Origin: Elusimicrobiota bacterium
GTDB lineage: Bacteria; Elusimicrobiota; Elusimicrobia; UBA1565
Length of the DNA: 34,194 nucleotides
Reading direction: 5' to 3'
Assembly: GCA_016218495.1 (NCBI GenBank)
Contig: JACRDU010000138.1
Location: 1 to 34,194, forward strand
Shown here one piece after another: positions 1-34,194 of this stretch; the stretch's first letter is position 1; every line of letters begins with the position of its first letter. The position numbers and the translations under genes are program-made. The notes below the pieces were generated by a model. The model made no database searches. It saw only the letters and a list, made by a program, of their open reading frames with translations, and was not told the DNA's origin.

Positions 1-1
1 C

Positions 2-250
2 CGCGCGGACCTGCCCGGCGGCGACCCGCCGGCGGACGCGCCGCTCGAACAGCGCGAACGGAGAGCGGCGTTGGACCGGGCGCTGGCCGCCCTGGAGCCG
101 GCCGACCGGGCGGCGCTGCAGATGCGCGAGTTCGACGGCCTTTCGTATGATGACATCGCCGGAGCGCTGGGCGTCCCGGTCGGTACGGTGAAGTCGCGCC
201 TGCACCGCGCGCGGCTGGCCCTGGCGAAGGCCATGGAAGGGTTCAAGTGA
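2..250 (+). CDS. ECF RNA polymerase sigma factor, C-terminal part (cut by the window edge)
   Basis: The reading frame is open from base 2 and stops with TGA at 248-250, giving 82 residues. It contains sigma region 4: a first helix ending ALQMREFDGLSYDDIAGALG, followed by the recognition helix VPVGTVKSRLHRARLALAKA, the usual ECF helix-turn-helix for the -35 element. Region 2 lies outside the window. The stop overlaps the start of the next gene (GTGA), which encodes a zinc-finger anti-sigma factor, so the two form a standard sigma/anti-sigma pair. Family assignment is firm. The regulon is unknown, but the pilin-like gene just downstream is an obvious candidate target. Confidence 0.93.
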   Translation, partial: RADLPGGDPPADAPLEQRERRAALDRALAALEPADRAALQMREFDGLSYDDIAGALGVPVGTVKSRLHRARLALAKAMEGFK

Positions 251-726
251 GCTGCGACGAAGAAGCCCTGAACGAGTACTGCGACGGCGAGCTGGCGCCC
301 GAGCGGCGCGCCGCCATCGAGGGACACCTGGCATCCTGCCTCGCTTGCCGCGCGGTGCTCGAGCGGCTGAAGGCCGGCTCGGCCGCGTTCCGCGCCCACG
401 GCGCGGTGAAGGCCCCGCAGGGGCTGGCCAGCGCGGTGCTGGACCGGCCCCTGAAGGAGACCTCCGGCCGCGAGGCGCGCTGGGCGCCGGTCGCCGTGCT
501 GGCTTCGTTGACCCTCGTCGTCTTCCTCTCCGGGAAGGCCTTGAAGCCGCAGATTTCCGGGATCTTCAACCAATGCATGGGGATGATATCCGGCGCGGCG
601 TCCAGCGTCGGTTCGGCGGGGGGGCCGTCCTCCGCACCCAGCCCCGCATCCCCGCTCTGGTTGGTCTTGGCCGTCCTCTGCCTGGCCTTCGCGCTGGCCT
701 TCTGGTGGAAGCAGCGCAAGCGCTGA
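247..726 (+). CDS. Membrane anti-sigma factor, zinc-finger type, with a pilin-like membrane segment
   Basis: The protein has 159 residues and a GTG start that overlaps the sigma-factor stop by 4 bp. The N-terminus carries a ZAS/zf-HC2 motif: Cys3, then His27-x3-Cys31-x2-Cys34, the fold that holds ECF sigma factors inactive. A first membrane helix spans about residues 80-99 and a second about 136-153, so the zinc domain is cytoplasmic and the 100-135 loop is probably outside. The odd part is residues 80-126, which align without gaps to the pilin-like protein encoded next (see findings). From residue 96 onward, 15 of 31 positions are identical, including KPQ.S.IF. The fold and role follow from known families; the idea that the pilin-like part senses or mimics pilin is inference. 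Confidence 0.88.
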   Translation: MSCDEEALNEYCDGELAPERRAAIEGHLASCLACRAVLERLKAGSAAFRAHGAVKAPQGLASAVLDRPLKETSGREARWAPVAVLASLTLVVFLSGKALKPQISGIFNQCMGMISGAASSVGSAGGPSSAPSPASPLWLVLAVLCLAFALAFWWKQRKR

Positions 727-765
727 CGGGCCGAGAACAAATCCCCCCCTCCCCTGTCCAAGCTT

Positions 766-785
766 CCGACCCCGCGCGGGGTCGG
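766..785 (+). promoter_or_regulatory. Perfect 20-bp palindrome overlapping the pilin gene's ribosome-binding site
   Basis: CCGACCCC-GCGC-GGGGTCGG is its own reverse complement. Its right end shares bases with the GGGAGG Shine-Dalgarno sequence (784-789) of the gene starting at 794. It could fold in RNA as an 8-bp hairpin that partly hides the ribosome-binding site, or act as a dimeric operator. Which one applies cannot be decided from sequence. Confidence 0.5.
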
Positions 786-793
786 GAGGCGTT

Positions 794-1006
794 ATGGAAG
801 CGTTCGTGCGTCAGTGGCGCCGAATCAAGGACTCCAGCCGGGGGCAGGGCATCGTCGAATACCTGATGATGATGGCCGTCGTCGTCGGCGTCGTGCTGGT
901 CGTGGGCAGGATGTTCAAGCCCCAGGTCAGCAGCATCTTCATGGGGGTCATGGAGAAGATCCAGCGCGCCGTCGAGAGCGTCGGCGGCACGGGCGGAGGC
1001 TACTGA
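794..1006 (+). CDS. Flp/TadE-type pilin-like small protein
   Basis: This 70-residue protein begins with a short positively charged leader (RQWRRIKDSSRG) and then Q-G-I-V-E22-Y23, which fits the Flp prepilin motif G/xxxxEY, with cleavage expected after Gly17. A hydrophobic stretch at 24-41 and a short amphipathic tail rich in glycine follow, as in Flp pilins. GGGAGG at 784-789 precedes the ATG. The gene follows the sigma/anti-sigma pair with a 67-bp gap that holds a 20-bp palindrome. No prepilin peptidase or Tad secretion genes lie in the window, so the protein may form a pilus or be a small pilin-like membrane protein with another use. It ends directly against mutM, which is convergent. Confidence 0.8.
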   Translation: MEAFVRQWRRIKDSSRGQGIVEYLMMMAVVVGVVLVVGRMFKPQVSSIFMGVMEKIQRAVESVGGTGGGY

Positions 1007-1798
1007 CTACCTCTGGCAGACCGGGCAGTACAGGCTGGTGCGCCCCGCCAGAGGGCGGCGGGTCTTGAGCAGGGGGTGGCCCTTCGGGCAGGCCCGTCGG
1101 CCGTAGACGGCCAGCGCCAGGTGCGCGCGGCCGGGCCGGCCCAGCGGGTCGAGGAAGGCCTCGTCGTCGAGCGTCGAGCCGCCGGCCGCTATGCCGGCGG
1201 CCAGCACGGCCGTGACCGCCGAGGCGAGGCGCCGGCGTTCGTCGGCCTTGAGCGACTTGGCCGCGCGTGCCGGGCGCACGCCGGCGCGATAGAGCGCCTC
1301 GCTGGCGTAGATGTTCCCCACCCCGGCCACCACGGCCTGGTCTAGGAGCAGGGCCTTCACCGGGGCCCTGCGGCCTTTGAAGGCCCGGGCCAGGGCGGCC
1401 GCGTCGAACCCCGTCGAGAGCGGCTCGGGACCGAAGTCGGGCAACGGGCACCCGACCCGGCCGAAGCGCCGCGGGTCGACGAAGCGCAGCGAGGCGTCGC
1501 CGAAGTCGAGCCGGAAGCGTTCGTGCTTGTGGGACGGCTCGGCGCTTGCGGCGATGAAGAGCCTCCCCGACATGCCGAGGTGGGCCGTCAGCTCCCGGCC
1601 CCCCGCGAAGTCCAGGAGCAGGTACTTCCCGCGCCGCCGGGCCCCCGTGAACACCGAGCCCTCCAGGCCCGCCAGCGCCCGCGCCGGCGGCCGGCGGTAG
1701 AAGGTCGTCGTGGGGACCGTGACCCCCGTGACACGGCGGCCGGAGAGCTGCTCGGCGAGGATGCGGCGCACCGTCTCGACTTCGGGGAGCTCCGGCAC
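1007..1798 (-). CDS. mutM: Formamidopyrimidine-DNA glycosylase (Fpg/MutM)
   Basis: Base-excision repair enzyme that removes 8-oxoguanine and formamidopyrimidines and nicks the strand. The start is GTG at 1796-1798 because it is followed at once by PELPEVETVRR, whose proline becomes the catalytic N-terminus; the open frame extends much further upstream but that part is not coding. Visible landmarks are the early Glu of PELPE, the RRGKYLLLDF beta-strand lysine, and the VAGVGNIYASEALYRAGV helix-two-turn-helix. The C-terminal zinc finger is unusual: Cys-x3-His-x16-Cys-x2-Cys instead of four cysteines. At 263 aa the length is normal. The start lies 2 nt beyond the stop of the upstream CcsA-like gene, so the two are co-transcribed. 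Confidence 0.95.
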   Translation of the reverse strand: MPELPEVETVRRILAEQLSGRRVTGVTVPTTTFYRRPPARALAGLEGSVFTGARRRGKYLLLDFAGGRELTAHLGMSGRLFIAASAEPSHKHERFRLDFGDASLRFVDPRRFGRVGCPLPDFGPEPLSTGFDAAALARAFKGRRAPVKALLLDQAVVAGVGNIYASEALYRAGVRPARAAKSLKADERRRLASAVTAVLAAGIAAGGSTLDDEAFLDPLGRPGRAHLALAVYGRRACPKGHPLLKTRRPLAGRTSLYCPVCQR

Positions 1799-1800
1799 GG

Positions 1801-2628
1801 CTAGGGGACGGGGGGCGGGGCGTGGCGCACGGAGACCATCGAGATGAGGACGGCGGCGAAGGCGATGAGGCCCAGGTGGACGCTGCGCCGTCCGCGCACG
1901 CCCATGAAGCGATGGCCGTACAGCACGGCGGCGTAGAGCAACCAAGGCACCAGGGAGGCCATTTCCTTGAGCGACCAGCCCCAATAGTGCCCGTACTCGG
2001 ACTTCGACCAGACGGCCCCCATGACGAGCCCCAGGGTCATCACCGGCCAGGAGAAGGCGATGGTGGACAGGTGGAGGCGGTCGAGGACCTCGAGGGCGGG
2101 CATCCGGTAGCAGAGCTCGGTGGGCTTGCGCGACTTGATCTGGCGTTCCTGCACGATGAGGGCCATCCCCACGCCGGCCGAGTTCATGAAGCCGGTGTAG
2201 GCCAGCATCAGCACCATCGGGTGGATGTTGAGCCAGTAGCTGCGCAGTTCCGGAGGCAGCGGCGCGGCCTGCGGGTCGGCCAGCAGGGCGGCTCCCGTCC
2301 CCAGGACGGTCCAGGGCAGCACGAAGGCCCCGAGGATGCCCAGGCGGCCGACCCCTTCGACCACCAGGAACACGACGGCGTTGGTGAACGCCAGCCAGGA
2401 GAGCACCCCGTGCATGGTCACGACCGGGAAGAGGTAGCCGTTCTGAGGGAAGGCCCAGAACTCGCGGACCAACGAGCAGAAGCTGCCCAGGTGGAAGAAG
2501 GCGCCGCAGCCCAGCAGCGCCCACATCCAGCGCCTCAGGCGCTCGTCGCGCGCTCCCAAGTAGGCCAAAGCCAGGCCAGCGGAGGCCGCGTAGAAGGCGA
2601 AAGCCGCCAGGAGCAGGGCCTTGAGCAT
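1801..2628 (-). CDS. CcsA/HemX-like cytochrome c assembly membrane protein
   Basis: The protein has 275 residues with about eight hydrophobic helices and conserved histidines in membrane contexts (FFHLGS, TMHGVLSW, NIHPMVLML), the pattern of CcsA/CcmC/HemX heme-handling proteins. The tryptophan-rich signature is present in altered form: WSKSEYGHYWGWSLKE, with WGWSLKE where CcsA has WGWDPKE. A canonical CcsA domain is encoded elsewhere in the window (16442-19432), so this copy may be a HemX-like paralog, perhaps acting on heme synthesis or on a special cytochrome. It heads a two-gene unit with mutM. No Shine-Dalgarno sequence is visible; TACTAT lies 5 nt before the ATG. Confidence 0.8.
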   Translation of the reverse strand: MLKALLLAAFAFYAASAGLALAYLGARDERLRRWMWALLGCGAFFHLGSFCSLVREFWAFPQNGYLFPVVTMHGVLSWLAFTNAVVFLVVEGVGRLGILGAFVLPWTVLGTGAALLADPQAAPLPPELRSYWLNIHPMVLMLAYTGFMNSAGVGMALIVQERQIKSRKPTELCYRMPALEVLDRLHLSTIAFSWPVMTLGLVMGAVWSKSEYGHYWGWSLKEMASLVPWLLYAAVLYGHRFMGVRGRRSVHLGLIAFAAVLISMVSVRHAPPPVP

Positions 2629-2668
2629 GCCTCATAGTATCAACTGTCGGGCTCCGGTTGGAATGAGG

Positions 2669-2697
2669 TTGCCGCTGTGCGGCTTTCTTGCTAAAGT
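2669..2697 (+). promoter_or_regulatory. Sigma70-type promoter of the CADD gene
   Basis: TTGCCG (2669-2674), a 17-bp spacer and TAAAGT (2692-2697) give a plausible -35/-10 pair. Transcription would begin near 2704 and leave a leader of about 37 nt carrying AAAGGAG (2727-2733), 7 nt before the ATG at 2741. Confidence 0.5.
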
Positions 2698-2740
2698 CAT
2701 GCGCCGGATTGACGTCGGTCACGCCCAAAGGAGAATGAAA

Positions 2741-3424
2741 ATGGACTGGAAGGCCGTCGACTCCGCGATCGAAGACCTCTCGCTCTTGAAGCACCCGTTC
2801 TACCAGGCGTGGTCCGCCGGGCGCCTGAGCAAGGAGGACCTGCGCGCCTACGCCAAGGAGTATTACCACCTCGAGAAGAATTTCCCCCGCCTGGTCAGCC
2901 GCGTGCATTCCGCCACGCTCGACCCCGAACTGCGCCGGGGCCTGACCGAGAACCTCGCCGACGAGGAGACCGGCCCGGAGAACCACCGCGAGCTGTGGCT
3001 GCGCTTCGCCGAGGGCCTGGGCCTCTCCCGCGCCGAGGTCGTCGCCTCGGAGCCGTCCCCCAAGACCAGTGCCGCCTTCGACGCCCTGATGGACCTCTGC
3101 TCCCGGGGCGCGGTCGAGGGCCTGTCCGCGCTCTACGCCTACGAGTCGCAGCTGCCGGAGGTCTCCGAGTCCAAGATCGCCGGCCTCAAGGCGTTCTACG
3201 GCTTCGCCGACGCGCGCGCGCTGGGCTTCTTCGAGGTCCACAAGGCCGCAGACGTCTGGCATTCCGAGACGGAGCGCAAGGCGCTGGAGGCCTCCGGGGC
3301 CGACGCGCCCCGCGTGAAGGCCGCGGCCCAGACGGCGGCCCGCGCGCTGCTGTCTTTCCTCGACGGCGTCGACGCCGACACGCGCCTCAAGCGCGAAGGC
3401 GCCGCCGCCTGCGCGGCTTGCTAG
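2741..3424 (+). CDS. CADD-family protein: self-sacrificing p-aminobenzoate synthase (folate pathway)
   Basis: This 227-residue all-helical protein belongs to the TenA/PqqC-like fold and matches the chlamydial CADD (CT610) group in length and motifs: NLADEETGPENHRELW, YAYESQLPEVSESKI and FFEVHKAADVWHS. CADD makes p-aminobenzoate by consuming one of its own tyrosines at a dinuclear metal site. From memory of CADD numbering, the metal ligands correspond here to Glu75, His82, Glu135, His167, Asp171 and His174, the sacrificial Tyr27 to Tyr21 and Lys152 to Lys145; all are present. The start is ATG 2741 because AAAGGAG lies 7 nt before it, while ATG 2735 would leave only 1 nt. The gene stands at the head of a run with the DUF420 and MFS genes. 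The function is a family inference. Confidence 0.87.
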   Translation: MDWKAVDSAIEDLSLLKHPFYQAWSAGRLSKEDLRAYAKEYYHLEKNFPRLVSRVHSATLDPELRRGLTENLADEETGPENHRELWLRFAEGLGLSRAEVVASEPSPKTSAAFDALMDLCSRGAVEGLSALYAYESQLPEVSESKIAGLKAFYGFADARALGFFEVHKAADVWHSETERKALEASGADAPRVKAAAQTAARALLSFLDGVDADTRLKREGAAACAAC

Positions 3425-3434
3425 AATCGGGGCT

Positions 3435-3851
3435 GTGCCCCCACTCTGGCCGACGGTCAACGCGGGACTGAACGCGACGAGCGCCGTCCTCTTGGCCGTC
3501 GGCTGGAGCCGGGCGCGAGCCGGGGACCGCGCCTCCCACCGCCGCTTCATGCTGGCGGCGCTGTCCTGCTCGGCCATCTTCCTCGCCTCCTATCTCGCCT
3601 ACCATGCCCGGGTCGGCTCGGTGCGCTACCAAGGGGCCGGCCCGCTGCGGACGGCGTACCTGTCGGTGCTCCTGACGCACACCGTCCTCGCCGCGGCGGT
3701 GCCGTTCTTGGCCCTGCGCATGCTCTTCCTGGCCTGGAAGGAACGCTTCGAGGAGCACCGGCGGCTCGGGCGCGTCGCCTTGCCGGTCTGGCTTTACGTC
3801 TCCGTGACCGGCGTCGCCGTATATGGGATGCTCTACGGATGGGGACGGTGA
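3435..3851 (+). CDS. DUF420 membrane protein, possible cytochrome oxidase assembly factor
   Basis: The 138-residue protein has four predicted membrane helices and the DUF420 layout: N-terminal PTVNAGLNATSAVLLAVGW, then HRRFMLAALSCSAIFLASYLAYH, a helix with TAYLSVLLTHTVLAA, and the final EHRRLGRVALPVWLYVSVTGVAVYGMLY. Family members (YozB/CtaM-like) are linked to maturation of heme-copper oxidases. The histidines in YLAYH, LLTH and EEHRR are the ones conserved in the family. The start is GTG 3435, preceded by TAGAAT exactly 7 nt upstream with no Shine-Dalgarno sequence. That is a leaderless arrangement, and the hexamer includes the stop codon of the CADD gene. Confidence 0.82.
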   Translation: MPPLWPTVNAGLNATSAVLLAVGWSRARAGDRASHRRFMLAALSCSAIFLASYLAYHARVGSVRYQGAGPLRTAYLSVLLTHTVLAAAVPFLALRMLFLAWKERFEEHRRLGRVALPVWLYVSVTGVAVYGMLYGWGR

Positions 3852-5074
3852 GCGGGGCTAAGGGCATCCGCGGGGTCGGCCTGACTCCAGACGAGCTCCG
3901 TCATGTCGTGGGGCTGAGCGGCGTCTTCGCCTTGCGGATGCTGGGCCTGTTCCTGGTCCTGCCGGTGCTGAGCATCCATGCCAAGGGCCTCCTGGGGGCG
4001 ACCCCCTTCCTGGCCGGCATGGCGGTCGGGTTCTACGGCCTGAGCCAGACCCTCTTCACGGTGCCGATGGGCTTGCTCTCCGACCGGGTCGGGCGCAAGC
4101 AGGTCATCGTCGCCGGCCTCCTCGTCTACGCCGCCGGCAGCGTGATTTCGGCGAGCTCGCAGACCATCGGGATGCTCCTCCTGGGCCGCTTCATCCAAGG
4201 GGCGGGAGCCATCTCCTCGGCCGTCATCGCCATGGTGGCCGACCTGACCCGCGAGGAGGTCCGGGGCCGGGCGATGGCCGTCGTCGGCATCTCCATCGGC
4301 GCCAGCTTCGCCCTGGGCTTCGGGGTCGGCCCCGTCATCTCCGGGCACTGGGGCGTGCCCTCCTTGTTCTGGATCACCGGCCTGCTCGACCTCTGCGCCG
4401 TCGTGTATATCATCGCCTTCGTCCCCAAGCCGCCGGTGGAACACCGCGTCCCCGTTTCCTTCCGGCATATAGGCAGCATCCTCTCCGACCGGAACCTCCT
4501 CTCGCTCAACATCCTGATGTTCATCCTGCACGTGAGCCTCACTTCGATGTGGGTCGTCACGCCGCACATCCTCCTGGAGCACTGGGAGCGGCGCCAGATG
4601 TGGCATGTCTACCTCCCGATGATCCTGCTCGCCGGGCTCATCATGCTGCCCGCCATGGGGCTGGCCGAGGCCAAGAAGAAGCTCAAGGTCCTGCTGGGCG
4701 CCGGGATCGCGGTGTCCGCTGCGGGGAACCTCATCCTGGCGCTGTCGGCGGGCAGCCCGGTCCAGTCCGCCGTCGGCCTGGTGGTCTTCTTCGTGGGCTT
4801 CAACCTCATGGAGCCGGTGCTGCCGTCTTTGGTCACCCGCTTCGCCGCGCCGGAGCTGCGCGGCACCGCGGTGGGCGTCTTCAACACCAGCCAGTTCCTC
4901 GGCGCCTTCTGCGGCGGGGCGCTGGGCGGGTTCTTCCTGGGCCACGGCCGCTACGGGCTCTACTGGACCTCGTTGGCGCTCACCGTGCCCTGGGCCTGGG
5001 CGGCCGTGCGCCTGGCCGCGCCCCCCTCGCGCACGCCGGTCCAGGACCTGGGCGCGCTGGCCGAGCTGGAATGA
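3839..5074 (+). CDS. Major facilitator superfamily (MFS) transporter, YajR-like
   Basis: The protein has 411 residues and about twelve membrane helices. The MFS motif A appears as GLLSDRVGRKQVIVAG between helices 2 and 3, followed by GRFIQGAGAISSAVIAMVAD in helix 4 and GISIGASFALGFGVGPVISG in helix 5, as in YajR and other drug/H+ antiporters. The central loop carries PVSFRHIGSILSDRNLL. The substrate cannot be told. Two starts are possible: ATG 3839, overlapping the previous gene by 13 bp, or GTG 3848, a 4-bp GTGA overlap. The stop overlaps the next start (ATGA), so three genes are translationally coupled. Confidence 0.9.
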   Translation: MGTVSGAKGIRGVGLTPDELRHVVGLSGVFALRMLGLFLVLPVLSIHAKGLLGATPFLAGMAVGFYGLSQTLFTVPMGLLSDRVGRKQVIVAGLLVYAAGSVISASSQTIGMLLLGRFIQGAGAISSAVIAMVADLTREEVRGRAMAVVGISIGASFALGFGVGPVISGHWGVPSLFWITGLLDLCAVVYIIAFVPKPPVEHRVPVSFRHIGSILSDRNLLSLNILMFILHVSLTSMWVVTPHILLEHWERRQMWHVYLPMILLAGLIMLPAMGLAEAKKKLKVLLGAGIAVSAAGNLILALSAGSPVQSAVGLVVFFVGFNLMEPVLPSLVTRFAAPELRGTAVGVFNTSQFLGAFCGGALGGFFLGHGRYGLYWTSLALTVPWAWAAVRLAAPPSRTPVQDLGALAELE

Positions 5075-5526
5075 AGGCCCACCTGCTGCGCGCGCTGCTC
5101 TCCGCCTGCGTGGTGACGGGCGCCGGCTTCGGCCTGGGCCGCGGGGTGGAGCTCCTCCCGGAAGGGGCCGCGCGCGATTACGCGGAGCGCTATGCGCTCG
5201 AGCCCGGGCGCGAGCTGGCCGAACGGGTCGGCGACTCCCGCGCCGTGCGCAAGGCGCGCAAGAAGGCGCAGAAGGGCATCGAAGCCGCCGCCGAGAAGGC
5301 CGAGGACGCTCTGGAGTCGCGCGGCATCGAGGCCGACCGGGTGGCGGCGCTCTACACGACCGGAGCCTGGGCCGCGGCGGGCTTCGTCGTCTGCCTCCTG
5401 CTCACGCTGGCGCTGGGAATCTCATCGGCGGGCAGCGCCCTGGCCTTGGGCTTCAAGGTCAGCCTGGCGTTCTTCTTCCTGCAGGCCGCCCTCGTCTTCG
5501 GCGGCCTGGCCCTGCTGCGCGGCTAA
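5071..5526 (+). CDS. Small membrane protein of unknown function
   Basis: The 151-residue protein is not recognised. It starts with a hydrophobic segment (LLRALLSACVVTGAGFGLGRG), continues with a charged helical stretch rich in Ala, Lys and Glu (RKARKKAQKGIEAAAEKAED), and ends with two membrane helices at about 95-117 and 127-148. The ATG is fused to the stop of the MFS gene (ATGA), so it is translated with the transporter and may assist it; that is only context. Its stop overlaps by 4 bp the convergent stop of the sulfur-carrier fusion gene. Confidence 0.75.
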   Translation: MKAHLLRALLSACVVTGAGFGLGRGVELLPEGAARDYAERYALEPGRELAERVGDSRAVRKARKKAQKGIEAAAEKAEDALESRGIEADRVAALYTTGAWAAAGFVVCLLLTLALGISSAGSALALGFKVSLAFFFLQAALVFGGLALLRG

Positions 5527-6947
5527 TAGGTCGTCAGGCTCTTGTCGATGCGCTCGGCCCAGGCCAGGATGCCCCCGGCCACGTTGGAGACCTTCTTGTA
5601 GCCAACCTCCTGCAGGAACTTCACGGCCTTTGCGGAGCGCGCTCCGGAGCGGCAGTGCACGAGGATCTCGGCCTGGGGGTCGAGCTCCTTGTAGCGCTGC
5701 GGCACCTCGCCGAGCGGGATGTGCTTGGTGCCCTGCAGGCGGCAAATCTCAAGCTCGTGGGCTTCGCGGACGTCGACGACGACGACGCCGCCTTTCTCCA
5801 TGCGGGCCTTCAGCTCTTCGACGGTGATCTCGGGGACTGACATGGGCTCCTCCTTTGGGCGCCGGGCGGCGCAGAACTGCTCGTAGTCTATCAATCGGGT
5901 GACGCTCGGGTGCGGGCCGCACAGCGCGCAGGCGGGGTCCTTGCGCAGCTTCAGGCGCCTGAACGACGCCTCCAGGGCGTCGTAGGTCAGCAAGGTGCCG
6001 ATGAGCGGCTCCCCGATGCCCAACACGAGCTTCAGGGCCTCGACGGCCTGCAGCGCCCCGACGACGCCGGGCAGGACCCCCAGCACCCCCCCCTCCGCGC
6101 AGGACGGCACCAGCCCCGGCGGCGGCGGCTCGGGATAGAGGCAGCGGTAGCAGGGGCCCTTATCGGCCCAGAACACCGAGACCTGCCCCTCGAAGCGGAA
6201 GATGCTGGCGTAGACGTTGGGCTTGCCTAAGAGCGCGCAGGCGTCGTTGACCAGGTAGCGCGTGGCGAAGTTGTCGGTGCCGTCGACGACGACGTCGTAG
6301 CCGGCGAAGACGCCCAGGGCGTTGCCGGCGTCCAGGCGCAGGGCATGTCCGACGACCTCGACGAAGGGGTTGAGGCCGCGCAGGCGCTGGGCGGCGGCTT
6401 CGAGCTTCGGGCGGCCCACCGATTCCGTGCCGTAGAGCACCTGGCGCTGCAGGTTCGAAGCGTCCACCGCGTCGAAGTCGACGATGCCGATGCGCCCCAC
6501 CCCGGCGGCCGCCAGATAGAGCGCCATCGGGGAGCCCAGGCCGCCCGCGCCGACGATGAGGATGCGGGCGTTCTTGAGCTTCTTCTGCCCCTCGACGCCC
6601 ACCTCGGGAAGGATGACGTGGCGGTTGTAGCGGGCCAGCTCATCGGGCGAGAGCGCCGCCTCGGCGGCCGGCGCGCCGCCGGCGATGGCCGGGACCAGGA
6701 CCAGCTCGTCGCCGTCCTTCAGGCGGGTGGCCGGACCCTGCAGCGCCCGGATGTCGGTCTCGCCGAGGTAGACGTTGACGAAGCTGCGCAGGCTCCCGTC
6801 CGGCGCGAACAGGTGGGCCCGGACGGCGGCGTGTCGCGCGGCCAGGGCCTCGAGGGCCTCGGCGACGGTGGCGGCCGAGACCTCCACCACCGCCTTCCGG
6901 TCGGCCAGGGGGCGCAGCGCGGCGGGCAGGCGGATGGAGACGCTCAT
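5523..6947 (-). CDS. Three-domain fusion: CysO-like sulfur carrier, MoeZ/MoeB-type E1 enzyme, rhodanese
   Basis: The protein has 474 residues. Residues 1-91 form a ubiquitin-like sulfur carrier ending VPAIAGG; this end and the RSFVNVYL segment resemble mycobacterial CysO more than MoaD. About 100-365 is an adenylating E1: GAGGLGSP (133-140) for ATP, SNLQRQ, DGTDN (222-226), and zinc cysteines 266, 269, 340 and 343. Residues 369-474 are a rhodanese with active Cys432 in HCRSGARS. The E1 would adenylate the carrier's terminal glycine and the rhodanese supply sulfur, giving a thiocarboxylate. Here the GG is buried inside the chain, so cleavage after Gly91 seems needed; the JAMM peptidase encoded directly upstream, overlapping by 4 bp, is the natural candidate. 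A strong internal ribosome site precedes Met369. Confidence 0.92.
   Translation of the reverse strand: MSVSIRLPAALRPLADRKAVVEVSAATVAEALEALAARHAAVRAHLFAPDGSLRSFVNVYLGETDIRALQGPATRLKDGDELVLVPAIAGGAPAAEAALSPDELARYNRHVILPEVGVEGQKKLKNARILIVGAGGLGSPMALYLAAAGVGRIGIVDFDAVDASNLQRQVLYGTESVGRPKLEAAAQRLRGLNPFVEVVGHALRLDAGNALGVFAGYDVVVDGTDNFATRYLVNDACALLGKPNVYASIFRFEGQVSVFWADKGPCYRCLYPEPPPPGLVPSCAEGGVLGVLPGVVGALQAVEALKLVLGIGEPLIGTLLTYDALEASFRRLKLRKDPACALCGPHPSVTRLIDYEQFCAARRPKEEPMSVPEITVEELKARMEKGGVVVVDVREAHELEICRLQGTKHIPLGEVPQRYKELDPQAEILVHCRSGARSAKAVKFLQEVGYKKVSNVAGGILAWAERIDKSLTTY
5841..5855 (-). promoter_or_regulatory. Internal ribosome-binding site and ATG for a free rhodanese domain
   Basis: On the minus strand AAAGGAGGAG, then CCC, then ATG (5843-5841) lies inside the fusion gene exactly at the start of its rhodanese domain (Met369). 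The core GGAGG is about 5 nt from the ATG, better than the site of most genes here. It would yield a 106-residue free rhodanese in addition to the full fusion. Confidence 0.55.
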
Positions 6948-7411
6948 GGGGTTTCTCCGATGACGGTCTGGGCGACGCGCAGGTCGCCTTCGAGGAAGGA
7001 GCGGCGGTCGGGCGAGAGGGTCCAGACCCGGGCCTCGCCCGGGGCGCGCCCCCGCACCGAGACGATGAGGTAGGCGTAGGACGGCCAGGCGCGCTCCAGG
7101 TCGAAGGGCGACGGCCAGGCCGGCGCGTCCGGGTGGCTGTGGTAGACCCCCAGCACGGCGAGGCCGCGGCGGTCCAGGTCCCGCTCCGCCGCCAGCAGCG
7201 CGCGCGGGTCGAAGGCGTAGCGGTTGCCGCGCGGGCCCTCGCCCCAGGCGTTGTCGAGCGCCGCGGCCTCGACGGGGACGACGGCGGCTTCGGGCGTCCC
7301 GAAGGAGTCCGGCAGGGGCCCGGCCAGCAGGCCGCAGCATTCCTCGGGATAGGCGCGCGCGGCGTGGGCGCGCACGGCGGCCTCCAGCGCGGGGCTCAGG
7401 ACCAACATCAT
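6944..7411 (-). CDS. JAMM/Mov34 metallopeptidase, Mec-like (CysO-cysteine peptidase or carrier processing)
   Basis: This 155-residue zinc peptidase has a complete JAMM motif: a catalytic glutamate in YPEECCG (23-24) and His91-Ser-His93-x7-Ser101-x2-Asp104. Members of this family next to CysO and CysM release cysteine from the CysO-cysteine adduct; relatives also trim ubiquitin-like precursors. The start is ATG 7411 rather than the upstream GTG 7423, because GGAGGGAGGG sits just before it and the ATG overlaps the cysM stop (ATGA). The downstream fusion gene overlaps in the same way. In this cluster the enzyme could have two jobs: freeing cysteine from CysO and cutting the CysO-E1 fusion after its internal GG. 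The second job is inference. Confidence 0.92.
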   Translation of the reverse strand: MMLVLSPALEAAVRAHAARAYPEECCGLLAGPLPDSFGTPEAAVVPVEAAALDNAWGEGPRGNRYAFDPRALLAAERDLDRRGLAVLGVYHSHPDAPAWPSPFDLERAWPSYAYLIVSVRGRAPGEARVWTLSPDRRSFLEGDLRVAQTVIGETP

Positions 7412-8343
7412 CCCTCCCTCCACCAGCGCTCGCCCAGGTAGCGCTCGCCGGAGTCCGGGAAGACGGTGACGACGACGGCGGCGCGCCCGGCTTCGGCCTC
7501 GGCGCGGGCGACGCGCAGCGCGGCCGCCAGGTTGGCGCCGCCGGAGGGGCCGAGCAGCAGGCCGTCGGCGCGCGCGGCCTCCCGCGCGGCGGCCCGGGCC
7601 TCGTCGGTGGAGACCGTCAGCTCGGCGTCGGCCAGGGCGGGGTCGTGGATGCCGGGGACCGCCGCCGTGGCCAGGTGCTTGAGGCCTTCCAGGCCGTGCA
7701 GCGGGGAATCGGGCTGGACCGAGACGGCGCGCAGCCCCGGCCGCGCCTCCTTGAGGCGGGCCGCGGTGCCGCGGAAGGTCCCGGTGGTCCCCAGGCCGGC
7801 GACGAAGTGGGTGACCAGGCCGGCGGTCTGTTCGAGGACCTCGGGCCCGGTGGTGTCGTAATGCGCGCGCCAGTTCTCGGGGTTGTCGTACTGGTTCGGG
7901 TAGAAGTAGGCCGCGGGGTCTTCCTTGAGGATGCGACGCGCCTCATGCATCGCCCCGTCCGAACCTTCCAGCGGGTCGGTGAGGTCGAGGCGGGCCCCGT
8001 AGGCCTCGAGGATGCGGCGGCGTTCGGCTCCGATGGAGGCGGGCACGGCCAGGCGGACCGGGAAGCCCAGCTTCGCGCCCAGCCAGGCGTAAGCGATGCC
8101 CGTGTTCCCGGAGGTCGAGTCGAGCAGGGTCATCGTCGGCCGGAAGGCGCCGGAGGCCAGCGCCGCGAGGACCATGCGGGCCGCCGGGCGGTCCTTCACC
8201 GAGCCGCCGGGATTGACCCACTCGGCCTTGGCGTGGACCTCGACGGAGCCCGGCAGGTCGGGGCGGCTGATGCGCAGCAGAGGGGTGTTCCCTATGCCCA
8301 GGTCCAGGACGGTGGGAATGGCGGCGCGGTCCAGGACTGCCAT
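7408..8343 (-). CDS. cysM: CysM-type cysteine synthase (PLP-dependent)
   Basis: The 311-residue protein is of the fold-type II PLP family. Lys50 in NPGGSVKDRPA forms the Schiff base, TSGNTG (77-82) binds the substrate carboxylate, GTTGT (185-189) holds the cofactor phosphate, and GPSGGAN (265-271) lies near the pyridine nitrogen. The gene neighbours (Mec-like JAMM peptidase, CysO-MoeZ fusion) indicate the CysO-dependent route, where activated serine reacts with a protein thiocarboxylate. Whether it takes O-phosphoserine or O-acetylserine cannot be decided from what I see. The start is ATG 8343, preceded by GGAG. An IscR-like inverted repeat (8366-8390) lies just upstream, so regulation by cysteine or Fe-S status is likely. 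Confidence 0.92.
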   Translation of the reverse strand: MAVLDRAAIPTVLDLGIGNTPLLRISRPDLPGSVEVHAKAEWVNPGGSVKDRPAARMVLAALASGAFRPTMTLLDSTSGNTGIAYAWLGAKLGFPVRLAVPASIGAERRRILEAYGARLDLTDPLEGSDGAMHEARRILKEDPAAYFYPNQYDNPENWRAHYDTTGPEVLEQTAGLVTHFVAGLGTTGTFRGTAARLKEARPGLRAVSVQPDSPLHGLEGLKHLATAAVPGIHDPALADAELTVSTDEARAAAREAARADGLLLGPSGGANLAAALRVARAEAEAGRAAVVVTVFPDSGERYLGERWWREG

Positions 8344-8357
8344 GGGGGCTCCATAGC

Positions 8358-8363
8358 AGTATA
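8358..8363 (-). promoter_or_regulatory. Probable -10 element of the cysM-mec-cysO/moeZ operon
   Basis: TATACT on the minus strand, with an overlapping alternative TATGCT (8368-8363). The presumed -35 region falls inside the IscR-like site, so a bound regulator would block polymerase. The spacing to the GGAG ribosome site is tight, which makes the alternative hexamer equally possible. Confidence 0.45.
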
Positions 8364-8365
8364 GC

Positions 8366-8390
8366 ATACCTGACTAAACTAATCCAGATT
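8366..8390. promoter_or_regulatory. IscR/Rrf2-family type 1-like operator
   Basis: The 25-bp site has half-sites ATACCTGACTA and TAATCCAGATT around AAC. Compared by hand with the E. coli IscR type 1 consensus as I remember it (ATASYYGACTR...YAGTCRRSTAT), 20 of 25 positions agree. An overlapping exact repeat CTAATC-CA-GATTAG covers 8379-8392. The site lies directly upstream of the cysM promoter and immediately after nfuA. No Rrf2-family gene is in the window. Confidence 0.55.
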
Positions 8391-8394
8391 AGGG

Positions 8395-8973
8395 CTAGTG
8401 TCCCTGGTAGTAGGGGTTCTCGCCCGAGGCGTGGTCGGTGACGTCGAGGACGTCGTCGAGCTGGGGGATGGCCTCGCGCAGCGCCCGCTCCACGCCCTGG
8501 CGCAGCGTGACGGCGGCGCTGGCGCAGCCGTGGCAGCCGCCCAGCAGCTTCACGTAGATGGTGGCGTCCTTCACGTCGACCAGCGAGATCTCCCCCCCGT
8601 GCGCGGCGACGGCGGGGTTTATTTCGCTTTCCAGGATGGCGGCGGCCTTCGCCTTGATCTCGGCGGCGGTGGGGAGGTTGGTCGGGGTGCCGTCCTTGAC
8701 GGCGGGCCGGCCGGAGGCGGCGTGCCCTTCGATGAGGGCGGCCACCTGGCGCGTGACGGCGGGCCAGTCCTCGTAGGTGTCGCGCGTCACCGACAGGGTG
8801 GAGCCGTTCACCTTCACCCCGGAGACCGTGTCGATGCCGAAGACCTTCTCGGCCAGGGGCGAGGCCTTCGCGGATTCGGCGTCGCCGAACCACCAGGCGC
8901 CCTCGCCCAGCGGGGCGTCGAGCTCGAAGCGGCAGGTGACGAGGTTCGAGGCCAGGCGGGTGGAAATCTTCAT
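8395..8973 (-). CDS. NfuA-like iron-sulfur cluster carrier
   Basis: The 192-residue protein has two parts: an N-terminal scaffold-like Nfu_N domain (about 5-90, LVTCRFELDAPLGEGAWWF) and a C-terminal NifU domain (about 105-178) with the cluster-binding Cys147-x2-Cys150 in LLGGCHGCASA. Such proteins bind a 4Fe-4S cluster as a dimer and deliver it to target enzymes. The length and order match NfuA. It begins 1 nt after the stop of a rhodanese-like gene, so the two are one unit. The IscR-like site just past its end belongs to the next operon but places both units in one Fe-S and sulfur region. Confidence 0.9.
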   Translation of the reverse strand: MKISTRLASNLVTCRFELDAPLGEGAWWFGDAESAKASPLAEKVFGIDTVSGVKVNGSTLSVTRDTYEDWPAVTRQVAALIEGHAASGRPAVKDGTPTNLPTAAEIKAKAAAILESEINPAVAAHGGEISLVDVKDATIYVKLLGGCHGCASAAVTLRQGVERALREAIPQLDDVLDVTDHASGENPYYQGH

Positions 8974-8974
8974 C

Positions 8975-9355
8975 TCAATACCTCGGGATGAGCGGGTCGA
9001 CGGCTTGGGACCAGGCGTCGATGCCGCCCGCCAGGGCCTTGATGTCGGTGAAGCCGCGCTTGAGCAGGGCCTTCGCCGCGTTCAGCCCGTCGCGGCCCTT
9101 ATGGTCGTAGAGCGCGATCGGGGTGGCCTTGTCCCACTTGGAGAAGATCTCCTCGACGAGCTCCCGGGTGGCCAGGCGCGCGCCCTCGAGGCGGAGCATG
9201 CGGTGCTCCAGCTCGCTGCGCACGTCGACCAGCACGAGCTTGGGGTCGGCCTTCAGACGGGCGGCCAGTTCGGCGGGGCTGATGAGGAGCTTGGCCTCCT
9301 CCTCGACCTGTTCGGCGGGGCGGATGGGGATCTTCAGGTTCTTGGCGGCGGACAT
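8975..9355 (-). CDS. Rhodanese-like domain protein lacking the catalytic cysteine
   Basis: The 126-residue single rhodanese domain begins LLISPAELAARLKADPKLVLVDVRSELEHRM and ends ALAGGIDAWSQAVDPLIPRY. The active loop, normally C-x-x-G-x-R, reads Asp84-His-Lys-Gly-Arg, so the sulfur-carrying cysteine is replaced by aspartate and the protein contains no cysteine at all. It cannot form a persulfide and is more likely a binding or regulatory partner, perhaps of the NfuA-like protein encoded 1 nt downstream. The ATG at 9355 has TAGAAT 6 nt upstream and no Shine-Dalgarno sequence. Confidence 0.88.
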   Translation of the reverse strand: MSAAKNLKIPIRPAEQVEEEAKLLISPAELAARLKADPKLVLVDVRSELEHRMLRLEGARLATRELVEEIFSKWDKATPIALYDHKGRDGLNAAKALLKRGFTDIKALAGGIDAWSQAVDPLIPRY

Positions 9356-9371
9356 TGCCCTATTCTAGCAG

Positions 9372-10268
9372 TTAGGGCTCCTCGGGCGCGATGATGATCT
9401 GCTTCTGGCCCATGGCGCCCTTCTTCACGGAGATGGGGATGTCGGTGAAGGTGTTCTTGTTCCCGTCGAAGCTCTTGCCCGCGTGGTCCTTGCTGCCGTC
9501 CTCCAGGCCCGGGTCCGAGGTCATGCTGTAGGAGTGCGCGCTGTTGGCGTTGACCTTCTGGAGCGCGCGCAGGGTCGGGCTGTCGTAGCGCGGGTCGATC
9601 TTCCCGTTGCGGGTCAGGATGGGCGAGTCCGCCCCCCCGCCCCCGCCCCCTTCGCCGGAACGCCCGGACGACCCTCCGCCCAGGGAGACGGCCCCTCCCG
9701 CTCCCGCCCCGGCGCCGGACTGGGCGGAGGCGCGGCCCTTGAGCTTGTGGATCATGCCCTCGAAGGACGCCTCGAGGCTGGTTTCGCTCGGGCGTTCCGA
9801 ACGCCGCGGGGCGGGCTCGCCGCCGCCCCCGTACATGCGGGAATCGCCCCGCGAGCGGTCCTTCATCTTGATGAGCTCGAGCTTGGCATTCTCCTCTTCG
9901 GAGGCGGCGTCCCCGGCCGCCGTCTCGTCGCCCTCCCCGCCGGAGCCCTCGGGGGGCAGCGCGCCCACGTCGCCGCAGCCTTCGCTGCCGCAGGGCACGA
10001 CGGAAGACGGGCCTTGGGCCGGCAGGGACGACGAGGGGGCCGCCAGGTCTCCGGCGGCCCCCTGCGCCGCGCCCGCGTCGGCCGCCGCCGGAAGGAGGGC
10101 GTCGGTCATCTTGTCGAAGAAGCCCGGGCCCACGGTCTGTTCGGCCGCCCCCACCGCGCCCATCAGGAAGGCCACCTGCCAGCTGCCGGTGGCGCGCAGG
10201 CAGACGGCGAGCAATAGGAGGAACGATGCCGCAAGGCCGGCCAGCAGGAGGAATTGGCGGCGCGCCAT
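9372..10268 (-). CDS. Exported or membrane-anchored low-complexity protein of unknown function
   Basis: The 298-residue protein is not recognised. The N-terminus has a basic MARRQ, a strong hydrophobic helix (FLLLAGLAASFLLLLAVCL) and a further mildly hydrophobic stretch; the rest should be outside the inner membrane. The middle is low complexity (Gly, Ser, Ala, Glu), with a nearby cysteine pair PCGSEGCG and a run of six glycines. The C-terminal 70 residues (YDSPTLRALQKVNANSAHSY onward) look more ordered and may be the functional part. The start ATG has TAGACT 6 nt upstream and no Shine-Dalgarno sequence. The gene ends 16 bp before the rhodanese-nfuA unit on the same strand. Confidence 0.75.
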   Translation of the reverse strand: MARRQFLLLAGLAASFLLLLAVCLRATGSWQVAFLMGAVGAAEQTVGPGFFDKMTDALLPAAADAGAAQGAAGDLAAPSSSLPAQGPSSVVPCGSEGCGDVGALPPEGSGGEGDETAAGDAASEEENAKLELIKMKDRSRGDSRMYGGGGEPAPRRSERPSETSLEASFEGMIHKLKGRASAQSGAGAGAGGAVSLGGGSSGRSGEGGGGGGADSPILTRNGKIDPRYDSPTLRALQKVNANSAHSYSMTSDPGLEDGSKDHAGKSFDGNKNTFTDIPISVKKGAMGQKQIIIAPEEP

Positions 10269-10336
10269 ATGCCTAGTCTAGGGTAGCAGGCCTTCGCGCG
10301 GCGCGCCAGGGGCTGCCCCGGAGGTCGGGAGGGTGT

Positions 10337-10549
10337 TCAGCCCCGGTTCATCTCGATGGGGAGCTGGAGGATGCGCTTGTTCCCGCGCGGGACCGCTAAG
10401 GACCAGGTTCCGCCGATGAACACCGGGATGGGGGCGACGCTGCCCGCGGACATCCGCTTCCCCCAGGAACGGAGCAGGGACGCTGCCGGCCGGTCCTTGA
10501 CGATGGGTTCCGCGGGCGCCTTCGCGACGGGGGTCGGGTTCTTTGTCAT
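10337..10549 (-). CDS. Small basic protein of unknown function
   Basis: This is a 70-residue frame from ATG 10549, with AGGAGA 9 nt upstream. The N-terminal third is Pro/Ala/Lys-rich (TKNPTPVAKAPAEPIVKDRP); the remainder (SLLRSWGKRMSAGSVAPIPV, then a WSLAVPRGNKRILQLPI strand-like stretch) looks like a folded domain. No family is recognised. The opposite strand also reads open here, but the gene on that strand clearly begins at 10776, so this frame occupies otherwise empty DNA. Support is the start site and a plausible protein composition only. Confidence 0.5.
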   Translation of the reverse strand: MTKNPTPVAKAPAEPIVKDRPAASLLRSWGKRMSAGSVAPIPVFIGGTWSLAVPRGNKRILQLPIEMNRG

Positions 10550-10775
10550 GGTTGTAGGTCTCCTGCTCCTAAAGTGTGGCCTGCGGGCCCATGAATCGCC
10601 TGAGCTTTTGGACCTACGCCATTTTATCATAAAGGCCTATGCCGCCGTGGGCCCATCGGCCTATATTGTGGACGCCGGCATCCCCGTCGGAGGAATATGG
10701 GTCCGGCGTCCCATCGCGGGCAGGGGCCCCTCGGCCCTGGACATCCGGCCAAGGCGGGGACTATACTCTAAGGAG
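10550..10775. other. Divergent intergenic region
   Basis: These 226 bp between divergent genes hold an AT-rich core (ATTTTATCATAAAGG at 10620-10634), which on the minus strand reads TATGATAAAAT and could be the -10 of the small 10337-10549 gene. Toward the right, TATACT (10762-10767) lies 8 nt before the ATG of the next gene. GGCCTAT occurs twice (near 10634 and 10659). No further gene is seen. Confidence 0.45.
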
Positions 10776-12380
10776 ATGCGTCTCCAATCGACCTCGCGCG
10801 CGCTCGTAGCCGTCCTGTTGGTCCCGGGAACACTCTGGGCGCAGTTCAAACCCGTCCCCGTCGGCGCGGAGTCCGCCGCCGGCCTGGGCAACTCCGGCGT
10901 GGCGGGGGCGAACACGACGCCGGCCGGCTCTCCCGGCCTGGGCACCAGCTATTACGGCCCCAACGTCAGCCTGACGAACAACAACGGTGCCTTCGCCGCG
11001 CCCCGGGCCGTGGTCCCCGGCGCGAATCCCTCCGCCTCGGCCGCCGCCGCCGTGAATCCCCAGGTGGCTCTGCCGTCTCCGGCCGCCGTGCGCTACAACG
11101 CTTCGCCCTCCGTAGAGGCCGCTCCCGGCGCACGGGCCGACATGGCCCGGCCCCAGGCCCGCTCGGCCGCGCCCTCTTCGATGCTGCCGGGCGCCCTGCC
11201 TTCCTTCGACGACCCCGCGCGGCGCACCCCCGAAGGCGGCTCCGGCGGCATGTCGACGGTCCAGAACGCCGTGAAGGACCTGGCGGGCGCGAAGAAGGCC
11301 GAAGCGGGCGGCGTCGAAGGAGCCGTCAGCGGCCGCTTGGACGCGCTCTTCGATTTCTCCCAGACGCGGCCCGGGACCTCCATCATGCCCGACGGCGCCT
11401 CCCGCGCCGAAGGTTCACAGGGCACGGCGGTGCAGGGCTTGCCGGACCCCAAGGTGGTCGGCGTCGAGCCGGCCCTCGGCAAGGTCTCCGCGCTGGCCCG
11501 CCGGGCCGAGCCCGGCGAAGCGGCCGCCCTTTACGGCCGGGCCGTCGAAATCGCCAACGAAGGGCTCCCCCCCGCCCAGGCCTCGGTGCGCACCGCCGCC
11601 ATCCGTCCGGAAGCCGCGGCGCGCGCGCCGGCGGCCGTGCAGGGCCTTGTGGAGAAGGCCGTCGCGGCGGCGGCCCAGGGCCGCACCACCGACGCCATCC
11701 GCTACGCCAAGGGGGTCCACGGCTGGAACGCCCTGCTCGCCTCGGGCTCCCAGCCCTACATCGAGAACCTCCCTGAGATGACCGGCACGGTCAAGCACGT
11801 GCTGCGTTCCGCGCTGGAGACCCCCGGGAAGGCCGCGGCCGCTCCGAAGGTGCGCATCGAGGCCGTCTCGCGCCCCGGACGCGACGCGCTGCGCGCGCGC
11901 TTCAAGTTCGCCGACCAGAAGGACGCTCCGGTGGCGGCCGTCCCCGCCGCCTTCGCCGAGGGCTTCGTCCTTCCCGAGCTCAAGGGCTTCGTCGCGCTGG
12001 AGGGCCCTTCCGCCCCCGAGGGCCCGTCGCTGGCCGCGGCGTTCGCGATGCGGCCGCAGGCGGGATTCTCCTCGGTCTACCGCCAGGCCCGCTCCCGCGG
12101 CGACAGCGCCTGGCGCGGCTTCTGGGTGGCGGCGCGCTCCATCGTCGCCGGAACCTCCCTCACGCTCTGGGACCAGCTCAAGGCCTTCGTGCTCCAGGCC
12201 CTCCAGGCCCTGGGCATCCTGCATTCCGCCGTCGCGTCCGGGCCGATGGTCGAGCCCGTCTCGCCGCAGGCGCTGGCCGGCCTTAGGGCGCTCGCCCCCG
12301 AGCGCGCCGAGCGCCAGCCTCTCCCCGCCGCCGCTCCGGACGCGCTGGGTCTGGGATACCGGCTCATCAGCGGACGCTGA
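10776..12380 (+). CDS. Secreted alanine/proline-rich protein of unknown function carrying an SGRL motif
   Basis: The 534-residue protein has a clear signal peptide (MRLQSTSRALVAVLLVPGTLWAQ). After it comes a long disordered Ala/Pro/Gly region to about residue 180, the motif SGRLDALFDF at about 185-194, and a more structured helical C-terminal half with no recognised domain. The start is ATG 10776: AAGGAG touches it, too close for normal use, and TATACT lies 8 nt upstream, so the message may be almost leaderless. The stop overlaps the next gene's start (TGATG), so it is co-translated with the exported swivelling-domain protein. The SGRL motif recurs in two other exported proteins of the window. 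Confidence 0.8.
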   Translation: MRLQSTSRALVAVLLVPGTLWAQFKPVPVGAESAAGLGNSGVAGANTTPAGSPGLGTSYYGPNVSLTNNNGAFAAPRAVVPGANPSASAAAAVNPQVALPSPAAVRYNASPSVEAAPGARADMARPQARSAAPSSMLPGALPSFDDPARRTPEGGSGGMSTVQNAVKDLAGAKKAEAGGVEGAVSGRLDALFDFSQTRPGTSIMPDGASRAEGSQGTAVQGLPDPKVVGVEPALGKVSALARRAEPGEAAALYGRAVEIANEGLPPAQASVRTAAIRPEAAARAPAAVQGLVEKAVAAAAQGRTTDAIRYAKGVHGWNALLASGSQPYIENLPEMTGTVKHVLRSALETPGKAAAAPKVRIEAVSRPGRDALRARFKFADQKDAPVAAVPAAFAEGFVLPELKGFVALEGPSAPEGPSLAAAFAMRPQAGFSSVYRQARSRGDSAWRGFWVAARSIVAGTSLTLWDQLKAFVLQALQALGILHSAVASGPMVEPVSPQALAGLRALAPERAERQPLPAAAPDALGLGYRLISGR

Positions 12381-14338
12381 TGCGGCCGGCCCGTTTCGGC
12401 GCGCTGGCGCTCTGCGGCGCGTTCCCCGCCTTCGCCGCGAACGCCGCCGCCGAGACCTTCCTGGTGCGCCGCGGCGCCGTTCCTCCCCCCGCCGTCCAAG
12501 AGTGGTACTCCTCCCTGGACGCCCTCCTGACGGGTGTCGACGCGCTGGCCCTGCGCAGCGCCGCCGCCGCCGCCGCCCCGAGCGGCGCCGATGCGGCCTA
12601 CGCGGCCTCCCGCCTCTCGGGGCTCCTCGAGCATGTCTCGCGCGTCGTCGGCCCGTCCGCCGCCGCGGGAGTGAAGGAGGTCTCGGAGAAGCTGGCCGCG
12701 GCTGGCCGCACGGACGGCCCGCTGGGACCCGCCGACGCGGCGCTGCTGGCCGACGCGGCCTCCCGTTCGGCCCTGCGCCTGGCCGGGACCCTGCGCGAAC
12801 GCGCGCTGGAGGCGACGGGTCCCCGCGCCGCCCCGAACGCCCTGCTCAGCGAGGACGGGGCCGACTGGGAGCTCCCGTTCCTCGCGGTGGACGGCGTCGA
12901 CGGTCCGCGCGCCACTCCCGCACTCGCCGCGCTGGCGGCCGCGGTCCGCGCGGGCGGGGCCCCGGAGCAGGCGGCGGCCTCGCGCCGCCGCGTCTGGACG
13001 CGTTCCGCCGGAGTCGAGGTCTTCCTCGACCTCTGGGCTCCCCCGGGCTCGCCGTCGGTGCGCGTGCGCGCCGAGGCTCCCGGCCCCGGGTCGCTGGAAC
13101 AGTCGGCCTTCTACTTCCTGGCCAGGGCGCTCTTCGAATGCGGCTTCTCCGTCTCCGCCGAATCCGGCATCGTGCGGGCGGCCTTCGGGGCCGAGCGCGC
13201 GGCCGACCCTGAGGAGCGCGCCGAGCGATTCGCCTCGGCCTGGGGCGCGGCATCGGCCAGCCGCCGCCTGGCGCCGCTGCTCAAGGCGCACCTGTCGGAG
13301 ACCCTGACCCGCCGCCAAGGCGAGGAGCGCGTCGAGGCGTTGGCGCGCGCCTTCGCGGCCGAGGGCAGCCTGCCCGTGGTGGGCTCGGGTCCGGACGCGC
13401 TCGACAAGGGCATGGCGGCCTGGATGACGCGCGCCGGAGCGCGCCAGGCCCTGCGCTCCCGGATGGACGCGGACCTTTCGGCGCTGGGGCTCCCCCTCTT
13501 CCCGGCCGGAGACCCCGTCGGCCAGAGGACCATCGACCTGCGCTTCAACGGGCCGGTGGCGGCGGCGATGGCCCGCGGAGAAGCGCGCAAGGCCGGCGGA
13601 CGCCTGCTCCGCGACCCGCGCTGGGACCCGTTGGACCGTCTCGCGGCCGCCGTCCCCGTCCCCGGGCCGATGCGCCGGCGTCTGGGGCCCGCGCTGGCCC
13701 GGTCCCTGCCGGCGGGCGTCGCCGCGGGGCGGCGGGTGGAGCGCGGGCAGTGGCGGGTCGGGCCGGACGCCTGGCTCATCGTCCTCTTCGCGCGCGGCGA
13801 CGACGGCCTTCCCTCCCGGATGGCCGCCGAAGTGGCCTCTTCCGCGCTGGCCCGCCGTTCCGTCTCCCCCGCCGACGCCCTGGCCCGGCTGGAGGAGTTC
13901 GGGCTCGTCGCCGGCTCCGAGGCGGAGGGGCCGGGCGCTCTGCCCTTCGACGCCGTAGCCGGGACCCCGCTGGCGGGAGGGGCTCCGGTCGAAGGGCCCC
14001 TGACCTTCGACGCCGCCCGGGCGGCGGAGGGCAAGCTGATCTTCGCCACGCCCTTCCTCTCCTCCAGGGACATGCAGTCGGCCGCGAAGGCCCGGGCCGT
14101 CGTCCCGACGGCCGGGGGACCGCAGGCCCAGGCGTTCGCCGCGCGGGCGGGCATCCCCGGCGTGGACGTGCCGCGGGGGTCGTGGGACGAAGGGACGGGC
14201 TTGATGCTGGAGCTCCCGCTCTGGAAGGCGGGACCCGGAGGCGGCCGGGTAGCTTCCGAACGGCGCCGCGCTCTGCTGCGTGAAGGCGACAAGGTCCGCG
14301 TCGACGGCCGGCGCGGGACCTTAGAGATCCTTCCTTAA
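12380..14338 (+). CDS. Exported protein with a C-terminal PEP-utiliser 'swivelling' domain lacking the phospho-histidine
   Basis: The 652-residue protein starts with a signal-peptide-like segment (RFGALALCGAFPAFAANAAAE). Residues about 25-545 are Ala/Arg-rich, helical and unrecognised. The last 100 residues match the mobile domain of PEP synthase and pyruvate phosphate dikinase: GKLIFATPFLSSRDMQSAAK, then ARAVVPTAGG, AARAGIPGVDV and EGDKVRVDGRRGTLEIL. In those enzymes GG is followed by xSHA, whose histidine carries the phosphate; here it reads GGPQAQAF, so no phosphotransfer is expected. No ATP-grasp or PEP barrel domain is seen. The gene is coupled to the upstream secreted protein by TGATG. 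Its end overlaps the convergent flippase gene by 18 bp. Confidence 0.82.
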   Translation: MRPARFGALALCGAFPAFAANAAAETFLVRRGAVPPPAVQEWYSSLDALLTGVDALALRSAAAAAAPSGADAAYAASRLSGLLEHVSRVVGPSAAAGVKEVSEKLAAAGRTDGPLGPADAALLADAASRSALRLAGTLRERALEATGPRAAPNALLSEDGADWELPFLAVDGVDGPRATPALAALAAAVRAGGAPEQAAASRRRVWTRSAGVEVFLDLWAPPGSPSVRVRAEAPGPGSLEQSAFYFLARALFECGFSVSAESGIVRAAFGAERAADPEERAERFASAWGAASASRRLAPLLKAHLSETLTRRQGEERVEALARAFAAEGSLPVVGSGPDALDKGMAAWMTRAGARQALRSRMDADLSALGLPLFPAGDPVGQRTIDLRFNGPVAAAMARGEARKAGGRLLRDPRWDPLDRLAAAVPVPGPMRRRLGPALARSLPAGVAAGRRVERGQWRVGPDAWLIVLFARGDDGLPSRMAAEVASSALARRSVSPADALARLEEFGLVAGSEAEGPGALPFDAVAGTPLAGGAPVEGPLTFDAARAAEGKLIFATPFLSSRDMQSAAKARAVVPTAGGPQAQAFAARAGIPGVDVPRGSWDEGTGLMLELPLWKAGPGGGRVASERRRALLREGDKVRVDGRRGTLEILP

Positions 14339-15751
14339 TACGCCCAGCGGCAGCCAGGCTGCGGGAATCGCCAACAGCAGCAGCACGCGGGCCCCGGTCC
14401 AGACCGACGGCGGGAGGGCCGGGTGCAGGAGCCAGGCGGCCGCGCCGGCCGCCCCGACCGGGGCCAACGCCCGGGCCACCCTGTCCCATTCGTAGGGCAC
14501 GTCCATCGCCCGACGGCCGAACCAGCGCATCTGGGCCGCCATCGCCGCGTAGGCGGCCAGCGTCGCCCAGGCCGCCCCCATCATCCCCATGTGCGGGATG
14601 AGGATCAGGTTCGCCATCACGTTCACGAGGGCGCCCAGCGCGGTCACGGCGGCCACCGACTCGGTCTGCTTGGAGATGGTGACCGGGGCCAGGAAGTTCA
14701 CATAGGCGCCGTGGAGGACGTAGGCGAACAGGACGACGGGGACGACGCCCAGCCCCTCCCAATACGCGCTGTGGATGATGGGGCGTCCGGCGAGCTCCAA
14801 GCGCGCCAGGTCGGGCAGGAACAAGGAGAGCGCCAGGGCCAGCCAGGAGGCCGCGGCCACGAACAGCGTGAAGACCCGGGCCAGCAGGGCCGGGGTTCCG
14901 GGGGCTTCGGCGCGCTCGAAGTAGAACGGGCGGAAGGCCTGGTCGAAGGTGGTGACGAACAGCATCATGAAGATGCCCAGCCGGTAGTTCGCCTGGTAGA
15001 TGCCGACCGTGGCCGAATCCGTCATCTTGAGGAGGATGGGCCGGTCGGCGACCTGGACCACCATCGCGCCCAGGCCGGCGGGGATGAGCGGGAGGCCGAA
15101 GCGCAGCATGGTCCGGGCGAGCACGCCGTCGAAGCGCGGCCTCAGGCGCGAGACCACCACGGGGGCCAGCAGGGCGAGGGTGGCCGCCGAGGACGCCACC
15201 CCGGCCAGGAAGACGCCGCGCACGCCCAGGCGCAGGACGCCTACGAAGGCGATGTTGAGGACGACGGAGACGACGATGTTGAAGGACTTGATGCCGGCGA
15301 AGGCCCAGGCCCGGTGGCGCAGGCGCAGCTCGGCGAAGGCGGGGGCGGCCAGGGTGTCGAGCAGGATGATGGCCGCCGAACAGCGCATGACGGCCGGGCC
15401 GTCCACGGTGATGCCGCCGACGGCCGCCAGGGGCCCGGCCATGAGGGCGAGGAGGACAGCCGCGGCCGCGCTCCAGGCGGCGAGGACCCAGAAGGCCGTG
15501 GAGAAGGTCGATTCCGCCCGGGCTTCTTCGGAGCCCGCCGCGAAGCGCAGATAGGCCTGGTCGAGGCCCAGCAGGAAGACGATGTTGAGGAAGGCGATGT
15601 AGGAGTAGGCCGTGGTCACGGCCCCGTATTCCCCGGGGCTCAGGAAATGGGTGTAGAACGGGAGCAGCAGGAAGTTGAGGAGCCGGGCGACGACGGTGGA
15701 AAGCCCGTAGACGGCGGCCTCCTTCCCGAGGATGCGCAGGTCCTTGAGCAT
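14321..15751 (-). CDS. Wzx-like polysaccharide flippase (MOP superfamily)
   Basis: The 476-residue protein has about 12-14 membrane helices. It begins MLKDLRILGKEAAVYGLSTV, followed by LLLPFYTHFLSPGEYGAV, the characteristic start of O-antigen and polysaccharide flippases; helices with SAAIILLDTLAAPAF and RFGLPLIPAGLGAMV fit the family. It would move lipid-linked glycans across the inner membrane. No glycan cluster surrounds it on this strand, but two GT-C glycosyltransferases lie about 4 kb away. The ATG at 15751 has TACACT 8 nt upstream and no clear Shine-Dalgarno sequence. The other, much longer upstream extension of this frame is antisense to real genes and is not coding. Confidence 0.9.
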   Translation of the reverse strand: MLKDLRILGKEAAVYGLSTVVARLLNFLLLPFYTHFLSPGEYGAVTTAYSYIAFLNIVFLLGLDQAYLRFAAGSEEARAESTFSTAFWVLAAWSAAAAVLLALMAGPLAAVGGITVDGPAVMRCSAAIILLDTLAAPAFAELRLRHRAWAFAGIKSFNIVVSVVLNIAFVGVLRLGVRGVFLAGVASSAATLALLAPVVVSRLRPRFDGVLARTMLRFGLPLIPAGLGAMVVQVADRPILLKMTDSATVGIYQANYRLGIFMMLFVTTFDQAFRPFYFERAEAPGTPALLARVFTLFVAAASWLALALSLFLPDLARLELAGRPIIHSAYWEGLGVVPVVLFAYVLHGAYVNFLAPVTISKQTESVAAVTALGALVNVMANLILIPHMGMMGAAWATLAAYAAMAAQMRWFGRRAMDVPYEWDRVARALAPVGAAGAAAWLLHPALPPSVWTGARVLLLLAIPAAWLPLGVLRKDL

Positions 15752-15762
15752 CGGGGGCGAGT

Positions 15763-15781
15763 GTATCAATTTGTATGATAC
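15763..15781. promoter_or_regulatory. Inverted repeat in the divergent flippase/lipoprotein promoter region
   Basis: GTATCA (15763-15768), a 7-nt spacer and TGATAC (15776-15781) form an exact inverted repeat. It overlaps the likely lipoprotein -10 (TATGAT 15774-15779 or GATACT 15777-15782) and abuts the flippase -10 (TACACT, minus strand 15765-15760). This placement suits an operator acting on both genes. No regulator is assigned. Confidence 0.4.
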
Positions 15782-15811
15782 TCCCATCTTGAGACGATAC
15801 GAGGAGACCCC

Positions 15812-16435
15812 ATGAGATATTCCCTGCTCGCAGCCCTGCTGGTCCTGTCCGCCTGCAAGAAGGACGAAATCCAGGTCTACAAGATCGCCAAGCCGGCCGA
15901 TTCCGGGATGGCCGCGCCCGCCGCCTCCCCCGCGGGGCTGCCCGACGGGCATCCGTCCCTGGGCGCCGGCTCGGGGATGGGGTCGGGGATGGGCGCGATG
16001 CCTCCCGAGCTCGCCGCCATGGCCACGGCGACGCCGAACTCGATCGTCTGGAAGGGCCCGGCCGGCTGGACGGAGAAACCCGCTTCCGGCATGCGCCGCG
16101 CCACCTTCATGATTCCCGGGGGCGCCGAGCTGTCGGTCATCTCCCTGCCCGGGGACGCCGGGGGCGACCTCGCCAACGTCAACCGTTGGCGGGGGCAGGT
16201 GGGGCTCCCCCCATGGGACGAAGCGGGGATGGCGAAGGCGGCTCAGTCCGTGGCCTCGCCCGCCGGGAAGTTCACCGTGGTGGACCTGGAAGGGGCTTCG
16301 CAGCGCATGCTGGCCGCCATGCTCACCCGCAACGGGGAGACCTGGTTCTTCAAACTGATCGGCTCGTCGAAGAGCGTCGGCGACGCCAAGGCCGCCTTCA
16401 AGACCTTCGTCGGCGGCGTGAAGCCGGCCTCCTGA
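15812..16435 (+). CDS. Lipoprotein, probably linked to cytochrome c biogenesis
   Basis: The 207-residue protein has a lipobox at LVLSAC15, so it should be lipidated on Cys15; Lys at +2 and +3 suggests outer-membrane sorting if enterobacterial rules apply. A Gly/Met/Pro-rich linker covers about 28-72. The C-terminal domain starts IVWKGPAGWTEKPASGMRRA and contains LPGDAGGDLANVNRWRGQVG, a pattern I associate with lipoproteins found beside ResB/CcsA genes. The start is well placed: GAGGAG (15801-15806) lies 5 nt before the ATG. Six bases separate its stop from the fused cytochrome c synthase, which supports a joint role, although no enzyme activity can be assigned. Confidence 0.85.
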   Translation: MRYSLLAALLVLSACKKDEIQVYKIAKPADSGMAAPAASPAGLPDGHPSLGAGSGMGSGMGAMPPELAAMATATPNSIVWKGPAGWTEKPASGMRRATFMIPGGAELSVISLPGDAGGDLANVNRWRGQVGLPPWDEAGMAKAAQSVASPAGKFTVVDLEGASQRMLAAMLTRNGETWFFKLIGSSKSVGDAKAAFKTFVGGVKPAS

Positions 16436-16441
16436 CCACGG

Positions 16442-19432
16442 ATGCCTAAGGCCGATTGGCGTCGGACCCTGTCCGGATTGGGGCTCACCCTGACCGCCCT
16501 GTCCTTGCTGGGAGCCCTGGTGGTGCTTTGCACCCTGGGCCAGGTGGAGATCGGCACCTTCAACGCCATCGACCGCTACTTCCGCGCCTTCCTGCTCTGG
16601 ACGCGCATCCCAGGCACCACGGCGCAGGTGCCCTGGTTCCCGGCTGGCGGGGCGGTCGGGCTGCTGCTGTTCGTGAACCTGGCCGCCGTGATGCTCTGGC
16701 GCCTGCAGAGGGTCCGCTCGAAGGCGGGCCTGTGGCTGGTCCACGCGGGCCTGGCGCTGTTCGTCGTCGGCGAGTTCGCCACCGGAATCATGGCCGTGGA
16801 GACCATGATGGCGGTCGAAGAGGGACAGTCCCTCGACTACACCGAGGCCCATCGGCGCGACGAGCTGGTCGTCATCGACGAGACGGACCCGGACGCCGAC
16901 ACCGTATACGCGGTCCGGCAGGAGGCGCTCAAGGACGGAGCCGTCCTGACCCATCCGGCCTGGCCGTTCTCGCTGAAGGTGGTCTCCTCCTTCGCCAACG
17001 CCGAGGTCGGCCCCCGTCCGGCCGGCGCGGGCGTGCCGGAGTCCGTGGCGGACCGCGGGGTCGGGGCGATGGTGGTGCTGCGGCCGCTCCCCCCCGTCAG
17101 CCGCGACGACGAGAGGAACTTGCGGGCCGCCTATGTCCAGGTGGTCGAGGACGGCCGTCCGCTGGGCACCTGGCTGGCCTCGAGCGCGCTGGGCGCCCCG
17201 CAGGTCTTCGCCTCGGGCACGCGCCGCTGGAACATCGCGATGCGGCCGGAGCGGCACTACCTGCCGTTCACTCTGACGCTCAAGGATTTCAAGCACGACG
17301 TCTACGCCGGGACGAACATCCCCAAGAACTTCTCCAGCCTCGTGCGCATCACGAACCGCACCACGGGCGAGGACCGCGACACCCTCATCTGGATGAACCA
17401 CCCGCTGCGCTACGGAGGCCGGACCTTCTATCAGGCCAGCTTCGGCAAAGGGGACCGGCTCTCCGTGCTGCAGGTCGTGCGCAATCCGGGCTGGCTCCTC
17501 CCGTACGCCTCGTTCGGGGTCGTGACGGCCGGCCTGCTCTGGCATTTCGGCCTGATGCTTTGGGGCGCCAAGCCCGCGCAGCGGGAGCACGAAGGCGGCG
17601 TCCCGGCCGAGGACGGCCGCTCGCGGCGCCTGAGCGCCGCGCTGGCGGCCGTCGCCGGGCTCTATGTGCTGGCCGGCTTCGTCCCGCCGCGCTCCGCGGC
17701 GGTGGACGCGGACCGCTTCGGCCGCCTGCCCGTCCTGCACAACGGCCGCATCAAGCCGCTCGACACCATCGCCCGGACCTCGCTGCTGGTGATCCACGGC
17801 AAGCAGACGCTGCGCGACGGCGCCGAGCGCCTCAGCGCGGCCGAATGGCTGCTGGAGGCCGCGGCGGACCCGTCGCGCTCCGCGGCCCGGCCGCTCTTCG
17901 TCGTGCACGACCCCGACCTGCTGGGCCTGCTCGGCAAGCGCGCCGAGGGGAAGGGCGTCTTCTCGTTCAACGAGCTGCAGGCCCAGCTCCCCGAGATCTC
18001 GCGCCAGGCCGAGAGGGCCGAGGGGGTCGAGGCGAAGCTCCGTACGCGCTTCGAGGGCGCCGTGCACACGCTCCACGACCGGGTGATGCTCTACCATAGG
18101 CTCAGGAACACGCTGGCGCCGGCGGACGGCGCCTCGCGGGTGCAGGAAGCCGCGGAATACGAGCTGGCTCTGGCCGAGGGGCTGTCGGACTTCGTGAGCG
18201 GAATCGCCAAGGAACCGGCGAAGCCATCGCGCGGCATGGAGCGTCTGGGTGCCTTCTTCTCCCGCTATCGGGACGCTGACGAGCTCGCTTACGTCAAGGC
18301 GGTCCCCCCGGCTCCGGGCGCCGCCGCGGACGCCTGGAACACGGTTCCGGGAGACCTGCTCGGCTCCCTGCGGGACGGGCGGCTCAGCGCCGAGGCGAAG
18401 TCCTGGGCCGCCCTCCTCGACGCCGCCAAGGCCGACGACGCCGGCCGGTTCACGGCGGCGCTGCAGGGGCTGGAGGGGGCGGCGGCGCGCGGCCCGGGGG
18501 CCCGGAGCCGCGCCCACTGGGAGTCGGTCTTCAACCGGGTGCAGCCGTTCGTGCGCGGCATGGCCCTCTATGTCGCCGTGTTCCTGTGCGCGATGGCCTC
18601 GTACCTGGTGCGGGGTCCGGCGCTCAGGCGCAGCGCGCTGTGGCTGCTAGGGCTGGCCTTGGCCGTCCATACCGCCGGGCTGGCGGCGCGCATGTTCCTG
18701 CAGGGCCGGCCGCCCGTCACGAACCTGTATTCGTCGGCGGTCTTCGTCGGCTGGGTGGCGGCCCTGCTCGCCTTCGTCCTCGAGCGCTGGCACCGGCGCG
18801 GCCTGGCCTCGGCCGTCGGCGGGGCCTGCGGCTTCGCCACCCTCCTCATCGCCCACCACCTGGCGGCCTCCGGCGACACGCTGGAGATGATGCAGGCCGT
18901 CCTCGACTCGAACTTCTGGCTGGGAACGCACGTCGTCACCATCACCATCGGCTACGCGGGGACCTTCCTGGCCGGGCTGCTGGCCCATGTCTGGATCCTC
19001 AAGGGACGCTGGGGCGGCCTGGCGCCCGAGGACGAGAAGGCGCTCTACAAGATGACCTACGGCGTGGTGGCCTTCTCGCTGCTCTTCAGCTTCATAGGCA
19101 CGGTGCTGGGCGGAATCTGGGCCGACCAGAGCTGGGGGCGGTTCTGGGGCTGGGACCCCAAGGAGAACGGCGCTTTCATGATCGTCCTGTGGTGCGCCAT
19201 CATCCTGCACGCCCGCATGGGCGGCTATGTGCGCGAGCGCGGCTTCATGGTGTTGGCCGTGCTGGGCGACATCGTGACGGCCCTGTCGTGGTTCGGGGTC
19301 AACATGCTGGGCATCGGCCTGCATTCCTACGGCTTCATGGACAAGGCGGCGGGCTGGCTGCTGGCCTTTACCGCGCTGCAGCTGCTCGTGGCCGCCGCGG
19401 CCTTCGCCCCGCGCCGGGTGCGGACCGTGTGA
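16442..19432 (+). CDS. Fused ResB-CcsA (CcsBA) cytochrome c synthase
   Basis: The 996-residue protein joins both System II subunits, which together export heme and attach it to CxxCH motifs of cytochromes c outside the inner membrane. The N-terminal ResB part (about 1-380) has membrane helices near 15-30, 65-85 and 95-115, a large external domain and a further helix near 350-370 (FTLTLKDFKHDVYAGTNIPK and the RTFYQASF strand are ResB-like). A linker domain (about 410-690) follows. The CcsA part (about 700-990) contains the heme-binding signature at 893-909, ending WGRFWGWDPKEN, and conserved histidines in LIAHHLA and the LHSYGF end. ATG 16442 follows the lipoprotein by 6 nt; its own stop overlaps the next start (GTGA). 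Confidence 0.94.
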   Translation: MPKADWRRTLSGLGLTLTALSLLGALVVLCTLGQVEIGTFNAIDRYFRAFLLWTRIPGTTAQVPWFPAGGAVGLLLFVNLAAVMLWRLQRVRSKAGLWLVHAGLALFVVGEFATGIMAVETMMAVEEGQSLDYTEAHRRDELVVIDETDPDADTVYAVRQEALKDGAVLTHPAWPFSLKVVSSFANAEVGPRPAGAGVPESVADRGVGAMVVLRPLPPVSRDDERNLRAAYVQVVEDGRPLGTWLASSALGAPQVFASGTRRWNIAMRPERHYLPFTLTLKDFKHDVYAGTNIPKNFSSLVRITNRTTGEDRDTLIWMNHPLRYGGRTFYQASFGKGDRLSVLQVVRNPGWLLPYASFGVVTAGLLWHFGLMLWGAKPAQREHEGGVPAEDGRSRRLSAALAAVAGLYVLAGFVPPRSAAVDADRFGRLPVLHNGRIKPLDTIARTSLLVIHGKQTLRDGAERLSAAEWLLEAAADPSRSAARPLFVVHDPDLLGLLGKRAEGKGVFSFNELQAQLPEISRQAERAEGVEAKLRTRFEGAVHTLHDRVMLYHRLRNTLAPADGASRVQEAAEYELALAEGLSDFVSGIAKEPAKPSRGMERLGAFFSRYRDADELAYVKAVPPAPGAAADAWNTVPGDLLGSLRDGRLSAEAKSWAALLDAAKADDAGRFTAALQGLEGAAARGPGARSRAHWESVFNRVQPFVRGMALYVAVFLCAMASYLVRGPALRRSALWLLGLALAVHTAGLAARMFLQGRPPVTNLYSSAVFVGWVAALLAFVLERWHRRGLASAVGGACGFATLLIAHHLAASGDTLEMMQAVLDSNFWLGTHVVTITIGYAGTFLAGLLAHVWILKGRWGGLAPEDEKALYKMTYGVVAFSLLFSFIGTVLGGIWADQSWGRFWGWDPKENGAFMIVLWCAIILHARMGGYVRERGFMVLAVLGDIVTALSWFGVNMLGIGLHSYGFMDKAAGWLLAFTALQLLVAAAAFAPRRVRTV

Positions 19433-21093
19433 GCCGCAAGCGCGGCCGGCATCAGGTCCCGCGCCCGTCCGACCCCCCCGTCGTCCAGGAGGCGGACGCC
19501 CCGTCCCGGTTCTGGACCCTGTATGCCCTGGCCTTGGGCCTGCGCCTCGTCCATCTGGTCTGGCACCGTGCGGACTTCTGGCTGACGGTCCCCCTCCTCG
19601 ACGACGCCATCTTCGAATCCTGGGCCGACACCATCCTCAAGGAAGGCTGGCTCGCCCCCAGCCTGGGCGTGTTCGACTTCAACCCCGCCTACCCGTACTT
19701 CCTCGCCGCGGTGCGGGCCGTCATCGGGCCGTCCCAGCACGCGCTGTTCGTGCTCCAGCATGCCCTCGGCGCCCTCGTCGCCCCGCTGCTGTACCGGGTG
19801 ACGGCGCGCGCCTTCGACCGTCGCGCGGCCATGGCGGCGGGCCTGCTGGCCGCCGCCTACGGCCCCGCGCTCTTCTTCGAGTCGCGCCTGCTCGGGGAAT
19901 GGTGCATGCTCCTGGCCAGCGCCTCGACGCTCTGGCTGATCGGACGGGCCAGCTTCTCGCGCCGGCGCTGGCTGTGGTGGGGCCTGGGGGGCCTGTGCCT
20001 CGGCGCCTCGGCGGCCCTGCGCCCGACCGCCCTGCTCTTCGCCCCGCTGGCCGCCCTGGGGTGCCTGTGGCACCTGCGCCGGGAGCCGGCCGTCATCGTC
20101 CGGTGCCTGGCCGCCTTCGCCCTCGGGCTGTGGCTGCCGCTGCTCCCGTTCCAGGTGCGCAACCGCCTCGTCGTCCCCGAGGCGGGCTGGGGTCTGACGA
20201 CCTCCTCGGGCGGGGTCAACCTGTATCTGGGCAACAACCCCGAGGCTGACGGCCTGAACCAGCCGCCCTCCTTCGTGCGCTACGGGCCGGGGCACGAGTA
20301 CCAGGACTTCGCCGAGGAGGCCGGCCGCCGGCTCGGCCGGCCGCTGTCGCGCGCGGAGGTCTCCCGCTATTGGACCGGCCGGGTCCTGGAGTTCTGGGGC
20401 CGCGAGCCCGGGCGCGCGGCGGCGCTCTTCGTGCGCAAGGCCGGCTACTTCTGGAACCACGCCGAGCCCCCCGACAACTTCTTCCTGGAGATCTTCCGGC
20501 GCTTCACGCGCCTGGGTCCGGTTCCGCTGGTGTCCTGGGGCTTCATCTCGGCCTTCGGTCTGGCGGGCCTGCTCTGGAGCCTGCGCGGCGCGACGCGCTT
20601 CTGGATGCTGCATGCCTTCGTCCTGGCGCAGTTCCTCGTCTGCGTCCTCTTCTATGTGCTGGCGCGCTACCGCTTCCCGGCCGCGGCCGGCCTCATCCCC
20701 TTCGCCGGGCTGGCGTTGTCGCGCCTCTACGACTACGCCGCGGCGCGCAGTTGGACGAAGGCCGGGGCATTGGCGGCGCTCTGCCTCGTCACGGCGGGTT
20801 TTTCGCGCCTGCCCCTCATCGGCGGCGAGGACCCCGGCGTCTCGCACTACAGCATGGCCGTCGTCTACGCCAACCGCGGCTGGCGGGACAAGGCCCTGGA
20901 GGAATACCGCGCCTCGGTGTCGGCCGACCCCTCCTTCAAGGCCTCCTGGCTCAACATGGGCCTGATGCTGGCCGAGCAGGGCCGCGGCGCCGAGGCGGCC
21001 GACGCCCTCGAGCGCGCCGGGGCTCTTGAGTCCGACCCGGCGCGCCGGGCCCTCATAGGCGAGAACGTCCGGCGCCTGCGCGGGGCGCGGTGA
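19429..21093 (+). CDS. GT-C family membrane glycosyltransferase (GT39-like) with C-terminal TPR-like repeat
   Basis: The 554-residue protein begins at GTG 19429, overlapping the CcsBA stop. About ten membrane helices follow an early external acidic pair (VPLLDDAIFESWADTILKEG), as in PMT_2/ArnT-type transferases that use polyprenyl-phosphate sugars. The LFESRLLGEW and ASAALRPTALLF segments also fit the family. The last 80 residues (HYSMAVVYANRGWRDKALEE, then FKASWLNMGLMLAEQGRGAE) form one or two TPR units, probably outside the membrane. The sugar and acceptor are unknown. Coupling to the cytochrome c synthase is curious but may be only operon packing. Confidence 0.87.
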   Translation: MSRKRGRHQVPRPSDPPVVQEADAPSRFWTLYALALGLRLVHLVWHRADFWLTVPLLDDAIFESWADTILKEGWLAPSLGVFDFNPAYPYFLAAVRAVIGPSQHALFVLQHALGALVAPLLYRVTARAFDRRAAMAAGLLAAAYGPALFFESRLLGEWCMLLASASTLWLIGRASFSRRRWLWWGLGGLCLGASAALRPTALLFAPLAALGCLWHLRREPAVIVRCLAAFALGLWLPLLPFQVRNRLVVPEAGWGLTTSSGGVNLYLGNNPEADGLNQPPSFVRYGPGHEYQDFAEEAGRRLGRPLSRAEVSRYWTGRVLEFWGREPGRAAALFVRKAGYFWNHAEPPDNFFLEIFRRFTRLGPVPLVSWGFISAFGLAGLLWSLRGATRFWMLHAFVLAQFLVCVLFYVLARYRFPAAAGLIPFAGLALSRLYDYAAARSWTKAGALAALCLVTAGFSRLPLIGGEDPGVSHYSMAVVYANRGWRDKALEEYRASVSADPSFKASWLNMGLMLAEQGRGAEAADALERAGALESDPARRALIGENVRRLRGAR

Positions 21094-22553
21094 GCCGGAC
21101 CGCCGCCGCCTGGGCGCTGGTGCTCGCCCTAGCGGCCTTCCTGCACCTGCGCGGTCTGGGCGAGACGGCGCTCTGGCAGGACGAGGCCGAGACCGCCGTC
21201 TTGGCCCGGCGCGTGCTGCGCTACGGCCTGCCCAAGGCCGACGACGGGACCAACCTCGTCAGCCAGAACCAGGGGCTGGACCACGACCGGCGCGGCCTAT
21301 GGAGCTATTCCCCCTGGCTGATGATGTACGCCTCGGCCGTTCCCATCGCCGTCCTCGGCCCGACCGCATGGGCGGCGCGCCTGCCCTCCGCGCTGTGCGC
21401 GCTGGCGCTGCTACCGCTGCTCTTCGCGCTCTCCAAGCGCTGGTCGGGTTCGGAGCGCATCGCCTGGACGGCCGTGGGGCTCACCCTGGCCAGCGTCCCC
21501 TGGCTGCTGCACGCCAGGCAATGCCGCTGGTACGCCGCGGCGGCGCTGCTGTCCTTGTACCTGTGGTGGGCCTACGAGGAGTTCCTCGACGGCCGGCCGC
21601 GCGCGCGCCTCCACCTCGTGGCCGCCGCCTTCCTCCTGTTCCACGCCACCTTCCTGGTGCTCTTCGCCGTGGCCGGCGGGGTGGCCCTGCACTTCCTCGT
21701 ATGCGAGGCGCGCCGGCGCCGGCCGGCGCGCGCCGACCTGCGCGCGGCGGCCGCGGCCTTCCTCGCGCTGGCGCCGGGCTTCGCCTACTTCCGGGTCTTC
21801 GCCCGGGCGGGCGGGGCCGGGGGCGTGCCGGTCTCGCGCCTCGAGAACCTGCGCGAGCTCGTCGGCGGGCTCGACTCCCAGGTCTTCCCCCTGCTCCTGG
21901 CGGCCGTCGCCGTCTGGGCGGCGCTGCGCACGCCGCGCATGCGCCGGCCGCTGGCCCTGCTCGGCGGAGGCCTGGCCGTGCTGGTGCTGGCCCCGCACTT
22001 CTTCTTCCGCTACCTCGTCGTCTTCATCCCGCTGGCCTCCCATCTGGCCGCCGAGACGCTCGGCGTCCTCTGCCCGCGCCCCGTCGCGGCGGGCCTGGCG
22101 CTGTCGGCGCTGCTCTTCAGCAACGCCTGGAGCGCCGGGACCTGGCTGGGCCTGCTGCCCGTCGCCAAGCGCGACCTGCTCGACATGGCCGCCGAGCTGC
22201 GCCGGCCTCCGAAGGACGCGGTGCGCGCCGCGGCCGAGCTGATGGGCCGCGAGGCGGCCCCCGGGGAGCTGGCCCTGGTCAGCTATCCCGACCTCTCCTT
22301 CATGTACCACACCGCGCGGCGCGTCGTCGGAGGCGGGCAGGGCCGGCGGGCGGTCCGCGAGGAGGATGTGCGCTGGATCGTCGTGCGCAGCGAGGCCGAG
22401 CGGGTCGCGCTGCGCGTGGACTGGTCGCGCTTCGAGCGCATCGAGCTCGACTCCCCCGACGGCCCCTGGGGCAACCGTCCCGACCCCGGGATCCATGTCT
22501 TCAGGGACCGTCCGGACGCTCCGCGGGCCGCCGTCTACCGCCGAAGGGCCTAG
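21090..22553 (+). CDS. GT-C family membrane glycosyltransferase (GT39-like)
   Basis: The 487-residue protein has a GTG start overlapping the preceding glycosyltransferase stop (GTGA). Its first loop holds the typical acidic motif LWQDEAETAVLARRVLRYG right after helix 1, as in ArnT/PMT_2 enzymes; a second external region has RRGLWSYSPWLMMY. About ten helices follow and a soluble tail of about 100 residues ends the protein. Together with the gene before it, this makes a pair of related but clearly divergent transferases, perhaps acting in series on a surface glycan or glycoprotein. Substrates cannot be inferred. Confidence 0.87.
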   Translation: MSRTAAAWALVLALAAFLHLRGLGETALWQDEAETAVLARRVLRYGLPKADDGTNLVSQNQGLDHDRRGLWSYSPWLMMYASAVPIAVLGPTAWAARLPSALCALALLPLLFALSKRWSGSERIAWTAVGLTLASVPWLLHARQCRWYAAAALLSLYLWWAYEEFLDGRPRARLHLVAAAFLLFHATFLVLFAVAGGVALHFLVCEARRRRPARADLRAAAAAFLALAPGFAYFRVFARAGGAGGVPVSRLENLRELVGGLDSQVFPLLLAAVAVWAALRTPRMRRPLALLGGGLAVLVLAPHFFFRYLVVFIPLASHLAAETLGVLCPRPVAAGLALSALLFSNAWSAGTWLGLLPVAKRDLLDMAAELRRPPKDAVRAAAELMGREAAPGELALVSYPDLSFMYHTARRVVGGGQGRRAVREEDVRWIVVRSEAERVALRVDWSRFERIELDSPDGPWGNRPDPGIHVFRDRPDAPRAAVYRRRA

Positions 22554-22563
22554 TACCAATGTC

Positions 22564-22579
22564 CGGCCCGTCTGGGCCG
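22564..22579 (+). terminator. Short GC hairpin after the glycosyltransferase operon, weak terminator candidate
   Basis: CGGCCC-GTCT-GGGCCG forms a perfect 6-bp stem with a 4-nt loop, 11 nt after the stop codon. It is not followed by a real T-run, so intrinsic termination is uncertain. Confidence 0.35.
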
Positions 22580-22622
22580 ATGGTCTCTGTCGCAGGCGGG
22601 CATTTGCTGGTAGCCTAGGTGC

Positions 22623-23393
22623 ATGACCTTAAAGAACCGCCTCTCCCTCGCCGCGCTCGCCGTCCTCGCCGCTCTTCCGGCCGCCGCCCAGATGATGACG
22701 GGCGTGCGCGTCGCCCCCGTCAACCCGGGGCCGGCGCTGACCGGAGCGGCCGTCGCCGGCCTCAAGGCCCCGGCCCTGGCCAACCCCGTCCTGCCCTCCG
22801 TTTCGCTGACCCCGACCTTGCCCGCCGCCTCCGTGCTGCCGCGCGCCGACGCCGTGGCCATGCCCGTCCCCGGCGTGCGCGCCTGGCCCCGCTCCCACGG
22901 CGTGGGCCTGGCCGCCCCGGCTGAAGCCAACGCGGTCGCCGAGAAGCCCGTGGCCGCCGCCCTCGAGGCCGCCGCCAAGCCGTTCGCCGACGAGAAGGGC
23001 CGCTCCTCCGCCGAGGCTTCCGGCCGCCTGAAGGCCGTCTTCGAGGGTTCCCGCCTCCAGGCCGCCGATGAGCCCGCCGCCGTCGTCCCCGGCGTGCGCA
23101 GCTGGCCGCGCGTTGCCGGCGTCGGCCTGGCCCGCCCGTTCAACGGCGTCTCCGAAGAGAAGAAGGCCGAGGCCCCCGCCCCCAAGAAGGCCGACCCCGA
23201 GAAGCCGATGAAGAGGTGGGAGGCCGTCCTCACCGGCGTCCTGCTGGCGGCCTGCCTGGCCGGCAGCCTCTACTCCTGGTACCTGCTCTACGACTCGATG
23301 GCCCACGTGATGTACAACGCCGCGCCGTCGATCGAGCAGCAGTATCCTTATTACGGTCCCGTCGGCGGCTGGGAAGACCTCTTCGGGCGCTGA
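22623..23393 (+). CDS. Secreted or membrane-anchored protein with internal repeat and SGRL motif, unknown function
   Basis: The 256-residue protein has a signal peptide (MTLKNRLSLAALAVLAALPAAAQ) followed by an Ala/Pro/Val-rich region. The segment VPGVRAWPRSHGVGLAAP at about 82-99 recurs as VPGVRSWPRVAGVGLARP near 156-173. Between the copies lies SGRLKAVFEGSRLQ (from residue 133), related to motifs in two other exported proteins of the window. A basic linker (EEKKAEAPAPKKADPEKPMK) leads to a C-terminal membrane helix (AVLTGVLLAACLAGSLYSWYL) and a tyrosine-rich tail. It is probably anchored at both ends or after signal cleavage. The ATG has TAGCCT 6 nt upstream and no Shine-Dalgarno sequence. 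Confidence 0.78.
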   Translation: MTLKNRLSLAALAVLAALPAAAQMMTGVRVAPVNPGPALTGAAVAGLKAPALANPVLPSVSLTPTLPAASVLPRADAVAMPVPGVRAWPRSHGVGLAAPAEANAVAEKPVAAALEAAAKPFADEKGRSSAEASGRLKAVFEGSRLQAADEPAAVVPGVRSWPRVAGVGLARPFNGVSEEKKAEAPAPKKADPEKPMKRWEAVLTGVLLAACLAGSLYSWYLLYDSMAHVMYNAAPSIEQQYPYYGPVGGWEDLFGR

Positions 23394-23401
23394 GCGGCTG
23401 T

Positions 23402-25284
23402 TCAGAGCCGGAACAGGTAGGACGCCTTCGCGAAAACGAGGCGCCGGGTGGTCTGTAGATCTGAGACCACCCTGCCGAAGCTCCAGTCGTAGCCGACGTG
23501 GACCGCTGTTCCGGGCATGAGGAGATAGGAAGTCAGGAAGCTAGCGAAGCCGCGGTGGCGCAGCGTGCCGTACTGAAAGACGATCCGGGTCGAGACCTCC
23601 CTGTTCCATTGGAAGGTCGCCTTCTCCCGCCAGATGTTCTCGTCGAATACACGGCGCCCGCCCTTGGTGTCGAGGCGGCTTCCTATGTAGCGCTGCTCCA
23701 GGCTCAGGCGCGAGGTCGGCCGGATGGTCACCGACGCGCTTTTGTCGAGGGCGTCACCTAGGAAGGGCACGGCGGCCCCGTAGTCGAGCTTCTCCCCCAC
23801 GCCGAGGTCGACGGAGCCGGAAAGGTAGGACGTCGGTTCCGAGGAAAACGAGAAATCCGCGCGCTTCTTGTGGAAATCAGCGCCGCCGAAGCGCTCCAGT
23901 GTCGACGGTTCCAACGAGACGCTGAGGCTGGTTTGATACGGGAATGCGGCGGACAGGCTCAGGGCGAGCAGTTCGTCGGTCAGGGTCCCTTTATGGTTGA
24001 AGGTGCGGTCGTAGGTGACGGATGGGTTGACCGACTGTAGAGCGGAGCCGTTGTTGGGGTAGTGGCGGTAGCCGGCGCTCAACACGGTATCCCGGATGTC
24101 CACGCGGCTTATGAACCCGCTGTCCGCGCGGAAGTTCGGGTGGAGGTCGGTGTAGGCCGCATCGATGAAGAATTTTCTGACGGCCCGGGATATCTCGAAC
24201 CGATAACCCGCCCCTTCGATGTAATGGGCGCCGTTCTTCCGGCTGAAGGAGTCGACGGCCTGGAAGTTCAGGGTGTAGATATTCCGGAAGTGGAGCGTGC
24301 CGTCCACGCCGCCCAGCCGGTTGAACTGTCCGCCTTGGAGCCCGCGGGAGCTGTAGATTCCTCCCAGCGTGGATTCCCGTCCGACTGCGGCGTTAACACG
24401 GGCGATGTCGAATGATGAGCCGCCCTGGCTACGGTCGCGGGCGCGAAGCGCCCCGGCGGAGACCGGGCCTTCCTGGCCGGTCAACCTGAGTCCGTACTCC
24501 GGGTCCACCAAGGTCCGGGTATGCACCAGGAGCAGGGGGGTCGAGAAGATGTCCGAGCCTTCCATGAAGAATGGGCGCTTCTCGGAGTAGAAGAGCGGGA
24601 AGCGTTGGTTGACCTGAATCTGGGGCTGGTCAGCCTCGATCTGGCTGAAGTCGGGGTTGTAGGTAGAATCCATGGTCCAGTCCGGGGTGAGGCCGTACTT
24701 CAGGTTCACCCCCAGACGTTCGTTCGCGGCGCCATGACCCGCCAGCGCTGCTCGGGCTTCTTCGAGAAGCGCAGCGTCTTGAGGGGGATGCGCATCTCGA
24801 CGACGAATCCGTCGGCTGCGGGCTTCCCCGCGGTGAACCAGACGAAGTCCGGGGCGACGTCTTCGTTCCCCCCCTTCGAGAATAGGTCGAGCTGGATGCC
24901 CATGGGGTTGGCGAAGAACTCCATGGCCCGGCGCTGGTCGCCGTGGGGGTCCAGGATGATCCCAACCCAGTCGTCGCCGGAAATCTGATCGCGGGGCGCG
25001 AGGTGCCCCCTCACGCCCGCCGTATCGGAATCGACGCAATAGAACGCTGCGTAGAGGTTGTTCGAATCGTAGCCGAGATAGGCGACGGTCCGCTCCGATG
25101 CGCTGACGCCCTCGTTGGGCCGGAACTGGGTCAGGTCGGGGGCCCTGGCGGCTTGCAGCCAGGCGGGGTCGTCGAGGAGTCCGTCAATTTTTGGTGCGTG
25201 CTCAAAGCGCGGTATGTCGAGCTCTGGCGCGGCTGCGGCGCGAAGGGGCAGAAGGAGGCCGATGATGAGCAACGGGAATCCCAT
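23402..25284 (-). pseudogene. Broken DUF5916 / CBM9-like outer-membrane protein gene (frameshift plus probable deletion)
   Basis: The N-terminal piece (ATG 25284 to a stop at 24706, 192 codons) has a signal peptide (MGFPLLIIGLLLPLRAAAAP) and a CBM9-like domain (PKIDGLLDDPAWLQAA, then GDDWVGIILDPHGDQRRA). Near 24710-24740 the homology moves to another frame, which continues ERLGVNLKYGLTPDWTMDST, then NPDFSQIEADQPQ, FPLFYSEKRPFFMEGSDIF and a long beta-rich barrel to 23402. In intact DUF5916 proteins a stretch of roughly 80-100 residues normally separates these parts; here they nearly touch, so the break looks like a deletion that also shifted frame rather than a base-calling error. Codon use is more AT-tolerant than in neighbouring genes, hinting at acquisition. 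Confidence 0.75.
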
Positions 25285-25304
25285 GTTCACCTGTCCCCAA
25301 GACG

Positions 25305-25341
25305 GCCCCATCTCCCTCGCCCACGGCGAGAGAGATGGGGC
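25305..25341 (-). terminator. Strong hairpin downstream of ahcY
   Basis: Arms 25305-25321 and 25325-25341 pair at 16 of 17 positions around a 3-nt loop (CAC). It begins 14 bp past the ahcY stop on the minus strand and is the likely end of that transcript, though no T-run follows. The CTCTCCCTCGCC...GGCGAGAGAG type of sequence also resembles dispersed REP-like repeats; a genome-wide count would tell. Confidence 0.6.
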
Positions 25342-25354
25342 GGGGTTCCGAGGC

Positions 25355-26671
25355 TTAGTACCGGTAGTTCTCGGGCTTGAACGGGCCATCGACCTTGATG
25401 CCGAGGTATTTGGCCTGCTTGTCGGTGAGCTTGGTGAGCTTCGCCCCGATCTTCTTGAGGTGCAGCTTCGCCACCAGCTCGTCGAGCTCCTTGGGGAGGA
25501 TGTAGACCTTGTTCTTGTACTTGCCCGTGCCCTTGTTCTTCCAGAGCTCGAGCTGGGCCAGGGTCTGGTTCGTGAAGGAGTTCGACATCACGAAGCTCGG
25601 ATGGCCGTTGGCGCAGCCGAGGTTGACGAGGCGGCCCTCGGCGAGGATGGTCAGCTTCTTGCCCGAGGGCAGGACGTACTGGTCCACCTGGGGCTTGATG
25701 TTGACCTTACCCACCTTCTTGTCGTTGTTGAGGCTGGCGATGTCGATCTCGAGGTCGAAGTGGCCGATATTGCAGACGATGGCCTGGTCCTTCATGGCGT
25801 CGAGGTGCTCGCGGCGGATGATGTCGGCGCAGCCGGTGGCCGTGACGAAGATGTCGGCGACGGGCGCGGCATCCTCCATCGTGACGACCTGGTAGCCTTC
25901 CATCGCCGCCTGCAGCGCGCAGATGGGGTCGATCTCGGTGATGAGGACGCGGGCGCCCTGCCCGCGCAGCGACTGGGCGCAGCCCTTGCCCACGTCGCCG
26001 TAGCCGGCGACGACGGCGGTCTTGCCGGCGATCATGACCGAGGTCGCCCGCTTGATGCCGTCCAGGAGCGACTCGCGGCAGCCGTAGAGGTTGTCGAACT
26101 TGGACTTGGTGCAGGAGTCGTTGACGTTGATGGCGGGAATCGGGAGCTTCCCGTTCTTCTCGCGCTCGTAGAGCCGGTGCACGCCGGTGGTCGTCTCCTC
26201 GGACAGGCCGACGATGTCCTTGAGCAGCGCCGGGTACTTGTCGATGACGATGTTGGTGAGGTCACCGCCGTCGTCGAGCAGGATGGTCGGGCCGGAGCCG
26301 TCGGGCCAGCGCAGGGTCTGCTCGATGCACCAGTCGTACTCCTTCTCCGTCTCGCCCTTCCAGGCGAACACGGCCGTGCGGCCGGCCTTGGCGATGGCGG
26401 CGGCGGCATGGTCCTGGGTCGAGAAGATGTTGCACGAGGACCAGCGGACGCTGGCGCCCAGGGCTTCCAGGGTCTCGATGAGGACGGCTGTCTGGATGGT
26501 CATGTGCAGGCAGCCGGCGATGCGGGCGCCCTTGAGGGGCTTCTTCGCGCCGTACTCCTCGCGCAGGGCCATCAGGCCCGGCATCTCGGTCTCGGCGATT
26601 TCGATCTCCTTGCGGCCCCAATCGGCGAGCGAGATGTCCTTGACTTTGTAGTCCATCGTGGCAGTAGGCAT
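25355..26671 (-). CDS. ahcY: S-adenosylhomocysteine hydrolase
   Basis: The 438-residue NAD-dependent enzyme splits S-adenosylhomocysteine into adenosine and homocysteine, clearing the product inhibitor of methyltransferases. Landmarks: [16 protein letters not shown] and [15 protein letters not shown] near the N-terminus, [19 protein letters not shown] in the active site, the NAD-binding [28 protein letters not shown], and the C-terminal [25 protein letters not shown] that reaches into the partner subunit. The start is ATG 26671, with GGAG 10 nt upstream; ATG 26656 is an alternative. The upstream DNA holds TATAAT (minus strand 26710-26705), so the leader is about 27 nt. Confidence 0.97.
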
Positions 26672-26704
26672 TCCTTTGGTCTCCGTCCGTCTTAGAATCC
26701 TAAT

Positions 26705-26734
26705 ATTATATCTTATTGGCCGAAGTGTTCCCAA
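26705..26734 (-). promoter_or_regulatory. Promoter of ahcY
   Basis: TATAAT (26710-26705, minus strand) is a perfect -10; TTGGGA (26734-26729) at 18 bp is a weak -35. It runs into the start of the divergent rhomboid gene, so the two genes share this AT-rich stretch. Confidence 0.55.
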
Positions 26735-27336
26735 TACGCGACAACGTCCCTTCGAAGTCCTTCCCGTTCGTCACCTGGGCCCTCATCGCGGCCAACGCGG
26801 CCGTCTTCTACCATGAGTTGACCCTGGGCAAGCGCCTGGGCCCCTTCCTGGACGCCCACGGCCTGGTCCCCGCCCGGCCCGCTTTCGACGACTTCGTCAC
26901 CTCGATGTTCCTGCACGGGGGCTGGACCCATGCCGTCGGGAATCTCTGGACCCTGTGGATATTCGGCGACAACGTGGAGGACAGGCTGGGCCACTTCCGC
27001 TACCTGGCCTTCTACCTGCTCTGCGGCCTGGCGGCCGGCGCCGTCCAGGTCGTAGCCCAGCCCGGCTCCGCCATCCCCGTCATCGGCGCCTCGGGGGCGA
27101 TAGCCGGGGTCCTGGGAGCCTATGTGTTCTTCTTCCCCAGGGCCAAGGTCACCACCGTAGTCCCCATCTTCATCTTCCTGCATTACGCCGAAATCCCCGC
27201 CTTCCTTTATCTGGGGGTCTGGTTCCTGACCCAGCTCTATTCCGGCGCTCTGGCCATCGGCGGCGTCGCCTGGTGGGCCCACATCGGGGGCTTCCTCACC
27301 GGCGTCTGGTGGGCCTACCGCCTGCGCAGCCGTTGA
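26725..27336 (+). CDS. Rhomboid-family intramembrane serine protease
   Basis: The 203-residue protein has six membrane helices. The catalytic pair is visible: Ser123 in [13 protein letters not shown] and His186 in [12 protein letters not shown]; Asn73 in [15 protein letters not shown] supplies the oxyanion hole. The [15 protein letters not shown] loop is standard for bacterial rhomboids. The start was set at GTG 26725 because MFPIRDN matches the usual (M)IPIRD opening; TTG 26716 would add only three residues. It is divergent from ahcY with about 50 bp between, and a good hairpin-plus-T-tract terminator follows, so it is probably monocistronic. Confidence 0.92.
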
Positions 27337-27353
27337 CTTGTTGACAATATGGG

Positions 27354-27396
27354 CCTTTGGGCCTGGTCGGGTTCGGGCCCCAAGGTTCTATTTCTT
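27354..27396 (+). terminator. Rho-independent terminator of the rhomboid gene
   Basis: CCTTTGGGCC (27354-27363) pairs with GGCCCCAAGG (27376-27385), 9 of 10 positions, with a 12-nt loop. It is followed by the T-rich TTCTATTTCTT (27386-27396). Confidence 0.7.
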
Positions 27397-27439
27397 AAGT
27401 CTGGCCTCGCGTAACATAGCGCCCATGCGGGAGGTGGGC

Positions 27440-29422
27440 ATGGCGCGGCTGCGCGGCGTTCTATCGGCGGTCCTTTCCCTCCTCCTCCTCGCCCCCCCGT
27501 CCTGGTCCAAGGGAGCGGCCACCGCCCAGCTCGAAGCGCTCTCCGGCGGACGCCTCCCCGCATCGGTCTTCGACGGTTCCCGCATCCGGGCCAACGGGGC
27601 CGAATGGCTGCCCGACGCCAAGGACATCCTCGCCCGCGGCACGAAGGCCCCGAACGGCCGTCCCATCCTGCCGTTCACCTTCAACCTGACCGACGGCGGG
27701 ATGGTGACGGCGCCGTCCGCGGGCCTCGAAGGCTTCTATTGGGCCGAGCGGGAGATCCGCCGCATCCACGGCAAAGAGGCCGTGATGCACCACCTCAAGG
27801 ACTACTTCTCCTATATCGACGCCCTGCTGGCCCCGGTCTCCTGGTCGGGCGAGGCGCGCGCCGCGCTGCGGCAGATTGCCGCCGAGAACCTCTCTCCCGG
27901 CGAGCGTTACGACAGGCTGATGGCGTTCGTGTCGGACTACACCGACCGCCTGCGCCGCTCGGTGTCCGCGGCGGACGCCGCCGGCTGGGCCCGTTCCGCG
28001 CGCGTCTACGAGCTCTTCCCCCGCGCCTACAACCTGCGCGGGCGGCGTCAGGCGCGCGGCGGCTCCGGCCCCGACACCGGCAAGTTCTTCGCGGACTGCA
28101 CCGAGGACGACCTGCGCGACATCCAGCAGAAGGGCTTCGACACCATCTGGGCGATGGGCATCCTGCCCATCGGCGAGCGCAACCGCTGGGGCACCGGCGG
28201 CGGCTCCCCGTACTCGGTGCGCGACCATGCGGGAATCAGCCCAGACCTGGGGACCATCGACGACTTCCGCAACTTCGTCGCCCGCGCCCATGCGGTGGGG
28301 ATGCGCGTCATCATGGACTTCATCCCGAACCACACCTCGATGGACTCGAAGCTCCTGCAGGAGCATCCCGAGTACTTCGTCAACCGGCCGGCCGGCTCCG
28401 GCGAGCCTCCCCGCGGCTACTTCGAGCAGACCGCTCCCGACGGCCGCAAGCTGTGGATACGCAACGGCGGCTACGACGCCTGGGGCACACGCGACTACTG
28501 GACCGACACCGCCCAGGTGGACTACTCGAACCCCGGCATGCGCCGTGAGATGGTGCGCATCGTCGGCTCCTGGGTGTCCAGGACCGGCGTGGACGGCTTT
28601 CGCGTGGACATGGCCTACCAGGTGACCAACGCCTACTTCGGGCGCAACTGGGCGGGAGAGCTCGGCGCCCCGCTGCCCCGCCGCGAGTTCCTCGAAGAGC
28701 TCATCACGGAGGCGAAGTCGCGCTGGCCCGGCACGGCCTTCCTGTGCGAGGCCTACGACCGCTTCGACGACCTCTCCAACATCGGCTTCGACCTGATCTA
28801 TTCGAAGAACAACATCGACCGCCCCGGCGGGCATACCGGCCTCTATGACGCGCTGACGAGCAAGGACCCGGGTTGGATCCGCGAGGCCCTGAAGCGCCAA
28901 TCCTTCCTCGACTGGCAGCGCGGCGGGATGTCGCAGATCGTCTTCACCGGGAACCACGACGAGGTCTCCCCCCAGCGCGCGCTCGGGCCGTGGATGGCGG
29001 GAGCCACCTTCCTGACCCTGCTGATGCCGGGGGCCCAGCTCTTCTACGGCTCATCCGAAATCGGGTTCGACGCCGCCGTCCCCCACGAGCACAAGCCCAT
29101 CCCGTTCAGCGTCCCCGTCTCGGTGGACTGGCAGAGCGCTAAGCCCGACGTGGCGGCGTTCTACGACCAGACCTTCAAGGTGCAGCGCTGGATCAAGGAA
29201 CGCATGGGCGAGACCGTGATGGAGGCCCTGCCGCCGGACGGCTATCCGAAGTGGGTCGGCTATCTGCTCTGGCCGAATACGCCAAAGGACGGCGCGCCGA
29301 AGGCGGTGGCGGTGCTGGCCAATCCCACCGACGAGACGGTGACCGTGGAATTCAATCACCCGCGCTTGGGCGCGCACCGCTCCACGCTGGCGCCGTACGG
29401 CTACAACCTGGTCTCTTTCTAG
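27440..29422 (+). CDS. Secreted GH13 alpha-amylase family enzyme
   Basis: The 660-residue protein has a signal peptide (MARLRGVLSAVLSLLLLAPPSWS). All four GH13 regions are present: DFIPNH (293-298), GFRVD390 (nucleophile), E437 in FLCEAYD (acid/base) and TGNHD507. Residues about 35-200 form an unassigned N-terminal domain that starts with SGGRLPASVFDGSR; the barrel runs from about 205 to 570 and a beta-rich C domain ends the protein. It should act on alpha-glucans outside the cell or in the periplasm. The start is ATG 27440, with GGGAGG 5 nt upstream; ATG 27425, with TAACAT 7 nt before it, is the likely transcription start or an alternative start. Specific activity (amylase, branching or maltogenic type) cannot be told. 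Confidence 0.92.
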   Translation: MARLRGVLSAVLSLLLLAPPSWSKGAATAQLEALSGGRLPASVFDGSRIRANGAEWLPDAKDILARGTKAPNGRPILPFTFNLTDGGMVTAPSAGLEGFYWAEREIRRIHGKEAVMHHLKDYFSYIDALLAPVSWSGEARAALRQIAAENLSPGERYDRLMAFVSDYTDRLRRSVSAADAAGWARSARVYELFPRAYNLRGRRQARGGSGPDTGKFFADCTEDDLRDIQQKGFDTIWAMGILPIGERNRWGTGGGSPYSVRDHAGISPDLGTIDDFRNFVARAHAVGMRVIMDFIPNHTSMDSKLLQEHPEYFVNRPAGSGEPPRGYFEQTAPDGRKLWIRNGGYDAWGTRDYWTDTAQVDYSNPGMRREMVRIVGSWVSRTGVDGFRVDMAYQVTNAYFGRNWAGELGAPLPRREFLEELITEAKSRWPGTAFLCEAYDRFDDLSNIGFDLIYSKNNIDRPGGHTGLYDALTSKDPGWIREALKRQSFLDWQRGGMSQIVFTGNHDEVSPQRALGPWMAGATFLTLLMPGAQLFYGSSEIGFDAAVPHEHKPIPFSVPVSVDWQSAKPDVAAFYDQTFKVQRWIKERMGETVMEALPPDGYPKWVGYLLWPNTPKDGAPKAVAVLANPTDETVTVEFNHPRLGAHRSTLAPYGYNLVSF

Positions 29423-29426
29423 AGGG

Positions 29427-30041
29427 TCAAGGCAGGGCCAGCCCCTGGTAGACCAGGACGCAGCCGAGCAGGATGAAGAGCGCGCCGCCTCCCTTGTTGA
29501 CCAGGGCCATGTTGAGGCGCGTCGACAGCCAATCCCCCATCAGGACGGTGAGGAGGTTGAGCAGGGCCAGCGCCGCCAGCGCTCCGCCGTAGACCACGAA
29601 CGGGTGGCCCGATTCCGCCGATAGCCCGGCCGAAGCCAGCTGGGTGCGGTCGCCCATCTCGGCGGCGGCCGTCCCGACGAAGGAGACGGCGAACGGGCCC
29701 CAGTGCTTCACCCGCTCCAGCCAGCCCTTGGCCCCTTCCTCCGCCTCATCGGCCAGGAAGAACGCGGCCGAGCCCAGGCCCGCGAAGAGGAGCCCCGCGC
29801 CGAGGTAGATCAGCCGCGGGCTCAGCGAGCCGTGCAGCCACCCCCCGGCCAGCACGGCGACGGCGGTCAGGACCGCGTAGGCCAGCGTCATCCCCCAGAA
29901 CACCGGCCAACGGCTCCGGTAGGTCCCGGCCAGGAGCAGGCCGACGACCCGGCTCTTGTCGGCCAGCTCGTTGACGAAGATGAGGGCGAAAGTAGAGGCC
30001 GCCAGGGAGAACGCCCCGGCGGCCTCTGTCGCTGCGGGCAT
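29427..30041 (-). CDS. GDT1/UPF0016 (TMEM165-like) cation transporter
   Basis: The 204-residue protein has two homologous halves of three helices each. The family signature E-x-G-D-(K/R)-(S/T) appears in the second half as EMGDRT and in the first half in weakened form as ELADKS, with alanine for glycine. Characterised members move Mn2+ or Ca2+ across membranes, so metal homeostasis is the best guess. It begins 6 nt after the gltA stop and is thus co-transcribed with citrate synthase. Its end is 4 bp from the convergent amylase gene. Confidence 0.88.
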   Translation of the reverse strand: MPAATEAAGAFSLAASTFALIFVNELADKSRVVGLLLAGTYRSRWPVFWGMTLAYAVLTAVAVLAGGWLHGSLSPRLIYLGAGLLFAGLGSAAFFLADEAEEGAKGWLERVKHWGPFAVSFVGTAAAEMGDRTQLASAGLSAESGHPFVVYGGALAALALLNLLTVLMGDWLSTRLNMALVNKGGGALFILLGCVLVYQGLALP

Positions 30042-30047
30042 CCGTTG

Positions 30048-31343
<1,296 letters not shown>

Positions 31344-31353
31344 TGGTCGCCCC

Positions 31354-31761
31354 TTACGCCTTCGCTGCCGGCCCGAGAAGCCGGTCTCCGGTCAAGTCTC
31401 TGATGGTTCGCAACAAATTGGCCAGCGATACGGGCTTGAAAAGGAGCCTCGAACGCGGGTCGCCGATGGGGACTATGTTGCGCGCCAGCTCGGAGCGCAT
31501 CCCGGTCAGGAAGATGATGGGGACGTCCTTGAGGTGGCGGTGGGAGCGCATGCGGTTATAGGCGTCGATTCCGGAGCCCCATACCGGCATCATGATGTCG
31601 GTGATGACGAGCGAAGGTTTGAGGGCCTCGGCCTGGATGAGGGCCTGGGCGGCGTCCTGGCAGTGCGAGACGCGCAGGCCCTGGCGCTCGAGGGTCTCGC
31701 AGATCATGTTCGCGATGGGCACTTCGTCGTCGACCACGAGGACAAGAGGGGCGAGGGCCAT
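31354..31761 (-). CDS. Single-domain response regulator (receiver only)
   Basis: The 135-residue CheY-like receiver has acidic residues DDE (11-13), phospho-acceptor Asp55 in LVITDIMMP, the Thr of FLTG and the Lys of LLFKPVS. There is no output domain, so it must act through a partner. The insert VWGSGIDAYNRMRSHRHLKD and the IVPIGDPRSR loop are longer than in CheY. It has TACCAT 7 nt before the ATG and no Shine-Dalgarno sequence, and is followed within 10 bp by gltA. No histidine kinase is present in the window. Confidence 0.9.
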   Translation of the reverse strand: MALAPLVLVVDDEVPIANMICETLERQGLRVSHCQDAAQALIQAEALKPSLVITDIMMPVWGSGIDAYNRMRSHRHLKDVPIIFLTGMRSELARNIVPIGDPRSRLLFKPVSLANLLRTIRDLTGDRLLGPAAKA

Positions 31762-31777
31762 CGGGCCTATGGTACCA

Positions 31778-32431
31778 CTAGAATCTGGTCTTTGGAAGGA
31801 GCTTGCGGGGGTCGAGCGCCTTCTTCTTGCGTCGGAGCTCGAAGTGGACGTGGGGCCCGGTGGAGCGGCCCGTCGAGCCGACGGTGGCCACGAGGTCCCC
31901 CCCGCGCACCGTCTCGCCTTTCTTGACGCGCAGCGAGGAGTTGTGCGCGTACAGGGAGGTCGTCTTCTCGTCGTGGCGGATGACGATGACGTTCCCATAG
32001 CCGCGCAGCTCGCTGCCCGAATAGATGACCTCGCCGGGGGCCGCGGCGTACACCAGGTCCCCCTCGTCGGCGGCGATGTCGATCCCGTCGTGGCGCCGGC
32101 CCCAGCGCCGGCCGTATTCGGAGCTGACCACCCCGGCCTTGAGGGGCCAGCGCCACATCCCGCCGTAGACGCGGACCTTGAACGGCCGGAAGCCGGCCGC
32201 GTACGAGCTCTGGGAGGAGGTCCCCCCGTCATTGGCGTCCAGGGTCAGCACGCCGGCTTCGCGCAGGACCTTGAGCAGGGCCGCCTCGTCGTGGTTCCCC
32301 TTGTCGCGCTGCTGGCGCAGGATCTCGGTGCGCTTCAGATAGCGCTCCCAGCCGTCGTCGTCGGACGCCCCCGAGGAGGCGGCCGGGAGCAGCACGGCGG
32401 CCGCCAAGAGGGCGCGCAGGGCTCGTCGCAT
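31778..32431 (-). CDS. M23 (LytM-type) peptidase, secreted
   Basis: The 217-residue protein has a signal peptide (MRRALRALLAAAVLLPAASSG), a helical segment (DGWERYLKRTEILRQQRDKG) and a C-terminal LytM domain. Zinc ligands are complete: His114-x3-Asp118 in RRHDGIDIA and His194-x-His196 in GPHVHFELR, with His163 in LYAHNSSL as the catalytic helper. It should cut peptidoglycan cross-links in the periplasm. Complete ligands argue for an active enzyme rather than an EnvC/NlpD-like activator. The gene begins in the short divergent region facing the MTD1-like gene. Confidence 0.92.
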   Translation of the reverse strand: MRRALRALLAAAVLLPAASSGASDDDGWERYLKRTEILRQQRDKGNHDEAALLKVLREAGVLTLDANDGGTSSQSSYAAGFRPFKVRVYGGMWRWPLKAGVVSSEYGRRWGRRHDGIDIAADEGDLVYAAAPGEVIYSGSELRGYGNVIVIRHDEKTTSLYAHNSSLRVKKGETVRGGDLVATVGSTGRSTGPHVHFELRRKKKALDPRKLLPKTRF

Positions 32432-32486
32432 GACAGCATAGTGTGTCCCTGCAAGGTCGGGCCGTCAAGAGCGCTCCCAAGATGGG

Positions 32487-32492
32487 TATAAT
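32487..32492 (+). promoter_or_regulatory. -10 element of the methylene-THF dehydrogenase/NarL operon, leaderless geometry
   Basis: A perfect TATAAT ends 7 nt before the GTG at 32500, so transcription should begin at or within a base of the start codon. No convincing -35 is seen at 16-18 bp. Confidence 0.6.
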
Positions 32493-32499
32493 CCCGGCC

Positions 32500-33381
32500 G
32501 TGACAGCGGTGATAGACTGCCGGGCGATGGCCGACGACTTCTTCTCCTGGGTCAAGGCGCGCCGGGCGGAGCTGCCCTTCACCCCGGGGCTGGCGACCGT
32601 GCTCCTCAAAGGGCGCTCCGACGCGGCGTCGGCCCAGTACCGCGATATGATCCTGAAGGACGCCCGTTCGCTGGGCTTCCTGGCCCGCTCGGTCGAGGCG
32701 CGTACGGAGGCGGAGCTGCTGGCCGCGGTGGACAACCTCAACGCCGACCCCGAGGTCCAGGGCGTCGTCGTCATGTACCCGCTGCGCATCCACCGGCTCG
32801 ACGAGGAGGTCATGGACCTAGTCTCCGCGGGCAAGGACATCGAGGGCCTGCACTCGCTGAACCTGGGCTACCTCATCAAGTACCGGCGCTACCTCGACGA
32901 GCCGCGCGGGCTCAAGTGCGTCGTCCCGGCGACGGCGAAGGCCGTGGTGAAGGCCCTGCAGTCGCGGGCGGACATCAGGCTCGAAGGGGCGTTCTGCACC
33001 ATCGTGAACAACTCGATGCGCGTCGGCAAGCCCTTGGGGCTCATGCTGGAGAACCTCGGCGCGACCGTTGTAAAATGCTACGACAAGACGCCCCGGGAGG
33101 CGCTCGAGGCCTGCGTCCGCCAGTCCGACATCGTGGTCACCGCGGTGCCCGACCCCGGCTTCAGGCTCGACCCTTCCTGGGTCCGTCCGGGGGCGGCGCT
33201 GGTCGACGTGTCTTTCGGCGGGAACTTCGACGCCGCGGCCCTGATGGGCCGGGCGGGTTCGCTGACGGTCCCGGAGAACCGGATCGGGAGGCTGACCCGG
33301 GCGATGATGTTCGTGAACCTGATCTACTGCTGCGCCGCGGCCGCCGCGCAGATGGCGGGTCAGGTCGGGAGGGAGTCGTGA
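32500..33381 (+). CDS. Methylene-tetrahydrofolate dehydrogenase, FolD superfamily, similar to yeast MTD1
   Basis: The 293-residue protein has the FolD fold: MTAVIDCRAMADD at the start, SAQYRDMILKDARSLGF, KDIEGLHSLN, and a Rossmann part with NNSMRVGKPLGLML. The bifunctional residues are altered: the catalytic Lys (Y-x3-K) is Ile51, the Gln of QLPLP is Met92 (MYPL), DG in KDVDG is EG, and the GGVGPMT end is NRIGRLT. These differences and segments such as KDIEGL, RRYLD and the NFD...SLTVPENRIG tail resemble the NAD-dependent, dehydrogenase-only yeast enzyme MTD1 as I remember it. It is therefore probably a monofunctional dehydrogenase lacking cyclohydrolase. GTG 32500 is chosen for the MTAVID opening and the TATAAT spacing. 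Confidence 0.82.
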   Translation: MTAVIDCRAMADDFFSWVKARRAELPFTPGLATVLLKGRSDAASAQYRDMILKDARSLGFLARSVEARTEAELLAAVDNLNADPEVQGVVVMYPLRIHRLDEEVMDLVSAGKDIEGLHSLNLGYLIKYRRYLDEPRGLKCVVPATAKAVVKALQSRADIRLEGAFCTIVNNSMRVGKPLGLMLENLGATVVKCYDKTPREALEACVRQSDIVVTAVPDPGFRLDPSWVRPGAALVDVSFGGNFDAAALMGRAGSLTVPENRIGRLTRAMMFVNLIYCCAAAAAQMAGQVGRES

Positions 33382-34049
33382 AAGGCGCCAAGGCTAAGAG
33401 GACTCTTCGGGTCATGCTGGCCGACGACGAGGTCCTGTTCCGCGACATCCTCAAGGACCGTCTGAAGAGCGAGGCGGACATCAAGGTCGTCGGCGAGGCT
33501 GACGACGGGGAAGCGGCCGTCAAGCTGGTCAAGGAGCTCAAGCCCGACGTCGTGCTGATGGACATCAGCATGGGCGGGGGCGGCGGCATCGAGGCCACGC
33601 GCAAGGTCACGGCGGCCGTCCCGGGGACCAAGGTCCTGATGCTCTCCTCGTTCACCGACGAGTCCCACGTGATGGAGGCGGTGCAGGCCGGGGCCTACGG
33701 CTATATCTCCAAGAAGCTCCCCACCCAGGAGCTGGTCCGTGCGCTGCGGGCCTTCGCGGAGCAGGGCACGATGCTGCCTTCCCCTCTGATGCAGCGCGTC
33801 GTCACCCGTCTGCACGCGGTCAACCGCGTCTCCGGCAGCCCGCTGGGCGACCTCACGCAGACGCAGATGCGCGTGCTGGCGCTGCTCGGCGAAGGGAAAT
33901 CCAACAAGGAGATCGCCTCCGAGCTGGGCTGCAACGTCAAGACCATCAAGAACCACCTGAACGTCCTGTTCCAGAAGTTCGACGTCAAGAACCGGACCGA
34001 GGCCGTGGTGAGGGGCATCCGGGCCGGGCTCATCGCGGGCAATTTCTAG
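33378..34049 (+). CDS. NarL/FixJ-family two-component response regulator
   Basis: The 223-residue protein starts at GTG 33378 within a GTGA overlap of the preceding gene; GGGAGGG lies a few bases upstream. The receiver domain (about 10-130) has ADDE, phospho-acceptor Asp62 in VVLMDIS, Ser-Ser in MLSSF and Lys in ISKKLP. The LuxR-type helix-turn-helix (about 155-215) reads LTQTQMRVLALLGEGKSNKE, with recognition helix NVKTIKNHLNVLFQKF. It should be a DNA-binding regulator; no kinase is in the window. Coupling to a one-carbon enzyme is unusual and leaves its stimulus open. Confidence 0.93.
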   Translation: MKGAKAKRTLRVMLADDEVLFRDILKDRLKSEADIKVVGEADDGEAAVKLVKELKPDVVLMDISMGGGGGIEATRKVTAAVPGTKVLMLSSFTDESHVMEAVQAGAYGYISKKLPTQELVRALRAFAEQGTMLPSPLMQRVVTRLHAVNRVSGSPLGDLTQTQMRVLALLGEGKSNKEIASELGCNVKTIKNHLNVLFQKFDVKNRTEAVVRGIRAGLIAGNF

Positions 34050-34125
34050 ACCCGACTCCAAGTTCACACACTTTTAAGGGCGTGGTTGTTCCCCTCCAAC
34101 GGATCGCTCGGCACGGCAGAACCGG

Positions 34126-34194
34126 TAGAATCCTGCGTCTCGGTCTGCCAGAGCCCGAGGGGGGCAAAGAGGGGGCCCGCCGAGGGCAACCGAG
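34126..34194 (+). ncRNA. Possible start of a structured RNA (cut by the window edge)
   Basis: TAGAAT (34126-34131) predicts a transcript start near 34138. From there CTCGGT (34139-34144) can pair with ACCGAG (34189-34194), enclosing two small hairpins, GCCC-GAGGG-GGGC and GCCC-GCCGA-GGGC, in a three-way arrangement. No reading frame starts here and no known RNA family is recognised. The GC-rich context makes chance pairing possible. Confidence 0.3.

Follow-up and report, generated by a model that had tools for sequence, protein, structure and literature searches.

The window analyzed here (34,194 nucleotides) is the entire contig C111 of one Elusimicrobiota genome, G000 (GenBank JACRDU010000138.1). 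Its first thousand positions hold the end of an ECF sigma factor gene, an anti-sigma factor gene, and a small pilin gene, laid out as follows:

2..250 (+): region 4, the C-terminal part, of an ECF sigma factor (Sigma70_r4_2, E=3.7e-20), in a gene truncated where the contig begins (position 1)
247..726 (+): zinc-finger anti-sigma factor of 159 aa (zf-HC2, 1.7e-7), whose GTG start overlaps the sigma stop codon
256..390 (+): zinc-binding domain of the anti-sigma factor, residues 4-48, whose Hx3Cx2C signature spans residues 27-34 (from sequence)
484..612 (+): pilin-like helix, residues 80-122, whose membrane half is followed by a tail predicted to be periplasmic, GKALKPQISGIFNQCMGMISGAASSVG (core 532-612)
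655..720 (+): a further membrane helix at the C-terminus of the anti-sigma factor (from homologue comparison and an AlphaFold2 model)
735..761 (+): ECF-type promoter GAACAAATCCCCCCCTCCCCTGTCCAA, 5' of the accessory pilin (from a pattern search)
763..788 (+): stem-loop beside the ribosome-binding site, within what is predicted to be the 5' untranslated region (-22.4 kcal/mol, z=-3.8)
794..1006 (+): accessory Flp-like pilin of 70 aa, with its prepilin-peptidase site intact (RGQGIVEY)

A preliminary description of this DNA gave the gene order as sigma, anti-sigma, pilin, which is correct, with the sigma gene itself cut at the contig edge. The same order is found in 13 relatives (the relatives named here are metagenome-assembled genomes), where a complete sigma orthologue lies before the anti-sigma gene; in one of them, G038, a gene on the opposite strand intervenes. 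The genes that flank the module mostly differ between these relatives. In the window's pilin, the Flp1_like domain (E=3e-6) and the class III signal peptide (E=2e-4) both score slightly below the Pfam cut-offs. Elsewhere in the window, a group of sulfur-transfer genes (ThiS, ThiF, rhodanese domains, a Prok-JAB protease, a PALP enzyme, NifU, and a second rhodanese) on the minus strand at 5523-9355 looks like a set for sulfur-carrier-dependent cysteine synthesis, and two adjoining long ORFs of 674 and 652 aa on the plus strand at 10356-14338 are without a Pfam match.

The N-terminal part of the anti-sigma factor belongs to the zinc-binding class, with the Hx3Cx2C signature present and zf-HC2 above its cut-off. 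The three residues H27, C31, and C34 of the window protein correspond to an H, C, C triplet that is invariant across the 14 homologues described below. AlphaFold2, run on the single chain, predicts a confident zinc-finger domain, a continuous helix at 79-120, and a second helix at 137-158. All 12 Foldseek matches in the PDB were anti-sigma complexes (RsiW, RslA, ChrR, and a SigK complex), at the weak level of E>=0.1. Together with the co-encoded ECF sigma factor, the protein would form a putative sigma-anti-sigma pair.

The C-terminal part of the same protein resembles a pilin. The gapless alignment of anti-sigma residues 80-126 with residues 22-68 of the adjacent pilin, as put forward in the preliminary description, was confirmed with 18 of 47 positions identical, and the 15 identities in 31 positions claimed from Gly96/Gly38 onward were reproduced exactly. 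Local alignment of the two proteins scores 80, whereas 2000 shuffles, with the membrane part and the tail shuffled separately, averaged 24 and reached 58 at most; the resemblance is therefore real and not due to chance. Nor is it that of a generic membrane helix, an explanation that we reject since all 14 mimic anti-sigmas match a pilin profile (E from 3e-18 to 6e-5) and none of 35 other zinc-finger anti-sigma ORFs, used as controls, does so even at E<10. The earlier claim of a pilin core built into the regulator is thus borne out, and this core is kept in homologous clusters. Within the protein, conservation is highest in the tail (0.53), followed by the zinc finger (0.46), the membrane half (0.34), and the linker (0.26). 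Gly-1 is missing in 15 of 16 mimics and Glu+5 in the remaining one, while the 29 listed true pilins all carry both. By its sequence, the C-terminal segment is pilin-derived and is not a pilin. Most homologues stop at about the pilin's end, and a second C-terminal membrane helix occurs in G000 and G001 only. A pilin-profile search of solved structures gave no match.

The full-length combination of zinc finger and pilin segment was found in 14 of 341 Elusimicrobiota genomes (E<=5e-41, with the next match at 2e-24). The scan of the collection looked for one tail motif and speaks for this phylum only. These anti-sigma factors fall into family f1 (G000, G001, G002, G004, and G007), family f2 (G010, G018, G038, and G040), and family f9 (G186, G188, G194, G207, and G211). 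A second architecture is present in two genomes of family f3 (G011 and G015), where there is no zinc finger and the membrane helix and pilin tail form the C-terminus of the ECF sigma factor itself; the pilin gene comes next. The tails of these two fusions match in 18 of 18 residues, with the whole proteins 67% identical. Two further loci were considered. In G031, the pilin tail, the pilin, and the promoter are present, and we excluded this genome from the anti-sigma count because its zinc finger looks frameshifted. A weak profile match on G006:C190 was rejected as an ordinary anti-sigma factor without a pilin tail.

The preliminary description took the segment to mimic the neighboring pilin, and this part was not supported. 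A search of the window's own genome returned a Tad-locus pilin (G000:C155:45675-45827, minus strand) that aligns to the anti-sigma factor with a score of 125. Specifically, anti-sigma residues 96-122 (GKALKPQISGIFNQCMGMISGAASSVG) are identical to this pilin (GKMFKPQISGIFNQIMGMISGAASTVG) at 23 of 27 positions, versus 13 of 27 for the adjacent pilin. The locus on C155 encodes, alongside the pilin, a TadE-like protein, RcpC/CpaB, a secretin, a T2SSE ATPase, and two T2SSF proteins. Among the 12 genomes that allow the comparison, 11 have a mimic clearly closer to its own Tad pilin (16-27 of 27) than to the adjacent pilin (10-19 of 27), and in the twelfth, G007, the two tie at 14 each. We therefore reject the adjacent pilin as the main match. 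Another hit of the first own-genome search, a 35% match at C145:17196, lies within a long ORF and is apparently unrelated. At the Tad locus, a second, less usual Flp-like pilin (GQAVVEYLLMTTMLLFLFTGMYKLLQ) lies directly before the major pilin (L002, about 1749-1960, minus strand), and similar genes occur in G001, G002, and G007.

Co-variation of the mimic with its own pilin, named as a check in the preliminary description, holds for the Tad pilin of the same genome, with the exception of G007. The sample consists of the 12 genomes with both a mimic and a recovered Tad pilin; G004, G011, G015, and G186 stayed unpaired because no Tad pilin was recovered from them. With G007 excluded, the mean identity over 27 residues is 21.9 between a mimic and its own Tad pilin, 13.6 between a mimic and the adjacent pilin, and 13.7 between mimics of different families. 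When the pairing by genome was shuffled, the observed sum was reached in 0 of 200000 shuffles overall and in 12 of 3456 within families, figures that are only indicative because the genomes are not independent lineages and few independent lineages exist. At sites where Tad pilins of the same family differ, the residue of the mimic is that of its own genome's pilin in 62 cases, that of the other pilin in 6, and neither in 28. The within-family tests rest mainly on f2, since the f1 Tad pilins are identical; the residue matching in f9 is weak (13 own, 1 other's, and 16 neither).

The species-specific residues illustrate this further. The mimic and the Tad pilin alike carry SQIQTMISGAAGSLG in G040 and SSIQQMISGAATSLG in G010, and in G038 they share the ending AANNLGQ. 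In G010 and G040, whose cores differ from each other in three residues, all 27 residues equal those of the own pilin, and yet 14 and 15 of 25 synonymous codons differ, with 15 expected if codons were random. The orthologous pilins of these two genomes differ in 10 of 22 codons, and the mimic-pilin differences are not fewer than that. Since the 27 residues are identical and the synonymous codons randomized, the match is kept by selection at the protein level, and the saturated synonymous sites led us to reject recent DNA copying or gene conversion in these genomes. Separately, G040 has two Tad pilin loci (L129 and L130); their major pilins show no difference over 48 residues, although 13 of 45 codons differ. 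In the exceptional G007, the mimic is f2-like and the Tad pilin f1-like, and the sigma factor shares 83-84% identity with its counterparts in G010 and G040. Mis-binning or transfer of the G007 contig is possible, and the names of the isolates point to a sampling site common to G007 and G040. Altogether, as judged from the sequences, the regulators follow the Tad pilin of their own genome, species-specific residues included, with G007 as the one exception.

The adjacent pilin is better read as an output of the module, because an ECF-type promoter precedes its gene. The pattern GAAC-N15..19-GTC(C/T) lies 5' of the accessory pilin in 17 of 17 clusters (shuffled sequences: mean 0.27, maximum 2) and was found upstream of 0 of 17 Tad pilin genes; in several genomes, the latter have TTGACG-N17-TACACT-like sites upstream, as judged by eye. 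Given the promoter in 17 of 17 clusters, control of the accessory-pilin gene by the sigma factor is predicted. The regulon was searched by promoter pattern: the strict f1 form has one copy in G000 (that of the window), one in G001, and three in G002, including one at the sigma gene, and a similar element is visible by eye before the sigma gene in f2. Several genomes have an ECF-type promoter at the sigma operon as well. Since few promoter copies were found, the predicted regulon is small, consisting of the module and the accessory pilin.

Several observations surround this output. Accessory pilins with an ECF-type promoter also occur in G003 (L127 near 1763, plus strand) and G006 (L128 near 1751, minus strand), where no sigma/anti-sigma module was seen beside the pilin and no pilin-copy regulator was found in the genome. 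A similar promoter lies near larger, paralogous anti-sigma factors without a pilin tail in several f9 genomes (L125 on G188:C71, G211:C35, and G207:C6), and cross-talk between these paralogues and the mimic module is possible. In many lineages (window 763-788; L001, L184, L107, L183, L186, L139, L142, L143, and L180), the accessory-pilin gene has a stem-loop just 5' of its ribosome-binding site, with differing stem sequences and a mean z of -1.8 over 17 loci (-3.5 to -4.3 in f1 genus g1); it is a possible second layer of control for this pilin.

We propose, with a probability of roughly 0.6, that the locus is an ECF sigma/anti-sigma/accessory-pilin module whose input domain, an uncleavable copy of the cell's major Tad pilin, acts as a sensor. 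The best reading of the comparisons above is that the regulator would sense the major Tad pilin, or the Tad machine, through this copy and would turn on the accessory pilin. Direct sensing of pilin by the anti-sigma factor, suggested in the preliminary description, is what we infer from the co-variation with the pilin and the predicted regulon, both of which support it. The pilin copy would remain in the inner membrane, in the topology of an unassembled pilin, and would make pilin-type contacts with pilins or with the Tad platform. These contacts would shield the anti-sigma factor for as long as the membrane contains its normal pool of major pilin. If that pool runs out, or is blocked in the Tad machine, the copy would be exposed, and the exposed anti-sigma factor could be cut within the membrane, with a CPBP/Rce1-like protease as a candidate. 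The freed sigma factor would then activate both its own operon and the accessory-pilin gene. As to the sign of this signal, protection by pilin, rather than triggering, is a guess.

The sigma factor is probably freed by proteolysis. Since the f3 tail is fused straight to the sigma factor, release there is most likely proteolytic, and the CPBP/Rce1-like genes beside four of the 14 modules (G004, G007, G010, and G038; 0-5 such genes per genome) favor the same route. A gene of this type was not detected in the window's genome, so a different protease would be needed there. More tentatively, and with the odds somewhat against it, a co-evolving decoy fitted to two regulators, the sigma and the anti-sigma factor, may read the assembly state of the pilus, such that the accessory pilin replaces or joins the major pilin when the latter is depleted or blocked.

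Other explanations of the pilin copy have to be weighed against this sensor. We consider it rather unlikely that the copy is a docking or localization tag that brings the sigma/anti-sigma pair to the Tad platform, with the activity of the machine, and not the pilin pool, as the signal; still, a partner such as TadB/TadC, or any other Tad part that co-evolves with the pilin, would give the same conservation and co-variation. It is improbable that the fused pilin merely anchors the regulator in the membrane, its likeness being a relic held by gene conversion or general constraint without any sensing. The membrane half has indeed diverged as an ordinary anchor would (mean identity 0.34), and the module is present in just 14 of the 341 genomes, but the tail is the best-conserved region of the protein, species-specific residues are matched in the protein though the synonymous sites are saturated, and the sigma fusion carries the same tail in a second architecture.

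We give very little credence to plain product feedback, in which the copy would mimic and sense the adjacent pilin. The 15 identities in 31 positions in the window and the proximity of both genes in the clusters found speak for it, but the own Tad pilin is closer in all comparable genomes except the tied G007; product feedback through a weaker interaction with the adjacent pilin is possible. It is just as improbable that the regulator doubles as a part or poison of the pilus, the copy entering or capping Tad assembly and limiting growth separately from the sigma role. In most homologues, the tail does end at about the end of the mature pilin; however, the cytoplasmic zinc finger and the absent cleavage site should prevent export, and Glu+5, which is important for type IV pilin assembly, is usually lost. 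Since the sensing of pilus state is an open question, with few examples (PilS and PleC) and contact surfaces that are hard to map, the 27 residues kept matched to the own pilin are of interest as a candidate sensing surface, likely a contact marked by evolution. They also suggest a search rule: sigma regulators that sense parts of a machine may be recognized by a tail that resembles, and co-varies with, a structural subunit whose gene lies elsewhere in the genome.

Known systems share some of these properties. In Pseudomonas aeruginosa, the membrane regulator PilS is reported to read the major pilin PilA directly and to adjust pilin expression (Kilmury and Burrows, as summarized in PMC6058289). 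PilS, a histidine kinase that has six membrane segments and acts via PilR and sigma-54, is not a pilin copy; unlike PilS, the Elusimicrobiota regulator is an ECF anti-sigma factor, or the sigma factor itself, containing a pilin segment. In Caulobacter crescentus, Tad pilins of the inner-membrane pool are proposed to signal to the membrane regulator PleC through the pilin helix (PMC11067988 and PMC13234629); that signal acts on c-di-GMP and the cell cycle, and the portions consulted describe no pilin domain within the regulator. A pilin also acts on an anti-sigma factor in P. aeruginosa PAO579, where the variant PilA108 triggers proteolysis of the membrane anti-sigma factor MucA through AlgW; this is the effect of a mutant, via a protease-activating C-terminal motif and without sequence mimicry (PMC3684759).

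With the Class I (ASDI) anti-sigma factors RsiW, RslA, and ChrR, the mimics share the Hx3Cx2C signature, the N-terminal anti-sigma domain, and an ECF sigma gene in the same operon, and with many members of this class, a membrane helix; the word "pilin" is absent from the survey of anti-sigma factors in PMC7406223. Membrane-fused ECF sigma factors activated by proteolysis (IutY, ECF52, and others; PMC8999054) have in common with the f3 fusions a C-terminal membrane segment on the sigma factor itself, but their extensions are anti-sigma-like or carbohydrate-binding, whereas that of f3 is a pilin tail. The preliminary description knew of no described example of the design, and the literature that we searched on anti-sigma factors and pilins, mainly openly accessible papers, agrees in that no pilin copy within a sigma regulator was found in it. 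Within that literature, a sigma regulator containing a co-evolving pilin copy is undescribed, and PilS-PilA and PleC-PilA are its functional precedents.
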